Assembly: GCF_001687625.2 (NCBI RefSeq)
Contig: NZ_CP016538.2
Location: 1,828,501 to 1,892,500 of the forward strand
Origin: Planococcus maritimus
Lineage (GTDB): Bacteria > Bacillota > Bacilli > Bacillales_A > Planococcaceae
Direction of reading: 5' to 3'
DNA length: 64,000 nt
The position numbers were made by a program, and so were the translations under genes. A model generated the notes under the pieces. It was not told the DNA's origin, ran no database searches, and was given only the letters and a program-made list of their open reading frames with translations. How positions within the stretch are numbered: the first letter of the stretch is position 1; the number at the start of each line of letters is the position of its first letter. Below are positions 1 to 64,000 of this stretch, one piece after another.

Positions 1-358
<358 letters not shown>

Positions 359-419
359 TCATTTATGGCTTGCTGTGCTGTTGCGGTGCAGTTCACATCG
401 GATACCGCCCACTCTTTTC

Positions 420-448
420 ACTATAGCAGAATTCCTGAAAAATGCCTA
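420..448 (-). promoter_or_regulatory. Predicted SigA-type promoter for panC
   Basis: Minus strand: TAGGCA (443-448), 17-base spacer, TATAGT (420-425) with an extended -10 TGC. It lies just after the birA stop and would start a leader of about 180 bases before panC. Confidence 0.55.
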
Positions 449-454
449 TATCCA

Positions 455-1435
455 TCACTTCAATTCAATATCAGCCGAATAGATGCCATGTAGCTTACCG
501 TCCGCTGTGCGGAGCTGCAAGACACCATCTTCTGTGATGCCTTCTGCAATGCCTTCTAATGTTTCGCGTGTCATGCGGGCACGAACAGCTTTGCCGATCG
601 TAGCAGAATGCCCTTCCCACAATTCTTTTAACGGGCCGAATCCTAATTCAATATACATTTCGGTATAAATTTCAAGATAGCGCAGGATTTCCTGCACTAG
701 CTTTCTGCGGTTTACCGCTTGCCCGGACTCGAGTCGCAGCGAAGTGGCAATTTCCTTTACAGCAGCGTCAAAATCTTCGTGTTCTTGATTGACATTGACT
801 CCAATCCCGATGATCAGCGCTTGAATGCCGTCAGCGTCCGATTGCAGTTCTGTCAGAATGCCTGTCGCTTTTTTGCTCCCAAACAAGATATCGTTTGGCC
901 ACTTGATCGAAGCTTCCAATCCCGTGATGGATTGAATCGCCCGCACAATCGCGACCGCGGCGACCAAGGTAAATTGCGGCGCTTTATGAGGTGGAACATC
1001 CGGGCGCAAAATGATGCTCATCCAGATCCCTTGGCCTTTAGCAGAATCCCATTTCCTCATTAGACGGCCTCTGCCTTCTGTCTGCAAATCTGCAATGACG
1101 ACCGTCCCGTCCGGCGCGCCCTCTTGCGCCAATTGATGCGCAACGATTTGAGTAGAGGCGCATTGCTCCAAATACTCGATTCGGCTGCCGAGCCGGTTTG
1201 TCTTGAGCCCCGATTGGACGAGGAACGCTTCTAAGCTATCCGGACTTTTTTGAATGCGGTAGCCTTTTTTACGCACCGATTCAATTTCATAGCCCATTTC
1301 TTCGAGCTCTTTCATATGCTTCCAAATCGCCGTTCGTGAAACTCCAAACTCTTCGGCCAATTGCTGGCCGGAGACCGGTTGATCCCCGGCTTCTAATAGC
1401 CGCGTCGCCAATTTATGCGTGACGGTGATATTCAT
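455..1435 (-). CDS. birA: Bifunctional biotin-protein ligase / biotin repressor BirA
   Basis: Activates biotin with ATP and attaches it to the biotin domain of carboxylases; the N-terminal domain lets the holo-enzyme repress biotin genes. The 326 residues show a winged helix-turn-helix at about 20-60 (QQLAEEFGVSRTAIWKHMKEL), so this is the regulatory class. The biotinyl-AMP signature GRGRLMRKW is at 121-129 and KWPND at 178-182, followed by the C-terminal SH3-like domain. The start overlaps the end of cca by 23 bases, so the two are cotranscribed. No BirA operator was seen in the window. Confidence 0.95.
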   Translation of the reverse strand: MNITVTHKLATRLLEAGDQPVSGQQLAEEFGVSRTAIWKHMKELEEMGYEIESVRKKGYRIQKSPDSLEAFLVQSGLKTNRLGSRIEYLEQCASTQIVAHQLAQEGAPDGTVVIADLQTEGRGRLMRKWDSAKGQGIWMSIILRPDVPPHKAPQFTLVAAVAIVRAIQSITGLEASIKWPNDILFGSKKATGILTELQSDADGIQALIIGIGVNVNQEHEDFDAAVKEIATSLRLESGQAVNRRKLVQEILRYLEIYTEMYIELGFGPLKELWEGHSATIGKAVRARMTRETLEGIAEGITEDGVLQLRTADGKLHGIYSADIELK

Positions 1436-2546
1436 CTATGAACCAGTCCTTTATGTGTTCTTTATCATTGGCCAAGCGGCGTTCAACCACAGCTTTTTCA
1501 ATCAATAAGGTCCATTCTTTCAGCCATGGGCCTGCTTTTTTTCCTGACCATTCTATCAAGTCACGGCCATTGGCGGCTAGTTCGGATTTGGACCGAATGG
1601 GCAAGGACGCTTGTTGTTCTCTCACGGAACGTCTAGCGCCCGAATCAGACTGCGCGAGCATCAATTGCCGCTCGGTGAAGCTGTAATACACCCAAGCATC
1701 CCATTCCGACAAACCTCTTGCTTCAAGGGCACGCTGTAAGTCTTTTTTATCTTGGTTGGAAAAACGGTACTCTCGCAAAGCAGCAAAGGTTTCGCCATTT
1801 TGACTCAATAAGTAGAACCATCCAGCCAATGGGTCGTCGCTGCGAAGATACCTTGACCAGTCCACTTCAAATAACCCGCCTGAAGGCAGGAATTGATTGA
1901 GACGGGTCTTGACCAAGTATCTCATGCTAATATCAGGGGCAGCGGAAACCATAACTTTGTCTAGTTCCGCCTTGATGCGTTCGATCGCAACCGACTGAAT
2001 TCTCTCTGCGTGGCTTTTAATGGCATCGATCGTCTTTGGCTCTATTTGAAAATCTAATTGGCCCGAAAAGCGAATGGCCCGTAACATGCGCAAGGCATCT
2101 TCCGTGAACCGTTCTTCTGGGAGGCCGACCGCGCGGATGACACCGGCAGCCAAATCATCCCGGCCGCTGAACGGATCGATGATGGCCATTTGTTCGGTCA
2201 TCGCCATCGAATTGATGGTGAAATCACGGCGCTTTAAATCTTCATGCAAAGAATTCACAAATTTCACTTTATCCGGCCTTCTATTATCTGAATAGCCACT
2301 TTCTGTGCGGAATGTAGTGACTTCTATTCCTTGCCCTTCAATGAGGATCATCACAGTGCCATGTTCGATTCCGGTATCGACCGACCGATCGAATAGGGCT
2401 TTCACCTGTTCAGGGGCAGCAGATGTTGCCACGTCAATGTCGTGCGGCATGACTCCGCGTAAATAATCGCGAACTGCCCCCCCGACCATATACGCTTCAA
2501 AGCCCGCTTCTTTTAAACAATTGATAATGTATTTGGCACGTTTCAT
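1413..2546 (-). CDS. cca: CCA-adding enzyme (tRNA nucleotidyltransferase)
   Basis: Adds or repairs the 3'-CCA of tRNAs without a template. The 377 residues have the class II nucleotidyltransferase head: GGAVRD at 22-27 and the metal-binding DID at 36-38. The RRDFTINSMA motif and a DALRMLRAIRF segment for nucleotide selection follow, then the helical tRNA-binding tail. The ATG overlaps the bshA stop as ATGA and the 3' end overlaps birA, giving a tight bshA-cca-birA unit as in other Bacilli. Confidence 0.96.
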   Translation of the reverse strand: MKRAKYIINCLKEAGFEAYMVGGAVRDYLRGVMPHDIDVATSAAPEQVKALFDRSVDTGIEHGTVMILIEGQGIEVTTFRTESGYSDNRRPDKVKFVNSLHEDLKRRDFTINSMAMTEQMAIIDPFSGRDDLAAGVIRAVGLPEERFTEDALRMLRAIRFSGQLDFQIEPKTIDAIKSHAERIQSVAIERIKAELDKVMVSAAPDISMRYLVKTRLNQFLPSGGLFEVDWSRYLRSDDPLAGWFYLLSQNGETFAALREYRFSNQDKKDLQRALEARGLSEWDAWVYYSFTERQLMLAQSDSGARRSVREQQASLPIRSKSELAANGRDLIEWSGKKAGPWLKEWTLLIEKAVVERRLANDKEHIKDWFIDEYHRHA

Positions 2547-3685
2547 TGCAACTCGGCCTTTTTCAGCAAACCTTCGTAAAGGGCTTCGTATTCGGCCAAA
2601 ATTTTCTCTGAACCGAAGCGTTGATTTGCGGTTTCCAAAGCCTTTACAGACATTTGCCCGTGGAGTGCGTCGTCCGTTAAGATGCGGATCGCTGCATCAG
2701 CTGCCGCATCGGTGTCGCCAAGGTCCACCAGAAATCCGTTTTCGCCAGGTTCGATGATTTCTGGAATGCCGCCGATCCGTGTTCCGATGGCCGGCACACC
2801 ACAAGCCATTGCCTCTAGCAAGACCAACCCAAAGGCTTCTTTTTCCGACATCAGCAATTTGACGTCACTCATGCTGTAAAGCTCTGACAGGTTGTCGCGT
2901 TTACCGAGAAATAACACTTCTTGGTCAATCTGGAGGTCTTTTACTTGCTGATGGATGCCGCTCATCTCAGGCCCGTCGCCGACCAGCAATAGTTTGGCCC
3001 CGACCGCTTTTTGCACTTTCGCAAAAGTAGCAACGACGTCTTCCACACGCTTAACTTTGCGGAAGTTCGAGACGTGAATCAACACTTTTTCGTTCGCTGG
3101 AATGCCCAGTTCCTGCTTCAATTTAGCGGAATCACGCTGATAATACTCCCGTTCATCGACAAAATTGTGGACCGTTTCAATCTGTTTATCCGGCGCTATC
3201 ATGTCATAGGTTTGCTGTTTCAAGGAATCCGAAACAGCCGTTACGACATCGGATTTCTCGATGCCGTAACGAATAGCATCTTTTAACGAACTGTCGGTGC
3301 CGAGTACCGTAATATCGGTGCCGTGCAAAGTCGTGACAATGCCGATATCAGATCCTGCCATATCACGGCCCAATATCGCGCATACAGCATGAGGAATCGC
3401 ATAATGAACATGCAGCAAATCCAATTCCTCATTTTTGATGACTTCAGCAATTTTCGTCGCCAGCGCAATGTCATACGGTGCGTATTGAAACACCGAGTAA
3501 CTATTAACATCCACTTGGTGGCTGAAAATATTCGCATATAAGCCGTTTAGCCGAAACGGTGTACTGGAAGTAATAAAGTGGATTTCATGGCCTTTTTCAG
3601 CCAGCATTTTTCCTAATTCTGTTGCCACTACGCCAGACCCTCCGACTGTCGGGTAACAAGTAATCCCAATTTTCATTTTTCGCAA
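2543..3685 (-). CDS. bshA: N-acetyl-alpha-D-glucosaminyl L-malate synthase BshA
   Basis: First step of bacillithiol synthesis: a retaining GT4 glycosyltransferase that joins UDP-GlcNAc and L-malate. The 380 residues have the glycine-rich start TVGGSGVVATELG near 13-25 and the C-terminal donor-site motif EAFGLVLLEAMACG. I prefer the TTG start at 3685, because GGAGG sits 8 bases upstream; the ATG at 3676 would be 17 bases away. It follows mgsA by only 13 bases. The deacetylase gene bshB1, which lies between these two genes in B. subtilis, is absent. The window also encodes the bacillithiol disulfide reductase Bdr. Confidence 0.93.
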   Translation of the reverse strand: MRKMKIGITCYPTVGGSGVVATELGKMLAEKGHEIHFITSSTPFRLNGLYANIFSHQVDVNSYSVFQYAPYDIALATKIAEVIKNEELDLLHVHYAIPHAVCAILGRDMAGSDIGIVTTLHGTDITVLGTDSSLKDAIRYGIEKSDVVTAVSDSLKQQTYDMIAPDKQIETVHNFVDEREYYQRDSAKLKQELGIPANEKVLIHVSNFRKVKRVEDVVATFAKVQKAVGAKLLLVGDGPEMSGIHQQVKDLQIDQEVLFLGKRDNLSELYSMSDVKLLMSEKEAFGLVLLEAMACGVPAIGTRIGGIPEIIEPGENGFLVDLGDTDAAADAAIRILTDDALHGQMSVKALETANQRFGSEKILAEYEALYEGLLKKAELQ

Positions 3686-3698
3686 ACTTTCTCTCCTC

Positions 3699-4103
3699 CT
3701 ATTTCCGGCGGTCGCTCAAGAGCCGCCAATCGACCAAGCCATTTTCTAGGCCTTTTAAGAGGACTTCAGCTGTTCCCATATTGGTCGCAAGCGGAATTTG
3801 ATAGACATCACATAGACGGATTAAAGCCGTGACATCCGGTTCATGCGGCTGGGCTGTCAGCGGGTCGCGGAAAAAGATGATCATATCCATTTCGTTCTGG
3901 GCAATCATCGCCCCGATCTGCTGGTCGCCGCCAAGCGGCCCGGATTGAAAACGGTGCACCGCTAAACCTGTCCCTTCGACCAGACGGGAGCCGGTCGTTC
4001 CTGTGGCGTATAATTGGTGCTTCGCCAAAATGGGCTTATAAGCTAACGCAAATTGTATCAAGTCATCTTTTTTCCGATCGTGTGCAACCAATGCGATGTT
4101 CAT
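3699..4103 (-). CDS. mgsA: Methylglyoxal synthase
   Basis: Converts dihydroxyacetone phosphate to methylglyoxal and phosphate, a bypass of lower glycolysis under phosphate limitation. The 134 residues match the compact MGS fold: phosphate-binding ATGTTGSRL, the catalytic aspartate in [11 protein letters not shown], and [14 protein letters not shown]. It sits between dapB (18-base gap) and bshA. Bacillithiol downstream fits, because that thiol detoxifies methylglyoxal. Confidence 0.95.
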
Positions 4104-4121
4104 CCAATCGCCTCCATTATT

Positions 4122-4922
4122 TTAGCCTATGATATGTTCCAGGCCGTAAATTAATTCCTTGCGCTCCATCACTTCGCGAATCGACAGACTGACGCCTGAC
4201 ATGAATGAGCCGCGGTTAAATGAATCATGGCGCAGCGTCAACAATTGTCCATCACCGCCGAGCAGCACTTGCTGATGTGCCACTAAGCCCGGCAGCCGGA
4301 CACTATGGATGCGCATGCCCTCATAGTCTGCGCCGCGAGCGCCTTGCAAAGTTTCTTTTTCGTCAGGATGCCCTTGCTGATGGGCAGTGCGTGTTTCGCT
4401 CATCATATGTGCCGTTTTCATTGCGGTCCCTGAGGGCGCATCGAGTTTTTGGTCATGATGCATTTCGATGATCTCGACATCTGGCAAATATTTCGCCGCC
4501 TGCTCGGCAAACTTCATCATCAAGACCGCACCTACGGCAAAGTTTGGCGCGATGATGCAGCCAAGTCCGGAAGTTTTCGAGAGCTCCGTTAATTCATCCA
4601 ATTCTTCTGTAGAAAATCCAGTGGTCCCGACGACCGGACGGATGCCAAGCTGCAATGCTTGCTTTGTATGGGCATAGACATGCTCAGGTGTCGTCAAATC
4701 GACTAGGACATCAGGTGAATGGTGTCCGTGAAGCACTTCAAGGTCGGTGAAGACCGGCACTTGAAAGCTGTCCGGAAACAAGCCGGTCTCTGCCAAAGTC
4801 GCGCCGATGTCTTTATAATCCAGCGCTGCCACCAGTTCCATATCGGTATTTTTCATCACAGTATGTACAGCTTCTTTGCCCATTTTACCGCGGGCTCCGG
4901 CAATTGCCACTTTTATAGTCAT
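4122..4922 (-). CDS. dapB: 4-hydroxy-tetrahydrodipicolinate reductase
   Basis: NAD(P)H-dependent reduction in the diaminopimelate/lysine pathway. Of 266 residues, the N-terminal Rossmann motif is GARGKMG and the catalytic region is EMHHDQKLDAPSGTA. The start is ATG 4920-4922, because AAAGGAAG lies 7 bases upstream; an upstream in-frame TTG has no such site. The ATG overlaps the stop of the MazG-like gene (ATGA), which implies translational coupling. The last diaminopimelate enzyme, lysA, is 45 kb away in the same window. Confidence 0.95.
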   Translation of the reverse strand: MTIKVAIAGARGKMGKEAVHTVMKNTDMELVAALDYKDIGATLAETGLFPDSFQVPVFTDLEVLHGHHSPDVLVDLTTPEHVYAHTKQALQLGIRPVVGTTGFSTEELDELTELSKTSGLGCIIAPNFAVGAVLMMKFAEQAAKYLPDVEIIEMHHDQKLDAPSGTAMKTAHMMSETRTAHQQGHPDEKETLQGARGADYEGMRIHSVRLPGLVAHQQVLLGGDGQLLTLRHDSFNRGSFMSGVSLSIREVMERKELIYGLEHIIG

Positions 4923-5263
4923 TGTTGTTCTTCCTTTCTGGTCCAACGGTCTTTATCACGGGTACGGAATTTCTCCATTACGCCATCATGGGCTTTCTGT
5001 AAATCGATGTCCATCGAGTTGGCCATGCAAATCAAGACAAACAGCACATCGCCCATTTCTTCTTCAATGAGCTTTTCGGCTTCAGTGGCTTTTTTCTTTT
5101 TCGGCCCGTATACATGATTGACTTCCCGTGCCAATTCACCGAGTTCTTCTGTCATTCGTGCAAGCATTTCCATCGGTGCAAAATAGCCTTCTTTGAACTG
5201 CCCAATATGGCGGTCCACTTCCTCTTGTAATTGTCTCATACTTTTTTCTGTATTCACTGTCAT
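4919..5263 (-). CDS. MazG-like nucleotide pyrophosphohydrolase (YpjD type)
   Basis: A 114-residue all-helical member of the MazG/dUTPase superfamily, expected to hydrolyse (d)NTPs or a damaged nucleotide in the cytosol; the true substrate is not known from sequence. The metal-binding pattern EELGELAREV followed by EEEMGDVLF is intact. The start is ATG 5261-5263, with a GTG codon just before it as an alternative. It is the first gene of the run toward panC and overlaps dapB by 4 bases. B. subtilis has ypjD at this same position. Confidence 0.85.
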   Translation of the reverse strand: MTVNTEKSMRQLQEEVDRHIGQFKEGYFAPMEMLARMTEELGELAREVNHVYGPKKKKATEAEKLIEEEMGDVLFVLICMANSMDIDLQKAHDGVMEKFRTRDKDRWTRKEEQQ

Positions 5264-5299
5264 CACACTCCAATCTAATCGTAAAGAAAACAGGGGGTG

Positions 5300-5328
5300 T
5301 TGTCAAAAACGGCATTATGGCAGATAAT
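5300..5328 (+). promoter_or_regulatory. Predicted SigA promoter for the YitT-family gene
   Basis: TTGTCA (5300-5305), 17-base spacer, GATAAT (5323-5328); each hexamer is one mismatch from consensus. Confidence 0.7.
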
Positions 5329-5364
5329 ACAGAAGTTATTGACAAAAAGGGAGGCTGCTTTTTC

Positions 5365-6228
5365 ATGAAAGATCTTCAGTTGAAAAATATCTTTTTTATC
5401 GTTCTCGGCTCCGCTATTTATAGTTTCGGCTTTGTCCATTTTAATATCCAAAACGAGCTCGGAGAAGGCGGATTTGCAGGACTCACCTTGATCCTCTATT
5501 TTCTTTGGAACTGGGATCCTGCGTTAATGAACCTCTTATTGAACATCCCCCTGTTCTTTATCGGTTGGAAACTGCTCGGGCGTAAAGTCTTCCTTTACAC
5601 GATCATCGGCACGGTCGCCGTTTCCGCCTTTTTGAAACTCTTCCTCATCTACGAAGTTCAAATTCCGTTGCGTGATGATTTATTCCTTGCCGCTTTATTT
5701 GCCGGCGTCTTTGTCGGGGTCGGGCTTGGCATCATTTTCCGTTACGGGGGCACAACCGGCGGAGTGGATATTATCGCCAGGCTGGTGCAGAAATACTTCG
5801 GCTGGAGTATGGGCAAGACGATGTTCTTATTCGATGCACTGGTTATCATGCTGTCGTGGCTAACTTTCCTCGATTACCGGTCGATGATGTATACCTTAGT
5901 GGCTGTCTTTGTCGGGGCACGCGTCATTGATTTCGTCCAGGAAGGAGCATATTCAGGCCGTGGCGCTTTGATTATCTCCAATTCGCAAGAAGAAATTGCA
6001 AGCCGCATCGCTATCGAAATGGACCGAGGCATTACGATTCTTCGTGGTTATGGCCATTTCACTAAAGAAGAACGCGAAGTGTTGTATTGCGTCGTAGCGC
6101 GCAACGAGCTCGTCCGGCTGAAAAACATCGTCAATTCTGTCGACCCCCACGCATTTGTTTCATTGATTGAAGTACATGATGTTATGGGTGAAGGCTTCAC
6201 GCTAGATGAACAAAAGCAACCACTGTAA
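5365..6228 (+). CDS. YitT/YpjC-family membrane protein (DUF161 + DUF2179)
   Basis: A 287-residue integral membrane protein with about five or six hydrophobic segments in the first 190 residues, including RYGGTTGGVDIIARLVQKY, the conserved YitT motif. A soluble C-terminal DUF2179 domain (about 205-280) follows. The biochemical role of the family is unknown. The start is ATG 5365, with GGGAGG 10 bases upstream; an in-frame ATG at 5317 overlaps the predicted promoter and is rejected. It is the only plus-strand gene in this part, with its own promoter and a strong terminator. Confidence 0.88.
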   Translation: MKDLQLKNIFFIVLGSAIYSFGFVHFNIQNELGEGGFAGLTLILYFLWNWDPALMNLLLNIPLFFIGWKLLGRKVFLYTIIGTVAVSAFLKLFLIYEVQIPLRDDLFLAALFAGVFVGVGLGIIFRYGGTTGGVDIIARLVQKYFGWSMGKTMFLFDALVIMLSWLTFLDYRSMMYTLVAVFVGARVIDFVQEGAYSGRGALIISNSQEEIASRIAIEMDRGITILRGYGHFTKEEREVLYCVVARNELVRLKNIVNSVDPHAFVSLIEVHDVMGEGFTLDEQKQPL

Positions 6229-6239
6229 CACATATAAAA

Positions 6240-6277
6240 AAACGGGCGGGAAAAGCAAATGCTTTTCCCGCCCGTTT
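6240..6277. terminator. Bidirectional intrinsic terminator
   Basis: Perfect 18-bp stem (6240-6257 with 6260-6277) containing a GC core CGGGCGGG and flanked by A and T tracts on both sides. It serves the convergent YitT-family gene and the zinc peptidase gene. Confidence 0.92.
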
Positions 6278-6283
6278 AATTTG

Positions 6284-6967
6284 TTATGAACGATCCATGC
6301 TTGTGTAGATCAATACTAGACGAGCCAGTTCGATCACGGCAACTGCAGTCGCTGCTACATAAGTCATCGCTGCTGCGTTCAATACTTTTTTCGCGTGTCG
6401 TTCTTCATCGTTGCGGATGACGTTATGCGATAACAACTGATCCATCGCACGGTTCGAAGCGTTAAACTCAACCGGCAAGGTGACCAATTGGAACAACACA
6501 CCGACTGCTAAAAGCGCGATCCCGACCAACAAAGCACCGCTCATATTGGCGAACAACCCGATCATGATGAACACCCAAGACATGTTCGAGGAAATATTAA
6601 CCATTGGCACAAGACGGTGGCGGAAACGCAAGAACGAATAATCCGTCGCGTCTTGAATGGCGTGTCCCACTTCGTGTGCTGCAACAGCCGTGCCGGCTAC
6701 CGATGGTTCGTGGTAGTTATGGCTGCTGAGTGCAACGGTTTTCGTCATCGGATTATAGTGGTCGCTTAGCATGCCACGGCTTTCGATGACTTTGACATTG
6801 CTCAAGCCGTTTTGATCCAAGATGATGCGAGCCACTTCAGCTCCTGTATGACCGGAAGTCGACCGGACTTTGGAATACTTTTTATATGTGCTTTTCAATT
6901 TCATTTGAGCCCAAATCGGCACAATCAATAAGACGATAAAATAAATCAAATAGCCGCCCAATCCCAT
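6284..6967 (-). CDS. Membrane zinc metallopeptidase, YugP family
   Basis: A 227-residue integral membrane protein with an N-terminal membrane segment (about 5-22), the zinc-binding motif HEVGHAIQD and two or three further hydrophobic segments. It belongs to the neutral zinc metallopeptidase family 2 (YugP); natural substrates are not established. The start is ATG 6967 with AGAGG 12 bases upstream; a TTG at 6979 touches that site directly. It lies between the ypjA- and ypjC-type genes, where B. subtilis has the sporulation gene ypjB. The proteins are unrelated, so this is a replacement or rearrangement at that spot. Confidence 0.88.
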   Translation of the reverse strand: MGLGGYLIYFIVLLIVPIWAQMKLKSTYKKYSKVRSTSGHTGAEVARIILDQNGLSNVKVIESRGMLSDHYNPMTKTVALSSHNYHEPSVAGTAVAAHEVGHAIQDATDYSFLRFRHRLVPMVNISSNMSWVFIMIGLFANMSGALLVGIALLAVGVLFQLVTLPVEFNASNRAMDQLLSHNVIRNDEERHAKKVLNAAAMTYVAATAVAVIELARLVLIYTSMDRS

Positions 6968-7030
6968 TTTAATGATCAACCTCTCTTTGTGTTTCTATAA
7001 GTCTATTTTACTTGTTTTTCTGACTTTTGG

Positions 7031-7639
7031 TCAACTGAAACGGCGCGGCTCCAAGTGGCGGTTTTGTGACGCCGTGAACCATGCGAACGCAATGCAGGCA
7101 ATCGATAGCCAAAACGTGAAGTAGCCGATTGCTGCACTAAACTCACTTAAGCTCGAGTAAATGGGCATTTGCCCAAAGACATAATCGATAACATCATTAT
7201 GTAAAGTCCAAATGGCCGTTAGCGCAACCGACACAAACCCAAAGCGATAATGCTCAAAATAAAGCACGGCTTGCAGCGCCATCGCGAAATGCGACAATAC
7301 GAGCATCCAGCCGAGCCAGCCGATAGATCCGGTTTGCAAAAGCGTGAGCAGATTCATAACCACTGCCCACAAGCCATATTTAATCAATGTGACAAAAGCG
7401 AGCGCTTCGATCAGTGGGCTGTGCTTGCCGATAATCCATAGGCCCAGCACAATCGTGAAAAATAAACTTGCGGTCGGGCTGTCCGGCACGAAGATGAGAA
7501 ATATCGGTTCGGTGATGCGCAGTTGCCAACCGTACCAAATGTATCCGTAAATCGTTCCCCCTAAATTGACGAAGAACAACAGCATCAAAAACGGACGGAA
7601 CATTAGCCAAGCCGAAATTTTTGCAGTGAATTCCACCAT
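7031..7639 (-). CDS. DUF1405 membrane protein (YpjA type)
   Basis: A 202-residue polytopic membrane protein with about six hydrophobic stretches; the family has no known function. It is the gene directly after qcrC in Bacilli, as here, but a terminator at 7661-7690 separates it from the qcr genes. AAGGAAG lies 6 bases before the ATG. Confidence 0.85.
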   Translation of the reverse strand: MVEFTAKISAWLMFRPFLMLLFFVNLGGTIYGYIWYGWQLRITEPIFLIFVPDSPTASLFFTIVLGLWIIGKHSPLIEALAFVTLIKYGLWAVVMNLLTLLQTGSIGWLGWMLVLSHFAMALQAVLYFEHYRFGFVSVALTAIWTLHNDVIDYVFGQMPIYSSLSEFSAAIGYFTFWLSIACIAFAWFTASQNRHLEPRRFS

Positions 7640-7660
7640 CCAATCTTCCTTTCCTGTGCA

Positions 7661-7694
7661 GAAAAAAAGAGCCGGTTTCCCGGCTCTTTTTCTG
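7661..7694 (-). terminator. Terminator of the qcrABC operon
   Basis: AGAGCCGG (7668-7675), loop of 4, CCGGCTCT (7680-7687), then a run of T on the minus strand (plus-strand A7). It directly follows the qcrC stop. Confidence 0.9.
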
Positions 7695-7699
7695 TAAGT

Positions 7700-8482
7700 T
7701 TATTCAGCTTCAAGTCCAGCGATGAACTCTGTCATAACTTGAAGATCTTCATCCGTACCATCCCAAGAAGGAGGCATAACTTGCGCTCCGTCTTTTTCGA
7801 TACCATTCACAGCGATTTCAGCGATCTCTTCTGCTGACAAGCCGGTTCCGATCAAGGTCGGTCCGACTGCCCCTTCCAAGTTATCGCCGTGGCAACTAAT
7901 ACACGCGGCTCCTGAATAGATTTCATATCCAGGGTCTGCTGTATCAATTTCCACTTCTTCCGTGATTTCCCCTTGGCGAGCCGCTGCTTCCCAGTCATGG
8001 TTAGCGACGGATTCCCACGTCAAGAAGACGATCGACGCGATAGCCAAAAGCATAAAGCCAGTCGGCAATGGACGTTTTGATGGGCGGCGTTCCGGTCCAC
8101 GGTCAAGGAACGGTGCAAGCATCAAAGCTCCGAACGCAAGGCCCGGAATGATGATTGCGCCGACGACGTTAAACGGACCCGAAGCAAATTCATATTTCAA
8201 TAATTGGTATAAGAACAAGAAATACCAGTCTGGCAATGGAATATATGCTGTGTCTGTCGGGTCAGCCTGGCCTTCAAGAGGCGAAGGATGAGCCACAGTT
8301 AAGAGCAAATAACCAATTAGGAAGACAGAACCGATCATCCATTCTTTTAGAAGGAAGTTCGGCCAAAAGGCTTCTGTTTTGCCAGGATATTCGGAGTAAT
8401 CTTTCGGGATATTCGGTTTCCGAAACTCTTTGCTCGGAACGCGTGAATCCCCTACAAATTTCATCCCTTTTCCGCGATGCAT
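7700..8482 (-). CDS. qcrC: Menaquinol:cytochrome c reductase, cytochrome b/c subunit
   Basis: Third subunit of the Gram-positive bc complex: a fusion of the subunit IV part of cytochrome b with a cytochrome c domain. Of 260 residues, the Qo-site motif PDWY is at 84-87 within the membrane part. Three hydrophobic segments anchor the protein, and the C-terminal domain carries the haem c motif CISCH (194-198) with a later VMPP methionine ligand. Electrons from menaquinol pass to this haem outside the membrane. Haem attachment requires the ResA/B/C system, also in this window. Confidence 0.95.
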   Translation of the reverse strand: MHRGKGMKFVGDSRVPSKEFRKPNIPKDYSEYPGKTEAFWPNFLLKEWMIGSVFLIGYLLLTVAHPSPLEGQADPTDTAYIPLPDWYFLFLYQLLKYEFASGPFNVVGAIIIPGLAFGALMLAPFLDRGPERRPSKRPLPTGFMLLAIASIVFLTWESVANHDWEAAARQGEITEEVEIDTADPGYEIYSGAACISCHGDNLEGAVGPTLIGTGLSAEEIAEIAVNGIEKDGAQVMPPSWDGTDEDLQVMTEFIAGLEAE

Positions 8483-8518
8483 AGTGTCCCCTCCTTAAAA
8501 TCCTTGGTCAAGGATGAA

Positions 8519-9193
8519 TTACAATGGTCCTGAAATACCTTGTCTTCTGATCATGATAAAGTGTGCTGCGAGCAACCCAAGCAAAGCAGCAGGCAAGAAG
8601 AAGACGTGGATCGCGAAGAAGCGTGTCAAAGTTTGTGCCCCGAGAATCGTTGAATCCCCTGCAAGCAAAATTTTGATTGTCTCGCCGATCACTGGTACAG
8701 AAGCTGCAATTTCAATCCCAACTTTTGTTGCGAACAATGCTTTCATATCCCATGGAAGCAAGTAACCTGTGAAAGATAGGCCGAGGATTACGCCAAATAG
8801 CATAACACCGACTACCCAGTTGAGCTCACGAGGTTTTTTGTAAGACCCTGTGAAGAATACACGCAGCGTATGAAGGAATATCATAACGACTACTAAAGAA
8901 GCTCCCCAGTGGTGCATCCCGCGCACGATTTCCCCAAAAGCGACTTCATTCTGGAGATAATAAACCGACTGCCAAGCATTTTCAATATCCGGCACATAAT
9001 ACATAGTAAGGAACATGCCAGATAAGATTTGGATGACTGTGATAAAGAATGTCAGTCCTCCGAAGCAATAGACAAATGCTGAAAAGTGGTGTGCGGGGTT
9101 AACGTGTTCCGGTACTTCATGGTCTGCAATATCGCGCCAGATCGGCGTGATGTCCAATCGCTCATCTACCCAATCATATAACTTGTTTAGCAC
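8519..9193 (-). CDS. qcrB: Menaquinol:cytochrome c reductase, cytochrome b subunit
   Basis: A 224-residue b6-type cytochrome b with four membrane helices. The haem-binding histidines lie in GMHHWGAS/HTLR and in AIHVFFLPA/AAHF. Cys43 (FVYCFGG) matches the cysteine that binds an extra haem covalently in Bacillus QcrB, so this feature is probably kept. It lies between qcrA and qcrC and has a GGGGG ribosome binding site. Confidence 0.96.
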   Translation of the reverse strand: MLNKLYDWVDERLDITPIWRDIADHEVPEHVNPAHHFSAFVYCFGGLTFFITVIQILSGMFLTMYYVPDIENAWQSVYYLQNEVAFGEIVRGMHHWGASLVVVMIFLHTLRVFFTGSYKKPRELNWVVGVMLFGVILGLSFTGYLLPWDMKALFATKVGIEIAASVPVIGETIKILLAGDSTILGAQTLTRFFAIHVFFLPAALLGLLAAHFIMIRRQGISGPL

Positions 9194-9214
9194 TGGTGTC
9201 GTACCCCCTAACTA

Positions 9215-9718
9215 TTAAACTAAAGTGTTTTCTCTTACTGCTCCGATGGCTACAAAGCCATCTTGTTCTTGAACTTGATACTCATCAAGAGGTCCGAGTG
9301 GCGGTGTACCTGCGATGTTTTGACCATTCTTCTCGTAACGGCCGGCGTGGCAAGGGCAGAAGAACTGTGTCGGGTAATCCGGACTCCCTGCCCAGTTCAC
9401 TGTACATCCCAAGTGTTTACAAACTGGTGAAAGTGCGATTAGTTTGTCGCCTTCCTTGTAAACCCATGCTGAATTCGTGACTTCAGATGTATACCATGCG
9501 TCTACTTGTTCAAATGTAAAGTCGACACGTACAGGCTCTTCTGTGATATCGGCAACAGCTTGGTCGGTCAAAACATAATCACCGGCGTCATGTTGCTGCA
9601 GAATTGGATCGACTGCGAAGCGCACCATCGGCATTAGCATCCCTGCTGCCATGAAACCACCTACACCAGTCAGTGTGTAACCTAAAAATTGGCGTCGTGA
9701 TACACGATTATTACTCAT
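9215..9718 (-). CDS. qcrA: Rieske iron-sulfur subunit of menaquinol:cytochrome c reductase
   Basis: Carries the [2Fe-2S] centre that takes the first electron from menaquinol. Of 167 residues, the N-terminus SRRQFLGYTLTGVGG is a twin-arginine export signal that also anchors the protein. The cluster ligands are in CKHLGC and CPCHAG. The start is ATG 9718, because GAGGGGGG is just upstream and the Tat motif then begins at residue 7; a longer in-frame reading to 9766 has no support. It is the first gene of qcrABC. Confidence 0.95.
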   Translation of the reverse strand: MSNNRVSRRQFLGYTLTGVGGFMAAGMLMPMVRFAVDPILQQHDAGDYVLTDQAVADITEEPVRVDFTFEQVDAWYTSEVTNSAWVYKEGDKLIALSPVCKHLGCTVNWAGSPDYPTQFFCPCHAGRYEKNGQNIAGTPPLGPLDEYQVQEQDGFVAIGAVRENTLV

Positions 9719-9858
9719 TCTTTTCCCCCCTCTAACATTCAAGGTCAGTCCAATGGACATACTCATTCAAATATAATTACTAGGACAACCTAATGATATA
9801 TCAATCAAAACTTAAGGTCAATATTGCATTCCGTCTATTGCGACAGTTTGTGAACATT

Positions 9859-10311
9859 TCATGAATGATGTGTCCATTTCTTCGTAAACAGTGGCAACAC
9901 TTGGCGCAGCTGGTCTTCCATGACCGATTTTTTGAAAGATTGGTCCATATCCCCTGTCGGAATGGCCGGCAGCCATAGGACATTTTCCAATTCCTCAATC
10001 GAGCGCCATTTCGGATCGGTCGTCAAGTAGAAAACGTGCTTGAAAGCAGTTTCCGACAGCTCTTCTTTTAATTGCTGCCCAAGCTGTGACCGGTCTGCGG
10101 CACGAGCATAAGAAATAGGCGGAAGCAATAGGATCCGCCCTTTGAATTGCTTTTCCAATATAACAGTTAAGGATTGTAAATATTCAGATGCCCCTGCGCT
10201 CGCTTTCATGCCAGCATCGGTTAGGTCCAATTCGATCAGCGGAACGACCGCTGTGTCGACATACTCTTTTTGTCCTGCATATAAATCAATGTCTTTGCTA
10301 TTAAAGTGCAT
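9859..10311 (-). CDS. DUF2487 protein (YpiF type)
   Basis: A 150-residue soluble protein of unknown function, found next to ypiB and upstream of qcrA in Bacilli, as here. It has no recognisable catalytic motif. The start is uncertain: ATG 10311 has GGAG 13 bases upstream, while GTG 10323 overlaps the ypiB stop but lies too close to that site. The conserved neighbourhood hints at a link to respiration but does not prove one. Confidence 0.75.
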   Translation of the reverse strand: MHFNSKDIDLYAGQKEYVDTAVVPLIELDLTDAGMKASAGASEYLQSLTVILEKQFKGRILLLPPISYARAADRSQLGQQLKEELSETAFKHVFYLTTDPKWRSIEELENVLWLPAIPTGDMDQSFKKSVMEDQLRQVLPLFTKKWTHHS

Positions 10312-10315
10312 GTAT

Positions 10316-10879
10316 TCAGTCACTCTCCATTTTTTTCGCCGATTTCACAACAGACAGCAAGGCAGATAATTCGAAAAATCGTTCTTTATCTCCTGCGTCC
10401 AGTGCTTCATCGATTTTTTTGAGGATCGTTTCTTCCTGGTAAGATGATAGACTTTCATTCAAAACTTGTTCTGCCAACAGACGGTCCTGTTCACTGACCG
10501 AAGCTCCTTTTGGCATATGCGGATTTTCCTCGAGCACCGCCAGATAAAGCGACGCCGGCGGGATGCTCGGGAAGTTCAACTGGATATACAAGGGCTCATC
10601 CGGATGAAGCCTGAGGTCGTGAAAAGACTTTTCGGCATCGGCTGTCATCAACTTGCCTTTATAAAATTGGAACGGGATTTGCTTGGATTCAGTCGTCGAC
10701 ATGACCATGGCACGGGGACAATAATGCGCCTCTTCCACAAAATGCGTTTTCTCCAGCAATTCGTCATTGCTCAACAAATAATTGAGAATCCAAATGCATT
10801 CACGCCTTTTCATCTTATAGGATCCGAGGAACCAGCGGACAAATTGTTTTTTCTCCCCTACAGAAACAGATGCAGTCAT
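10316..10879 (-). CDS. UPF0302 protein (YpiB type)
   Basis: A 187-residue cytosolic protein with an N-terminal UPF0302 domain and a C-terminal IDEAL-like segment (EETILKKIDEALDAGDKERF). Function unknown. The start is ATG 10879, because AAGGGGGA lies 7 bases upstream; an ATG at 10897 precedes that site. It lies between the TPR gene ypiA and ypiF, overlapping or abutting both. Confidence 0.82.
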   Translation of the reverse strand: MTASVSVGEKKQFVRWFLGSYKMKRRECIWILNYLLSNDELLEKTHFVEEAHYCPRAMVMSTTESKQIPFQFYKGKLMTADAEKSFHDLRLHPDEPLYIQLNFPSIPPASLYLAVLEENPHMPKGASVSEQDRLLAEQVLNESLSSYQEETILKKIDEALDAGDKERFFELSALLSVVKSAKKMESD

Positions 10880-10893
10880 ATCGTATCCCCCTT

Positions 10894-12153
10894 TCATTCA
10901 AACGATTGCAGCCAATCGAACCATTGTGGATTTTCCGGCTCCAGTACTTGAAGCTGTTTGATTATTTCGAGAGCGCGGTCGCGTTTCCCTTCCTCTACTA
11001 AAAATAAGGCAAAGGATTCGAGGAACTCGGGATCGTCGGAAAATGCCGGATAAGCTTTCTCGTAATACTCGAAAGCTTTGCCAAACTGTTCTGTCCGGTC
11101 ATACGCCCTTGCGATCATCGGATACAATGCGTGCCAATCGTTGCCGCTCTCGACTGCCATAGAAGCGAGCTCGAGCAACTCGTCATCCCGCTCTTCCGCA
11201 TCGAAATAAGAGATCAGTGCATACAATGCTTCCATGTATTCGGGATCAAGCGCAATGGCCTGGCGAAGCATTTCGACTCCTTCCTCCCCTTTGTTGAGTT
11301 TTAGCGCAAGTTTCCCCGCGAACAAATACAATTCTTTGTCAAATTCATCACGCGCAAGCCCTTCTTTAATGGCGTCATATGCACGCTTGTAATCTTCCAT
11401 CATGTTGAAGCATTGCGCTTTCAATAGATAGGCCGAAAAATAATCGGGATCGGCTTCCAATAACTGATCTAGCCGGTTGACCGACAATTCGTATTGTTTC
11501 GCCTGGAAAGCGGCAAATGCGGCGCCGAACAAGACATCCGGCTGTGCTTCGTCTTTCAGTGCACGTTCGTAATAAGGCAGCGCTTCTTCGTAAGCTGCCC
11601 CAGCGCTGTAAACTTCCGCCAAACGCTCACTCAAGTTGACGCCTTCGATGACGACTTTACGGCTTTCCAGTTCTTGATAAATGCGAGCGGATTCCAAATA
11701 GCGCCCAGAGTCGAGCAATAGTTCCGCTTTCGCCTGTTGAAGGAGCGGTTCGTCTGGCATAAGCTCGATCGCTTCGTCTAAGCGCAGTTCCGCTGCCTCG
11801 AGAAGTCCCTGGAGCTGGAACAAATCCGCTAATGTGACAAGCGCCTGAGGATACAGTTCATCGTCTTTCGGTATCGCCATCAATTCATTGAGTGCTTCAT
11901 CTTCACGGTCAGCATCAATCAGCAATTTCGAACGGTCGACACGCAATTGCGCCTCTTCCGGGAACATGTATTGAAGATGCTCCACTACACGGAGTGCTTC
12001 TTCGATAAATCCGATTTCTTGCAGCCATTCCATGACCCCATATTGTTCATCCGGATCGCCTTTCAGCAAATATTGTTCGAGCAATGTATCGAGTGCCGCC
12101 GTGTCTCCGGCCTGCACCGCTTCTTGGATATTTTGTAAAGTTGCCATTTGCAT
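10894..12153 (-). CDS. Tetratricopeptide-repeat protein (YpiA type)
   Basis: A 419-residue soluble protein built almost wholly of TPR helices, with repeated AxxxYxxALxxxxP-like patterns from about residue 30 to 400. TPR proteins act as protein-binding scaffolds; the partner is unknown. It lies between aroA and ypiB, as in B. subtilis, but a terminator after aroA means it has its own promoter or depends on read-through. The start is ATG 12153 (AAGGA, 7 bases). Confidence 0.85.
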   Translation of the reverse strand: MQMATLQNIQEAVQAGDTAALDTLLEQYLLKGDPDEQYGVMEWLQEIGFIEEALRVVEHLQYMFPEEAQLRVDRSKLLIDADREDEALNELMAIPKDDELYPQALVTLADLFQLQGLLEAAELRLDEAIELMPDEPLLQQAKAELLLDSGRYLESARIYQELESRKVVIEGVNLSERLAEVYSAGAAYEEALPYYERALKDEAQPDVLFGAAFAAFQAKQYELSVNRLDQLLEADPDYFSAYLLKAQCFNMMEDYKRAYDAIKEGLARDEFDKELYLFAGKLALKLNKGEEGVEMLRQAIALDPEYMEALYALISYFDAEERDDELLELASMAVESGNDWHALYPMIARAYDRTEQFGKAFEYYEKAYPAFSDDPEFLESFALFLVEEGKRDRALEIIKQLQVLEPENPQWFDWLQSFE

Positions 12154-12208
12154 CACCTATTCCTTGCAGTTATATAGTTATCGTACACGAAACCATCATG
12201 CTAGCATA

Positions 12209-12233
12209 ATAAAAACTCCCCCGCAGGAGAGTT
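12209..12233 (-). terminator. Terminator after aroA
   Basis: Stem 12215-12221 with 12226-12232, one G-T pair, followed on the minus strand by TTTTTATTA. The hairpin overlaps the aroA stop codon. Confidence 0.75.
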
Positions 12234-13515
12234 ATTGTGTCAGCTTATCCAGATGTTCAAAAAAGTTCGGGTAGGAGATCGAAATACACCCCGGCTCATC
12301 AATCGACACAGGACCGTCCGCGATCAATGCTGCGACTGCCGCCATCATGCCAAGGCGATGGTCGCCGTAACTTGCGAGTGCGGCACCAGACAATGGCGTC
12401 GGTCCTTGGATGACCATCCCGTCTTCAGTCGCTTCGATATCGGCGCCGAGTTTTTTCAGTTCGGTGACAACCGCCTGTATGCGATCTGTTTCTTTGACGC
12501 GCAATTCTTCCGCGTCGCGGATAATCGTCTTACCTTGTGCCTGTGTTGCCACAAGCGCAATCAACGGAATCTCATCAATCAATCTCGGGATTAAGTCCCC
12601 ACCGATTTCTGTTCCTGAAAGCGAAGTGCTCCGTACTGTCAGGTCGGCGGCTTGTTCACCTTCAGATGTATGTCCGCTTGCCTGGATGTCGGCCCCCATA
12701 GCTGCAAACACATCGAGTAATCCTGTGCGCGTCGGGTTAATACCGACATTTTCCAATGTCACATCACTGCCTTCAGCAATAAGTGCGGCACCGATCAAAA
12801 AGGCAGCAGAAGAAATATCACCAGGTACTTGGACATGCGCAGCCCGCAGTTCTTGTCCGCCTCTCAAAGAAATAACTTCTCCATCACGGGAGATATCTGC
12901 TCCAAAATGCTTCAGCATAATTTCAGTATGATCCCGTGACGGCACCGGTTCGTGTACAGTAGTGGTCCCTTGTGCAGATAATCCCGCAAGCAGCACTGCC
13001 GACTTTACTTGCGCGCTCGCGACAGGCATCGTGTAGTCGATTGCCTGAAGCTGCGTGCCTTGTACAGCGAGCGGCGTGAAATGGCCGTTTGCGCGCCCAC
13101 GGATGTCTGCGCCCATCAAACGCAATGGTTCGACGATGCGCTTCATTGGGCGGCGTGCGATGGAATCATCACCCGCCATGACTGAATGGAAACCAGTTCC
13201 TGCGAGCAAGCCGAGCATCAAGCGCGTCGTCGTGCCTGAATTTCCGGTATCCAATACTACTTCTGGCTCTTTCCAGGCTTTTCTGCCGCCACTCTCCACC
13301 GTTACGTGTTCGCCGTCTATTTGGATATCGATTCCAAGTGAACGAAAACAGCTGATCGTGCTTAAGCAATCATCACCCATTAAGAAGCCCTCGATGGTCG
13401 TTGTCCCCTGTGCCAGTGCGCCAAACATGATGGCACGATGTGAAATGGACTTATCCCCAGGCACTTGGACATGGCCCGTTAAAGCAGGTTTTGCGTAACT
13501 GATCGTTTTCGTCAT
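12232..13515 (-). CDS. aroA: 3-phosphoshikimate 1-carboxyvinyltransferase (EPSP synthase)
   Basis: Sixth shikimate step: transfers enolpyruvyl from PEP to shikimate 3-phosphate. The 427 residues show VPGDKSISHRA at the start, NSGTTTRLMLGLLAG, and C-terminal ELRVKETDRI and GDHRLGMM, all family hallmarks. The start is ATG 13515, with AAAGGA 9 bases upstream, not the ATG at 13524. It is the last gene of the aro run. B. subtilis calls the orthologue aroE. Confidence 0.96.
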   Translation of the reverse strand: MTKTISYAKPALTGHVQVPGDKSISHRAIMFGALAQGTTTIEGFLMGDDCLSTISCFRSLGIDIQIDGEHVTVESGGRKAWKEPEVVLDTGNSGTTTRLMLGLLAGTGFHSVMAGDDSIARRPMKRIVEPLRLMGADIRGRANGHFTPLAVQGTQLQAIDYTMPVASAQVKSAVLLAGLSAQGTTTVHEPVPSRDHTEIMLKHFGADISRDGEVISLRGGQELRAAHVQVPGDISSAAFLIGAALIAEGSDVTLENVGINPTRTGLLDVFAAMGADIQASGHTSEGEQAADLTVRSTSLSGTEIGGDLIPRLIDEIPLIALVATQAQGKTIIRDAEELRVKETDRIQAVVTELKKLGADIEATEDGMVIQGPTPLSGAALASYGDHRLGMMAAVAALIADGPVSIDEPGCISISYPNFFEHLDKLTQ

Positions 13516-13529
13516 GAATTTCATTCCTT

Positions 13530-14618
13530 TCAGGAAATATACGTATCGTAAGCAGTGCGGTCTGAAAAAACGCCTTGCGCGTTTTCCCGGTCTTGTGCGG
13601 TCTGGAAACTTAGGACGAGAATCCCGAAAACGTCCTCTCGTGTCTCCAAGATTCTCAAATTGACAAGACTGATGCCAGCTTCTGCTAGATAGCCTGTCAT
13701 CTCCGAGATGATCCCTGGCACATCGGGGATATCAATATATAAATCGAAAACGGAATACATGGCGCCGTGTCCCGCAACCGGCAGTTCATCACGCGTTTCC
13801 TTCGCTTTGGCGAAAAAATGGTGAATTGGCTCGGGTTCGTTTTTCTGCAGAATCTCACGCAAATGCGTCATCTGGTCCATCCAATGGTCCAGCTGCTCGA
13901 CAATCATTTCATTATTTTGCGTCGTAATATCACGCCACATATCCGGATTGGCCGAAGCGATGCGCGTCGTATCGCGGAAACCGCCAGCTGCAAGTTGGCG
14001 TGCAAATGGAAATTGCTCTTCCCGGTCCAGTTGATGGACCAAAGCCGCTGCAATTAAGTGAGGAAAATGGCTGACGATTGCCGTCATGTGATCGTGTTCT
14101 TTCGCTTCAAGCACCTTGATCTTCGCCTTAGTGACAGACAATAGCTCAACCAAACGATTCACGTCGTCCTCAGTTGCATCCTCACCCGGCGTTAAAATGT
14201 AAAAGGCATTCTCGAACAGCACATCTTTGGCCGCTTCAACGCCGCTTTTATGGGAACCAGCCATAGGGTGGCCACCGATAAAGTTGCGATCCAGCTTTTT
14301 CGCTGCTTCCATAATTTGGACCTTGGTACTCCCGGTATCAGTTAAAATAACCGTTTCCTTTAAATCCCAAAACTTACTGCGCTCCATTAATTTAATAGTC
14401 GCTCCAACCGGCGTGGCAAAAACGATGACATCAGCCGCCGCTGCCGCCTGCTCAAGAGAAGGTGGCGAGTTTTGGATGATGCCCATTTTAAACGCTTTTC
14501 TGGCAGTCAATGCATCCGTATCGTATCCCGATACGTGAACATCTTCGTTGCGCTGCAATGCCTTTGCCAAGGAACCGCCGATTAATCCAAGGCCGATAAT
14601 GAGGACTTCTGTTTTCAC
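13530..14618 (-). CDS. tyrA: Prephenate dehydrogenase
   Basis: Oxidises and decarboxylates prephenate to 4-hydroxyphenylpyruvate for tyrosine. Of 362 residues, the N-terminal Rossmann motif is GLGLIGG, the catalytic region includes GGHPMAGSHKSG, and the C-terminal ACT domain (about 290-362, starting YIDIPDVPGIISE) implies amino-acid feedback. It starts with GTG overlapping the aroH stop (GTGA), with AGGTGA 7 bases upstream. In B. subtilis trpEDCFBA and hisC separate aroH from tyrA; here they are absent. Confidence 0.95.
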   Translation of the reverse strand: MKTEVLIIGLGLIGGSLAKALQRNEDVHVSGYDTDALTARKAFKMGIIQNSPPSLEQAAAAADVIVFATPVGATIKLMERSKFWDLKETVILTDTGSTKVQIMEAAKKLDRNFIGGHPMAGSHKSGVEAAKDVLFENAFYILTPGEDATEDDVNRLVELLSVTKAKIKVLEAKEHDHMTAIVSHFPHLIAAALVHQLDREEQFPFARQLAAGGFRDTTRIASANPDMWRDITTQNNEMIVEQLDHWMDQMTHLREILQKNEPEPIHHFFAKAKETRDELPVAGHGAMYSVFDLYIDIPDVPGIISEMTGYLAEAGISLVNLRILETREDVFGILVLSFQTAQDRENAQGVFSDRTAYDTYIS

Positions 14619-14998
14619 GCTCGGCTCACCTGACTTTTCTGGGATAGATCGGGGCGCAGTTTTACAGCATCATTCATGTAAATATGCTGAATTTTATCCT
14701 GTCCAATTTTCGTATTGACGTGCATCATCACGCGGATGCACAGCGGCATGCTGCCCGGCACATCCATTTCGTGCGTACACATGACTGGCACATACGTCCA
14801 GCCATCAATAGTCCGCACGGCTTTTGCAGGAAAAGCTGCAGAAATGTCTGTCGTCGTCGATACAATGACCGAAGCCACTTCATCCGGCTTAATGCCGTTC
14901 TCTTTGGCCATTTCCAAGACCAGGCGGCGCGTTTGCTCCAAAATTTCAGGCGCCTCATCTTTTGTGATGGTGATCGCACCTCTGACTCCTCGAATCAT
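14615..14998 (-). CDS. aroH: Chorismate mutase, AroH class
   Basis: Rearranges chorismate to prephenate. The 127 residues match the trimeric AroH fold, not the helical AroQ type: MIRGVRGAITI at the N-terminus, STTTDISAAFPA, and CIRVMMHVNT. The ATG shares one base with the aroB stop (TGATG), and the 3' end overlaps tyrA. This order places the branch to phenylalanine and tyrosine directly after chorismate synthesis. Confidence 0.96.
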   Translation of the reverse strand: MIRGVRGAITITKDEAPEILEQTRRLVLEMAKENGIKPDEVASVIVSTTTDISAAFPAKAVRTIDGWTYVPVMCTHEMDVPGSMPLCIRVMMHVNTKIGQDKIQHIYMNDAVKLRPDLSQKSQVSRA

Positions 14999-16071
14999 CA
15001 GATCATCTCCTTGATCGTTTTTCTTAGCGTATCGTAAGCCGCTTGCGCTCGTTGTTCTGGAATCGTTTCAATATAGGGCTGGCCCACAGCACCCAGTAAA
15101 ACAAAATTCAATGCTGCAGCAGTCGATTTCTTGTCTTTTTTCATATAAGGCAAAAGTTCTTCAAACAGCATGTCCTTCAAACGCTCTAACGGATACTGAT
15201 TCACCTTCGCCCATTTCAGGAAACGTGGTAATTCAGGGCTGCCCGACAATTCCAGTGCATAGGCCATCCCTAGCACGACCGCTTCTCCGTGCGTCATTCT
15301 CCCATAGCCCAGATGCGCTTCGATGGCATGGGCCAGCGTATGGCCGAAGTTGAGGAATTTACGGACGCCTCCCTCAAATTCATCTTCTTCCACAATCGCA
15401 GCTTTAACCGCGATGCCTTTTTCGAGATGTCCTTCGAGTTCTTCGCCGGAAACCGCCTCAAGACTGTCATACGCCAATAATTGATCCAACCAGCCTTCGT
15501 TTGAAATAAAAGCGTGTTTGATCACTTCAGCCATTCCGGAACGGATTTCGTTTTCAGGCAATGTCTCGAGAAAGTCGCCATCGTACACGACTGCTCGCGG
15601 TTGATAGAAAGTGCCAACCATGTTCTTGCCGAGCGGGTGGTTAATAGCGGTTTTGCCGCCAACTGCACTGTCATGGGCTAAGATCGTTGTCGGCACTTGG
15701 ATGAACGGAACACCGCGCATGAAAGTCGATGCGACAAAACCTGAGAGATCGCCAATTGCGCCTCCTCCAAAAGCGAGAATGACCGTGTTGCGCGAGCAAT
15801 TTTCTGACAGCAGGAAGCTGTGGCAATCCATAAAACTTTCAGCGGATTTCGCCTGTTCGCCTGCCGGCACTCGGAGAACTTTCGGCTCTAGCCCCTTCAA
15901 CGCATCGAGCAATTTATCTAAGTGCAGCTCTGCTACTTGGCTATCGGCAATCACGACGACGCGGTCAGCTGCTCCAAGTAAATCGCCATAGCTCTCTGTC
16001 AATAGCTTGACCGCTCCCTGGCCGATATGCACCGTGTATGGATGTTCAGTCTCGACGCACAACTCCCTCAT
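14998..16071 (-). CDS. aroB: 3-dehydroquinate synthase
   Basis: Second shikimate step: NAD- and zinc-dependent cyclisation of DAHP. The 357 residues include the NAD-binding GGGAIGDLSGFVA, TTILAHDSAVGGKTAINHP, and the zinc ligands in MAEVIKHAF and NFGHTLAHAIE. AAAGGAG is upstream. It follows aroC by 3 bases. Confidence 0.96.
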   Translation of the reverse strand: MRELCVETEHPYTVHIGQGAVKLLTESYGDLLGAADRVVVIADSQVAELHLDKLLDALKGLEPKVLRVPAGEQAKSAESFMDCHSFLLSENCSRNTVILAFGGGAIGDLSGFVASTFMRGVPFIQVPTTILAHDSAVGGKTAINHPLGKNMVGTFYQPRAVVYDGDFLETLPENEIRSGMAEVIKHAFISNEGWLDQLLAYDSLEAVSGEELEGHLEKGIAVKAAIVEEDEFEGGVRKFLNFGHTLAHAIEAHLGYGRMTHGEAVVLGMAYALELSGSPELPRFLKWAKVNQYPLERLKDMLFEELLPYMKKDKKSTAAALNFVLLGAVGQPYIETIPEQRAQAAYDTLRKTIKEMI

Positions 16072-16074
16072 GGA

Positions 16075-17247
16075 TTAAAACTCCTTTGTATAGGCTTTAT
16101 AGCTTTCGATGTTTTCTTTCAGACGCGGCAATTGATCTGCATCAAACTGCTCTAATAAGGCATTCGCCGCTTCAAAGGCGACGACATGCTCTGCCACGAT
16201 CGAGGCAGCTGGAACTGCACAGCTGTCTGAACGCTCAATGCTTGCTTGGAAAGGTTCTTTTGTTTCGATATCGACACTTTTCAGCGGCTTGTAGAGAGTC
16301 GGGATCGGTTTCATCACACCGCGGACAACAATCGGCATGCCAGTCGTCATGCCACCTTCAAAGCCTCCGAGGTTATTCGTGCTGCGGCTGTAACCTTGTT
16401 GCTCATCCCAAACGATTTCATCGTGGACTTCACTGCCAGGACGGCGCGCCATTTCAAATCCAAGGCCGAATTCGACGCCTTTGAATGCGTTAATGCTCAT
16501 CACCGAAGCAGCAATTTTTGCATCCAGTTTGCGGTCGTAATGCACATAGCTGCCAATACCCGCTGGCATGCCTTCTATAATGACTTCTACCGTTCCGCCG
16601 ATCGAGTCGCCGTTTTTCTTCGTGGCGTCGATCAAATCGGTCATTTCTTTCGTTTTTGTGGCATCTGCACAATAAACAGCATCTTGCTCAACGATGTCAC
16701 GAATTTCATCTGCGGATTTTCCGATATAGCTTTGCGGATCAACTTTGATGCCGCCAATTTCTGTGACATGTGAAACCATCTTCACACCGAGTTCAGCGAG
16801 CAATTGCTTCGCTACAGCACCGACTGCCACACGAACGGTTGTTTCACGGGCAGAAGAGCGTTCCAAAACGTTACGCAAGTCGCGGTGGCCATATTTCATG
16901 CCGCCATTTAAATCTGCATGTCCTGGACGCGGACGTGTCAATTGGCGCTTCACTTCATCGGTTTCCTCGATTGGTTCGATTCCCATAACATTTGTCCAAT
17001 GCTTCCAGTCGTCGTTTTTGACGACCAATGCGACCGGCGACCCTAAAGTCTTGCCGTGACGAACGCCTGAAACAATCTCCACCGTATCGGTTTCGATTTG
17101 CATGCGGCGACCGCGGCCATGTCCTCCTTGGCGTCGTTTCAATTCTTTATTAATCATTTCCGCCGTCAAAGGCAATTGCGCTGGCAACCCTTCAATAATG
17201 GCGGTCAATTGTGGACCGTGAGATTCTCCTGCTGTTAAGTAACGCAT
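16075..17247 (-). CDS. aroC: Chorismate synthase
   Basis: Last shared step: removes phosphate from EPSP to give chorismate, using reduced FMN as cofactor. The 390 residues begin TAGESHGP and contain [17 protein letters not shown] and RSSARET, the three family signatures. It is the first gene of the aro operon. Chorismate feeds tyrosine, phenylalanine, menaquinone and folate, the last two also represented nearby (menG, folE). B. subtilis calls this gene aroF. Confidence 0.97.
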
Positions 17248-17288
17248 GTACGCTTTCTCCCTTCAACGTGCTAAAGTATTTAACTAAC

Positions 17289-17305
17289 ACTATACCATAC
17301 GGTAT
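17289..17305 (-). promoter_or_regulatory. Predicted extended -10 promoter of the aro operon with overlapping palindrome
   Basis: Minus-strand TATAGT (17289-17294) preceded by TGG. ATACC/GGTAT arms (17292-17296 and 17301-17305) overlap the -10, as an operator would. The -35 is poor. Confidence 0.45.
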
Positions 17306-17444
17306 TTGTTCAATTCTATCCCAAATATGAAGAAAACTAAACATTCGAATAGCAAGAAACCTAGGTTTACTAAAGCAACCGCTTTCATTTCTTTGTTCGC
17401 TTGCTAGTCCTGCCGCCTTCTTGAAAGCTTCTTATAAACAAAAA

Positions 17445-17470
17445 AATACGGCCGATTGCACGGCCGCATT
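17445..17470 (-). terminator. Terminator of ndk
   Basis: CGGCCG (17449-17454), loop of 6, CGGCCG (17461-17466), then a T7 tract on the minus strand. Confidence 0.9.
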
Positions 17471-17483
17471 TTCAAAGGGTAGA

Positions 17484-17930
17484 TTAGTTAACCCAGTTAT
17501 TCATTGTTTTTTCATAAGATACCAATTCTTCTTCTTTGAAGAACAAGCCGATTTCACGCCCAGCGCTTTCAGCTGAATCAGAACCGTGGATCATGTTTTT
17601 GCCGACAGTAACTGCGAAGTCACCACGGATTGTTCCTGGAGCTGCATCTTTAGGGTTTGTAGCTCCCATCATTTGACGCGCAGTCAAGATGACGTTTTCG
17701 CCTTCCCATACCATTGCGAATACTGGTCCGGAAGTGATGAAATCTACAAGTTCGCCGAAGAATGGGCGCTCTTTGTGCTCACCGTAATGCTGTTCAGCAA
17801 GCTCAGTCGGGATTTGCATCAATTTAGCGCCTGCCAAATGATAGCCTTTTTTCTCGAAACGGGAAACGATTTCACCGATGACATTGCGTTGGACACCATC
17901 AGGTTTTACCATCAAAAATGTTTTTTCCAT
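17484..17930 (-). CDS. ndk: Nucleoside diphosphate kinase
   Basis: Balances nucleoside triphosphates by a phosphohistidine ping-pong mechanism. The 148 residues carry the catalytic His115 in NMIHGSDS and the N-terminal MVKPDGVQR motif. It lies between hepT and the aro operon with its own promoter and terminator. In B. subtilis cheR sits between ndk and aroC; it is missing here. Confidence 0.97.
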
Positions 17931-17981
17931 TATAGAACACTCCTCTGTTAAAAAGCTCGGGCACTTTGCCCACCTTAAAAA

Positions 17982-18009
17982 ATACTATCATTGTCCGATC
18001 ATTTGTCAA
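17982..18009 (-). promoter_or_regulatory. Predicted SigA promoter for ndk
   Basis: Consensus TTGACA on the minus strand (18004-18009), 16-base spacer, TAGTAT (17982-17987). It lies between the hepT stop and the ndk start. Confidence 0.65.
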
Positions 18010-18016
18010 CTGGAAA

Positions 18017-18991
18017 CTAAAACTTTCGCTTGCCGATGAAAAACGCAATTTTTCGCATCGTTTTCGCTGCGGAGCCTTTAGGCAAATAATCCAGCTCTTT
18101 CAGCGCCTTCTCCAAATAACGTTCGCTCATTCGCTTCGCTTCATCAACCGCGCTGCTCGTGCGGATCGTGCGGACAATTTCCAAACGTTTTTCATCGGAA
18201 ATGTCCAAATTCAAGTTATCACGGAGCATTTGGTAAATTTCAGGATTTTGGCGTGCGTATAAAATTGGCAAGGTGATATTGCCTTGGATAAAATCGCTGC
18301 CGGCCGGTTTGCCCAATTCTTGGTCGCTGGCTGTGAAGTCCAAGATATCATCGATAATCTGGAACGACATGCCAATGAAGTAACCGAAGCGACGCAAATG
18401 TGCTGCCGTTTTCTCATCGGTTCCCGATACCAAAGCCCCTAATTCGCAGCTTGAAGAAATCAACAACGCCGTTTTACGCTTAATGCGCCGTAAATAATCC
18501 CGCAAGCTTTGATCGAGTCTGTACTTATGTTCGATTTGAATGATTTCTCCTCGGCACACTTCGATCAAAGTCTTCGACAAAATATCATGGATTCTTGGCG
18601 ATTCAATTTCCGTGATCCGCTCTAACGCCCTAGCTAGAATGAAATCGCCAGTATACATCGCTACGCTATTGTTCCATTCCGATTTAACGGTTGGGCGGCC
18701 TCTGCGAATTTCCGAATCATCTATGACATCATCGTGGACCAAAGATGCCATATGTATAAGCTCTAACGGCACCGCAACACGCTTCAGCAATTCGATATCG
18801 TAATCCCCGAATTTTCCGGCAAGCAAAACAAAAACAGGGCGGATTCTTTTTCCTCCGGCCTGCAATAAATGAAGAGAAGCATCATTTAATAGAAGGGATT
18901 CGGAATCCACTGCCTGTTCCAATTCTTTTTCGATCGATTCCAGCTCCGGTTTTAGGTCGGAATAGAGCAATTTCAACTTCATCTTTTCCAC
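18017..18991 (-). CDS. hepT: Heptaprenyl diphosphate synthase, catalytic component II
   Basis: Makes the polyprenyl tail of menaquinone by adding isopentenyl units to farnesyl diphosphate, working with HepS. Of 324 residues, the first aspartate-rich motif is HDDVIDD at 86-92 and the second is IIDDILDF; both bind Mg-diphosphate. I choose GTG 18991, with AGAAGG 7 bases upstream, over ATG 18982 at 16 bases. It lies directly after menG. Confidence 0.93.
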   Translation of the reverse strand: MEKMKLKLLYSDLKPELESIEKELEQAVDSESLLLNDASLHLLQAGGKRIRPVFVLLAGKFGDYDIELLKRVAVPLELIHMASLVHDDVIDDSEIRRGRPTVKSEWNNSVAMYTGDFILARALERITEIESPRIHDILSKTLIEVCRGEIIQIEHKYRLDQSLRDYLRRIKRKTALLISSSCELGALVSGTDEKTAAHLRRFGYFIGMSFQIIDDILDFTASDQELGKPAGSDFIQGNITLPILYARQNPEIYQMLRDNLNLDISDEKRLEIVRTIRTSSAVDEAKRMSERYLEKALKELDYLPKGSAAKTMRKIAFFIGKRKF

Positions 18992-19013
18992 TTAATAACC
19001 TTCTCCCGCTTGT

Positions 19014-19712
19014 TTACTTTTTCAATCCCATATGGAGAGCAGCAGCCCCTCCTGAATACGGTTTATATTTTACTTTGTCGAAACCGACTTTGCTGAACAA
19101 TTTCGCCAAGTCTTTCATGCCCGGGAACGTCTTAGCTGATTCCTGGAGCCATGAATACTCTTTATAGCTTTTAGCGAAAAGCTTGCCGAAGACTGGCATA
19201 ACGAACCGGAAATACATCCGGAAAAATGGTTTGAATACAACACTTTCAGGCTGCGAAGTTTCTAGGCAGGCAATCATTCCACCAGGCTTCAAAACTCGAT
19301 GCATTTCAGATAACACTTGCTCATAATCTGGCACATTGCGCAATCCAAAGCCGATTGTCGCAAAGTCGAAGGAATTGTCTGGGTATGGCAAAGACATTGC
19401 ATTTCCTTGTACCAATTCGATTTGTGGCATATGGTCTGTTTTCTGGTGCCCAACATTCAACATATTTTGGCTAAAGTCCAGTCCGACCACGCGCCCTGTT
19501 GGCCCTGCGGCCTCTCCGAGTGCAATCGTCCAATCTGCTGTACCACAACAAACATCGATGCAAGACGCGCCTTTTGCTACTTGCATTTTATGCATCGTGT
19601 CGTTGCGCCATTTATTATGCTGTTGAAAACTGATGACCGAATTCATTTGATCATAGTTTTCAGATATTTTCTCAAATACTTCGTGAACTCGTTGTTCTTT
19701 CGTTTTCGGCAT
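19014..19712 (-). CDS. menG: Demethylmenaquinone methyltransferase
   Basis: Last step of menaquinone synthesis: SAM-dependent methylation of demethylmenaquinone. Of 232 residues, the SAM-binding DVCCGTADW motif lies near 46-54, and the UbiE/MenG segment [14 protein letters not shown] follows. Three ATGs cluster at 19712-19721; ATG 19712 gives the length and N-terminus ([13 protein letters not shown]) usual for the Bacillus protein. It lies between hepS and hepT, the conserved arrangement. Confidence 0.95.
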
Positions 19713-19717
19713 CATCG

Positions 19718-20494
19718 TCATCCTTCTCGCGTCAGCGGTTCAGCACTAAGCCGATGCGGAATAATTTGGTGGAGCAAAACATTTTTAAGTTCAAAATCCA
19801 ATTCGCAATCATTGATCGACACCACGATGTCATTGCCTAAGCTTTCCAGGCGATCGGTGAGCCAACTTTCGATGAATGCTGACTGGATCAAAGTCTCGCT
19901 AAATAAGCGCAATATATGGCTGAACTCGCCGTTTTTCAGTGCTTCCAACTCTTCTGTATAGCGTATATAGAGCAGGGATTGCTCCATTAGCTGCTTGTAA
20001 TGGGTGAATCCGTTTTCCTCGTAGAACGCATTCAGCAATGCTGTCTCGATTACTGTCGCCGTTTCTTCCACTTGCTCCGGCTGCTGAAGCGCAGGCTCGT
20101 GGAAAGAGGCTTTCTTTTCGCTTACTTGAATGATGGCTGTCGCGAGCTTTTGAACCATTTCAATATTTTTACTTTCAGCCAGCAATTGATAATAAATGCC
20201 GCTGTAAAAGTCTCCGGCGAGTACGGTCAACTGCTGTTCTTTGCTGATGGGCATTTCTTCTCTCACACGATCATGCGAGTGCAGCGCAGCATAGACGATC
20301 GCGACAGTGCGTGCGCTTGACTCCATTTTATCCGACCATTGCTCTCCGTTAAAAAACGGCAGCAGCAAGAAAAACAGGCGAGCCTCTTTAACAAAAGGCC
20401 CTTCCGTCAACTGGTCTAGCGTTCGTTGGCGGACTGCTTTTAGTACGTCGATTTCCATGGAGATGATTTTGGATTGTATTTGTTGTCCGTTCAT
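19718..20494 (-). CDS. hepS: Heptaprenyl diphosphate synthase component I
   Basis: Non-catalytic partner that HepT needs for chain elongation. The 258-residue sequence is far more divergent than HepT and has no aspartate-rich motif; identity rests on helical composition, length and its position before menG-hepT. GGAG lies 8 bases before ATG 20494. Its end overlaps the start region of menG. Confidence 0.85.
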
Positions 20495-20569
20495 ACTGCC
20501 TGCTCCATTCGTAGGTTAGCCATAGCTCATATTATAGCATAACGCCCTTATGGCCTTCACCATTAACGC

Positions 20570-20791
20570 TTACTTTTTCGCGTCGCTTTCAATGATGCCG
20601 TGTGCGGAATGGATTTCCGCCTTGCCACGAATTTTCATCGCCGATGTATGTTCAGTGAATTGGGCGATCATCACTTCGCCGCGGTCGAGCTTTTCGGTAT
20701 GATGGAATTTTGTATCATTGCCGCGCGTCAGTCCGATAACATTGACGCCGTCTTCTTGTGCGCGAATTACCACATATTCAGTTTGTGCCAT
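20570..20791 (-). CDS. mtrB: Trp RNA-binding attenuation protein (TRAP)
   Basis: TRAP forms an 11-subunit ring that, with bound tryptophan, wraps (G/U)AG-repeat RNA and shuts down trp genes by attenuation and translation block. The 73 residues keep the Trp-binding loop ([12 protein letters not shown]) and the RNA-contacting Lys34, Lys53 and Arg55, equivalent to K37, K56 and R58 of B. subtilis. It follows folE by 26 bases. The odd point is that the trp operon is missing from its usual place 6 kb away, so its targets must be elsewhere. Confidence 0.96.
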
Positions 20792-20817
20792 AGTCTACAC
20801 CTGCTTTTCCATTGTAT

Positions 20818-21402
20818 TTAGTCCATATTGATATACGTAATAACTTCAGAGCGTTTAATGTCGTCGGTCTCTAAGACGCCTCGTGCAACGGCCGTTACGG
20901 TCTTCGAACCAGGCTTCTTGATGCCGCGCATGGTCATGCACATATGCTCGGCTTCGACCATGACGTACACACCATGTGGGTTCAAGGTCTCCATCATCGA
21001 GTCCGCAATCGTCGAAGTGATGCGTTCTTGCAATTGTGGACGTTTTGCGACTGTTTCAACCGCTCTCGCCAATTTGCTTAGCCCGGTCACTACCCCATCA
21101 CGTGGGATATAGGCGATATGCGCTTTTCCGAAGAAAGGCACTAAATGATGTTCACACATCGAATAAAATGGGATGTCCTTTACTAACACAAGTTCTTCAT
21201 GGTTTTCATGGAATACGGTTCGGAAGTATTCTTTCGGATCTTCTTTCAACCCAGCAAAAACTTCCGCATACATTTTCGCGACGCGCTTCGGGGTATCTTG
21301 CAGCCCTTCACGGCCCACATCTTCTCCGACTGCCTCCAAAATCATCCCGACAGCTTGCTCTATTTTTTCCAGATCTACGTTATGGCTTTTCATATCAATC
21401 AC
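20818..21402 (-). CDS. folE: GTP cyclohydrolase I
   Basis: First step of folate synthesis: GTP to dihydroneopterin triphosphate. Of 194 residues, zinc ligands are in [15 protein letters not shown] and [11 protein letters not shown] choose GTG 21400-21402, with AGGAGG 7 bases upstream; ATG 21393 is 16 bases away. An ATG-TGA start-stop pair (21399-21404) overlaps this GTG out of frame and has an even better-placed AGGAGG, which may lower initiation. folE-mtrB is the conserved mtrAB pair. Confidence 0.94.
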
Positions 21403-21525
21403 ATTGTTTCCTCCTGTAGCGAAAATCACTCTATTTGGGGCAGCGGTTAAAATCGGCCATAGGCCATTGCAATTTCACGCGCCATAATAGCCGTACTGAG
21501 AGACAGCACCGCTTTTCTCACCTGA

Positions 21526-21554
21526 ATTGTAGCATTTACGGGGGGTATTGGCAA
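21526..21554 (-). promoter_or_regulatory. Predicted SigA promoter for folE-mtrB-hepS-menG-hepT
   Basis: TTGCCA (minus strand, 21549-21554), 17-base spacer, TACAAT (21526-21531) with an extended TGC. Each hexamer is one mismatch from consensus. Confidence 0.72.
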
Positions 21555-21564
21555 AAACGGGGCC

Positions 21565-21613
21565 AAAAAGAAAGAATGGCTTTTGCAAGATCAGATCTCG
21601 CAAAAGCCATTCT
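21565..21613 (-). terminator. Terminator of hup
   Basis: Perfect 14-bp stem (21573-21586 with 21600-21613), loop of 13, then TTTCTTTTT on the minus strand. Confidence 0.88.
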
Positions 21614-21631
21614 ATGTACAGTAGCCGAAGC

Positions 21632-21904
21632 TTATTTCACTGCGTCTTTAAGTGCTTTACCTGGCTTAAAGGCAGGAACCTTGCTTGCGGCAATCTCGAT
21701 TTCAGCACCTGTTTGTGGGTTACGTCCTTTACGGGCCGCACGCTCACGAACTTCAAAGTTACCGAATCCGATCAATTGTACTTTGTCACCTTTAGTTAGA
21801 GCATCTTGAATCGCTTCAAATGCAGCGTCAACTGCTTTCGCAGCATCTTTACGAGAAAGTTCAGCCGCTTCTGCAACAGAGTTCACTAATTCTGTTTTGT
21901 TCAT
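21632..21904 (-). CDS. hup: DNA-binding protein HU
   Basis: Small basic histone-like dimer that bends and compacts DNA. The 90 residues match HU throughout, including the [21 protein letters not shown] arm region that inserts into the minor groove. The start is ATG 21904, with AGGAGG close upstream. It is a single gene with its own promoter and terminator. In B. subtilis spoIVA is the upstream neighbour; here yphF is. Confidence 0.97.
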
Positions 21905-21954
21905 GCTATTCACCTCCTCTCAAAGGGGATGCTTGCCATCAATCCTGTAAAAAG

Positions 21955-21984
21955 AGTATCACAACGAAAATCGCATAGCAACAA
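21955..21984 (-). promoter_or_regulatory. Possible promoter for hup
   Basis: TTGTTG (minus strand, 21979-21984), 18-base spacer, GATACT (21955-21960), about 50 bases before the hup ATG. Confidence 0.4.
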
Positions 21985-22033
21985 CAAATAGGCCGCATTT
22001 CAAAGAAAACCACCAAATACTCCCAACATTTTC

Positions 22034-22060
22034 AAAAACATGTGGATTTCGGGCAAATCC
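22034..22060 (-). terminator. Weak terminator after yphF
   Basis: GGATTT (22044-22049), loop of 5, AAATCC (22055-22060), followed a few bases later by T5 on the minus strand. Confidence 0.45.
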
Positions 22061-22068
22061 GTGCTGTA

Positions 22069-22788
22069 TCAGGGTTTTTCATCCGCCAAAAAAATGGGCT
22101 CGCCATTTTCATCGACAGTATAAGGAAGCGAGTAGGCAGGCACAATTGGGCTGTTTTCGTAAAGGATAAATCGGATATCCTGCCCTGGTTCGAGTTCACC
22201 TTCGTAACTTTGGATCGCCTCATACAAATCGATGGAATAATCGATGTAGACATCACCTTGTCCAGTGATGACCATTGGCAGCATTTTTCCGCTATAAGGG
22301 CTTTGAACCATTGGCTCTTCCGAGAAGCCCATTGCTTCGTAATTAAATTTGTATACATTGTCGGCAATGATCTCGGCGATTGGGGCTCTCCCCCCGTTCG
22401 CGCTTTTTCTGACATTGACCGAACGGATGCCTTCTGCAACTCGTAAGTCAACGAGTTTGACAGTCGGATTTTCCTCTACATCCATTAACACGTATTGATA
22501 GATTCCACCGACTTCAAACGCGTTGCTCGGAAGCTCTGCGGTAAATTCCGGCACGACTTTTGAGAAGTCGACTGGATATTTAATATATTGATCGACGTCC
22601 ATATCCCGCGTTTTGATCGGCAATAAGCCACCTTTTGCTTCCTGGTAACGTTCAACCGCTTGCTGTGCTGTTTCTAGCTGATCTTCATAGGGAATCTGAT
22701 TTTCTGCCCGCTCGCTGCTAGGATACCCACAAGCCGTCAGCAAACTTGCTGTCAGTAGTGTCATTAGCAGCGCTGTTGTTTTTTTCAT
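22069..22788 (-). CDS. Lipoprotein of unknown function (YphF type)
   Basis: A 239-residue predicted lipoprotein: basic MKK start, hydrophobic stretch, and lipobox L17-T-A-C20 for lipidation and anchoring outside the membrane. No catalytic motif seen. The start is ATG 22788, with GAGGGG 9 bases upstream. It follows the YphE-type gene, as in B. subtilis, but the spoIVA gene that comes next there is absent. Confidence 0.82.
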   Translation of the reverse strand: MKKTTALLMTLLTASLLTACGYPSSERAENQIPYEDQLETAQQAVERYQEAKGGLLPIKTRDMDVDQYIKYPVDFSKVVPEFTAELPSNAFEVGGIYQYVLMDVEENPTVKLVDLRVAEGIRSVNVRKSANGGRAPIAEIIADNVYKFNYEAMGFSEEPMVQSPYSGKMLPMVITGQGDVYIDYSIDLYEAIQSYEGELEPGQDIRFILYENSPIVPAYSLPYTVDENGEPIFLADEKP

Positions 22789-22801
22789 TATGCCCATCCC
22801 C

Positions 22802-23005
22802 TCAGGCGCCACCGGTTGGTCCGCTGAATATAGTGAAAACCATAATAAAGAAGCCCAGGATCAGCAGAACATACGCGATCAGCGCAAATAGAAATTTCAG
22901 GATGCCGTTTTGCAATTTGTATCGGCTCAAATAGATCAATCCCATGGAAATGATCAAAAAAGCGATGCCTGCAAACGATACCCACATTTTATCCAAAGAA
23001 CTCAT
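22802..23005 (-). CDS. DUF2768 small membrane protein (YphE type)
   Basis: A 67-residue protein with two predicted membrane helices (about 9-27 and 38-60). Function unknown; the family is conserved between gpsA and yphF in Bacilli, as here. The translation start ATG 23005 has AAAGGCGG upstream. Confidence 0.75.
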   Translation of the reverse strand: MSSLDKMWVSFAGIAFLIISMGLIYLSRYKLQNGILKFLFALIAYVLLILGFFIMVFTIFSGPTGGA

Positions 23006-23048
23006 GAATAAGCCGCCTTTCGTCGAGTTTCAGTCCATAGTATAGCAT

Positions 23049-23082
23049 AAAAAAAGAAGGGACAGCAGCAAGCAGCCCCTCC
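23049..23082 (-). terminator. Terminator of gpsA
   Basis: Stem 23058-23063 with 23075-23080 (one G-T pair), followed by T7 on the minus strand. Confidence 0.8.
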
Positions 23083-23093
23083 GTTTGTGACAA

Positions 23094-24113
23094 TTAAAGC
23101 AAGTCGATTAAATCTTCCATTTCGTTTTTCTTCATGCGGCCCATCAGCTCTTCGACCGCATTTTCCGGTTTGACGCCCTCGAACAATACTGCATACAAAG
23201 CTTCTGTGATTGGCATCGGCACTTTGTATTCAGCGGCCAACTGGTGGGCCGCTTTTGTAGTCCGAATTCCTTCAACGACCATGCCCATTTCCTCTAGCAC
23301 TTCATCGACGCTTTTTCCTTTGCCCAGCATATTGCCTGCGCGCCAATTACGTGAATGAACGCTCGTGCACGTAACAATTAAATCCCCTACGCCCGATAGT
23401 CCAGAGAAAGTCAGCGGCGTGGCCCCCATCTTCACACCAAGGCGGGCAATTTCTGCAAGGCCGCGAGTCATAATCGCTGCTTTGGCATTGTCACCATAGC
23501 CTAAGCCATCTGTGATTCCGACCGCTAAGGCGATAATGTTCTTTAACGCGCCCCCGATTTCCACTCCGATGACATCAGTATTCGTGTAGACCCTAAAATA
23601 GGAATTCATGAACAAATCCTGTACACGGTTCGCGGCTTGCGTATTTTCACATGCTGCAGTGACGGTCGTCGGATGCTCCTGAACAACTTCTTCTGCATGG
23701 CTTGGACCTGACAGAATGACCACTTCCTCGATCAGGTCAGCCGGAATTTCTTCTCGGATCATTTCACTGATTCGTTTGAGTGAATCTGGTTCAATGCCTT
23801 TTGAGACATGGACAAACAAACCTTTTTTCGTCATTCTCTTATGGATATCCTGTGAAACTTCCCGGATGGCTTTTGTCGGCACCGCCAGAATGAACACATC
23901 AGCATGCGCTACAGCCTCATCCAGGTCTGCTGTCGCTTTTAAGGAAGCCGGAAGTTCAACTCCTTTTAAATAACGCTCGTTCGAATGGTTATTGATTTCA
24001 TCCGCTTGGTCCTGGCGGTGGCTCCACAACAACAGGTCATGGCCATTTTGCGCCAACACATAACTAAGTGCGGTTCCCCAGCTTCCTGCCCCAAATATAG
24101 TGACTTTTTCCAT
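23094..24113 (-). CDS. gpsA: Glycerol-3-phosphate dehydrogenase [NAD(P)+]
   Basis: Reduces dihydroxyacetone phosphate to sn-glycerol 3-phosphate for phospholipids. Of 339 residues, the dinucleotide motif is GAGSWGTALS at the N-terminus; GALKNIIALAVGITDGLGYGDNAKAA contains the catalytic lysine region. The start is ATG 24113 with AAAGGAGAGG upstream; a longer reading to 24149 is rejected. It is flanked by terminators, so it is probably a single-gene unit. Confidence 0.96.
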   Translation of the reverse strand: MEKVTIFGAGSWGTALSYVLAQNGHDLLLWSHRQDQADEINNHSNERYLKGVELPASLKATADLDEAVAHADVFILAVPTKAIREVSQDIHKRMTKKGLFVHVSKGIEPDSLKRISEMIREEIPADLIEEVVILSGPSHAEEVVQEHPTTVTAACENTQAANRVQDLFMNSYFRVYTNTDVIGVEIGGALKNIIALAVGITDGLGYGDNAKAAIMTRGLAEIARLGVKMGATPLTFSGLSGVGDLIVTCTSVHSRNWRAGNMLGKGKSVDEVLEEMGMVVEGIRTTKAAHQLAAEYKVPMPITEALYAVLFEGVKPENAVEELMGRMKKNEMEDLIDLL

Positions 24114-24140
24114 TTTTACCTCTCCTTTATCCTGCTTTAA

Positions 24141-24173
24141 GAAAACCAAACTCCCACCTCTTCAAGTGGGAGT
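24141..24173 (-). terminator. Terminator between der and gpsA
   Basis: ACTCCCAC (24150-24157), loop of 8, GTGGGAGT (24166-24173). The T tract on the minus strand is interrupted (TTTGGTTTTC), so termination may be partial. Confidence 0.7.
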
Positions 24174-24244
24174 CATGATGTTCAGTAAAGTCCGATTGGA
24201 TCAATTGGTATCAACTTGAAAGCAGACGTAATCACTAAGTAAAA

Positions 24245-25555
24245 TTACGTACGCGCTCGCGTGATCAAGCGCAGCGGTGTGCCTTCGAAATCAAAGCTTT
24301 CCCGGATGCGGTTTTGCAAGAAACGCTCATAGCTGAAATGCATCATTTCCGGCTCGTTAACGAATACGACGAATGTCGGCGGCTTGACGGCCACTTGCGT
24401 CACGTAGTAAAGACGTAGGCGACGCCCTTTATCCGATGGTGCCGGATTCATCGCTACTGCATCTTCGATTACTTCGTTGAGTATGCTCGACTGGATACGG
24501 CGTGAATGGTTATCATTGACGCGGTTGATAATTTCAAGGATATTGTGCACACGCTGCCCGCTGATAGCAGATACGAAAATGATCGGAGCATAATCCAAGA
24601 ACAAGAAATGTTCACGAATTTGCTGCGTGAATTTATTCATGGTTTTGTCGTCTTTTTTCAAGGCATCCCATTTATTGACTACGATCACGACCGCTTTCCC
24701 TGCTTCGTGGGCATAGCCTGCAATTTTTTTATCTTGTTCCTGAATGCCTTCTTCTGCATTCAGGACGACTAGAACAACGTCTGATCGTTCAATCGCACGC
24801 AAGGCGCGAAGCACGCTATATTTTTCGGTACTTTCATAAACTTTCCCTTTTTTGCGCATGCCAGCCGTATCAATGATGACATAAGGCTGTTCATCATATT
24901 CATATTGCGTATCGACAGCATCGCGCGTCGTGCCGGCCACTTCACTGACAATGACACGGTCTTCACCGAGAAACGAGTTGACTAGTGAAGATTTCCCAAC
25001 GTTCGGACGTCCGATCAGTGAAAACTTAATGACATTGTCCGGATACTCTTCTTCATCTTCTTTCGGGAAGTGATTAGCCACTTCGTCCAAAAGATCTCCC
25101 AAGCCAAGCCCGTGAGATCCTGAAACCGGATAGGGTTCGCCAATTCCAAGAGAATAGAAATCGTAGATCATGTGGCGCATATCAGGGTTATCGATTTTGT
25201 TGACAGCCAGCACCACTGGTTTTTTCGTGCGATATAGGATTCTCGCTACTTGCTCATCCTGCTCTGTCACTCCGTCTCGTCCGTTGACGAGAAAGATGAT
25301 AACGTCCGCTTCATCCATTGCCACTTCTGCCTGGCTGCGGATTTGTTCTAGGAAAGGCTCGTCGCTAAGGTCGATGCCCCCTGTATCAATAATATTGAAT
25401 TCATGCGTTAGCCAATCTGCCGAACTGTAGATGCGGTCACGTGTAACTCCTGGAATATCTTCCACGATGGAGACGCGCTCCCCGACCACGCGATTAAAAA
25501 TCGTGGATTTCCCTACATTCGGCCGGCCAACAATTGCTACTACCGGTTTTGACAT
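24245..25555 (-). CDS. der: Ribosome biogenesis GTPase Der (EngA)
   Basis: Essential GTPase for assembly of the 50S subunit. The 436 residues hold two tandem G domains: first with [16 protein letters not shown] and NKID; second (about 178-345) with [17 protein letters not shown] and NKWD. A KH-like domain ends the protein. It starts at ATG 25555 (GGAAGG upstream) and is a single-gene unit between terminators. Confidence 0.97.
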
Positions 25556-25595
25556 AATTAATTCATCCTTCCACTTCTGATAAGCCTATTATACA

Positions 25596-25629
25596 CGAAA
25601 AAGAGGATGGCATCTGAATAATGTCCATC
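25596..25629 (-). terminator. Terminator of the fni transcript
   Basis: GGATGG/CCATCC stem (25605-25610 with 25623-25628), 12-base loop, then TCTTTTTC on the minus strand. A TATAAT for der lies just beyond (25588-25593). Confidence 0.7.
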
Positions 25630-25648
25630 CCCTTAAATTGTCCAATAT

Positions 25649-26704
25649 TCAGTTTTTCAAAGGAACTGCAAAATGCTTCGTCTCAAGCCCCCGTTGCTGC
25701 AAATGGGCAAGCAATTCACCATTGATGACAGCAGGGGTCGAGCGGATCTCTTCAATTGTCTGTGCACCAAGTGCAGTCATGAGCATACGCAAATCTTCGT
25801 GAAGCCCATGGATTTCTTCAATCAAACCGATTTCCCCAAGGCTCACCGCGTGCTTCAAAAAACTACCTGCAATGCCCACAGCATCTGCGCCAAGACGAAA
25901 TGCCCGGATAACATCACCGGCGTTTTGAAGCCCGCCAGACGCCAACACAGTGCGGCTGAAGCCTTCTCGGCATTCAACGATTGCTGCAGCCGTCGGGATG
26001 CCCCAGTCTTCGAAATAGGCCAATTTGCGTTTTCTGCGTTCATTTTCGATGCTGGCGAAATTCGTACCGCCAAACCCGCTCGCATCGATCGCCGCCACTT
26101 GGGTCTTGTCAAGCGCTTCGGCAGTTTCCTGTGAAATGCCGAAGCCGGTTTCTTTGATGATGACCGGCACATCTAAGGCCTCTGCAATCATCTCAATTCG
26201 CTCAAGCGCTCCTCGAAACTGGCGGTCGCCTTCTGGCATTGTCAGTTCCTGGACGACATTTAAGTGAATCTGCAAGGCATCTGCTCTGATCATCTCGACC
26301 GCTTCTATCGCTTGTTTTACAGTAGCTTCACTGCCAAGATTGCCAAATATGATTCCCTGTGGGTTTTCTTTTCGAACTATGCTATAGCTTTCGCGTTCAT
26401 CCTTGTCCTTCAGGGCTGCCATTTGTGAACCGACAGCCATGGCGATTCCCGTTTCTTTCGCCGCCCGCGCGAGCATGGCATTCAGTTGCAAAGTCTCGGA
26501 ACCGCCTCCACCGGTCATGGCATTAATAAAAACAGGTGATTTTAGTTGCAAATCACCTGTTTTGGGTTCCAATGATACGTCGGCAACGCCGATTCCCGGC
26601 AGCGCCTGATGGACAAAACGGACGCAGTCGAGCCAAGTAGCCCGACCTTGCCCAGTAGACAACGCATAATTGATATGGTCCATCTTTCTTTTAGCCCGTG
26701 ACAT
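25649..26704 (-). CDS. fni: Isopentenyl-diphosphate delta-isomerase, type 2
   Basis: FMN- and NADPH-dependent isomerase that interconverts IPP and DMAPP, supplying precursors for the heptaprenyl tail made by HepS/HepT. The 351 residues fit the TIM-barrel FMN family: MTGGGGSETLQLN, VGSQMAAL, and the phosphate-binding DASGFGGTNFASIE. It directly abuts the S1-domain gene (stop at 26705). Unrelated to the type 1 enzyme. Confidence 0.95.
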   Translation of the reverse strand: MSRAKRKMDHINYALSTGQGRATWLDCVRFVHQALPGIGVADVSLEPKTGDLQLKSPVFINAMTGGGGSETLQLNAMLARAAKETGIAMAVGSQMAALKDKDERESYSIVRKENPQGIIFGNLGSEATVKQAIEAVEMIRADALQIHLNVVQELTMPEGDRQFRGALERIEMIAEALDVPVIIKETGFGISQETAEALDKTQVAAIDASGFGGTNFASIENERRKRKLAYFEDWGIPTAAAIVECREGFSRTVLASGGLQNAGDVIRAFRLGADAVGIAGSFLKHAVSLGEIGLIEEIHGLHEDLRMLMTALGAQTIEEIRSTPAVINGELLAHLQQRGLETKHFAVPLKN

Positions 26705-27850
26705 TTATTCGGATTTGAACCCTTTTAATTTATCTCCGATAACATCACTAATTGAGAATCCAGACGCTTCTTCAGGCATATCGTATTGTGAGAAATCCTG
26801 TTCCGCTTCTTTTTCTTGAAGCTCTTTAATGCTGAGGGACAAGCGCTTGTCTTCTTTATTGACTTCAAGAACTTTCACTTCAACTTCCTGGCCTTCCTGG
26901 AGCACTTCGTGCGGCGTAGCAATGTGCTTATGTGCAATTTGTGAAATATGCACAAGGCCTTCTACACCAGGCAACACTTCAACAAACGCGCCGTAGCTGA
27001 CGAGTCTTTTCACTGTACCTTGATGAACAGAGCCTTTTGGAGCCTTTTCATCGATGGCATCCCAAGGACCAGGCAATGTATCTTTGATCGATAATGAAAT
27101 GCGTTCTGAGTCACGATCCACTGAAAGAACTTTAACTTTTACTTCCTGACCTTCTGTGACAACATCTGATACTTTATCGACATGCTCATGCGATAATTGA
27201 GAAATGTGCACAAGGCCGTCCACTCCGCCAATATCGACGAATGCGCCAAACGAAGCAATACGCTGCACTTTCCCATCAAGTACATCTCCTGCATTAATCG
27301 AATCCATCACTTGCTCTTTTTGAGACTCTTTTTCGCCTTCCACCACTGCACGGTGGGAAAGAATCAAGCGGTTATTTTCTTTTTCCATTTCGACAATTTT
27401 AAAGGTCATAACACGGCCTTTATAATCCTCAAATGATTCGACGAAATAATCTTCCACAAGTGAAGCCGGCACAAATCCGCGCACACCGAGGTCAATAACC
27501 AGGCCGCCTTTCACGACGTCCTTCACTTCTGCTTCGATGATTTCACCGGATTCGAATTTTTTCTCAAGATCGTCCCAAGCGGATTCAGCATCAACTTTGC
27601 GCTTAGACAATACAAAGTTTTCATCTTCCACTTTCGTGATGATCAATTCAAGTTCATCACCTTCTTGGACCGAGTCGGATGCTTTTTCGATATGGAGGCT
27701 CGATAATTCGCTGATCGGGATGATCCCGTCGAATGGCGCTCCATCAATTGTCACCGTCACTGCTTTTTCCTCGATCTTGGCGACTATTCCTTTTACGCGA
27801 TCTCCTGTTTGGAAGTCACGGTTTTCCATCAAATTCATATCCTCTGACAT
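26705..27850 (-). CDS. S1 RNA-binding domain protein (YpfD, ribosomal S1 homologue)
   Basis: The 381 residues contain four S1 OB-fold repeats (roughly 15-85, 100-170, 185-255, 272-340), for example [34 protein letters not shown]. The short Bacillota form lacks the extra repeats of E. coli S1, so it may not be a stable ribosomal subunit. GGAGGG lies 6 bases before ATG 27850. It lies between plsC and fni, part of the conserved cmk cluster. Confidence 0.92.
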
Positions 27851-27918
27851 AAGTAGCCCTCCTTCACAAACTATCCATCTTCTATTTTATTCGAATTCTC
27901 TAATAAAAACAAAAATAA

Positions 27919-28509
27919 TCACTTATTTTCTGAGTTTTCGTCCAGAATTTTTTGAATACTGGCCATGATGGCTTCTGTGACTTCTTCTGCAGAAGCTTTA
28001 CGCTCACGGTAAGGTTCCATCCGAATTGGATCGCCGTAAACTACTTTGACTTTTCCGAATGGCTTATACGGTCCAATAAGTGCGCATGGCATAACATCCG
28101 CATTGCCCCGCAAAGCAAAAAAGCCAGCGCCGCTCAAGCCTTTTTTCAATACGCCCTCTGTCGAACGGGTACCCTCAGGGAATAGCCCAACCACTTCGCC
28201 GCCTTTTAGCAGCTTTAAAGCAGTCCGCAAAGCTTCCCGGTCACTCATGCCGCGTTTTACCGGAAAAGCATTGACTTTCGGCAAAATCGAGCCGAGTATT
28301 GGCGCTTTAAACAATTCCTCTTTGGCCATGAAATGAACGGTTCTCGGGGCGGTCATACCGACTACCGGTGGATCGAGCGCATGGATATGGTTGCTGCAAA
28401 GAAGAATGCCGCCCGTTTCCGGAAACTTTTCAATGCCCTCAACTTGAAAACGGTACAGCGGACTCAATGCCGTCTTCACGAGCGTTTTCCCTACTGCATA
28501 CAAATTCAT
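27919..28509 (-). CDS. plsC: 1-acyl-sn-glycerol-3-phosphate acyltransferase
   Basis: Second acylation in phosphatidic acid synthesis, at the inner face of the membrane. The 196 residues carry the catalytic HX4D in NHIHALDPP and the glycerophosphate motif FPEGTRS, with KRGM between them. The ATG overlaps the cmk stop as ATGA, so cmk and plsC are translationally coupled. Confidence 0.94.
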   Translation of the reverse strand: MNLYAVGKTLVKTALSPLYRFQVEGIEKFPETGGILLCSNHIHALDPPVVGMTAPRTVHFMAKEELFKAPILGSILPKVNAFPVKRGMSDREALRTALKLLKGGEVVGLFPEGTRSTEGVLKKGLSGAGFFALRGNADVMPCALIGPYKPFGKVKVVYGDPIRMEPYRERKASAEEVTEAIMASIQKILDENSENK

Positions 28510-29186
28510 GATGCCATCAGCCTCTCTTGCGCTAGTTTCAAAATGGCTTGTGCCGCTTCTGCAATCGTTAAAGGCGTGGTATCTAAAAATACGGCATCTT
28601 GCGCTTGTTTCAAAGGCGCTACTTCACGTTCAGAATCCATTTTGTCGCGCATAGCGATTTCCTCCTGTAACTCAACTAAAGGCGTCAGGATGTCGCGTTT
28701 TTTATTTTCTTCGAATCTACGTCTTGCTCGTTCTTCAACGGTTGCTGACATAAAGACTTTAAGCGCTGCGCCTGGTAAAACATGCGTGCCGATATCGCGG
28801 CCATCCATAACGACGCCACGGTCTTCTGCCAGTTTTTGCTGAAGTTCGACCATACGCTTTCTTACCAGTTCGTGGGCAGCCATTTCTGATACTGCCTTTG
28901 TGACATTTTGTGAACGAATCTCCTCTGAGACATCTTTTCCATCGAGCAAGACTTTCTGGCCGCCTTCGACAGGGATTAAATCGATTTCAGTCTCAACAAG
29001 TAAAGCCCCCGCTTCTTCATTGCTTCCCAAATTGATTTCTTCATTCAATGCTTTTAACGTAATTGCACGGTACATTGCCCCCGTATCGATATAAATATAC
29101 CCTAATTTTTCTGCCACTATTTTAGCGATCGTGCTTTTACCAGCAGCAGCTGGCCCGTCGATCGCAATTTGGATAGCTTTCGTCAA
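28506..29186 (-). CDS. cmk: Cytidylate kinase
   Basis: Phosphorylates CMP and dCMP. The 226 residues have the P-loop IDGPAAAGKST at the N-terminus, IDTGAMYRAITL for CMP binding, and DGRDIGTHVLPGA. The start is unsettled: TTG 29186 has GGGG about 8 bases upstream, while GTG 29195 overlaps that sequence. It heads the cmk-plsC-ypfD-fni group. In B. subtilis sleB, ypeB, ypfA and ypfB lie between prsW and cmk; here only 144 bases do. Confidence 0.93.
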   Translation of the reverse strand: MTKAIQIAIDGPAAAGKSTIAKIVAEKLGYIYIDTGAMYRAITLKALNEEINLGSNEEAGALLVETEIDLIPVEGGQKVLLDGKDVSEEIRSQNVTKAVSEMAAHELVRKRMVELQQKLAEDRGVVMDGRDIGTHVLPGAALKVFMSATVEERARRRFEENKKRDILTPLVELQEEIAMRDKMDSEREVAPLKQAQDAVFLDTTPLTIAEAAQAILKLAQERLMAS

Positions 29187-29291
29187 AACTGTCACCCCAT
29201 CTTAAGTAATAATTTCATTTTATCACAATCTGCTTGATGTTTCGGGCAAAATCAAAGTGCATGGGGAATAGTTTCATAACGACCTGGACGC

Positions 29292-29322
29292 AAAAAGAAA
29301 AAGCCCTATGGCAGCGGGCTTT
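29292..29322 (-). terminator. Terminator after prsW
   Basis: AAAGCCC (29300-29306), loop of 9, GGGCTTT (29316-29322), then TTTTTCTTTTT on the minus strand. Confidence 0.85.
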
Positions 29323-29330
29323 CGGTTCGA

Positions 29331-30005
29331 TCAATCCGGTGGGTTGTTATGGTAATGGCTGACTGATAATTGGTGGGCTTGCCGAACTTTCCGTAAACCG
29401 AACCACCATAAAAACAACATGAAAGGCACAGCCCCATATAGCAAATTATCATAGGCGTAAAGCGATGCGTTGTAAGCCATATGTAAAAGCGATGCGGCAA
29501 ATAATGCCGACGCCAACCGCCATTTGCTTTCTCTTTTCCCAGTAAATTTGGCTCTGCCAAAATAAAATCCCATGACAACGCCGAACAATGCATGGCTCGA
29601 CACCGGCAAGAATGCGCGTAGAAAAGCGGTTCCAAGCCCGAACTCAAGCAAATATAAAATATTTTCTACGGTAGCAAAGCCAAGCGATAAACTTGCACCG
29701 TACAAAATCCCATCATAAGGGTCCTCAAAATCGATATGGCGAAATACCGCTGCTAGCAGAACGATCCACTTGAAGAACTCCTCCAGCAAACTCGAAAATA
29801 AGACGGATTTCACAAACGTGTTTTGAAACACATGCTCGGCTTCGAATACATACTGGACAAAAAGAATCGGGAATGTCAAAAGCGCGCCGTATAAAAAGCA
29901 GTGAAAAATTAGCCTTGACGGTTCCCCGGCAAATTGGTCCCGCAAATAAAAATAACTAAACAATGCGAGCCCAGGTGCAATAGCTACCGTCAACAGCTCT
30001 AACAT
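29331..30005 (-). CDS. prsW: Intramembrane protease PrsW
   Basis: Membrane-embedded glutamic-type protease; in B. subtilis it makes the first cut in anti-sigma factor RsiW in response to envelope stress. The 224 residues have about six to eight hydrophobic segments with the active-site motifs EEFFKW, FATVENILY and SSHALFGVVMGFYFG. The start is ATG 30005, with GGAGG 7 bases upstream. A sigW-rsiW pair is not in this window; the nearby RsiX is a different anti-sigma factor. Confidence 0.9.
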   Translation of the reverse strand: MLELLTVAIAPGLALFSYFYLRDQFAGEPSRLIFHCFLYGALLTFPILFVQYVFEAEHVFQNTFVKSVLFSSLLEEFFKWIVLLAAVFRHIDFEDPYDGILYGASLSLGFATVENILYLLEFGLGTAFLRAFLPVSSHALFGVVMGFYFGRAKFTGKRESKWRLASALFAASLLHMAYNASLYAYDNLLYGAVPFMLFLWWFGLRKVRQAHQLSVSHYHNNPPD

Positions 30006-30035
30006 AGACGCGCCTCCCTCCATTACCCGCGATAG

Positions 30036-31007
30036 TTAAATTTCAAATGCTCCCTTGTCTATGGCTTTATCTCCCGACAGCAAGATTGCCAATTTGATGC
30101 GCGCTTTTTTGCTATCGTAATCACTGCCCAAGATGACACCGCGCGTCAGCAAATCGTGTGCGCTTCCTGGGTAGCTGTATGCAGGATAGGCATTGCCTTC
30201 TTCAGCGCTCGTCGTGACTATGACAGGAATCCCGGAATCCACGGCACGCTGGACTGAGCTCACCATGTGCGGGGAAATTTGCCCGCGTCCAGCTGCTTCT
30301 AAGATGATGCCTTTTGTGCCATTCTCAGAAAGCATATCGATGATTGAACCTTCCTGGCCGGAATAACACTTGATGATATCCACGCGCGGCATGCCACCCG
30401 GCACATGATGCACTTCACGCATGACCGATCTTTGATAGATGCGGACTTTATCATTATCGATGATTCCTAAATAACCGTGGCCAAATGAATCAAAGCCCTG
30501 CAAATTACTGGCATGTACTTTTTTTACGTATTTCGCGCTGTAAATTCGTTCATTGAAGACGACAACCGTTCCTACACCTTTAATGACAGGATCAACGGCA
30601 ACATAAATTGAGTTGCGCAAATTGGAATAAACATCCGTCCCAACTGCTTCTGGCGCACGCTGACTGCCTGTGACCACGACTGTGCGTTCATCCCCTACTG
30701 TCAGATCCAGAAAATAAGCCGTTTCTTCTAAGGTATCGGTACCGTGCGTAACGACTACCCCTTCCACTTCAGGGTCTTTTAACTCAGTCAAAATCGCTTC
30801 TTTGACGATATTCATTTCAGTCAAGCCGATATGCATGCTTGGCAATTGAAAGACATCGATGACTTTCACTTCGATCTCCGGCGGTAATTGGCAAAGCTCT
30901 GCCAAATCTTTTCCTGAAATGGCGCCTGATTTTAGCAAGCCGTCATCAGATATGGCTTTGCTGGCAATAGTGCCTCCGGTCGTAATTAACGATACTTTCT
31001 TTTTCAT
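30036..31007 (-). CDS. L-asparaginase
   Basis: Hydrolyses L-asparagine to aspartate and ammonia. The 323 residues show the two catalytic threonine motifs: TTGGTIAS at 9-16 and THGTDTLEETA. It has no signal peptide, so it is a cytosolic type. AGAGGTG precedes the ATG. It lies between prsW and bdr. Similar to AnsA of Bacilli, but I do not assign the symbol. Confidence 0.9.
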   Translation of the reverse strand: MKKKVSLITTGGTIASKAISDDGLLKSGAISGKDLAELCQLPPEIEVKVIDVFQLPSMHIGLTEMNIVKEAILTELKDPEVEGVVVTHGTDTLEETAYFLDLTVGDERTVVVTGSQRAPEAVGTDVYSNLRNSIYVAVDPVIKGVGTVVVFNERIYSAKYVKKVHASNLQGFDSFGHGYLGIIDNDKVRIYQRSVMREVHHVPGGMPRVDIIKCYSGQEGSIIDMLSENGTKGIILEAAGRGQISPHMVSSVQRAVDSGIPVIVTTSAEEGNAYPAYSYPGSAHDLLTRGVILGSDYDSKKARIKLAILLSGDKAIDKGAFEI

Positions 31008-31027
31008 AATGCACCTCTTTTGATAGT

Positions 31028-32008
31028 CTAATCTATTGAATTTTTCAGCGCTTCTTTTTTGGCGATTGCCGTTGCAATTTGACCGCCATGGAAACGACCA
31101 TTTTCGATGAAGATCTCATTCGCATTATTGCCTGCTGCGATGACCCCTGCGATAAACAAATCTTCGACATTGGTCTCCATCGTTTCTTCATCGAACGCCG
31201 GTCTGCCGCTCGCTGCATCAATATCGATCCCCATCTGTTCGAGAAAGCTGTGATCCGGATGATACCCGATCATCGCGAAGACAAAATCATTCGCGTAGGT
31301 TTCCTTCGTATCGTTTACCGTCAATTCCACTTCGTCTTCTCGAATTTCGTCGACGATGGAATCGAACAGCATGGTAATTTCGCCTTGGCGCACGAGCCCG
31401 TCGAATTCTGGCAAAATCCACGGCTTGATACTTTTCGAATAACTTGTCCCGTGATAAGACACCGTTACCCTGCTGCCAGCTTTATGCAATTCGAGCGCGG
31501 CATCAATCGCGGAATTCTTCCCTCCGATCACCAACACGTCGCGATCGAAATACGGATGTCCTTCCTTAAAGTAATGCATGACTTTCGGCAAGTCCGCTCC
31601 TGGCACCAACAGCTTATTCGGGTGGTCATAATAACCAGTGGCCACGATTACGTATTTTGCTTGGTAATGGTTTTTTGTCGTTTTTACGAAAAAGCCGTCC
31701 TTTTGCTCGATCGATAGCGCAGTTTCGAATGCTCGCACATCCAGTTTATGGCGTTTCACCACTTCTCGGTAATAAACCAGCGCTTGGTTGCGCTTTGGCT
31801 TGCGGTCTTCTGTAATGAACGGCACATCGCCAATCGCCAATTTCTCACTGCTGCTAAAAAATGTTTGATGCGTTGGGTAACGATAGATGGCGTTAACGAT
31901 ATTGCCTTTTTCGAGAATGACGGGGTGCAGGCCCATTCTCTGTATTTCAATGGCGGCCGATAACCCACATGGCCCGCCTCCTACGATAATGACATCTGCA
32001 TGTTCCAT
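31028..32008 (-). CDS. bdr: Bacillithiol disulfide reductase Bdr (YpdA)
   Basis: NADPH-dependent flavoenzyme that reduces oxidised bacillithiol (BSSB). Of 326 residues, the FAD motif GGGPCG includes Cys14, the conserved active-site cysteine of this family. A second dinucleotide motif VIGGKNSA lies near 170, and a C-terminal GVIAAGNNANEIFIENG closes the FAD site. The start is ATG 32008, with AGGAG 8 bases upstream; a much longer reading into the next gene is rejected. Together with bshA it marks a bacillithiol user. Confidence 0.93.
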   Translation of the reverse strand: MEHADVIIVGGGPCGLSAAIEIQRMGLHPVILEKGNIVNAIYRYPTHQTFFSSSEKLAIGDVPFITEDRKPKRNQALVYYREVVKRHKLDVRAFETALSIEQKDGFFVKTTKNHYQAKYVIVATGYYDHPNKLLVPGADLPKVMHYFKEGHPYFDRDVLVIGGKNSAIDAALELHKAGSRVTVSYHGTSYSKSIKPWILPEFDGLVRQGEITMLFDSIVDEIREDEVELTVNDTKETYANDFVFAMIGYHPDHSFLEQMGIDIDAASGRPAFDEETMETNVEDLFIAGVIAAGNNANEIFIENGRFHGGQIATAIAKKEALKNSID

Positions 32009-32042
32009 TTCATCCACTCCTGTAATAATGTCCTTCTCCATC

Positions 32043-32828
32043 TTATCTGATTGAAGAGCTTTGCGCCAAATGCTGGACGCCCGGCGAGGGGTGTATTTCA
32101 AGTATATGGTATTGTGCTTTGGCACCGAGTCTCAGCGGTATAGACGTCGTGCCGAACCCGTTGCTGATGAGTTCTGTGATGCCGCTTGTACTCGTCAACG
32201 AACCGTGGTCGAAAACCCCGAAAGGCCCAAATCTGATTTGCCCGCCATGGGTATGCCCCGCCATCAATAAGCTGACGGGATAATGTTGTTTTACATGCTT
32301 GAAGACAAAAGGCGTATGGGAAACGAAGATGACGGAATCGCCTTTTGAGACATTGCAAAAAGCATCTTCTACACTGTGCTCTCGAAAAGCAAAATAGTCG
32401 ATTCCTGTCAATTTTAATTCAGCATTCCCGAATAGTTCAACAGATTCATCATCTAGAATGACGGTACCTTGTTCTTCGAGCAACTCCCTTAATCGCTCTT
32501 CTCCAATTTCCCGGTCGTTGTTTCCAAATACATAATACACCGGGGCAAGCTGTCTCAGAACTTGCAAATTTTCGCGAAGTCGTTGTTCCGGAACCCCACG
32601 CTCGACAAAATCTCCACCAATGACGACTATATCGACTTTATCATTGAACATGTCAGAGCGAAGTTTGCGCCGGTGGACATCGGAGATAAACATCAGCTTA
32701 AAAGGTGAAAACACAGCATTTCCAGACAATTGAACGACCGCAGTTTCTCGTTTTTGACTATGGGCAGAGCGGAACATCCACGCTAATAATGACAAGCCAG
32801 CTAAACCGATCCGTAATATCCATTTCAT
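32043..32828 (-). CDS. Metallophosphoesterase (YpbG type)
   Basis: A 261-residue calcineurin-like phosphoesterase with an N-terminal membrane anchor (about 4-20). Metal ligands occur in SDVHRRKL, GGDFVERG, GNNDRE, SHTP and GHTHGGQIRFG, the full dinuclear-site set. Substrate unknown. The start is ATG 32828, with GGAAAGG 9 bases upstream. It is close to bdr (34-base gap). Confidence 0.88.
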   Translation of the reverse strand: MKWILRIGLAGLSLLAWMFRSAHSQKRETAVVQLSGNAVFSPFKLMFISDVHRRKLRSDMFNDKVDIVVIGGDFVERGVPEQRLRENLQVLRQLAPVYYVFGNNDREIGEERLRELLEEQGTVILDDESVELFGNAELKLTGIDYFAFREHSVEDAFCNVSKGDSVIFVSHTPFVFKHVKQHYPVSLLMAGHTHGGQIRFGPFGVFDHGSLTSTSGITELISNGFGTTSIPLRLGAKAQYHILEIHPSPGVQHLAQSSSIR

Positions 32829-32855
32829 TGCGTACATCCTTTCCAAAGCAACAAA

Positions 32856-32880
32856 AAAACATAAGCTGCGCTTATGTTTT
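32856..32880 (-). terminator. Terminator of the CBS-domain gene
   Basis: Perfect 11-bp stem (32856-32866 with 32870-32880), loop of 3, followed by a T7 run on the minus strand. Confidence 0.85.
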
Positions 32881-32897
32881 CCTGTTCAAGCCGCTAT

Positions 32898-33527
32898 TCA
32901 ATCTTCTGTAATATCTAGAATGCGGAAACCGGATTTTTCCAAATCCTTCGTAAATTTTTCTATATTGTTCTTTTTCTTGACTTTGAGAACAATGCGGCGC
33001 ACCATTTTATCGGTTTCATCGAAAGTAACCAATGAAACAACAGATTCTTTATGTTTTTCAATGATTTCACCAAGTCGACCGATGCGGCCTTCTGATTCAA
33101 CCGATGTGACAGTGATGCGAACTCCTGATTTTTGCATCCCAAATGCGCTTTGCAATTGGTTGACGACATCGAATCGGGTGACGATTCCGAGGAATTTCCC
33201 TTCGTCGACGACTGCGATGATTGGGAAATCACGCAATTCGACTAAAGCTTTTTCATACACATCATCAATATTCAAAAACACATCTTGGTTGACCATAATA
33301 TCTTTTACTTTTGTCGAACGAATAAATTCGTCTTTCGGGCTATCGGAGTAAAAGAAAGCGCGATATGCATGATACCAAGTGAAGATTCCTTTAAATTGGT
33401 CGCCATCGACGACTGGCAATGCATCTATGGAATGGCGCTCCAATAGCTCGAGCCCTCTTTCCATCGCATCTTCCGGATGTACTGTAAAACATCTTTCCTT
33501 TTTAACTAATGCACTTTTGACAAACAT
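32898..33527 (-). CDS. CBS-domain pair protein with ACT-like tail
   Basis: A 209-residue soluble protein: two CBS motifs (about 8-58 and 75-125), which usually bind adenine nucleotides, then an ACT-like regulatory fold from about 135 (VRITVTSVESEGRIGRLGEII). It resembles AcuB-like sensors, but no target is visible. It is a single-gene unit with an AGAGGTGA ribosome binding site and its own terminator. Confidence 0.8.
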   Translation of the reverse strand: MFVKSALVKKERCFTVHPEDAMERGLELLERHSIDALPVVDGDQFKGIFTWYHAYRAFFYSDSPKDEFIRSTKVKDIMVNQDVFLNIDDVYEKALVELRDFPIIAVVDEGKFLGIVTRFDVVNQLQSAFGMQKSGVRITVTSVESEGRIGRLGEIIEKHKESVVSLVTFDETDKMVRRIVLKVKKKNNIEKFTKDLEKSGFRILDITED

Positions 33528-33588
33528 CAGCTCACCTCTTTCTAGTTTCTATCTATCTGTTCCCCTGTAGGAGAAATCTAATCTTGCT

Positions 33589-34317
33589 TTAAGGCAAAAT
33601 TAATGTTTGTCCCGGGCTAATGGCGTTAGAGGCTAATCCGTTCGCCTGTTTGATCTTTTCAACTGCCGCGGCTGCACCGCTTGCGCCGTAATTGTTCACT
33701 GCAATTCGGTAAAGTGTTTCACTCGATTGCACAGTCACCGTCTTGCCGCCGGCAGTAGGTGTTTCTTCTGGCTCTTGTGCACGCTGCTCAGCTTCAGCTT
33801 TCGCTTTCGCATCTGCTTCTTCCCGTGCTTTTTGTTCTGCTGCTGCTGTTTCTTGCGCTTTTTTCTCAGCTTGTTCTTTCGCTGCTGCTTGCTCTTTCTC
33901 TTTCGCGTCTGCAGCCGCTTCTTCTTCTCGCTCTCGAGCTTTTTCTTTCAGTGCTTTTTGTTCTGCTGCTTCTTTAGCTTTAGCACTTTTTGTCTCTTGT
34001 TGTTTTTCATCTTCCTGTTCGTCATCTGCAGCCGCAAGTACGGTGCTGTCGGAAGGCGGTTGGGAATTCAATTCAAAGCTGACTTCATTTTCATTTGTTT
34101 TGGCAGTTAGCGTGTCATCCGGCTCATAGTAAAACGCAACATAGATCAACAAAGTAACCGGAATCAAGATAAAGATGAAAAACAAGGAAGGCAATAATAA
34201 GCCCCTGCTTTTCGGCTTAGGCATCTGGCGTGCGCGCCTCGTCAATTCTGCCATTCGTTCCTGTGACAATTCCTGGCGATTCTTTTCCATTGATTCATGA
34301 TAATTATCGTTTCCCAT
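33589..34317 (-). CDS. Membrane-anchored LysM protein (YpbE type)
   Basis: A 242-residue single-pass protein: charged cytosolic N-terminus (1-38), membrane helix about 39-63, a long Ala/Glu/Lys-rich helical stalk (about 95-180), then a C-terminal LysM domain (about 190-242, TLYRIAVNNYGASG to ISPGQTLILP). LysM binds peptidoglycan, so it probably spans from the membrane to the wall. The stalk is low-complexity and produces long antisense reading frames. It lies downstream of recS. Confidence 0.85.
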   Translation of the reverse strand: MGNDNYHESMEKNRQELSQERMAELTRRARQMPKPKSRGLLLPSLFFIFILIPVTLLIYVAFYYEPDDTLTAKTNENEVSFELNSQPPSDSTVLAAADDEQEDEKQQETKSAKAKEAAEQKALKEKAREREEEAAADAKEKEQAAAKEQAEKKAQETAAAEQKAREEADAKAKAEAEQRAQEPEETPTAGGKTVTVQSSETLYRIAVNNYGASGAAAAVEKIKQANGLASNAISPGQTLILP

Positions 34318-34397
34318 TTCACGACTACCCCTATCTGTACTAATATATCTATTATGACGAAAAAAGACTTATTTGTAAATAATAGAAATAGAGATTT

Positions 34398-35825
34398 TCA
34401 TATAGGCAAAAGGACCTCCAAGCGTTCTTTCCACCCACCTTGCGATGGTGCTTCCGAACGACTTTGCCTGGCTTTAAAAAGACGATGATCAATCCCATGA
34501 AAACTACAGCAGTTTGGCGGCACAGTGGGATTTTCTTGGTCAAAGCTCGTACTTAGATATCGGCGAATGCAACCGCTCGAATGAACCAGACCACGGACAG
34601 AAGCTGCCTGCCGTTGCTTTTCTTCTTTCAACTGCTCAATCTGGTTCAAAGTGCCTTCAAGTGGAAGGCGCTCGCGCCAATAAGAGATGATACGATATGC
34701 CGTTTCTCTTATCATTCCCTGGTTGACCAGCTGTTTTGCTTCTTCTTTGCGTTGATATATCAATTCGATTTCATGCCGTTCCGGCAACTCGTCCATGATT
34801 AAACTTTCTACCAGTCGTTCATCACCTGCAGCGTAAAGTAAAGTCGCAAGTGAAGGCAAATTGTCCCGCCCCGCTCGACCAACTTCCTGTACATAGCCTT
34901 CTATAGAAGAAGGCAGTTGAAAATGGATAACGTGACGGATATCAGGAATATGAACACCCATACCGAATGCATTGGTGGCGCATACCCATTCCAGTTCCTT
35001 ATTCGCAAACTGCTGCTGGACGAAAATACGGTCTTGTTGTTCCATGCCTCCGTGATAAAATGCTGCCCTGATTCCAAGCGCTAGCAGTTTCCCCGCCAGT
35101 TCCTGGGATTTCCTCCTTGTACCAGCATAGATGATTCCCGGTCCCCCGTATGCAGCCACTATTTCAAGGAATGCTTTTAGCTTGTCACTGTCATTTTCAA
35201 ATTTGTGGATATCGTAACTAATGTTTTGACGGTCCATCGGATGCGCATAGATGAATGGGTTGCTTAATTTCAAGTACTGCTTGATTTCATGGGTCACTTT
35301 GTCGGTCGCTGTAGCGGTTAGTGCCAGAGTTTGAGGATTGCCAAGTTTGGGCAATACTTCGGCAATGCGCAGGTAGTCCGGACGGAAATCAAACCCCCAT
35401 TGAGAGATGCAATGCGCTTCATCCGCAACGAGCAAAGAGATGCCTAGTGCTTTCAATTTATCAAGCACAAAAGGCTGCACAAGCATTTCAGGCGCGACGA
35501 AGATAAATTTGTAATTGCTGAGTGTATTCCAAACCTTTTCACGATCTTCCGCTTTCATAAAGGAATTGATAGCGACAACCGATTTTTCCCCCATTTTCTT
35601 TAATTGGGCTACTTGGTCTTGCATAAGCGATAACAGCGGCGAGACGATGACGATAGCTCCTGGCAGCACTTTTCCGGGCAATTGATAACATAGGGATTTG
35701 CCCATTCCAGTCGGCAACAGCGCCAAAACATCGCGTCCAGACAACACTTGTTCAATCACTTGTTTTTGGCCAGGGCGGAACTCTGTATAGCCATATGCCT
35801 CATATAGCAATTTTTCAAGATTCAT
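34398..35825 (-). CDS. recS: RecQ-family ATP-dependent DNA helicase RecS
   Basis: A 3'-5' DNA helicase for recombination and repair. The 475 residues include Walker A LLPTGMGKSLCYQLP, the Walker B box DEAHCISQWGFDFRPDY, and motif VI QEVGRAGRD. It lacks an HRDC domain, which fits the shorter RecS form rather than full RecQ. The ATG overlaps the ypbB stop (ATGA), the conserved ypbB-recS pair. Confidence 0.92.
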   Translation of the reverse strand: MNLEKLLYEAYGYTEFRPGQKQVIEQVLSGRDVLALLPTGMGKSLCYQLPGKVLPGAIVIVSPLLSLMQDQVAQLKKMGEKSVVAINSFMKAEDREKVWNTLSNYKFIFVAPEMLVQPFVLDKLKALGISLLVADEAHCISQWGFDFRPDYLRIAEVLPKLGNPQTLALTATATDKVTHEIKQYLKLSNPFIYAHPMDRQNISYDIHKFENDSDKLKAFLEIVAAYGGPGIIYAGTRRKSQELAGKLLALGIRAAFYHGGMEQQDRIFVQQQFANKELEWVCATNAFGMGVHIPDIRHVIHFQLPSSIEGYVQEVGRAGRDNLPSLATLLYAAGDERLVESLIMDELPERHEIELIYQRKEEAKQLVNQGMIRETAYRIISYWRERLPLEGTLNQIEQLKEEKQRQAASVRGLVHSSGCIRRYLSTSFDQENPTVPPNCCSFHGIDHRLFKARQSRSEAPSQGGWKERLEVLLPI

Positions 35826-36847
35826 ATAGCTTCTCCTCTCACTGCCAATGCAAGGCGGATTTGGAAATAACTCGCGTCCGGCAAGCGCTCTTTAATATCC
35901 CGCAGGCGCATTGTCTTCATTTCTTTGCTGATTCGACGGATCGATTCAAATAACTCGTCATCCATAAATGAAGCTGGGCTAAAGGCCGGGTCATTCATCG
36001 CCAACTCAACGAAATGGTCTTCAATTGTGCTGGTCTTCAATTGCCTGAGTTCTGCTATTTGGCTCAGTGAGAATCCACGTTCGTATAGGTTTTGTGTTCG
36101 CTTAGCCGATTCCGTCAAAGCGGATTTCTGCACGATGCCTTCGAGTAGTCCTGTTAACAATGGGTATTCCATGCCTTCTAGGACATCTAGCCAAGCATGT
36201 AAAGCTGCGACTGCTGCAATTTTCATATCAATTGGCAGTCGGTGATGTTTTGCTGCCAGTTGGTCCCAAGTAAGCCCACCGACCCCATACCCAGACAGTC
36301 GCGCCATCAAAATATCTTTATGCATTTCGTCAGTCTTTGCTAACGCCAAGCTGACTTCAATTTGAAGCTTGAAAACGGCTTGGACCTCCGGTGAACGAAA
36401 ATCGATTCGGTGTAAATAAGACTTGGTCCAGGACTGCACCGCTTCATCTGTCACCACCGGATCAAAACGTTTATGGTCTTGCATAAAATTGGACATTGTT
36501 TGCACTATCAAAGATAAACGCGAAAAAAAACGCCTCTCATTGCCCCTGTATTTCCAGCCATTTAATGGTGTAGTCGGCAATTTTAAGTCGATGGCAGATT
36601 GATGAAGCTGAATGCTATTGTCATCCGGCACCAATAGCCCTTGCGCCTGCAGCCTCTCAATAGAGTCCAGGTAGTCTTTTTTGTCCAGTTTCGGAAGCAC
36701 GGCAAAATAAGGATGCAGGCCGAAATAGCCGATGTCTTGAATCGTTTGACCTGATTTCTTTCCTTTAATTAAATGATAAGGGGAAGAAACGGTCCGTTGA
36801 CCGTCTACCGCTTTCATGATTGCTAAAACGACTTCATCGAATCGCAC
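35822..36847 (-). CDS. Helix-turn-helix protein (YpbB type)
   Basis: A 341-residue protein of the YpbB family, with a C-terminal helix-turn-helix resembling that appended to RecQ helicases (GFSLSQIAELRQLKTSTIEDHFVE, about 265-290). Its coupling to recS suggests a helicase partner. The start is GTG 36847, because GGGAGG is 8 bases upstream; a longer reading to 37027 overlaps the divergent ferredoxin gene and is rejected. Confidence 0.85.
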   Translation of the reverse strand: MRFDEVVLAIMKAVDGQRTVSSPYHLIKGKKSGQTIQDIGYFGLHPYFAVLPKLDKKDYLDSIERLQAQGLLVPDDNSIQLHQSAIDLKLPTTPLNGWKYRGNERRFFSRLSLIVQTMSNFMQDHKRFDPVVTDEAVQSWTKSYLHRIDFRSPEVQAVFKLQIEVSLALAKTDEMHKDILMARLSGYGVGGLTWDQLAAKHHRLPIDMKIAAVAALHAWLDVLEGMEYPLLTGLLEGIVQKSALTESAKRTQNLYERGFSLSQIAELRQLKTSTIEDHFVELAMNDPAFSPASFMDDELFESIRRISKEMKTMRLRDIKERLPDASYFQIRLALAVRGEAI

Positions 36848-36873
36848 TGAATAAACCTCCCGGCGGTTTTGGG

Positions 36874-36902
36874 TTGAAAAAAATATAAAACATCTATAGA
36901 AT
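36874..36902 (+). promoter_or_regulatory. Predicted SigA promoter for fer
   Basis: TTGAAA (36874-36879), 17-base spacer, TAGAAT (36897-36902); one mismatch in each hexamer. Confidence 0.75.
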
Positions 36903-36938
36903 AAACACGATAGTATAACTGAACTTGTTCGGAGATAA

Positions 36939-37205
<267 letters not shown>

Positions 37206-37224
37206 TTAGCGTATGGATCAATAG

Positions 37225-37265
37225 AAAAAGCGGTTGGAAGATGAATCTTCCAACCGCTTTTTTTT
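37225..37265. terminator. Bidirectional terminator between fer and ribU
   Basis: Perfect stem of about 17 bp (37225-37241 with 37246-37262), loop of 4, T8 on the plus strand and A5 on the other flank. Confidence 0.93.
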
Positions 37266-37845
37266 ATGATAAATAATAGGAACGTTGTTTTTCAATCCAG
37301 GTATGCATGCTGCCGAAGATCAATAAAATAACCGTCGTAAGCGCAAGACCTTTGATCAAGTTAAACGGCAAGATGCCGAGCACAATCGTTGTATACAAGG
37401 CATTGCCTGTTTGTTCAGGCATGTTGAGGAAATACGTATACATCGGCAGGAAAACGAAGTAATTCAACAAACTCATGCCGATGGCCATAGAAAATGTACC
37501 GATCACCAAGCCGAATGCGATTCCTTTTTTAGTAGATACTTTGCGATAGATCGCATAGACCGGCAAAATGAACAATAGGCTCGTCGCAAAGTTCGCCATA
37601 TGCCCTACAGGCACACCAGTCGGACTCCCTGAAAAGATCCAGTCCAATACGTTTTTAAAGAATGCTACTAAAACACCAGCAACTGGTCCCATCGTGATCG
37701 CTGCTATCAGCGCAGGCACATCACTGAAATCCACTTTCAAAAATGCAGGCAAGGCCGGCAGTGGAAAATTGAATAGCATCAACACAAATGAGATGCTGCT
37801 CAGCATACCGATGACAATCATCGATTGCAATTTTTTGTTCTTCAT
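37264..37845 (-). CDS. ribU: Riboflavin ECF transporter S component RibU
   Basis: Membrane subunit that binds riboflavin and works with the shared energy-coupling factor module (not in the window). The 193 residues have about five or six hydrophobic helices. The N-terminal half has the RibU-type loop FPLPALPAFLKVDFSDVPALIAA; GVPVGHMANF follows. The start is ATG 37845, with AAGGAGAGAGG upstream. Identity is strongly supported by the FMN riboswitch directly upstream. Confidence 0.94.
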   Translation of the reverse strand: MKNKKLQSMIVIGMLSSISFVLMLFNFPLPALPAFLKVDFSDVPALIAAITMGPVAGVLVAFFKNVLDWIFSGSPTGVPVGHMANFATSLLFILPVYAIYRKVSTKKGIAFGLVIGTFSMAIGMSLLNYFVFLPMYTYFLNMPEQTGNALYTTIVLGILPFNLIKGLALTTVILLIFGSMHTWIEKQRSYYLS

Positions 37846-37902
37846 GTTCCTCTCTCCTTGTCGTGATTCACCAGAAGAAAGGTTCGAAACGCATGTTGCC
37901 AC

Positions 37903-37934
37903 AAAAAATCCCTTAAGTAATAATCACTTAAGGG
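37903..37934 (-). terminator. Terminator of the FMN riboswitch expression platform
   Basis: CCCTTAAGT (37910-37918), loop of 7, ACTTAAGGG (37926-37934), then ATTTTTT on the minus strand, between aptamer and ribU start. A shorter hairpin with T5 lies just after the aptamer (about 37970-37985). Confidence 0.8.
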
Positions 37935-37995
37935 AGAGTCAGGCACACTGAAATAAACGGTCCGCCATATAAAAACGGCATGCGTCCGTACCTTC

Positions 37996-38126
37996 ACCTT
38001 CTCCCATCCAGACTATACTGTCGGCTTTGGAATTTCACCAAATCCTGCTTTTTACGGCTCGCGGGCTGATGGACCGAAACGTCCAATTACCGCCGGTAGG
38101 GAATTGCACCCTGCCCCGAAGATGAA
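37996..38126 (-). ncRNA. FMN riboswitch (RFN element)
   Basis: Read on the minus strand, the conserved RFN blocks occur in order: TCTTCGGGGCAGGGT, AATTCCCTACCGGCGGTA, AGCCCGCGAGC, GATTTGGTGAAATTCC, AAAGCCGACAGT, and the closing GATGGGAGAAGGT that pairs with the 5' end. With FMN bound, transcription into ribU is expected to stop at the downstream hairpin. Confidence 0.96.
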
Positions 38127-38159
38127 TCGATATTTTTTTATACAAGTTAAGTTTATAAA

Positions 38160-38206
38160 AAAAAGACAGCAATGTAAACCATAGTGCTTACATTGCTGTC
38201 TTTTTA
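38160..38206 (-). terminator. Terminator of sigX-rsiX
   Basis: Stem of about 15 bp (AAGACAGCAATGTAA with TTACATTGCTGTCTT, ending 38177 and starting 38188), loop of 10, T8 on the minus strand. Confidence 0.9.
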
Positions 38207-38209
38207 TTT

Positions 38210-39373
38210 TTATGGCCAGTCCATGCGGTTGGGCGAAACCGGCAATTCAAGTTCTTCGGAAAAATCGAAGCCTGACCACTCGGACTGGACCGTATTGACT
38301 ATTGTCAGCGAGGCATCGTAAGACTGTGCAGTAAGCGCCAGGCTTTCGATTAAGCGCATCGCCTCTATTCCCTCTAGTGACTCAAGGTCTAAGGTCTCTT
38401 CGAATGTCACGAGGGCATTTGTGCCATTCATGTCCACATCGTATTCGATGCCATCCGGTACCGGTGAACGATAATCATCATTCGGTGCTTGCTGAAGCGC
38501 GATGAGCGCATCTTCAACGCTCGCTTCAGACAAGCCGTAAGATGGAGCCAAATACCAGTCTTCTGTAGACGAAGCGATCAAATAATAACTTTGGCCTTGA
38601 ACTCCCGGAAGAATTGGTTCAACCATTCCCACGTGTGCTAATTGCGCAGGTTCTCCCGAGACATTTAGTACGCGAATTTCCTCCTCGCCGAAGAAGGTTT
38701 CTTCTAAACTGTGAAGATACAGCAAGGTAGCAGCCGATCCTTGGTCATAATTATGATTCTCTGGGAGGAAATGGCTGATAATCGCACCGTCTTGCTGCAA
38801 GATTCCCTCATATGGATGATACTCATCAAAGCCCAATTTTGATTCGTCGATTTGTTCCGCAAATGCTTCATACAATTCGAGCGAAGTCGGTTCTGTCTCA
38901 TCAACGGATTGTTTTGGAATGATAAAACTCACCGGCACTACGTAACCTCTTTGAGCCAGGCCGATTCGGAGGATTTGAGCGTCTGCTAGGTCTTGTTCAT
39001 ACACTGCTGTACGCAAGGCTTCCGGTTCTTCTATAACCATACTGGCTGCCTCTTCAGGCTCATCAATGGATTGTTCCGTTTGTTCTGTTTGAGCCTCATC
39101 TGCTGTCATCATCGATTCTGCATCGTCACTTTCAGTCTCGCTGCTGCTAGAGTCGTTTCCATTTTGCTGCAGCAAGGAAACCGCCAGCACCGTGATGCTC
39201 AAAAACGCAATGATAGCGACGAGTAATGGCAGCCAGCGCTTAGGCTGCTTCGGAACATACTGTGTCTGCGATACACGTTTATACACTTCGGCTTTGGGCC
39301 GATTATCCTGTATTTTGGGGAAATCCCGCAACAAATTTTCGATTTCTTCATCGTTCCATTTGTCATTCGGCAT
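38210..39373 (-). CDS. rsiX: Anti-sigma-X factor RsiX
   Basis: A 387-residue single-pass protein: short cytosolic N-terminus (1-45) expected to hold SigX, one membrane helix (about 46-68), an acidic linker rich in Ser, Glu and Asp, then an extracytoplasmic part. The last 120 residues look like a GerMN-type domain. The start is ATG 39373, overlapping the sigX end by 11 bases, with GGGGGAGGAG upstream; an in-frame extension to 39580 inside sigX is rejected. Its position after resE and sigX matches B. subtilis. Confidence 0.88.
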   Translation of the reverse strand: MPNDKWNDEEIENLLRDFPKIQDNRPKAEVYKRVSQTQYVPKQPKRWLPLLVAIIAFLSITVLAVSLLQQNGNDSSSSETESDDAESMMTADEAQTEQTEQSIDEPEEAASMVIEEPEALRTAVYEQDLADAQILRIGLAQRGYVVPVSFIIPKQSVDETEPTSLELYEAFAEQIDESKLGFDEYHPYEGILQQDGAIISHFLPENHNYDQGSAATLLYLHSLEETFFGEEEIRVLNVSGEPAQLAHVGMVEPILPGVQGQSYYLIASSTEDWYLAPSYGLSEASVEDALIALQQAPNDDYRSPVPDGIEYDVDMNGTNALVTFEETLDLESLEGIEAMRLIESLALTAQSYDASLTIVNTVQSEWSGFDFSEELELPVSPNRMDWP

Positions 39374-39896
39374 ATTCTCCTCCCCCTTCTGCTTCTCGTA
39401 ATTTTTGGCGGAGGGACCGGATTGCCCGGTGTTGTGTCGTTTTGACTTTGCCTTCCGACCACTCCAGGACTTCAGCCGTTTCCGCAATGGAGAGATCTTG
39501 GAAAAAACGCATAACAATGACCAGTTTCTGATCGCCTGTACACAGATCGAGCATTTGATACAAACGGATCTTGTCTTCATTGAGCAAGGAGACTTCTTCC
39601 GGTATGCGTTCAGTTGAAACCAATTGTTGAGTTTCCCAGTCGAAGAAATCCAGCGAATGTTTTTTCCTCACAGCATTTTTGCGGAAATGGTCGATGGCGA
39701 CGTTTTTAGCAATCGAAAAAAGCCAGGTCTTTTCTGAACTTTTTCCTTGGAACCGGTCATAAGCGCGCAGCACCTTCACATAAACTTCATGCATTAAATC
39801 TTCCGCTACATGCCGATCTTTCACTAAATACACCAAAAACTGAAAGACATCCTGATGGTATTGATCGTATAGCCGATGAAACACGGAGTCATTCAC
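39363..39896 (-). CDS. sigX: ECF sigma factor SigX
   Basis: Extracytoplasmic-function sigma factor; in B. subtilis it adjusts cell-surface charge and resistance to cationic peptides. Of 177 residues, region 2 (about 10-75) includes DLMHEVYVKVLRAYDRF and region 4 (about 110-165) DLSIAETAEVLEWSEGKVKTTQHRAIRSL. It starts with GTG 39896 after a GGGGG site; a nearby ATG is out of frame. A SigX-like promoter precedes it. Confidence 0.92.
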   Translation of the reverse strand: MNDSVFHRLYDQYHQDVFQFLVYLVKDRHVAEDLMHEVYVKVLRAYDRFQGKSSEKTWLFSIAKNVAIDHFRKNAVRKKHSLDFFDWETQQLVSTERIPEEVSLLNEDKIRLYQMLDLCTGDQKLVIVMRFFQDLSIAETAEVLEWSEGKVKTTQHRAIRSLRQKLREAEGGGEYAE

Positions 39897-39918
39897 GCAA
39901 CTCCCCCCGTTCCTTGGA

Positions 39919-39947
39919 TTAGTCGTCTCGACAACAGAAAAGTTACA
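39919..39947 (-). promoter_or_regulatory. Predicted SigX-dependent autoregulatory promoter
   Basis: Minus strand TGTAAC (39942-39947), 16-base spacer, CGAC (39922-39925) followed by TAAT. This fits the TGtAAC...CGaC pattern of SigX promoters and lies 26 bases before the sigX start, overlapping the resE stop. Confidence 0.65.
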
Positions 39948-41721
39948 TTGCCTTCAATGGCAAGGTAAAGATAAACGAAGTGCCTTCGCCAAATTTGCTT
40001 TCGGCGCGGATTTCTCCTGAATGTGCTTTGATGATATTGCTGGCAATCGCAAGGCCGAGTCCTGTGCCGCCTTTGCCGAGCGTTCTGGCTTTGTCCGCTT
40101 TGTAGAAACGCTCGAAGACGAACTCCAGATCCTCGTCAGAGATTCCGGCCCCGGTATCATTGATTGACACTTTTGCGTAGTCTCCCATATTTTCGACAAG
40201 TACTTGTACTTGCCCTCCTTGTGGCGTGTGGCGAAGTGCATTGTCGATCAGATTCGTCATGACCTGTTCGATGCGGTCTTCGTCCAACTCAGCCGCCGAC
40301 CAGTCATCGAGATCAGTAGCAAAGCTTAATTCGATACCTTTTTCTTTTGCAGCTTGGCTAAACTTCAAGGTCATCCGCTCAATCGCATTATTGAATTGCA
40401 CCAATTCTTTGTAGAGGCGCATATGGCCGGATTCCAGTCTGGCCAAGTTCAATAGATCGGTCACCAGGCGCCCCATACGCTGGGATTCCTCGTAAATAAT
40501 TTTCGTCATTTCATTGCGCTCTTCTTCACTTGCGCCGACATCATCAAGCAAGGCTTCACTATAGCCCTGAAGCATGGCGATCGGCGTACGGAGTTCATGA
40601 GACACATTGGCGATAAAATCTTCTCGCAGCTTCTCGAGCCGGTGCTGCTCAGTCATGTTATGAAGTACAGCTACCGCTCCCCGTATGCTCTCGCCACTGT
40701 AAAGCGGGCTGAAGTTCACCGCATAATAAGCACCTTCAATTTCCAATTCTTCTTCAATTTCTTCTTGGAACATCAAAACATGGTCGAGCATATGAAGCAT
40801 TTCCGACGGCAGTGCTTGGGCATTTGACGTGCCATCTTTAGAAAGCCACTGGCGGAGCAGCTTCTCTGCTGGCGGGTTACTTAATAAGATGGTCTTATCC
40901 TGATTGAACGTAATGACCGCATCTGCCATCGAAGTCAAAATGCTCGATAGCTGTTCTTTTTCCTGATTGATCACTTCGAGATGATGTTTTAACTGGCGAC
41001 CCATTTGGTTAAAAGCAATCGCTAACTGGCCGATTTCATCTCCAGAAGAAACTTTCATTTTTGTGTCAAAATTCCCTTTCGCCAACTCAAATGCTCCTTC
41101 GCGCATATTGCGCAGCGGAGAAGTGATACGTGTTGATAAGAAAAAGGCAAAGAACGTCGTCAGCAATAGCGCGATAAATGCGGATAAAAATACGATATTG
41201 GTCGTCCGTTCAGCAGTCCGGTCCATAACTTCCAGTGATTGGTAAATAAATACCGTTCCGTGAAGCCCATCCCCTGTTTGAAGAGGGGATGCCATAACGA
41301 TATACGACTCCATTCGGTCCGCTTCCGATAACGACGGCAGCAGCATTTCCTTAGTGACTGCTTCATCGCTCTCAAATACTTTTTGGAATTCTTGTTCGCT
41401 GACGATCTTTTCCCTGATTTCATCACCATTCAAGCCATCGTGCAAATAATAGGCAATATCCCCCGGCTGTGAAGCGATGACGGCATTCGTTTCTGGACCT
41501 AGCACTTCATCTACGATCGACAAATTGCCTTCCTCATCGTGGTCATTAAAAATCCTGGCGATCATATTCGCCTCATTATGAAGCGCTTCTTCTACTGTCT
41601 CGCTGTGGAAGTTCCCGAGAAACTCCAATAGCAGCACCGTCACAATAAAAAGGACAAAGGAAACGAGAAGCAAAATGGTTACCCACAGCTTCCCGACGAT
41701 GCTATTCCATATTCTATTCAT
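39943..41721 (-). CDS. resE: Sensor histidine kinase ResE
   Basis: Membrane sensor that phosphorylates ResD to control respiration genes. The 592 residues contain two membrane helices (about 13-35 and 168-188) enclosing an external domain. HAMP, then a PAS-like domain (about 250-350), the H-box NVSHELRTPIAML, and the ATPase boxes NLIDNALRHT, DTGAGI and GGTGLGLAI follow. The start is ATG 41721, overlapping the resD stop by 8 bases. Confidence 0.94.
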   Translation of the reverse strand: MNRIWNSIVGKLWVTILLLVSFVLFIVTVLLLEFLGNFHSETVEEALHNEANMIARIFNDHDEEGNLSIVDEVLGPETNAVIASQPGDIAYYLHDGLNGDEIREKIVSEQEFQKVFESDEAVTKEMLLPSLSEADRMESYIVMASPLQTGDGLHGTVFIYQSLEVMDRTAERTTNIVFLSAFIALLLTTFFAFFLSTRITSPLRNMREGAFELAKGNFDTKMKVSSGDEIGQLAIAFNQMGRQLKHHLEVINQEKEQLSSILTSMADAVITFNQDKTILLSNPPAEKLLRQWLSKDGTSNAQALPSEMLHMLDHVLMFQEEIEEELEIEGAYYAVNFSPLYSGESIRGAVAVLHNMTEQHRLEKLREDFIANVSHELRTPIAMLQGYSEALLDDVGASEEERNEMTKIIYEESQRMGRLVTDLLNLARLESGHMRLYKELVQFNNAIERMTLKFSQAAKEKGIELSFATDLDDWSAAELDEDRIEQVMTNLIDNALRHTPQGGQVQVLVENMGDYAKVSINDTGAGISDEDLEFVFERFYKADKARTLGKGGTGLGLAIASNIIKAHSGEIRAESKFGEGTSFIFTLPLKAM

Positions 41722-42430
41722 TGCCAACCTCGAATTTGTATCCGACACCCCAGACGGTGACGATCATCTTAGCGGCGGATTCCGACACCCGATTGAGTTT
41801 TTCGCGCAAGCGTTTAACATGTGTGTCCACCGTACGCAAATCACCGAAAAAGTCATAATGCCATACTTCTTTCAGTAAATGCTCCCGGTCAAATACTTTA
41901 TCCGGCGATTTTGCCAGGAAATACAATAGCTCGTATTCTTTCGGCGTCAAATTTACTTCCACGCCATCTGCTGTTACTCGGTGTGCATCGTGGTCAATCG
42001 TCAAATGTGGAAAAACGACCAGGTCTTTTGAAACGGTCGAACTTGTAGATGGCGAATAGGCGGAAGAACGGCGCAAAATCGCTTTGACGCGCAGCACCAC
42101 TTCACGCGGGCTGAACGGTTTGACGATGTAATCGTCTGCGCCAGATTCAAAGCCTTCCACGCGGTTTGCTTCCTCACCTTTAGCTGTTAGCATGATGATT
42201 GGCGTCATTTTCGTTTCACGTAGTTCTGTCGCCACTTCAATGCCGTCTTTTTCTGGCATCATGAGATCGAGCAAGATGCAATGGTAATCCGTCTCGGTCG
42301 CTTTTTCCAATGCTTCCACACCGTTTTCAGCTTCTTCAACCATATATCCTTCACGCTCGAGATACATTTTTAACAAGCGGCGGATTCTTTCTTCATCGTC
42401 CACTACAAGAATTGTAATTTCTTCAGACAT
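41714..42430 (-). CDS. resD: Response regulator ResD
   Basis: OmpR-type transcription regulator of aerobic and anaerobic respiration. The 238 residues have a receiver domain with acidic pair D11-D12, phosphoacceptor Asp55 (LLDLMMPE) and a conserved Lys in YIVKPF. The winged-helix domain ends KLNRVSESAAKMIVTVWGVGYKF. GGAGGG lies 6 bases before ATG 42430. A terminator separates it from resC, so resDE have their own promoter. Confidence 0.95.
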   Translation of the reverse strand: MSEEITILVVDDEERIRRLLKMYLEREGYMVEEAENGVEALEKATETDYHCILLDLMMPEKDGIEVATELRETKMTPIIMLTAKGEEANRVEGFESGADDYIVKPFSPREVVLRVKAILRRSSAYSPSTSSTVSKDLVVFPHLTIDHDAHRVTADGVEVNLTPKEYELLYFLAKSPDKVFDREHLLKEVWHYDFFGDLRTVDTHVKRLREKLNRVSESAAKMIVTVWGVGYKFEVGNE

Positions 42431-42493
42431 CCTAATCCCTCCAACTTTCATCTCTATTATTTTCATTGTACCGATAAGGGGTGCAAAAATAAA

Positions 42494-42529
42494 CGAAAAG
42501 CCTTTTCCACAATGGAAAAGGCTTTTTCG
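42494..42529 (-). terminator. Terminator of resABC
   Basis: Stem 42494-42509 with 42513-42528 around a 3-base loop, T-rich on the minus strand; it directly follows the resC stop. Confidence 0.85.
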
Positions 42530-43714
42530 TCAAGCGTATGAATGCAGTCCGGCAATGATCAAGTTAACTGCCACCAAGTTGAACATGATGATGACAAACC
42601 CGATGACTGCGAGCCAAGCAGACTTTTCGCCTGCCCAGCCTCGTCCGAGCCGCAAGTGCAGATATGCTGCATAGAATAAAAATGTCACAAGCGCCCAAAC
42701 TTCTTTCGGATCCCAGCCCCAGAAGCGCGACCAGGCGATTTGAGCCCAGATCATAGCGAAAATTAATGCACCGAGTGAAAAGATCGGGAAGCCGATGATA
42801 ACCGACCGATAATTGATCTCGTCCATCAATTGCAAGTTAACGTTTTTTGTAAACGGCTGAAGCATAGCGGAAATCCGTTTCCGGAAGACCAGTCGAATCA
42901 ATGCATATAACACCGTACCGACCACGAGCGACCAAAATACCGTAGTCAATTTTCCAGCATGGACGATTGGCGGCATTTCTACCAACGGCGTCAATGCGCC
43001 ATCTGTCATCGGCTCAAATTCGTTCATGCCAAAAATTGCCGGCATATTATAAGTGATTTCCGATGGTTGTCCATCTTTGTTGACATAAGCGAAATCCGCT
43101 TCGTAATTCGTCAATGTGAAGAATGTGCTCGTCACAACAAAACCAAGCACCAAGACGAGCGAATACATGATGGCTTCAAGCCAAAAGCGCTGCTTCGACT
43201 TTTTCTTTTGATCGACGACTTTTAGCAAATAAATCAAGCCAGCTGCCGCACTGATCGCCAAGATTCCTTCTGCAACAACTACAGTGATAACGTGTATCGC
43301 CAACCAGTTTGTTTGAAGAGCCGGAATCAACGGGCTCACTTCGCTCGGGAACATGCTAGCGTAAGCGATGATCAATAAGGCGATCGGCAAAACGATCATT
43401 CCTAGCACTGCCGTGCGATACAAGGCATAAAGTATAATGAATCCGCCGACTAAAGTCATTCCGAAGGCAGTCGTGAATTCGAACATATTACTGATTGGCG
43501 CATGGCCTGTGACCATCCATCGTGTGATGAAATAGCCCACTTGTGAAACGAAACCGATAACCGTGATGGTGATGGCGACTTTGCCCCAACGCTGTTCAGA
43601 TCTGAATGTGCCTTTTTTATTGCCTTTTACGGCACCACCAAAGACAAACGTTGCGATTAGGTAAGCGATAAAGGCTACGTATAATAGATTGGAACTGATA
43701 TCGGCTAATGTCAT
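42530..43714 (-). CDS. resC: Cytochrome c biogenesis protein ResC (CcsA family)
   Basis: Membrane half of the system II haem exporter/lyase that, with ResB, attaches haem to apocytochromes c such as QcrC. The 394 residues have about eight or nine helices and the haem-binding tryptophan-rich loop [11 protein letters not shown]. The ATG overlaps the resB stop (ATGA). Confidence 0.95.
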
Positions 43715-45363
43715 GTCAATTGTTCACCTTCCCTTTTCTCCTGTGCTTCCATGTCTTCCTGTTGGTCGCGATATGTTGGAAGAGAAGCGTGTTCCGTCAC
43801 TTGATCCAAATCTTTTTTCAACCCGAACCAGTTTTTGTTCGTATGGCCCGCAAGCAATATGCTGCCATCCGCTTGCTGTTGAATCCAGAAGCGGCGGTGA
43901 TTAAAGTACATGCCTTGGGCTACGCCGATCATGAAGATCAAACCGCCAAGCCCAAGAATCGGCAAAGTGCGGTCTTTACGTACCGTTAAGCCGGATGCAT
44001 CACGCGTCTCGACGCCCTGGAAGGCAAGTTTGTAATCGTTATCTCCAAGCGGCTCAACTGTGTTCTGAATCGTGATGAAACTCGTTTCTCCATCCGGAGT
44101 ATCAGGAGTTGTCATTTTCACGAGAAATCCTGGATTTTTCGGCAGCGGCGTCGCTGTTTGCGGTTCACCATTTTCGAAACCGGAGAAATCAGGATAATAG
44201 CCGAGCAACTCGACGACCGAGCCGTCTTCAAGCTCATAAGTGGTTTCTGGATTGACCAAATCGATTGTCAACTCTCCACGGCTTTCACTTGTTTCCTTGT
44301 TCTGCAACGCGAAGCTCATGGTTTTCAGCTCATCTTGCTGGAAATCCATCTGATACAAAGCGTAGCCGTCAAATTTAAACGGCTGGTTGACGCGAATGGC
44401 GTGCTCTTCCACTACTTCCATATCGGCTGTATCACCAGGCAATGCGCCTTCTGGAATTTTGTAGAGAACGACGTCGGTTTGGTAGTTTTTCGCTACCGTT
44501 CCAACACGGTCGATCGCTTCACCGAATTTTTCTTCTTCACCTTCACCTGTGTATGTTTCTAAAGTGAACCCTTTGCTTTCTAATACATATCCCGGCGCGT
44601 CTGGAATCGCACGTGTTTCACCTTCACGTATCCACAAAGTTTCGTCTACATAAAAACCAGGCATCATGCGCAACATGACACCGAACAAGAAGATGATCAA
44701 GCCTATGTGATTAACATAAGGGCCCCAGCGCGAAAAACGGCCTTTCTCGGCAAGTAAGCCATTTTTATCAGTCGACACTTTGTATTTCAAACCGGTTAAT
44801 TTCTCTTCGGCTTTTTTAAGCGTGTCCGCATCTCCCGGTCCTTCTGCCACAATACGCTGCTTATGCATAAAGCTGGAATGGCGCAGCACTCGCTGGTTTT
44901 TCAAGGATCTATAAAGCGGCACAAACCGGTCGAGGCTCGCGATGATCAGTGAAATCGCAAGCATCCCAACCAGGCTGATAAACCAGAAGGAATTGTATAA
45001 ATCATGGAAGCCGAGTGCGTGATACACCGTCCCGATACTGCCGTAAATATCGGTGTAATAAGCCTCGATATCTGCTTCCGTCGTTGCTGGGACGTATTGT
45101 TTTTGAGGCAAAATGGTGCCGAGTGCCGCGGCAATCAATAAGACGATGATGATTCCGACGCCCACTTTCACGCTTGAAAAGAAGTTCCAGATTTTATCAA
45201 TAATTGACTTATTATAAGTCTGGGAACGTCTGGCCGTTCCTTCATAGCGCATATCCGCTAACTTTTTGTCTTGCTCTTGTTCATTAAGCGGCCGTCCGCA
45301 CGATTCACAAAGAATAGTGCCTGGCGGATTTTCATGGCCGCATTTGCAAATCAATTTGTCCAT
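43711..45363 (-). CDS. resB: Cytochrome c biogenesis protein ResB
   Basis: Partner of ResC in haem delivery. The 550 residues begin with a cytosolic zinc-ribbon (Cys6, Cys8, Cys19, Cys22), also found in the Bacillus protein. Then come about three N-terminal helices, a large external domain (about 230-500), and a final helix near 450-475. AAGGAG precedes ATG 45363. It lies between resA and resC. Confidence 0.94.
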
Positions 45364-45376
45364 CCGAAAAATCTCC

Positions 45377-45928
45377 TTATTCAGGTTTGATTTCTTCCAT
45401 AAAACCTGCGATATCCTGCTCTGTCATTTCACCGGTCACGATGCGCTGGATTTCGCCTTGTGGGTTTACCAGCATGGTCGTTGGAAGCGGGCGGATATTA
45501 TATGCCGTCATGACGCTTTTATCGCGGTCGATGACAATTGGAAAATTGAGGCCGTATTGACGCGCGAACGTCTCGACTTCAAAATTCGATTGTGCAATAT
45601 TCACCGCGAGGACTTGGACGCCTTGATCTTCATACACTTCAAACTGGCTGGCCATTGCGGGCATTTCTTTGATGCATGGCTCACACCATGTGCCCCAGAA
45701 ATTGAGGAATACACCTTGGCCCTCATAATCGGACAGCTTATGGGTTTCCCCGTCAAGATCCGTCAGCGTGAAATCCGGTGCCGCATCTCCCACTTTCAGC
45801 ACTTCCACTTCGTCGGCGGTCACACTATTGTAAATCGTATAACCGATAGCTGCGACTAGTAACAGCAAAATAACGGAGCGCATGATCGTCCTGTTTTTCT
45901 TCTTGTTGCTTTTTTTCTCCGTACTCAT
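45377..45928 (-). CDS. resA: Thiol-disulfide oxidoreductase ResA
   Basis: Membrane-anchored thioredoxin-like protein that reduces the CXXCH cysteines of apocytochrome c before haem attachment. Of 183 residues, the anchor helix is about 15-35 and the active site is WCEPC with Cys82 and Cys85, the same CEPC as in B. subtilis. The start is ATG 45928 after AAGGAGG. It is the first gene of resABC, 13 bases before resB. Confidence 0.96.
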   Translation of the reverse strand: MSTEKKSNKKKNRTIMRSVILLLLVAAIGYTIYNSVTADEVEVLKVGDAAPDFTLTDLDGETHKLSDYEGQGVFLNFWGTWCEPCIKEMPAMASQFEVYEDQGVQVLAVNIAQSNFEVETFARQYGLNFPIVIDRDKSVMTAYNIRPLPTTMLVNPQGEIQRIVTGEMTEQDIAGFMEEIKPE

Positions 45929-46017
45929 ATAGATCCTCCTTCGAGGGATTAGATGCACATCAATTATAGCAAAGTTTCATCAGCCGCCTGTCCGCAGTTT
46001 TGAAGGGTTTGTGAACG

Positions 46018-46749
46018 TTAGCGCCGTTTGCCTGTATCCGCCAGAACGCGCAATTGTTTCACTTCGTGAGGGCTTAGCTCTCTCGATTCGCCGGCGTTCA
46101 GGCTATGCAGCGTCAAAAAAGCAAATTGTTCACGACTGAGTTTCTGCACCGGGAAGCCGATTGCTTCGAACATGCGGCGGACTTGACGGTTGCGTCCTTC
46201 GTGAATCGTGATTTGGACAATCGCTTTTGAAGCTTTCGCATCCGCTGACAATAATTTCACTTTCGCCGGCGCTGTCATGCCATCTTCCAATTTAATGCCG
46301 CGCTCTAGTTTTTGAAGATCTTCTCTGGCTGGAATACCCTTTAGCCGCGCGACATACGTCTTGTCGATTTCAAACTTCGGGTGAGTCAGGCTATTGGCGA
46401 ATTCGCCATCGTTTGTCAACAGCAGCAATCCTGAAGTGTCGTAATCAAGACGCCCGACAGGATAAATGCGTTCTTCGACGTTCGGGAAGAAATCCGTGAC
46501 TACTTTGCGGTTTTTGTCATCGGACACTGCCGAAATAACGCCGCGCGGCTTATAGAGTAGAAAATAGACTTTGCGTTCTTTCTCCATTTGCACGCCTTCC
46601 ACTTCAATTTTATCGGAAGGGGTCACTTTGATGCCCAATTCCTTAACCGTTTTGCCGTTCACTTTCACTTTTCCATCCAAAATCATTTGTTCTGCTTTGC
46701 GCCTAGATGCAATTCCTGCATGCGCCATTACCTTTTGCAATCTTTCCAT
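46018..46749 (-). CDS. rluB: Ribosomal large-subunit pseudouridine synthase B
   Basis: Converts a uridine of 23S rRNA helix 89 (near 2605 in E. coli numbering) to pseudouridine. Of 243 residues, an S4 RNA-binding domain is at 1-60 and the catalytic Asp is in VGRLDYDTSGLLLLTNDG; KPRGVISA and EGRNRQVRRMFE are further family motifs. It lies between scpB and resA. B. subtilis has ypuI, dacB and spmAB between scpB and rluB; none is present here. Confidence 0.94.
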   Translation of the reverse strand: MERLQKVMAHAGIASRRKAEQMILDGKVKVNGKTVKELGIKVTPSDKIEVEGVQMEKERKVYFLLYKPRGVISAVSDDKNRKVVTDFFPNVEERIYPVGRLDYDTSGLLLLTNDGEFANSLTHPKFEIDKTYVARLKGIPAREDLQKLERGIKLEDGMTAPAKVKLLSADAKASKAIVQITIHEGRNRQVRRMFEAIGFPVQKLSREQFAFLTLHSLNAGESRELSPHEVKQLRVLADTGKRR

Positions 46750-46821
46750 TTCCTGTTCACCCCATCTAATTAAATACCGGCCGCATAGGCAGCCGATTTA
46801 CGTTTTCCGCAGTCTTTCTAA

Positions 46822-46844
46822 CCGGAATTATGGCATAATTCCGG
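46822..46844. repeat. Perfect palindrome between scpB and rluB
   Basis: CCGGAATTAT (46822-46831), 3-base spacer, ATAATTCCGG (46835-46844). There is no T tract after it, so it is not a terminator. Possible operator or RNA hairpin in the rluB leader. Confidence 0.6.
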
Positions 46845-46866
46845 CCAAAGAGAAAGCGCATCGCTT

Positions 46867-46902
46867 AAATGAAAAGAAGACTGTCCATGCGTCCCAGTCT
46901 TC
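46867..46902 (-). terminator. Terminator of scpAB
   Basis: GAAGACTG (46876-46883), loop of 11, CAGTCTTC (46895-46902), then TTTTCATTT on the minus strand. Confidence 0.75.
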
Positions 46903-46913
46903 CCAGTAAGCTC

Positions 46914-47504
46914 CTATGCATTTACTTCTTCTTTGAATGCTTCTTGAAATTTTGTCATAAAGAGATCCGCGTCTTCTTCTGGCTCCTCTGACATCTCTTC
47001 AGGTAGAGGAGGCAATTCCTTCAAGTTTTTCAGCCCAAAGTAATTGAGAAATTCGTCAGTCGTGCCGTACAAAATGGCACGCCCTGTGCCTTCAGCGCGG
47101 CCGCATTCTTGGATTAAGCCTTTTGCAGCAAGTGTTGTCAGTGCTTTCTCACTTTTCACACCGCGCAAATCTTCCAATTCCACCCGCGTAATCGGCTGTT
47201 TATAAGCCACAATCGCGAGCACTTCAAGCGACGCTTGTGACAGCGATTGGGGCGTCGGATTCTCGACTAGCTTTTGAATGGTGTCTGCCATGTCGGGCTT
47301 CGTCACCAACTGGTAAACACCCGCCAACTCTTTTAACATGATGCCAAAAACGCCTTCACTATAGCGGCTCTTCAACTCATTGAGCGCCTCTTCCACTTGA
47401 TCTGCGTCGGCCTCTGTCAAAAACTGCAATTGGCTAAAACTTAAACCATCGTCTCCTGTAACGAATAGCAATGCTTCAATTTGGCCCAAAAGGTTCTTCT
47501 TCAT
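46914..47504 (-). CDS. scpB: Segregation and condensation protein B
   Basis: Winged-helix kite subunit of the SMC-ScpAB condensin complex, needed for chromosome segregation. Of 196 residues, two winged-helix domains are followed by an acidic tail; typical segments are ALLFVTGDDGLS, LAIVAYKQPITRVELEDLRGV and LLYGTTDEFLNYFGL-like ILYGTTDEFLNYFGL. It overlaps the scpA end by 29 bases. Confidence 0.95.
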   Translation of the reverse strand: MKKNLLGQIEALLFVTGDDGLSFSQLQFLTEADADQVEEALNELKSRYSEGVFGIMLKELAGVYQLVTKPDMADTIQKLVENPTPQSLSQASLEVLAIVAYKQPITRVELEDLRGVKSEKALTTLAAKGLIQECGRAEGTGRAILYGTTDEFLNYFGLKNLKELPPLPEEMSEEPEEDADLFMTKFQEAFKEEVNA

Positions 47505-48249
47505 CTTGCCACGTTTCCTTTCTCAGTTCCACCGACAATTCGGTGAAATTCTTTTGCTGTTCGACCGCAATCACTTGTCGCTTCATCAATTCGAGTAAAG
47601 ATAAAAACGACACAACGAGAACGGCTTGGTCATCTGACGGGAAAAGCTCAGAAAAATTAGCTCGACCTTTAAACGATTTTAACCGTTCAACCATGGAGCC
47701 CATCTGCTCTTTGATGGAAACTTCTTGGCGAGCGACACGCGTTGATAAAGGCGCTCTTAACTGCTTCCGCCGTAGCATCTTCTGAAATGCGCCGAGCATA
47801 TCATAAGCATTGGCATCATCAACAGCGAGTTCTAACGGCGGATTCAGTTCCGATAAATCTGCAGGAGCTTTAGAATAAAGTATCGACCTGTCATTCTCCA
47901 GTTTCTTCAGTTCCTCCGCCGCTTCTTTGTATTTCTTGTATTCAATCAGCCTCGATACCAATTCATCGCGAGGGTCTTCTTCATCGAATTCGTAATCGAT
48001 TTCATCTACTTCCCCTTCATGCACCGGAAGCAGCGTTTTGCTTTTAATCGCAAGCAACGTCGCCGCCATTACCAAGTATTCGCTCGCCTCATTGAGTTCG
48101 AGCACTTGCATTGCACGGATATGCTCCATATACTGTGTAGTGATTTGAGAAACGGGAATATCGTAAATATCGATTTCCAAACGATGGATTAAATGCAATA
48201 ATAAATCTAGCGGGCCTTCAAAGGCATCCACTTTCACTTCGTAAGACAT
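47476..48249 (-). CDS. scpA: Segregation and condensation protein A
   Basis: Kleisin subunit that bridges the SMC heads and binds ScpB. The 257 residues start with the SMC-binding N-terminal domain (VDAFEGPLDLLLHLI, IDIYDIPVSQITTQYMEHI, EYLVMAATLLAIKSKTLLP) and end in a winged helix. It is divergent from the DUF309 gene across 63 bases. Confidence 0.96.
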   Translation of the reverse strand: MSYEVKVDAFEGPLDLLLHLIHRLEIDIYDIPVSQITTQYMEHIRAMQVLELNEASEYLVMAATLLAIKSKTLLPVHEGEVDEIDYEFDEEDPRDELVSRLIEYKKYKEAAEELKKLENDRSILYSKAPADLSELNPPLELAVDDANAYDMLGAFQKMLRRKQLRAPLSTRVARQEVSIKEQMGSMVERLKSFKGRANFSELFPSDDQAVLVVSFLSLLELMKRQVIAVEQQKNFTELSVELRKETWQDEEEPFGPN

Positions 48250-48312
48250 GCAACTACCACCTGACTGCTCATATTCCTATTACTAATTGATTATAAAAGA
48301 AAGGAGATCGAA

Positions 48313-48813
48313 ATGCATCCGCTTAGCCATCCCTTATTCCTTCAGTACATTATCCACTTCAATGATGAAAGAGATTATTTCGAATGTCATGAAGTCGGAG
48401 AAGAGTACTGGAAACAAATCGCTCCAAAAGACAAAATGCACCCTTTAACTGGTTGGATCCAATTGGCGGTCGGCATGTACCACTGGCGCCGCAGCAATTA
48501 CCCGGGCGCGCTTCGTTCACTCATCCGGGCTAAACCGAAACTTGCCGAGCCTGGAATTTGGACCGAGGGCTTCGACCACCCGCAATTGATGCAATTGCTT
48601 ACCGAATCGATACAAGGAGTGACCAATCGCGAGCCATTCGAACATCGTGACCTCCCGCTTGTAGCAGGCCAACTGGTTCAAGCCGTCGAAGAACAAAAGC
48701 AACATTATTTAGCCCCGGAGCTAGATGAGCACTTTTTGATGCACAAACACCGGCTGCGTGACCGGACAGAGATCATCGCGCTCAGACAACAGAAAAAAAG
48801 GCGGAACCTTTAA
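48313..48813 (+). CDS. DUF309 protein (YpuF type)
   Basis: A 166-residue soluble helical protein of the DUF309 family, marked by HFNDERDYFECHEVGEEYWK near the start. Function unknown. AAAGGAGATCGAA precedes the ATG. It converges on ribT; its stop codon lies inside the loop of the shared terminator. Confidence 0.85.
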   Translation: MHPLSHPLFLQYIIHFNDERDYFECHEVGEEYWKQIAPKDKMHPLTGWIQLAVGMYHWRRSNYPGALRSLIRAKPKLAEPGIWTEGFDHPQLMQLLTESIQGVTNREPFEHRDLPLVAGQLVQAVEEQKQHYLAPELDEHFLMHKHRLRDRTEIIALRQQKKRRNL

Positions 48814-48834
48814 GAATTAAAGGCCGCCTTTTTT
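48793..48834. terminator. Shared terminator embedded in two convergent coding ends
   Basis: AAAAAAAGGCGG (48793-48804) and CCGCCTTTTTT (48824-48834) with a 19-base loop. The left arm codes for the DUF309 C-terminus and the right part for the last RibT residues. Confidence 0.85.
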
Positions 48835-49176
48835 TACTGGGCATTTATTCAGGAAAGCTTCGGTTTCGTCAGTAGCCCGCATTTCCCGGTGCTGCATCAT
48901 GTCTTGAATCTTGTCGATCATTTGATGGCCGATCCCGTCGCCCCGATGGGATGGATTCACCGATACATGATGAATAGTGTAATGATCTTCTGAGACTTCC
49001 ACACCTAGTAATCCGACAAAGTCGTCCTCTTTTTTCCAAAGGAATAATTGCCATTCCGGATTTTCTTCGTAAATGTGCATCGTCTGCTGCAGCTTTTTCA
49101 GTTCGCGCTCTCTAGGCATGAATGACAATAAGCCCATGGCGATCTTTTCAAATGATTTTTTGTATCTGTATAACAT
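48817..49176 (-). CDS. ribT: GNAT-family acetyltransferase RibT
   Basis: A 119-residue GNAT protein; the acetyl-CoA loop is VNPSHRGDGIGHQMIDKI. In B. subtilis ribT ends the riboflavin operon ribDEABHT and lies beside ypuF and scpA, as here. The riboflavin genes themselves are missing at this place, so the gene is an orphan. Substrate unknown. The last few residues are encoded by the terminator arm. Confidence 0.82.
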   Translation of the reverse strand: MLYRYKKSFEKIAMGLLSFMPRERELKKLQQTMHIYEENPEWQLFLWKKEDDFVGLLGVEVSEDHYTIHHVSVNPSHRGDGIGHQMIDKIQDMMQHREMRATDETEAFLNKCPVKKGGL

Positions 49177-49256
49177 AATTGATCCCTCATTTTCATCTTA
49201 AAAGCAGCTTTCCCCATACTACTATAAACTTCCCGATAACTCAAGTTTACACAGGA

Positions 49257-49361
49257 TCAGCCACCGGTGACCTTGTCTGCGAAGAACAGCCAATAGGCAA
49301 TGCCCCAGGCAACCGCCATCAATAAGACAAACAGGAACAGCATGATGTTTTGCTTTCTCAC
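49257..49361 (-). CDS. Small single-pass membrane protein coupled to lysA
   Basis: A 34-residue ORF found by reading the gap after lysA. GTG 49359-49361 overlaps the lysA stop as GTGA, and GGAGG lies 7 bases upstream, so translation is probably coupled. Sequence MRKQNIMLFLFVLLMAVAWG then IAYWLFFADKVTGG: basic start, one hydrophobic helix (about 6-28), polar tail. I do not recognise a family. Confidence 0.65.
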   Translation of the reverse strand: MRKQNIMLFLFVLLMAVAWGIAYWLFFADKVTGG

Positions 49362-50680
49362 CGTTCTGCCTCCTCTTGCGAATACCCTACTTCATTCTTG
49401 ATCAAGTCTTCGAAGCTTTCGCGCCGGATGACGAGCTGGTGCTTGCCGCCTTCTGCAAAGACGACAGCCGGACGGGTGATCCGGTTGTAATTACTCGCCA
49501 TGGAATAGCCATATGCGCCGGTACAAAAGATAGCCAGAATGTCACCAGCAGACACATGCGGCAATTGGGCTTCCTCTATTAGCTTATCACCGGATTCACA
49601 GCATTTTCCTGCGATCGTGTAAACTTGTCCAGCCTCGTCCTGTGCTCGGTTGGCCAGTAAGGAACTGTATTTGGCACCATAAAGGGCAGGGCGGATATTA
49701 TCAGACATGCCGCCATCAACCGCAGCATAGCGACGCGTGTCCGGCACTTCTTTTGTCGAACCAATTGTATAAAGCGTTGTGCCTGCATCCCCGATCAATG
49801 AACGACCCGGCTCGATCCAAATTTCCGGCAAAGGAAATCCAGCTTGCTCGGATGCCGATTTAACCGTGCGGATCATGTCTTTTACGTAAACGGCAGGTTC
49901 AAGCGGAGCATCTTCTTCGGTATAGCGGATGCCAAAGCCACCGCCTAAATTCAGTACGCTGCAGGTATAGGAATACTCCTTGTTCCACAATGCCATTTTC
50001 AGCAGCAATTTCTCAGAAGCCATTTGAAAAGCCGCCGTATCGAAAATTTGTGAGCCAATATGGCAATGCAGGCCAATCAACTCGAGATACTCGTGGCTAT
50101 AAGTTTGTTCAAAAGCGCGGTCTGCCTGGCCGTTGTTCAAATCAAACCCGAACTTCGAGTCTTCCTGTCCGGTCGTAATATAGTCATGTGTATGGGCTTC
50201 GATGCCCGGTGTCACCCGCAGCAAGATATTCATCTTCTGCTTGCGCTGTTCGGCTGTTTTTTTCAGCAGTTCGATTTCATGGAAATTATCGACAACGATG
50301 CAGCCAATCTCTTCATCAAATGCCATGTCGATTTCCGCTTGGCTCTTATTGTTGCCATGGAAATGGATTTTTTCTTTTGGAAATCCACTTTGAATCGCGG
50401 TGTAAAGTTCTCCACCGGAGACAACGTCGAGCGACAAGCCTTCTTTAGCGGCAACTTGATAGATGGCGATGCCGGAGAATGCTTTACTGGCGTAAGCGAC
50501 TTGGTAGCCAATCTGTTCGTTCTCGAAGGTTTTCTGAAAAGCTTGCGCACGTTCGCGGAAAAGTTGGATGTCGTAAACAAAAAGCGGTGTGCTGTATTGT
50601 GCGGCGAGGTCGACCGCGTCTACTCCCCCAATTGTCAAATGGCCTTGTTCGTTGATTGCTTGCGTCCCGTATAAATGCAT
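49358..50680 (-). CDS. lysA: Diaminopimelate decarboxylase
   Basis: Last lysine step: PLP-dependent decarboxylation of meso-diaminopimelate. Of 440 residues, the PLP lysine is in VAYASKAFSG, the phosphate-binding loop is LNLGGGFGIRY, and the substrate cysteine is in GKCCESGD. AGGAGG precedes ATG 50680. In B. subtilis the spoVA operon ends just upstream of lysA; here pdp is the neighbour. Confidence 0.96.
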   Translation of the reverse strand: MHLYGTQAINEQGHLTIGGVDAVDLAAQYSTPLFVYDIQLFRERAQAFQKTFENEQIGYQVAYASKAFSGIAIYQVAAKEGLSLDVVSGGELYTAIQSGFPKEKIHFHGNNKSQAEIDMAFDEEIGCIVVDNFHEIELLKKTAEQRKQKMNILLRVTPGIEAHTHDYITTGQEDSKFGFDLNNGQADRAFEQTYSHEYLELIGLHCHIGSQIFDTAAFQMASEKLLLKMALWNKEYSYTCSVLNLGGGFGIRYTEEDAPLEPAVYVKDMIRTVKSASEQAGFPLPEIWIEPGRSLIGDAGTTLYTIGSTKEVPDTRRYAAVDGGMSDNIRPALYGAKYSSLLANRAQDEAGQVYTIAGKCCESGDKLIEEAQLPHVSAGDILAIFCTGAYGYSMASNYNRITRPAVVFAEGGKHQLVIRRESFEDLIKNEVGYSQEEAER

Positions 50681-50710
50681 GTCGACTCCTCCTGTATGGC
50701 TATGTAAATA

Positions 50711-50742
50711 AAAATCCTGCTGGGCCTAAACCCAGCAAGATT
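50711..50742 (-). terminator. Terminator of deoB-pdp
   Basis: TGCTGGG (50718-50724), loop of 6, CCCAGCA (50731-50737), extended by further pairs past one mismatch, then TTTTTATTT on the minus strand. Confidence 0.85.
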
Positions 50743-50745
50743 CCT

Positions 50746-52050
50746 TTAATCGGTGATCAAAGCGGAGACAAGCTGAATTGCTTCAACCGGCTCGTTTGAA
50801 TACTCGATACTATTGTATAACATTTCCTGGCATTCCGCGAGGTCTTGTGTGTTGGAATAAATGGTAGCCAGTGACTCGCCTTGTTTGACGAAATCGCCAA
50901 CTTTCTTGTTGAGCACTAAGCCGACCGATAGATCGATGACCGAATCTTTCGTCGCGCGTCCTGCGCCAAGCACCATCGCCGCTGTCCCGATTTCGTCGGC
51001 TTCCATGTAGGATACATAACCGTCTTGTTTTGCTGGCAGTTCCGTGACGAATTTTGCTTGCGGCAACAAACTAAGATCGTCCACAACAGCCGGATTGCCG
51101 CCTTGGTCTTTGATCAATTGGCGGAACGCTTCAAGTGCAGAGCCATCTTTGATGACGCCTTCGAGCATGGCACGCGCCTCTTCCAAAGTGTCTGCCTTGC
51201 CGCCGACGACGACCATTTGGCTGCCGAGCACGAGACATAGTTCCGTAAGATCTGCTGGGCCTTTGCCTTGCAGCGTTTCAATCGCCTCTTTCACTTCCAA
51301 AGCATTACCAATCGCAAATCCGAGCGGCTGGCTCATATCAGAAATAATTGCCATCGTTTTGCGCCCAGTCGCGTTACCGATGCCGACCATGGCATGTGCC
51401 AATTTCTTAGCATCTTCCTCGGTTTTCATGAATGCGCCTTCGCCAGTTTTCACATCGAGGACGATGGCATCGGCCCCAGCTGCGATTTTTTTGCTCATAA
51501 TGGAGCTCGCGATGAGCGGAATGCTATTGACAGTCGCTGTCACATCACGCAAGGCATACATTTTTTTATCTGCAGGTGTCAAATTGCCGCTTTGGCCGAT
51601 GACAGCCAGTTTGTGTTCGTTTACCTGCTGGATAAAGTCTTGTGTTGACAGTTCTACGTGGAATCCGTCTATCGCTTCGAGTTTGTCGATGGTCCCGCCA
51701 GTATGGCCAAGTCCTCGCCCGCTCATTTTCGCAACCGGCACGCCACAAGCTGCAACGAGCGGCCCGAGAACGAGTGTTGTCGTATCGCCGACGCCTCCTG
51801 TAGAGTGCTTATCAACTTTAATGCCTTCAATGGCCGACAGATCAATTTGATCGCCTGATTCTGCCATCGCCATCGTCAAGTCGGCACGCTCGCGCTCACT
51901 CATATCCTGGAAAAATACCGCCATTAAAAATGAGCTCAATTGATAATCGGCGATTTCACCATTTGTATAGCCTGAAATAATAAAACGGATTTCTTCTGTG
52001 GACAGCTCGTGGCCATCGCGTTTCTTTTCGATCAAGTCTACCATTCTCAT
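50746..52050 (-). CDS. pdp: Pyrimidine-nucleoside phosphorylase
   Basis: Phosphorolysis of uridine, thymidine and deoxyuridine to base and (deoxy)ribose 1-phosphate. The 434 residues contain [15 protein letters not shown], the phosphate/nucleoside signature [16 protein letters not shown], and [15 protein letters not shown]. It follows deoB by 17 bases; the two work in sequence, deoB converting the sugar phosphate. In B. subtilis punA (pupG) follows deoB instead. Confidence 0.95.
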
Positions 52051-52067
52051 TAGTCATTACCGCCTTT

Positions 52068-53252
52068 TCATTTTAGTTTCGAGAGAAAGCTTGTGCCAAA
52101 TTTCGGCAATTCACAAGCGAAGTTCTCGGCAATCGTCGCGCCGATATCCGCAAATGTTGATCCAGTTCCAAGCGCCCCGCCGCCATTAAAACGAGGAGAG
52201 AAAGCAAGAAGTGGCACATATTCACGCGTATGGTCCGTGCCTGGGAAGGTCGGATCGTTTCCGTGGTCCGCTGTGATGAGCAGCAAATCATCTTCCTGCA
52301 TGCCTTCCAAAACTTCCGGAAGGCGCACATCGAATTCTTCTAAAGCTTGTGCGTAGCCTTTCGGGTCTCTGCGGTGGCCGTATAGCGCATCAAAATCAAC
52401 GAGGTTCAAAAAGCTCAAGCCATTGAACTCTTTGCCGACCACTTGCACGAGCTTATCCATTCCGTCCGCATTATCAGTGGTTCTGACAGCCTCTGTCACA
52501 CCAGCGCCATTGTAGATGTCGTTGATCTTGCCAATGGCAATGACGTCTTTGCCGGCATCCTGAAGTTCGTTCATGACGGTACGGTCAAATGGAGCCAAGG
52601 CATAATCGTGGCGGTTAGAGGTGCGTTTAAAGGCACCAGGTTCACCTAAAAATGGACGCGCAATCACGCGGCCGACTAGATATTCCGGGTCCAAGGTCAG
52701 TTCGCGAGCCGTTTCGCAAATCTGGTACAGTTCATCCAGCGGGATCACTTCTTCATGTGCTGCGATTTGCAGAACCGGATCAGCAGACGTATAGACAATC
52801 AATGCCCCGGTTTCCATATGTTCTTGTCCGAGTTCATCCAGGATTTCAGTGCCACTTGCCGGCTTGTTGCCGATGACTTTCCGCCCTGTCGCCCGTTCAA
52901 GCTTGTCGATCAGTTCTTTAGGGAAGCCATCTGGATACACTTTAAATGGTGTATCGATATTGAGTCCCATGATTTCCCAGTGTCCCGTCATTGTATCTTT
53001 CCCGACGGATGCCTCTTCAAGGCGGCCAAAGTGGGCAGCTGGTGTTTCTTGTGCGTCAAGGCCTTTTACCGGAACGATATTGGCAAGTCCCAATTTTTCC
53101 ATGTTTGGCATAGTAAGGCCGCCGACAGATTGGGCGATATGGCCAAGCGTATCAGCGCCTGTGTCTCCAAAAGCTTCGGCATCTGGCGCTTCGCCAATGC
53201 CTACTGAATCCAAGACGATTAAATGTATGCGAGTAAACGGTTTCATTGTCAT
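52068..53252 (-). CDS. deoB: Phosphopentomutase
   Basis: Interconverts (deoxy)ribose 1- and 5-phosphate in nucleoside salvage. The 394 residues show the alkaline-phosphatase-fold metal sites: [12 protein letters not shown] with the N-terminal Asp, [11 protein letters not shown] with the phosphorylated Thr, and C-terminal [28 protein letters not shown] lies 8 bases before ATG 53252. B. subtilis name drm. Confidence 0.96.
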
Positions 53253-53320
53253 ATTAGTTCCTCCTTATTTGCCCTTTTATTCTATCACAGGAATGGTCCA
53301 TGTCGGAAGTCAGACCTCTG

Positions 53321-54223
53321 TTATGCACGAGGATGAAATTGCGAGTAGACATCTTTTAAGCGCGTCTTGCTGACATGGGTATAAATTTGCGTGGTTGAAA
53401 TATCCGCGTGTCCCAGCATTTCCTGTACGGCACGCAAATCTGCGCCATTCTCGATCAAATGGGTCGCGAATGAATGACGCAAAGTATGCGGCGTCAATTC
53501 CTTTTGAATCCCCGCTTTTTTGGCGTGCTGTTTCAATAATTTCCAAAATCCCTGCCTGGTCAGTCGTTTTCCTCTTTGGTTAATGAACAAAGCATCCGTT
53601 TTTTCCACTGGATTTCGCAATGCAAGACGACCCGATTCAAGGTATTGACGGTTCGCCTCAAGTGCTGCTCTGCCAAGCGGAATGATGCGCTCTTTTCCAC
53701 CTTTGCCCACGCACCGGACAAATCCCATTGTCAGATGGACATCCTCAATGTCCAAATTGATGCATTCACTAACTCGCATGCCACTTGCATAAAGTAATTC
53801 CAGCATGGCTCGGTCCCGCAGCCCGTTAGCTTTTGACGTATCCGGCGAATTCAATAAAGCATCAATTTCTTCTATAGAGAGGATATTCGGCAACTTCTTA
53901 TCCATTTGGGGCATTTCCAAATGTACGGTCGGATCCGAATCACTGCGCTTTTCCCTAATCAAAAACTGATGGAAGCTGCGGATTGAGGAAATATGCCTTG
54001 CCACCGTCCGCGAAGTTTTCGCCAGTTCCTGAAGATGGCGCAAGTGATTGAGAATATGGACACGTTCGATTTTTCCGAGCGACTCCAATTGTTCCACTTC
54101 ACTCATATACTGTATATAGACTTTCAAATCACGTTCGTACGAGGTCAAGGTGTTATCGGCCAGCTGCCTTTCCACTCGTAAAAAATGCAAATAATCATCC
54201 AACGCATCTTTCGCATCGTTCAT
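53321..54223 (-). CDS. xerD: Tyrosine recombinase XerD
   Basis: Resolves chromosome dimers at dif with a XerC partner. Of 300 residues, the N-terminal SAM-like domain (1-95) is followed by the catalytic domain with Arg (SGMRVSE), Lys (GKGGKER), H-x-x-R (HTLRHSFATHL), His (MLGHADIST) and the nucleophile Tyr (IYTHVS). It lies between deoB and fur, the chromosomal position of ripX/xerD in Bacilli, so it is not a phage integrase. Confidence 0.95.
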   Translation of the reverse strand: MNDAKDALDDYLHFLRVERQLADNTLTSYERDLKVYIQYMSEVEQLESLGKIERVHILNHLRHLQELAKTSRTVARHISSIRSFHQFLIREKRSDSDPTVHLEMPQMDKKLPNILSIEEIDALLNSPDTSKANGLRDRAMLELLYASGMRVSECINLDIEDVHLTMGFVRCVGKGGKERIIPLGRAALEANRQYLESGRLALRNPVEKTDALFINQRGKRLTRQGFWKLLKQHAKKAGIQKELTPHTLRHSFATHLIENGADLRAVQEMLGHADISTTQIYTHVSKTRLKDVYSQFHPRA

Positions 54224-54260
54224 TGGAATTCCTCCTTTACACGCTCTTTTCTTGGGGATG

Positions 54261-54287
54261 AAAAAAGACGGCCTTCAACAGGCCGCC
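54261..54287 (-). terminator. Terminator of fur
   Basis: GACGGCCT (54267-54274), loop of 5, AGGCCGCC (54280-54287) with one mismatch, T6 on the minus strand. Confidence 0.87.
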
Positions 54288-54289
54288 TT

Positions 54290-54757
54290 CTAAGCGTCTT
54301 TTTCCGGCTTATCGGCACCCAAGTCGTTGCAGCGCCAGCAAATGCCATGAAAAGTCAGACGGTGATCTTTGATCTGGAAATTCCAGCGCTTTTCCACGAC
54401 CGTCTCAACATCTTCAAGTAAATCTTCTTGTATTTCATCCACTGCCCCACATTCCAAGCAAACCAAATGATGATGAAAGTGTGCTGCGCCTTCCTGACGC
54501 AAATCATAACGGGAAACGCCATCCCCAAAGTTTATTTTATCAACAATTTTTAATTCGGTCAGAAGTTCCAATGTACGGTATACTGTCGCCAAGCCGATTT
54601 CCGGCGCAATGTCTTTGACCAGAAGATAGACATCTTCAGCACTTAGATGATCTTCTTCATGGTCCAATAAAATCCGTACCGTTGCTTCACGCTGTGGCGT
54701 CAGCTTATAACTCGCAGCGTGTAATTGTTTCTTTATGCGATCTATCCTTGTTTCCAT
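54290..54757 (-). CDS. fur: Ferric uptake regulator Fur
   Basis: Metal-dependent repressor of iron uptake genes. Of 155 residues, the winged helix (about 15-85) includes KLTPQREATVRILLDHEEDHLSAEDVY and GLATVYRTLELLTELKIV; the metal-site segment is AHFHHHLVCLECGAVDEI and a second CxxC is CWRC. Within the Fur/PerR/Zur group, position beside xerD and the presence of both CxxC pairs favour Fur. It has its own promoter and terminator. Confidence 0.92.
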   Translation of the reverse strand: METRIDRIKKQLHAASYKLTPQREATVRILLDHEEDHLSAEDVYLLVKDIAPEIGLATVYRTLELLTELKIVDKINFGDGVSRYDLRQEGAAHFHHHLVCLECGAVDEIQEDLLEDVETVVEKRWNFQIKDHRLTFHGICWRCNDLGADKPEKDA

Positions 54758-54783
54758 GCGACGCCCTCCCTCAAACTGTATTC

Positions 54784-54813
54784 ATTATATCAAAAGGGCG
54801 TTCTCGATTACAA
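54784..54813 (-). promoter_or_regulatory. Predicted SigA promoter for fur
   Basis: TTGTAA (minus strand, 54808-54813), 18-base spacer, consensus TATAAT (54784-54789) with an extended TGA. Confidence 0.7.
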
Positions 54814-54832
54814 CAATGGATGCGTTTATTAT

Positions 54833-54847
54833 TTAGAATCATTCTTA
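54833..54847. promoter_or_regulatory. PerR/Fur-like 7-1-7 box upstream of fur
   Basis: TTAGAAT-C-ATTCTTA, near-symmetric and close to the PerR consensus TTATAATnATTATAA. It lies 20 bases upstream of the fur -35. B. subtilis fur is known to be PerR-regulated. Confidence 0.45.
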
Positions 54848-54860
54848 ACTGGTAATTGGA

Positions 54861-55412
54861 TTAATTCTTATCTGATAAGTAGTTTTTAGCCCATTGAACA
54901 GCGTAAGCGGTTTTGGCATCGTAAATGCGCTCGTTGTCGATCAATCCTTGTGCTTCTTCAACCGTCACTTCGAGCAATTCCACAAACTCATCTTCGTCTG
55001 TTACTGCGCCGTTTTCTGCGCGATGCAAACCGGTGGCAAAGAAAACATGCACCACTTCATCAGCAAATCCAGGAGATGTCGAGAAGCTAATTACTTTTTC
55101 AAGCTTGTCCGCTGAATAGCCTGTTTCTTCTTCTAGCTCTCGCATCGCCGTAAATTCCGGAGCTTCGCCAGGTTCCAGTTTTCCGGCTGGAATTTCGACT
55201 AGTGAACGCTCTAGCGCTTTACGGTATTGTTCGACCATGACGATTTTCCCTTCAGCCGTCAAGGCGATAACCGCTACCGCTCCTGGATGTTCGATTAATT
55301 CGCGCTTTGACTGTTTGCCATTCGGCAAGGTCACATCGTCCACTTTCAAATTAATGACTTTGCCTTCGTATAATCGTTTACTATGAATTGTTTTTTCTTC
55401 AAATTTCTTCAT
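54861..55412 (-). CDS. nudF: ADP-ribose pyrophosphatase (Nudix hydrolase) NudF
   Basis: Hydrolyses ADP-ribose to AMP and ribose 5-phosphate. The 183 residues hold the full Nudix box GKLEPGEAPEFTAMRELEEETGY. The start is ATG 55412, with GAGG 6 bases upstream; a longer reading into the divergent gene is rejected. Position next to fur and a YqkF-type reductase matches B. subtilis. Confidence 0.93.
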   Translation of the reverse strand: MKKFEEKTIHSKRLYEGKVINLKVDDVTLPNGKQSKRELIEHPGAVAVIALTAEGKIVMVEQYRKALERSLVEIPAGKLEPGEAPEFTAMRELEEETGYSADKLEKVISFSTSPGFADEVVHVFFATGLHRAENGAVTDEDEFVELLEVTVEEAQGLIDNERIYDAKTAYAVQWAKNYLSDKN

Positions 55413-55492
55413 GCTCGGCCTCATTTCATTTGTAGTTTCAATACCGCAAAGTATACCATAGAGGAAATAAACTTTTACAACGGGGTGAAAAA

Positions 55493-56395
55493 ATGAAATA
55501 CAATACACTGGGCACCAGCGGGCTAGAAGTCAGTGAAATTGCACTCGGCTGTATGTCGTTGCCGGAAGACCCGAAACAAGCAAGAGCCATTATCGACGAA
55601 GCATTAGACAATGGCGTTACCTATTTCGACACAGCCGATTTTTACGGCAAAGGAAAGAATGAGGCAATCGTTGGCGGCGCACTTGGCGATCGCCGGCAAG
55701 ACATCATCCTCGCGAGCAAAGTGGGAAATGAATGGTCAGAAGAGTCGGATGAAGTGAAGTGGAATCCGACCAAAGCCTATATCAAAGAACAGATCCACCA
55801 CTCGCTCCGCCGTCTCAACACCGATTACTTGGATTTGTATCAGCTTCACGGCGGAATGATCTCCGATAACTCGGAAGAAACGATTAACGCTTTTGAAGAA
55901 TTGAAAAAAGAGGGCTTGATCCGTGCTTATGGAATTTCGTCCATCCGTCCGAATGTCATCCACCGCTTTTTGGACAACAGCGAGATCGCTTCGATCATGA
56001 TGCAGTACAGCTTGCTCGACCGCCGTCCGGAAGAATTCTTGCCAGAAATTGGCCAATCCGGCCGCTCTGTCGTGGCACGTGGCAGTTTAGCCAAAGGCCT
56101 ATTGACAGCTGAAGGGCCAAAGCGCGCTGAAAAAATGGGCGATTACCTTCAGTACGGTCCAGATCAACTGAGTAGCGTGTTGAACAAACTGTCTGCTATC
56201 CACGACAATGTGCATTCGCTCGCTTTGCATTCCATCTTAGCGGATCGCACGGTCTCTTCGGCCGTTACAGGTGCGAGCAGCACTGAACAACTGCGTGACA
56301 CTTTGCAGGCGTATCATCAGACGGTTAGCCCACAACAGATTGATGCGGCAAAAGCAGCGACGCGTCTTGATCGCTACGAGCAGCATCGCGATTGA
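55493..56395 (+). CDS. Aldo/keto reductase (YqkF type)
   Basis: NADPH-dependent carbonyl reductase of the AKR superfamily, 300 residues, TIM barrel. The catalytic tetrad is visible: Asp in FDTADFYGKGKNE with Tyr, Lys in LASKVGNEW, His in LYQLHGGM. The substrate is unknown. GGGGTG precedes the ATG. It is divergent from nudF and ends at a terminator. Confidence 0.9.
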   Translation: MKYNTLGTSGLEVSEIALGCMSLPEDPKQARAIIDEALDNGVTYFDTADFYGKGKNEAIVGGALGDRRQDIILASKVGNEWSEESDEVKWNPTKAYIKEQIHHSLRRLNTDYLDLYQLHGGMISDNSEETINAFEELKKEGLIRAYGISSIRPNVIHRFLDNSEIASIMMQYSLLDRRPEEFLPEIGQSGRSVVARGSLAKGLLTAEGPKRAEKMGDYLQYGPDQLSSVLNKLSAIHDNVHSLALHSILADRTVSSAVTGASSTEQLRDTLQAYHQTVSPQQIDAAKAATRLDRYEQHRD

Positions 56396-56409
56396 CTGCC
56401 TTTTATCAA

Positions 56410-56443
56410 CAGCGTCCCTTTTATATTAGGGCGCTGTTTTTTT
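56410..56443 (+). terminator. Terminator of the aldo/keto reductase gene
   Basis: CAGCGTCCC and GGGCGCTG arms with a one-base irregularity, loop of about 10, followed by T7. Confidence 0.85.
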
Positions 56444-56650
56444 ACCTCTTGTTTCAGGCAAGCCATATTCAATTCATTTAGGCCTTTTGAATCTTTTTTA
56501 TGTGTTGCCATGACTTCCCCCCCCATATAGCTAAAATAAATAGAATCGCTTTTCCTTTAGGTAGCGGGTTTTTACATCTTTTCTTCTTCAACTTCCAAAA
56601 AAGACCGATTTTCTACCTAGTCGATTTAATTTATCGAAAAGGACTTTTGC

Positions 56651-56708
56651 AGGTTTGAAAGAATACCTAGAAGTGAATATACTGATTACGACTGAAATTT
56701 TCAAACCT
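56651..56708. repeat. 10-bp inverted repeat bracketing a promoter
   Basis: AGGTTTGAAA (56651-56660, containing the -35) and its perfect inverse TTTCAAACCT (56699-56708, just downstream of the expected start site). The arms are 38 bases apart. Confidence 0.7.
56655..56683 (+). promoter_or_regulatory. Predicted SigA promoter for the orphan gene at 56738
   Basis: TTGAAA (56655-56660), 17-base spacer, TATACT (56678-56683), one mismatch each. Confidence 0.72.
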
Positions 56709-56737
56709 TACTTTCAAGAAAAATGGGGGCGTGCAAA

Positions 56738-57154
56738 ATGATGAATTTTTACTTGACCCAATCCAAAAAATCTTATCAGTCAGCAGACAGAGATGCCGTA
56801 TCGATGCATTCGTACCTGGTTGTTGAAACTGTGACAAGATCCCTTGGACAGGAGTTTAAAAATCATAAGCTGGCATGGGAAACGGAAGACAGCTGGCTGC
56901 TTGCAGACGCCCCGGAAAAAATCACACGCATGCCGGATGGCTATCAACGTTTCGAAATTTCAGAGCCTGTGTTCGCTTCTTTACGCTTATTGGCGGAAAC
57001 TCAGCCCAAGGAACTTCATACCTTGACGCCTTTTTCTACAAATCGGACGTGTGAAACTTTTAACGAACAGCATCCGCAAGCGACAAAAGAATTTCACTTC
57101 AACGATGTTGCAAAAAGCCTCAAACAGATTGTCAAAGATATTATGACGGTCTAA
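56738..57154 (+). CDS. Hypothetical protein, no family recognised
   Basis: A 138-residue soluble protein with no membrane segment, signal or motif I know. Composition is ordinary, with one cysteine (in TNRTCETF). The start is ATG 56738, with GGGGG 8 bases upstream; an ATG at 56723 lies before that site. It has a good promoter, a 10-bp inverted repeat around it, and a strong terminator, so it is a regulated single-gene unit. No equivalent is expected here in B. subtilis. Confidence 0.75.
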   Translation: MMNFYLTQSKKSYQSADRDAVSMHSYLVVETVTRSLGQEFKNHKLAWETEDSWLLADAPEKITRMPDGYQRFEISEPVFASLRLLAETQPKELHTLTPFSTNRTCETFNEQHPQATKEFHFNDVAKSLKQIVKDIMTV

Positions 57155-57164
57155 ACTTGTCCAC

Positions 57165-57203
57165 AAAAAAGACGGAGAACCTTTTGGGTTCTCCGTCTTT
57201 TTT
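57165..57203. terminator. Bidirectional terminator
   Basis: GACGGAGAACC (57171-57181), loop TTTT, GGGTTCTCCGTC (57186-57197), with A6 and T6 flanks. It serves the convergent orphan gene and flotillin gene. Confidence 0.93.
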
Positions 57204-57212
57204 ATGTGGCTG

Positions 57213-58688
57213 TTATAGTTGTTCCGGGTCTTCTTTTGGCACATCGTCTACAGCTTGATTGCTCACTTGCGGGCTGAGCGGTTCAATGGCTTGCTGTTTT
57301 TTAGATGTGTAGGATTTTAGCATTTCGGCAATATCGATACCTGTCATTTCCTTCAATGGCTCCTGCATATCAACCATTGTCTGGGTAACGCTTCTGCCAA
57401 ACGATGGGACACCTTGGCCGTTGCCTGAATCGATAATTTTCACAGAGTCGATATTATTAAGCGGCTGTGCCACTTTTTCCGCAAATACCGGCAACATGTC
57501 AATCAGTTTTTCCGCAATGATGACGTCGCCATGCTCTTCCATAGCTTCCGCGAGCAATTTGCGGGATTCCGCTTCCGCTTTACCGCGTTCGCGGATGACT
57601 TCCGCTTCGGCAGCCCCTTCATCGCGTTTGATCTTCGCTTTTGCTTCCCCGTCGATGACAGAACGTCTCGCTTCCGCTTCAGCCGTTCGTGTCGTTTCGT
57701 AATAGCTCGCATCGGCTTTCGTTTTGCGCACTTTGCTTTCCTCTTCTTCGAGGCGCACGGCCCGTTCACGTTCCATGAACTGCATATTCAATTCTTCTTC
57801 TTGGATTTCCATCGCGAGTTTTGCCTTTTCCAGTTCATACGATTGCTCGGACTTGGCACGTGCGCGTTCGGTTTCTTCCTTGAAGGCCGCATCTTTCAAG
57901 TCTTTTGATTTACGGGATTCAGCAATGGAAATTTGGCGCTTGTACTCTTCTTCTTTCGCTTCCTGATCGGTTTGCGCACGGTGAATGCGGGTTTCCCGCT
58001 CTGTATTTGCCTCTGCGATTTCCGCTTGTTTGCGGACTTCAGCGATTCGCGGGCGACCCAGGTTCTCGAGGTAACCGTTGTCTTCATCGGCATCCCGAAG
58101 ATCCGTGAGCCCGAGTGAAGTAATTTTAAAGCCCATTAAGTCAAGTTGCTTTTGAGCAATTTCCTGAACATCTGTGTTGAATTTCTCTCGATCGCTATTG
58201 ATGTCCTCCACGGTCATCTTCGACAGGATGGCACGCAAATTACTGCCGAGCACCTCGATGATCTCACGTTCTATTTCATCTTGCTTTTTTCCGAGGAATT
58301 GCTCGGCATAATTAGCGATGCCGTTTAAGGTGTCTGCTACTTTGACCATCGCAACAGCATCAGCAACAATTGGCACCCCAGCGTTTGTGTAAACGCGCGG
58401 TGTCGACAGCTTTAACTGGAACGAGGTCAGATTGACAGGTGTCGAAGTCTGGAAGCGTCTTAGCAAATAACCGCCCCCGCGGATGATCTTCATGGAACGC
58501 CCTTCGTCATCGGTGAAAATATTTGTATCTTTCTTCGGATCTCCAAGTTTCGGCCCCGTAATGATTAAGGCTTCGTTCGATTTGGCGGTACGGTAGCGGA
58601 TCTTCATCCAGAAGAAATACCCAGCACCTGCAATAGCCGCCAAAATCAGTATGACAATCAATATTGAAATAATTCCAATCGACTCCAT
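57213..58688 (-). CDS. Flotillin-family protein (SPFH domain)
   Basis: A 491-residue membrane-associated scaffold of the flotillin/YqiK type. An N-terminal hydrophobic anchor (about 5-28) is followed by an SPFH/Band 7 domain (about 35-200), then a long charged coiled coil rich in Glu, Lys, Arg and Ala (about 205-400), and a C-terminal segment with the flotillin-like EKLIDMLPVFAEKVAQPLNNI. Flotillins organise membrane microdomains and affect fluidity. The usual NfeD-type partner gene is not next to it. Confidence 0.88.
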   Translation of the reverse strand: MESIGIISILIVILILAAIAGAGYFFWMKIRYRTAKSNEALIITGPKLGDPKKDTNIFTDDEGRSMKIIRGGGYLLRRFQTSTPVNLTSFQLKLSTPRVYTNAGVPIVADAVAMVKVADTLNGIANYAEQFLGKKQDEIEREIIEVLGSNLRAILSKMTVEDINSDREKFNTDVQEIAQKQLDLMGFKITSLGLTDLRDADEDNGYLENLGRPRIAEVRKQAEIAEANTERETRIHRAQTDQEAKEEEYKRQISIAESRKSKDLKDAAFKEETERARAKSEQSYELEKAKLAMEIQEEELNMQFMERERAVRLEEEESKVRKTKADASYYETTRTAEAEARRSVIDGEAKAKIKRDEGAAEAEVIRERGKAEAESRKLLAEAMEEHGDVIIAEKLIDMLPVFAEKVAQPLNNIDSVKIIDSGNGQGVPSFGRSVTQTMVDMQEPLKEMTGIDIAEMLKSYTSKKQQAIEPLSPQVSNQAVDDVPKEDPEQL

Positions 58689-58795
58689 CTTATCCCATCC
58701 TTTTCCCTAAATTGTATGTTCCCTTCTCTATTATATACGGATGGATCAGCCAGATGTTTCAAAAAAAGGGAAACTATATCCATTCAATTCACAAT

Positions 58796-58972
58796 TTAAT
58801 CTGCCATGACTTTAATTAATGAAAAAACGACTGATAATATCGTTAATACGAGCACGAAATAACCGAAATGAATAAGCGTCTTTGTGTGTGGGGCGACTGG
58901 CTTTTGTTCAATTGGTGATGGATTTGGCTCTAGTTCAAGTTCTGGGCTTGCGGGCACTTCTTCAGCTTTCAT
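58796..58972 (-). CDS. Small tail-anchored-like membrane protein
   Basis: A 58-residue ORF read from the gap upstream of flotillin. ATG 58972 (or the adjacent ATG 58975) follows AGGAGGAG. It has an acidic, proline-rich N-terminus (residues 2-28) and a single C-terminal helix (about 32-55), ending VMAD. No family recognised. It may be cotranscribed with the flotillin gene, 107 bases downstream. Confidence 0.65.
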   Translation of the reverse strand: MKAEEVPASPELELEPNPSPIEQKPVAPHTKTLIHFGYFVLVLTILSVVFSLIKVMAD

Positions 58973-59203
58973 CATCTACTCCTCCTGCAGTTAAATTTAA
59001 AGAAATATTCGCTGATGGTTCGTGATAGTTTATGGATCTTTATCTATTATATCAATTGTCGGTAAATGGAATATAAAAATTTATTGGTAAATATTAGCTT
59101 TACCAGTAAACAGCGACTGTCCTTTCTCGCATTTTTTGATAAGATAGAATAAATGGATATTTATTGGCAATGGATGACGTTCTGTGAGAGGAGAAGAAAG
59201 GCC
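58973..59203. other. Divergent regulatory region between two small genes
   Basis: 231 AT-rich bases between the 58-residue ORF (minus) and the interrupted small gene (plus). It contains the TTTATTGGTAAA / TTTACCAGTAAA inverted repeat. No coding sequence seen. Confidence 0.5.
59080..59110. repeat. Inverted repeat, operator-like
   Basis: TTTATTGGTAAA (59080-59091), 7-base spacer, TTTACCAGTAAA (59099-59110), 11 of 12 positions complementary. Each arm is itself roughly palindromic (TTTAC-CA-GTAAA). Confidence 0.55.
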
Positions 59204-59347
59204 ATGAAACTGATTGATGATTTGGCAGGGGCAATTTACGATGTCTTGAGTTTGATGTGATGGGGATTTAGTTATCTTGCTGCTGGGGCTATTCTCGTGG
59301 GTGCCCCAGTGTATCTCGTCTCTTTTTTGTTCGAATGGCTATATTGA
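59204..59347 (+). pseudogene. Small membrane-protein gene interrupted by in-frame TGA
   Basis: ATG 59204 follows AGGAG and AAAGG sites and reads 18 codons (MKLIDDLAGAIYDVLSLM) to TGA at 59258-59260. The same frame then continues 28 sense codons, starting WGFSYLAAGAILVGAPVYLV, to TGA 59345-59347, and a strong terminator follows. The second part is a clear membrane helix with no start codon of its own. It is read as a nonsense-mutated or wrongly sequenced 47-codon gene; a real 18-residue peptide is the alternative. Confidence 0.5.
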
Positions 59348-59353
59348 ATGACG

Positions 59354-59386
59354 AACCCCCTGTCACGAAATGTGACAGGGGGTTTT
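59354..59386. terminator. Strong terminator
   Basis: AACCCCCTGTCAC (59354-59366), loop of 5, GTGACAGGGGGTT (59372-59384), followed by T on the plus strand. It may serve both flanking genes. Confidence 0.85.
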
Positions 59387-59390
59387 GCCT

Positions 59391-59597
59391 TCAGTATTTT
59401 TTTCCTGATTCATGACGCTCCAGCAGTTCCGCAAAGGACATGTTTTTTTCGCGTTCTTTGCGTTCAAACTGTCGTTGCGCTTCTTTTTCCTCTTCAATTT
59501 TTTGCTGGTCTTTTATAAGCTCTTTTTTCGTGGATTGCAGTTTCGCTAGCTGGTCTTCTGAAAACAAGCCATTTTCATTGATTTTCTCTTTCGCCAT
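59391..59597 (-). CDS. Small charged helical protein (YqkK / DUF3886 type)
   Basis: A 68-residue hydrophilic protein, almost all Lys, Glu, Gln and Arg through residues 20-52, predicted as one long coiled helix, ending in FAELLERHESGKKY. It looks like the YqkK family, of unknown function. AAGGAGAG precedes ATG 59597. It lies 12 bases after the thiolase gene and may be cotranscribed with it. Confidence 0.7.
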   Translation of the reverse strand: MAKEKINENGLFSEDQLAKLQSTKKELIKDQQKIEEEKEAQRQFERKEREKNMSFAELLERHESGKKY

Positions 59598-59609
59598 TGC
59601 TATCTCTCC

Positions 59610-60793
59610 TTATGGCCGTTTGACAATTGTGGCAACACCTTGGCCACCGCCGATGCACAATGTCGCAAGGCCTGTCTTGGCATCGCGTTTCTTCATTTCA
59701 TGAAGCAGTGTCACGAAAATACGGGTTCCACTCGCGCCGATCGGATGCCCGATGGCAATAGCCCCGCCGTTGACATTAAGCTTATCATGATCAAATTTCA
59801 ATTCACGGTCGACCGCAATCGATTGTGCGGCAAATGCTTCGTTTGCTTCGATCAAATCGATCTCATCAAGCGTCATGCCGGCTTTTTTCAATGCATTTTT
59901 CACTGCCTGCACAGGGCCGATGCCCATGACAGCAGGATCGACACCCGCATTGCCGTTTGCAGAGATGACAGCAAGTGGCTCAATGCCAAGCTGCTCGGCC
60001 TTCTCTTTCGTCATGACGATTACGGCTGCCGCACCGTCATTGATGCCCGATGCGTTGCCAGCAGTAACTGAACCGTCTTTCTTGAATGCAGGACGCAACT
60101 TCGCAAGTTTTTCTTCAGTTGAAGAAGCCTTGACGTATTCATCCGTTTTAAAGATAACTGGATCGCCTTTGCGCTGTGGAATTTCCACTGGCACGATTTC
60201 CTCGTTAAAACGACCGCTCTCGATAGCCGCTGAAGCCCGGGCTTGTGAACGTGCCGCAAAGCGGTCTTGGTCTTCACGCGAAATGTCATAACGGTCGCAA
60301 AGGTTCTCAGCTGTCACGCCCATATGATAATCATTGAAAGCACACGTCAGACCGTCATGGACCATACTATCGACCACTTTCTGGTCGCCCATGCGGTAGC
60401 CATCTCTTGCACCTTCTAGTAAGTATGGCGCGCGGCTCATGTTTTCCATGCCGCCAGCTACGACGATTTCCGCATCTCCCGCAAAAATCGCTTGATACGC
60501 CAAGTGGATTGATTTCAACCCAGACCCGCATACTTTATTGATGGTCATCGCCGGCACCGTTTCCGGAAGGCCTGCTTGGATGGAAGCTTGACGCGCCGGA
60601 TTCTGGCCTAGTCCCGCTTGCAAGACATTGCCCATGATGACTTCCGATACTTGATCGCCCGCCACCCCTGCGCGCGATAAGGCTTCTTTAATAACGATGG
60701 CTCCGAGGTCAGTTGCCGGCACATCTTTTAGCGCCCCTGGAATGATCCAACTGCAGTTCTGACAGCGCTTGCAATTACAATTTCCTGTGACAT
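59610..60793 (-). pseudogene. Acetyl-CoA C-acetyltransferase with N-terminal frameshift
   Basis: Thiolase joining two acetyl-CoA, or cleaving acetoacetyl-CoA. From ATG 60793 (GGGGG 9 bases upstream) the frame reads [20 protein letters not shown], the normal thiolase start, then hits a stop. The remaining 370 or so residues ([19 protein letters not shown] onward) continue in another frame. The shift lies at the C4 run 60734-60737; one extra base restores a 394-residue enzyme. The catalytic residues are intact: Cys in [10 protein letters not shown], His in GHPIGASG, Cys in LCIGGGQG. Either a sequencing error in a homopolymer or a true disruption. Confidence 0.85.
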
Positions 60794-60818
60794 TTCTTAT
60801 GTCCCCCTTGTCTGCTTC

Positions 60819-60848
60819 TTGCTCTTTTATCCCCTCTATCGCTACAAT
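60819..60848 (+). promoter_or_regulatory. Possible promoter for the HMG-CoA lyase gene
   Basis: TTGCTC (60819-60824), 18-base spacer, TACAAT (60843-60848). The -35 is weak. Confidence 0.4.
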
Positions 60849-60867
60849 AAAGCTAAGGGGGGATAGT

Positions 60868-61767
60868 ATGTTTAGTTTACCAAAAACCGCTACAATTATC
60901 GAGGTCGGGCCGCGTGATGGCCTGCAAAATGAAGCTCGAATCGTCAATACCGAGGACAAACTTGACTTTATCAAAGCCTTACAGCAATCAGGTATTCAGG
61001 AAATGGAGCTGACCTCATTCGTATCACCAAAATGGGTGCCGCAAATGGCTGATGCACGGGATATCGTTGCCGGCGCGAAAAAGACCGGGCGGCAGTTTGT
61101 CTTGACGCCAAACGAACGAGGCATCAACTCCGCGATGGAAGCTGGTGCTGAGTCAATCGCTGTCTTTGTCGGCGTGTCCAATTCATTCAATAAAAAAAAC
61201 ATCAACAAGACGACAGACCAATCAATGGAAACTTTAAAACCATTGATTATAAAAGCGAAACAAGACGGCGTATTTGTCCGTGCCTGTATTTCAACGGCAT
61301 TTCACTGTCCGTTCGAAGGAAAAATCGACCCACAGAAGACAATCGATTTATGCCAACAATTCGTTGATTGGGGAGTCGATGAATTGAGCGTTGCCGATAC
61401 GATTGGCCTCGCGAACCCGCAGGAAAGCCATGAGTTGTTCAGCCGATTGAAAAAACAATTTCCAGATGTTTTGATCGCTGCGCATTTCCATGATACGAGA
61501 CGCATGGCACTTGCTAATGCATATGCTGCTTTGCTTGCTGGCATCGATCGCTTCGACTCCTCAGCAGGCGGTCTTGGCGGCTGCCCGTTTGCACCGGGTG
61601 CGACCGGTAATGTCGCAAGTGAAGATCTTATCCATATGTTCCATCGCATGGGTATCGATACGGGCGTCGATCTTGACGAGCTTTGTAAAGCGATTGCGCT
61701 AATCGAGCCCCATGTATCCAACGAGCTGCAAACGGGTATGTATACTTTGTATAAAAACAGAAAATGA
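60868..61767 (+). CDS. Hydroxymethylglutaryl-CoA lyase
   Basis: Cleaves HMG-CoA to acetoacetate and acetyl-CoA, last step of leucine breakdown. Of 299 residues, [10 protein letters not shown] supplies metal and substrate ligands, [17 protein letters not shown] the His pair, and [20 protein letters not shown] the catalytic Cys. The start is ATG 60868 after AAGGGGGG. It is divergent from the thiolase gene, which could use the acetoacetate after activation. Confidence 0.93.
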
Positions 61768-61779
61768 GGTATGTGGGCC

Positions 61780-62739
61780 ATGAAAAAACGATTCTTAGTG
61801 GCGACCGCCATTGTTTCTAGCACATTGACCGCTTCTTTTGCCGCATTGGGTTTTGCCACCAGCAACCGTCTGATGTATGTAAAGAATAAAGACGCAGCCT
61901 TGGTTTTGGAAAGGGAAACAAACGCCAAACGCTACGATGAAACTTGGTATGCCAAGGTAAAGAAAAGTGAACAATGGATTGAATCTGCCAATGGCTATCC
62001 GATCAAAGCGATTTTCCTGGAGCCACACACCACAAATCGTTACGTCATCATTTGCCATGGCGTCACGGAAAGCAAAATGAATTCGTTTAAATATGTCCGC
62101 ATGTTCGAACGCCTCGGGTTTAACTCGGTCGTCTATGACCACCGCCGGCACGGAGAATCCGGCGGCAAGACGACGAGCTTCGGCCATTACGAGAAGCTGG
62201 ATTTGCAAGCAGTCGTGAAAGCATTGAAAGTCCATGCCGGGCCTTCTTTGTTCTTTGGCATACACGGGGAATCGATGGGCGCCGCGACGACGCTTCTGTA
62301 TGCTGGAATGGAAGACTCAGCGGACTTTTATATTTCCGACTGCGCCTATTCCGATAGCAGCGAACAGATTTTACACGTCATGCGCACAACAACGCCGATT
62401 CGTACATCATTGGCTTTGCGCCTTGCGAATGTGTTCCTGAAACTGCGGGACGGCTATTCCATCACGACCGTGTCGCCCCGGGAAGTCGTGAAGAACATCA
62501 TGAAGCCTGTGCTATTCATTCACAGCCTACCAGATGAGTTCGTCTTGCCAGAAATGACGAAGGAATTATTCGAATTGAAACAAGGTCCCAAAGAGCTGAA
62601 ATTATTCGAACAGGGCGAACACGCTCAATCATTCAATAAAAATCCTGACGAATATGAAGGAATGGTTAGAGAGTTCTTGACGGCGCATGACCTGTTGGCA
62701 CCGAAACCTCTTGTAGGCGTTCCACAAATCCCCAGCTGA
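61780..62739 (+). CDS. Alpha/beta hydrolase with N-terminal membrane anchor
   Basis: A 319-residue hydrolase of the YqkD/FrsA-like group: hydrophobic N-terminal anchor or signal (about 5-27), oxyanion-side HGVTESK, nucleophile elbow GIHGESMGAATTLL with the catalytic Ser, acid in HSLPDEFV, His in EQGEHAQSF. The substrate is unknown. The start is ATG 61780 (GAGG 10 bases upstream); ATG 61771 is too close to that site. It is probably cotranscribed with the HMG-CoA lyase gene, 12 bases upstream. Confidence 0.87.
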   Translation: MKKRFLVATAIVSSTLTASFAALGFATSNRLMYVKNKDAALVLERETNAKRYDETWYAKVKKSEQWIESANGYPIKAIFLEPHTTNRYVIICHGVTESKMNSFKYVRMFERLGFNSVVYDHRRHGESGGKTTSFGHYEKLDLQAVVKALKVHAGPSLFFGIHGESMGAATTLLYAGMEDSADFYISDCAYSDSSEQILHVMRTTTPIRTSLALRLANVFLKLRDGYSITTVSPREVVKNIMKPVLFIHSLPDEFVLPEMTKELFELKQGPKELKLFEQGEHAQSFNKNPDEYEGMVREFLTAHDLLAPKPLVGVPQIPS

Positions 62740-62753
62740 CTTAAAGGCCAAAA

Positions 62754-62787
62754 AAGAACCACCGTTCATAAGCGAACGGTGGTTCTT
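62754..62787. terminator. Terminator after the alpha/beta hydrolase
   Basis: Perfect 14-bp stem (62754-62767 with 62774-62787), loop of 6, A6 before and TTCTT after. It is likely shared with the convergent yneF gene. Confidence 0.85.
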
Positions 62788-62827
62788 CTTGTATTCATCA
62801 CCTATGGGCGAATAATTGCATAAGCGT

Positions 62828-63061
62828 TTATTTTTTGCCCGGTTTTGTCGAGGCTTTGTTCATTTGAGCCATCATTTGGTTGATTTTCTTTTGAGATGGT
62901 TTTTGTCCCATTTGCATCATCATAATCCGCAGCATCTCTTCGTTGATCGGCGGGTTGTCTTGCAAATATTTCATCATGTATCGACGAGCGATAAAGAATC
63001 CAAGTGCAACACCTGCGAGTAAAGCCACAATAACGATAACAATCCAGATCCATGTATCCAT
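62828..63061 (-). CDS. UPF0154 membrane protein (YneF type)
   Basis: A 77-residue single-pass protein with an N-terminal helix (about 3-25) and a conserved tail [29 protein letters not shown]. Function unknown; the gene lies beside tkt in Bacilli, as here. GGAGGT lies 7 bases before ATG 63061. Confidence 0.9.
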
Positions 63062-63108
63062 ACAAATTACCTCCTTCGTGTTGCCAATTAAATCATGCAC
63101 CAAAAAGG

Positions 63109-63137
63109 ATTATACTATAAATTTCAAGACGTGACCA
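63109..63137 (-). promoter_or_regulatory. Predicted SigA promoter for yneF
   Basis: TGGTCA (minus strand, 63132-63137), 17-base spacer, consensus TATAAT (63109-63114). Confidence 0.65.
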
Positions 63138-63283
63138 TATGAACGGCATGAAATTTACAGAGAAACAAAGACTATTCTTTATCCCATCATAAGTGGCGAC
63201 GGCATTGCCCATGCTGGGGACATTGCCAGCCCAATTGGCAAAAAACCAAATCCCTAACAAGAGTAGATGGAAATTCACACATA

Positions 63284-63316
63284 GAAAAGCCGACAGAAAA
63301 TAATTCTGTCGGCTTT
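63284..63316 (-). terminator. Terminator of tkt
   Basis: Perfect 13-bp stem (63286-63298 with 63304-63316), loop of 5; T4 then CTATG on the minus strand. Confidence 0.82.
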
Positions 63317-63367
63317 CACTCTTTCGTGACTAGCATTCAATGGTCATGAATCAAATCAAGCAAGTGA

Positions 63368-64000
63368 TTACCCGTTGATCAATTGTTTCACTTTGGATGC
63401 TACATTTTCAGGGGTGAAACCAAATTCTTCCATGATTTTCTCACCAGGAGCGCTTGCGCCAAAGTGATCGATTGCAAGAATATCGCCTTCAAATCCTGTA
63501 TAGCGGTCCCAACCGAATGATGAGCCCATTTCGATAGCAAGACGTTTTGTGATGTGTTTTGGCAAGACGGATTCTTTGTACGCCTTGTCTTGTTGTTCGA
63601 AGCGATCCCATGATGGCATCGATACAACAGACACCGAAATGCCTTGTTCTTTCAATTGCTTCTGCGCTTCTACTGCTAGGCTAACTTCGGATCCAGTCGC
63701 AAGAAGCAAGGCTTGTGCGTCATCTGCAGGAGATACAACGTAAGCACCTTTCTCAACGCCTTGTTCCGCTTTTTCACCTGTCGTTTCAAGGACCGGCAAG
63801 TTTTGGCGGGACAATACGAGCAAGGTCGGCTTGTCTTTAGATGTAAGCGCCAAACGCCATGCCGCTTTTGTTTCGTTCGCGTCAGCTGGGCGGATAATGC
63901 CCAAGTTTGGCATAGCGCGTAGTGAAGCAAGCTGTTCAATCGGTTCATGCGTCGGGCCATCTTCTCCAACTGCTACACTGTCATGTGTGAACACATAGGT
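63368..64000 (-). CDS. tkt: Transketolase, C-terminal part (cut by window edge)
   Basis: Thiamine-diphosphate enzyme of the pentose phosphate pathway. Only the last 210 residues are here. The pyrimidine-domain signature [25 protein letters not shown], with the catalytic His/Asp set, is at the window edge; the C-terminal domain follows, ending [11 protein letters not shown]. The gene continues beyond 64000; a GTG near the edge is internal, not a start. Confidence 0.95.

Follow-up and report, generated by a model that had tools for sequence, protein, structure and literature searches.

Overlapping SigH-type and SigA-type promoter candidates upstream of a little-known Planococcus gene

In Listeria, the promoters recognized by SigH have been described by a consensus made of a -35 element, (A/G)(A/C)AGG(A/G)(A/T)(A/T)(A/T), a spacer of 11-12 nt and a -10 element, (A/G)(A/G)(A/C)GAA(A/T) (PMC4754846). 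For the LMRG_00908-dnaG-rpoD operon, the SigH -35 element is given as GAAGGACTT (PMC4754846, Table 2), and an operon carrying two SigA promoters in addition to one for SigH is likewise described there (PMC4754846). In Planococcus, no study of the SigH regulon was found in the literature, and a search on Planococcus, SigH, overlapping promoters and DUF1259 in Bacillales, covering titles and the starts of abstracts, returned nothing on the gene that is the subject of this report.

This gene, termed F in the following, lies in a stretch of 64,000 nt of Planococcus maritimus DNA (the window, to whose first letter all coordinates refer unless a contig is named), which belongs to a genome available as a single contig of 3.28 Mb. 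It occupies positions 56738..57154 of the plus strand (138 codons plus stop) and, as sequence reading and homology searches indicate, codes for a protein of a so far unnamed Planococcus family. Its regulation is most likely of an ordinary kind, in a little-known gene: in the reading that we favour, with a probability of about 60%, F would be a single-gene unit with two overlapping promoters, one of SigH type (56638-56664) and one of SigA type (56655-56683), the second being placed inside and just downstream of the first. A basal level of transcription would come from SigA, with SigH increasing it at the entry into stationary phase or upon starvation; the use of both promoters, and its timing, we infer from sequence comparison.

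Counting the copy in the window, an ortholog of F, at 81-100% identity, was found in 14 of 46 genomes of Planococcus. The mechanically found open reading frame begins at an in-frame ATG at 56723, which only two of the 14 orthologs have (L001 and L002), so that 56738 or 56741 is the likely translation start. The gene is flanked upstream by an aldo/keto reductase gene (PF00248) and downstream by a convergent flotillin-like gene (Band_7, Flot). Between F and the latter, a 20-bp hairpin of 95% complementarity (57162..57206) likely acts as a two-way terminator; on the other side, a terminator-like hairpin followed by a T run, found by sequence reading and absent from the output of the terminator scan, lies 3' of the reductase gene (56409..56440, plus strand). 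With hairpins on both sides, F is probably transcribed alone. Among 30 flotillin loci examined, from 30 of the 46 genomes, F adjoins the flotillin gene in 13, of which 12 also contain the reductase and the remaining one ends at a contig end, and neither F nor the reductase is found within the 1.5-kb flank (shorter in one case) of the other 17. In the genome with the fourteenth ortholog (G028), the adjacency of F and flotillin follows from coordinates; the flotillin-like gene there (contig C13, 1913486-1914178) appears interrupted, being represented by two overlapping matches with one internal stop each.

The SigA-type promoter consists of a -35 element, TTGAAA (56655..56660), and, 17 nt after it, a -10 element, TATACT (56678..56683), both on the plus strand and both invariant in the 14 orthologs. 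It agrees with TTGACA/TATAAT at 10 of 12 positions with a spacing inside the accepted 16-18 nt, a match that is weak when taken alone, a promoter scan finding 9 SigA-type sites in 4 kb versus 4.5 in shuffled sequence. On the same strand, the proposed SigH -35 element, AAAGGACTT (56638..56646), is followed 11 nt later by the proposed -10 element AAAGAAT (56658..56664). The whole, AAAGGACTT-N11-AAAGAAT, fits the published Listeria consensus (PMC4754846) at 15 of 16 positions in 13 orthologs and at 14 of 16 in the other (L014), a score of 15/16 on the same strand being attained by 14 of 1000 shuffled versions of the region. The sole mismatch is a C at the seventh position of the -35 element (AGGACTT), for which the consensus allows A or T; this C is also found in the LMRG_00908 element as tabulated (PMC4754846, Table 2). 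A sigH gene is present in the genome (351.3 bits against a TIGR02859 cut-off of 294.8). Other regulators were considered by comparison with their consensus sequences and set aside: in a SigB reading, AGGTTTGA-14-GTGAAT, the -10 element fits at 4 of 6 positions, and ComK, CodY, Fnr, SigD and sigma-54 gave poor fits by eye.

Sites of the SigH type are enriched in the genus. A looser form of the pattern occurs 37 times in the P. maritimus genome versus 13 times in the reversed control, and the form AGGANTT-N14-GAATA ten times versus none. Across the 46 genomes, the latter form is found at 315 sites against 88 in the control, exceeding it in 45 genomes and falling below it in one (G022); the 315 sites should include 13 at F orthologs, given that 13 of the 14 upstream sequences read GAATA. 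Eight of the ten P. maritimus sites lie upstream of a same-strand gene, the other two (L104 and L162) having no gene directly downstream. From Pfam matches on fragments, the site-bearing genes are spoVG, dnaG, two glyoxalase-family genes, F itself and genes for an alpha/beta hydrolase, an enoyl-CoA hydratase and an aldehyde dehydrogenase; the hydrolase site also overlaps the end of a mechanically found open reading frame on the opposite strand. SpoVG is a classical SigH target. The base before GAAT is A at F and C in seven of the other nine sites. As an observation in its own right, the sites at the seven other genes (L161, L105, L098, L101, L113, L150 and L154) provide a sketch of a Planococcus SigH regulon.

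When the upstream DNA of the 14 orthologs is aligned, a block of 69 nt (56641..56709, plus strand), which starts with GGACTTTTG and ends one base beyond the right arm of the inverted repeat discussed below, has 53 of its 69 columns invariant, in agreement with the statement of an earlier note on this DNA that a promoter is to be found here. Mean pairwise difference is 0.050 in the block, compared with 0.109 for the coding sequence and 0.295 for fourfold sites, of whose 42 columns 25 are variable. A 44-nt pattern drawn from the block is found in exactly the 14 ortholog-bearing genomes, once in each and with 0 mismatches at the specified positions, and at no other gene of the 46 genomes with up to 3 mismatches allowed. 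Thus, the constraint on the block and its presence in the same 14 genomes establish that selection on it is real and, within the genus, specific to F. Within columns 1-52 of the block, none of the 22 promoter-element columns varies, as compared with 11 of the other 30 (hypergeometric probability 0.0009); for the columns belonging to SigH elements only, the count is 0 of 10 versus 11 of 30 (0.024), and the SigA columns alone give 0.038, values that are optimistic in that the SigH elements were picked after the alignment had been viewed. Also invariant are the spacer AGGTTTG (whose AGGT is outside the elements), AAGTGAA and TGAAATTTT, which two bare promoters would not require and at which another factor may bind. 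A second conserved stretch is seen some 150 nt further upstream, at 56476-56500 of the window and at the matching place in the orthologs. In 11 of the 14 orthologs (L004-L014) it reads GGACnTTTG and continues into DNA rich in C and T, whereas the window and the two relatives closest to it have GGCCTTTTG or similar; the stretch resembles the GGACTTTTG of the block.

The F protein itself gave no match above curated cut-offs, or with E < 0.001, in Pfam, NCBIfam, PHROGs and PADLOC (the best NCBIfam row has E 0.029 and scores 12.4 bits where the cut-off is 714), which bears out the earlier note's remark that it matches no known family. The same note's description of F as an orphan does not hold, for the protein belongs, as a divergent member, to a family without a name that is found mostly in Planococcus: a profile of 36 members (A2) detects this family in 42 of the 46 Planococcus genomes and in 2 of 204 other genomes of the same bacterial family, both of one genus. 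In P. maritimus, the profile, which includes the F sequence itself, finds F at E 1.2e-40 as the sole copy; elsewhere a genome may hold many copies, G035 for example having nine. As to the earlier note's statement that no B. subtilis counterpart is known at this place, a species-wide pattern scan returned close relatives only, namely nine loci, all from Planococcus, at 81-98% identity, the nearest being that of P. maritimus MKU009 (98%), and a search with the single sequence reaches paralogs at E 1.2e-11 and weaker. The 36 members gave only scattered Pfam hits (E 0.003 and above, no family in more than three members), and a PDB sequence search returned five hemolysin E chains only (E 0.013-0.13), which were not credited. 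Aligned with 29 paralogs, to which it is 19-32% identical, F shares with them a core in which K, W, F and P columns are invariant, together with an identical predicted order of strands and helices. It differs from most of them by an extra C-terminal stretch of about 25-30 residues and, unlike many, has no small partner gene, here called A, beside it.

Gene A (about 130-150 residues) ends at most 100 nt upstream of an F paralog, or overlaps it, in 20 of 44 copies (e.g. at L048, L051, L052, L054 and L057) at the loci fetched, a subset of those that the profile detects, and lies within 600 nt in 24 of the 44; at L048, A and F occur in tandem copies, with a gene for a Crp/Fnr-type regulator in their midst. 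Three A proteins were scanned: two show weak similarity to DUF1259, with E values of 0.002 and 0.06 that do not reach the cut-off, and the third does not. P. maritimus also has an A-like gene without an adjacent F, about 525 kb from F (L045:446-910, corresponding to G000:C1:2410579-2411043, minus strand). Within about 300 nt upstream, five F paralogs (L016, L017, L023, L024 and L025) share a leader of ~200 nt that ends close to a hairpin resembling an intrinsic terminator (RNAalifold consensus -24 kcal/mol). It could be an attenuator or riboswitch-like leader; the five loci have no Rfam match at gathering score.

The product of F is predicted to be a small beta-rich protein. The AlphaFold2 model has a mean pLDDT of 82.7, being confident over residues 1-110 and below 50 at residues 111-129, and that of one paralog has a mean of 87.7. 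With the two models, Foldseek gave best E values of 8.7e-3 and 0.11 in the PDB and of 0.010 in a viral library, none at or below 0.001, and VIA-align gave best Z values of 4.5 and 4.3. As in the sequence searches, there is no usable fold match for these models, a result that does not show a new fold.

How the symmetry of the upstream region fits with these features has to be considered in some detail. The left arm, AGGTTTGAAA (56651..56660), which contains the SigA -35 element, and the right arm, TTTCAAACCT (56699..56708), are exact 10-bp inverses 48 nt apart; like the 138-residue protein, the TTGAAA-17-TATACT promoter and the two TACCTAG copies (56614-56620 and 56664-56670) listed in the earlier note, they are read directly in the sequence. 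The window holds 9 exact 10-bp inverted pairs with a gap of 20-50, at 5 places, and none of 40 window shuffles reaches this number (mean 2.95, sd 2.3); when the 342-bp intergenic region is shuffled, 51 of 2000 versions hold at least one such pair. The pair is therefore real and locally unusual (~2.5%), and alone it is weak evidence. Single copies of AGGTTTGAAA, with up to 1 mismatch allowed, are not enriched in the window (6 versus 7.5 in shuffles). From the arms the earlier note had derived an operator at which one dimeric repressor would bind both sites and loop the DNA, a proposal that we consider quite unlikely. Searching the genome for further pairs, as that note advised, found the exact pair at one place at gaps 25-50 and nowhere at gaps 0-30, so that a dedicated repressor would have to be a local or auto-regulator, and the F protein has no detected DNA-binding domain. 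Exact arms do frame the SigA promoter in 11 of the 14 orthologs, and the invariant TGAAATTTT abuts and overlaps the right arm, as a repressor might demand; but the three others (L010, L012 and L014), all keeping the gene and the promoter, have a broken right arm and no compensating change in the left, whereas half-sites of a paired operator are expected to be both kept or changed together. The absence of the repeat in gene-keeping relatives, which the earlier note had named as evidence against its proposal, thus applies to these three and not to the other eleven. Over the 14 orthologs, 4 of 10 columns vary in the right arm and none of 10 in the left, which means that the inverted repeat itself is not what selection keeps; nor are the TACCTAG copies conserved (exact in 7 and 8 of the 14 in the upstream alignment, respectively), and they were rejected as sites adding to the arrangement. 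The left arm would instead be the place where the SigA -35 element sits across the SigH spacer and -10 element, by which it is largely accounted for, and the right arm would be a partly conserved flank of the start site rather than half of a paired operator. A local regulator may still be involved. An RNA stem between the arms, which the same note had envisaged for a start further upstream, is unlikely: neither predicted start site would transcribe the left arm, the predicted folding of the 5' leader is no more stable than that of shuffled versions (z +1.0, with 168 of 200 shuffles equal or better), and the stem in the alignment consensus pairs both arms but overlies the promoter, with changes on both sides in 1 of 18 pairs. 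Near F, Rfam gave 8 sub-threshold rows (7 microRNA models and 1 Hsp90_CRE), all on the terminator hairpin.

The symmetry could also derive from a pair of SigA promoters placed back to back over a common -10 region, of which the minus-strand one would make a short leftward RNA. The promoter scan does find a possible divergent promoter, TTGAAA-17-TATATT (56676..56704, minus strand), with a score of 10/12 equal to that of the plus one and a -35 element intact in 12 of the 14 orthologs, but this element is broken in L012 and L014, and to the left of it most of the DNA shows poor conservation, with no conserved reading frame seen by eye, which makes such an arrangement very unlikely. If the SigA promoter, with both hexamers invariant in all 14 orthologs, were the only one, an activator or operator would have to explain GGACTTTTG upstream and AAGTGAA and TGAAATTTT around the start. 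The existence of conserved stretches outside any promoter element would be in keeping with this, as would a small palindrome, AAAAG-GA-CTTTT, read at 56637-56648; yet the distance between GGACTT and GAAT matches the spacing at the SigH-type sites of the same genome, and a block confined to one gene makes no regulon visible, so that we regard a SigA promoter alone as unlikely. Going beyond the two overlapping promoters that we favour, the block might form a three-part switch, with a SigH promoter, a SigA promoter and a start-site operator. The gene under its control would be the founding or domesticated representative of a lineage-specific family whose other members spread as duplicated A-F pairs, and its product a stationary-phase response protein of Planococcus's own making, with a fold not yet seen; we hold this extended view to be distinctly improbable.

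With its two proposed overlapping promoters, F offers a definite candidate member for a Planococcus SigH regulon, and the locus illustrates how an eye-catching inverted repeat can arise as a by-product of promoter overlap. The family, unnamed in the libraries searched, is worth naming and is a possible target for studies of genus-specific genes.

As compared with known systems, the TTGAAA-17-TATACT promoter of F resembles SigA-type promoters in its 10/12 agreement with their hexamers and differs from them in having no TG at the extended -10 place and in the strong conservation of its flanks. The proposed SigH promoter is similar to that described for LMRG_00908-dnaG-rpoD of Listeria monocytogenes in its -35 core, AGGACTT, in the 11-nt spacing and in the -10 core, GAAT (PMC4754846). 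Its -10 element is AAAGAAT as opposed to GGCGAAT at LMRG_00908, and the forms listed for Listeria comGA and lytG end in AGAAT (PMC4754846). Unlike the LMRG_00908 case used for comparison, the SigH-type site of F, as read from its letters, would overlap a SigA-type promoter.
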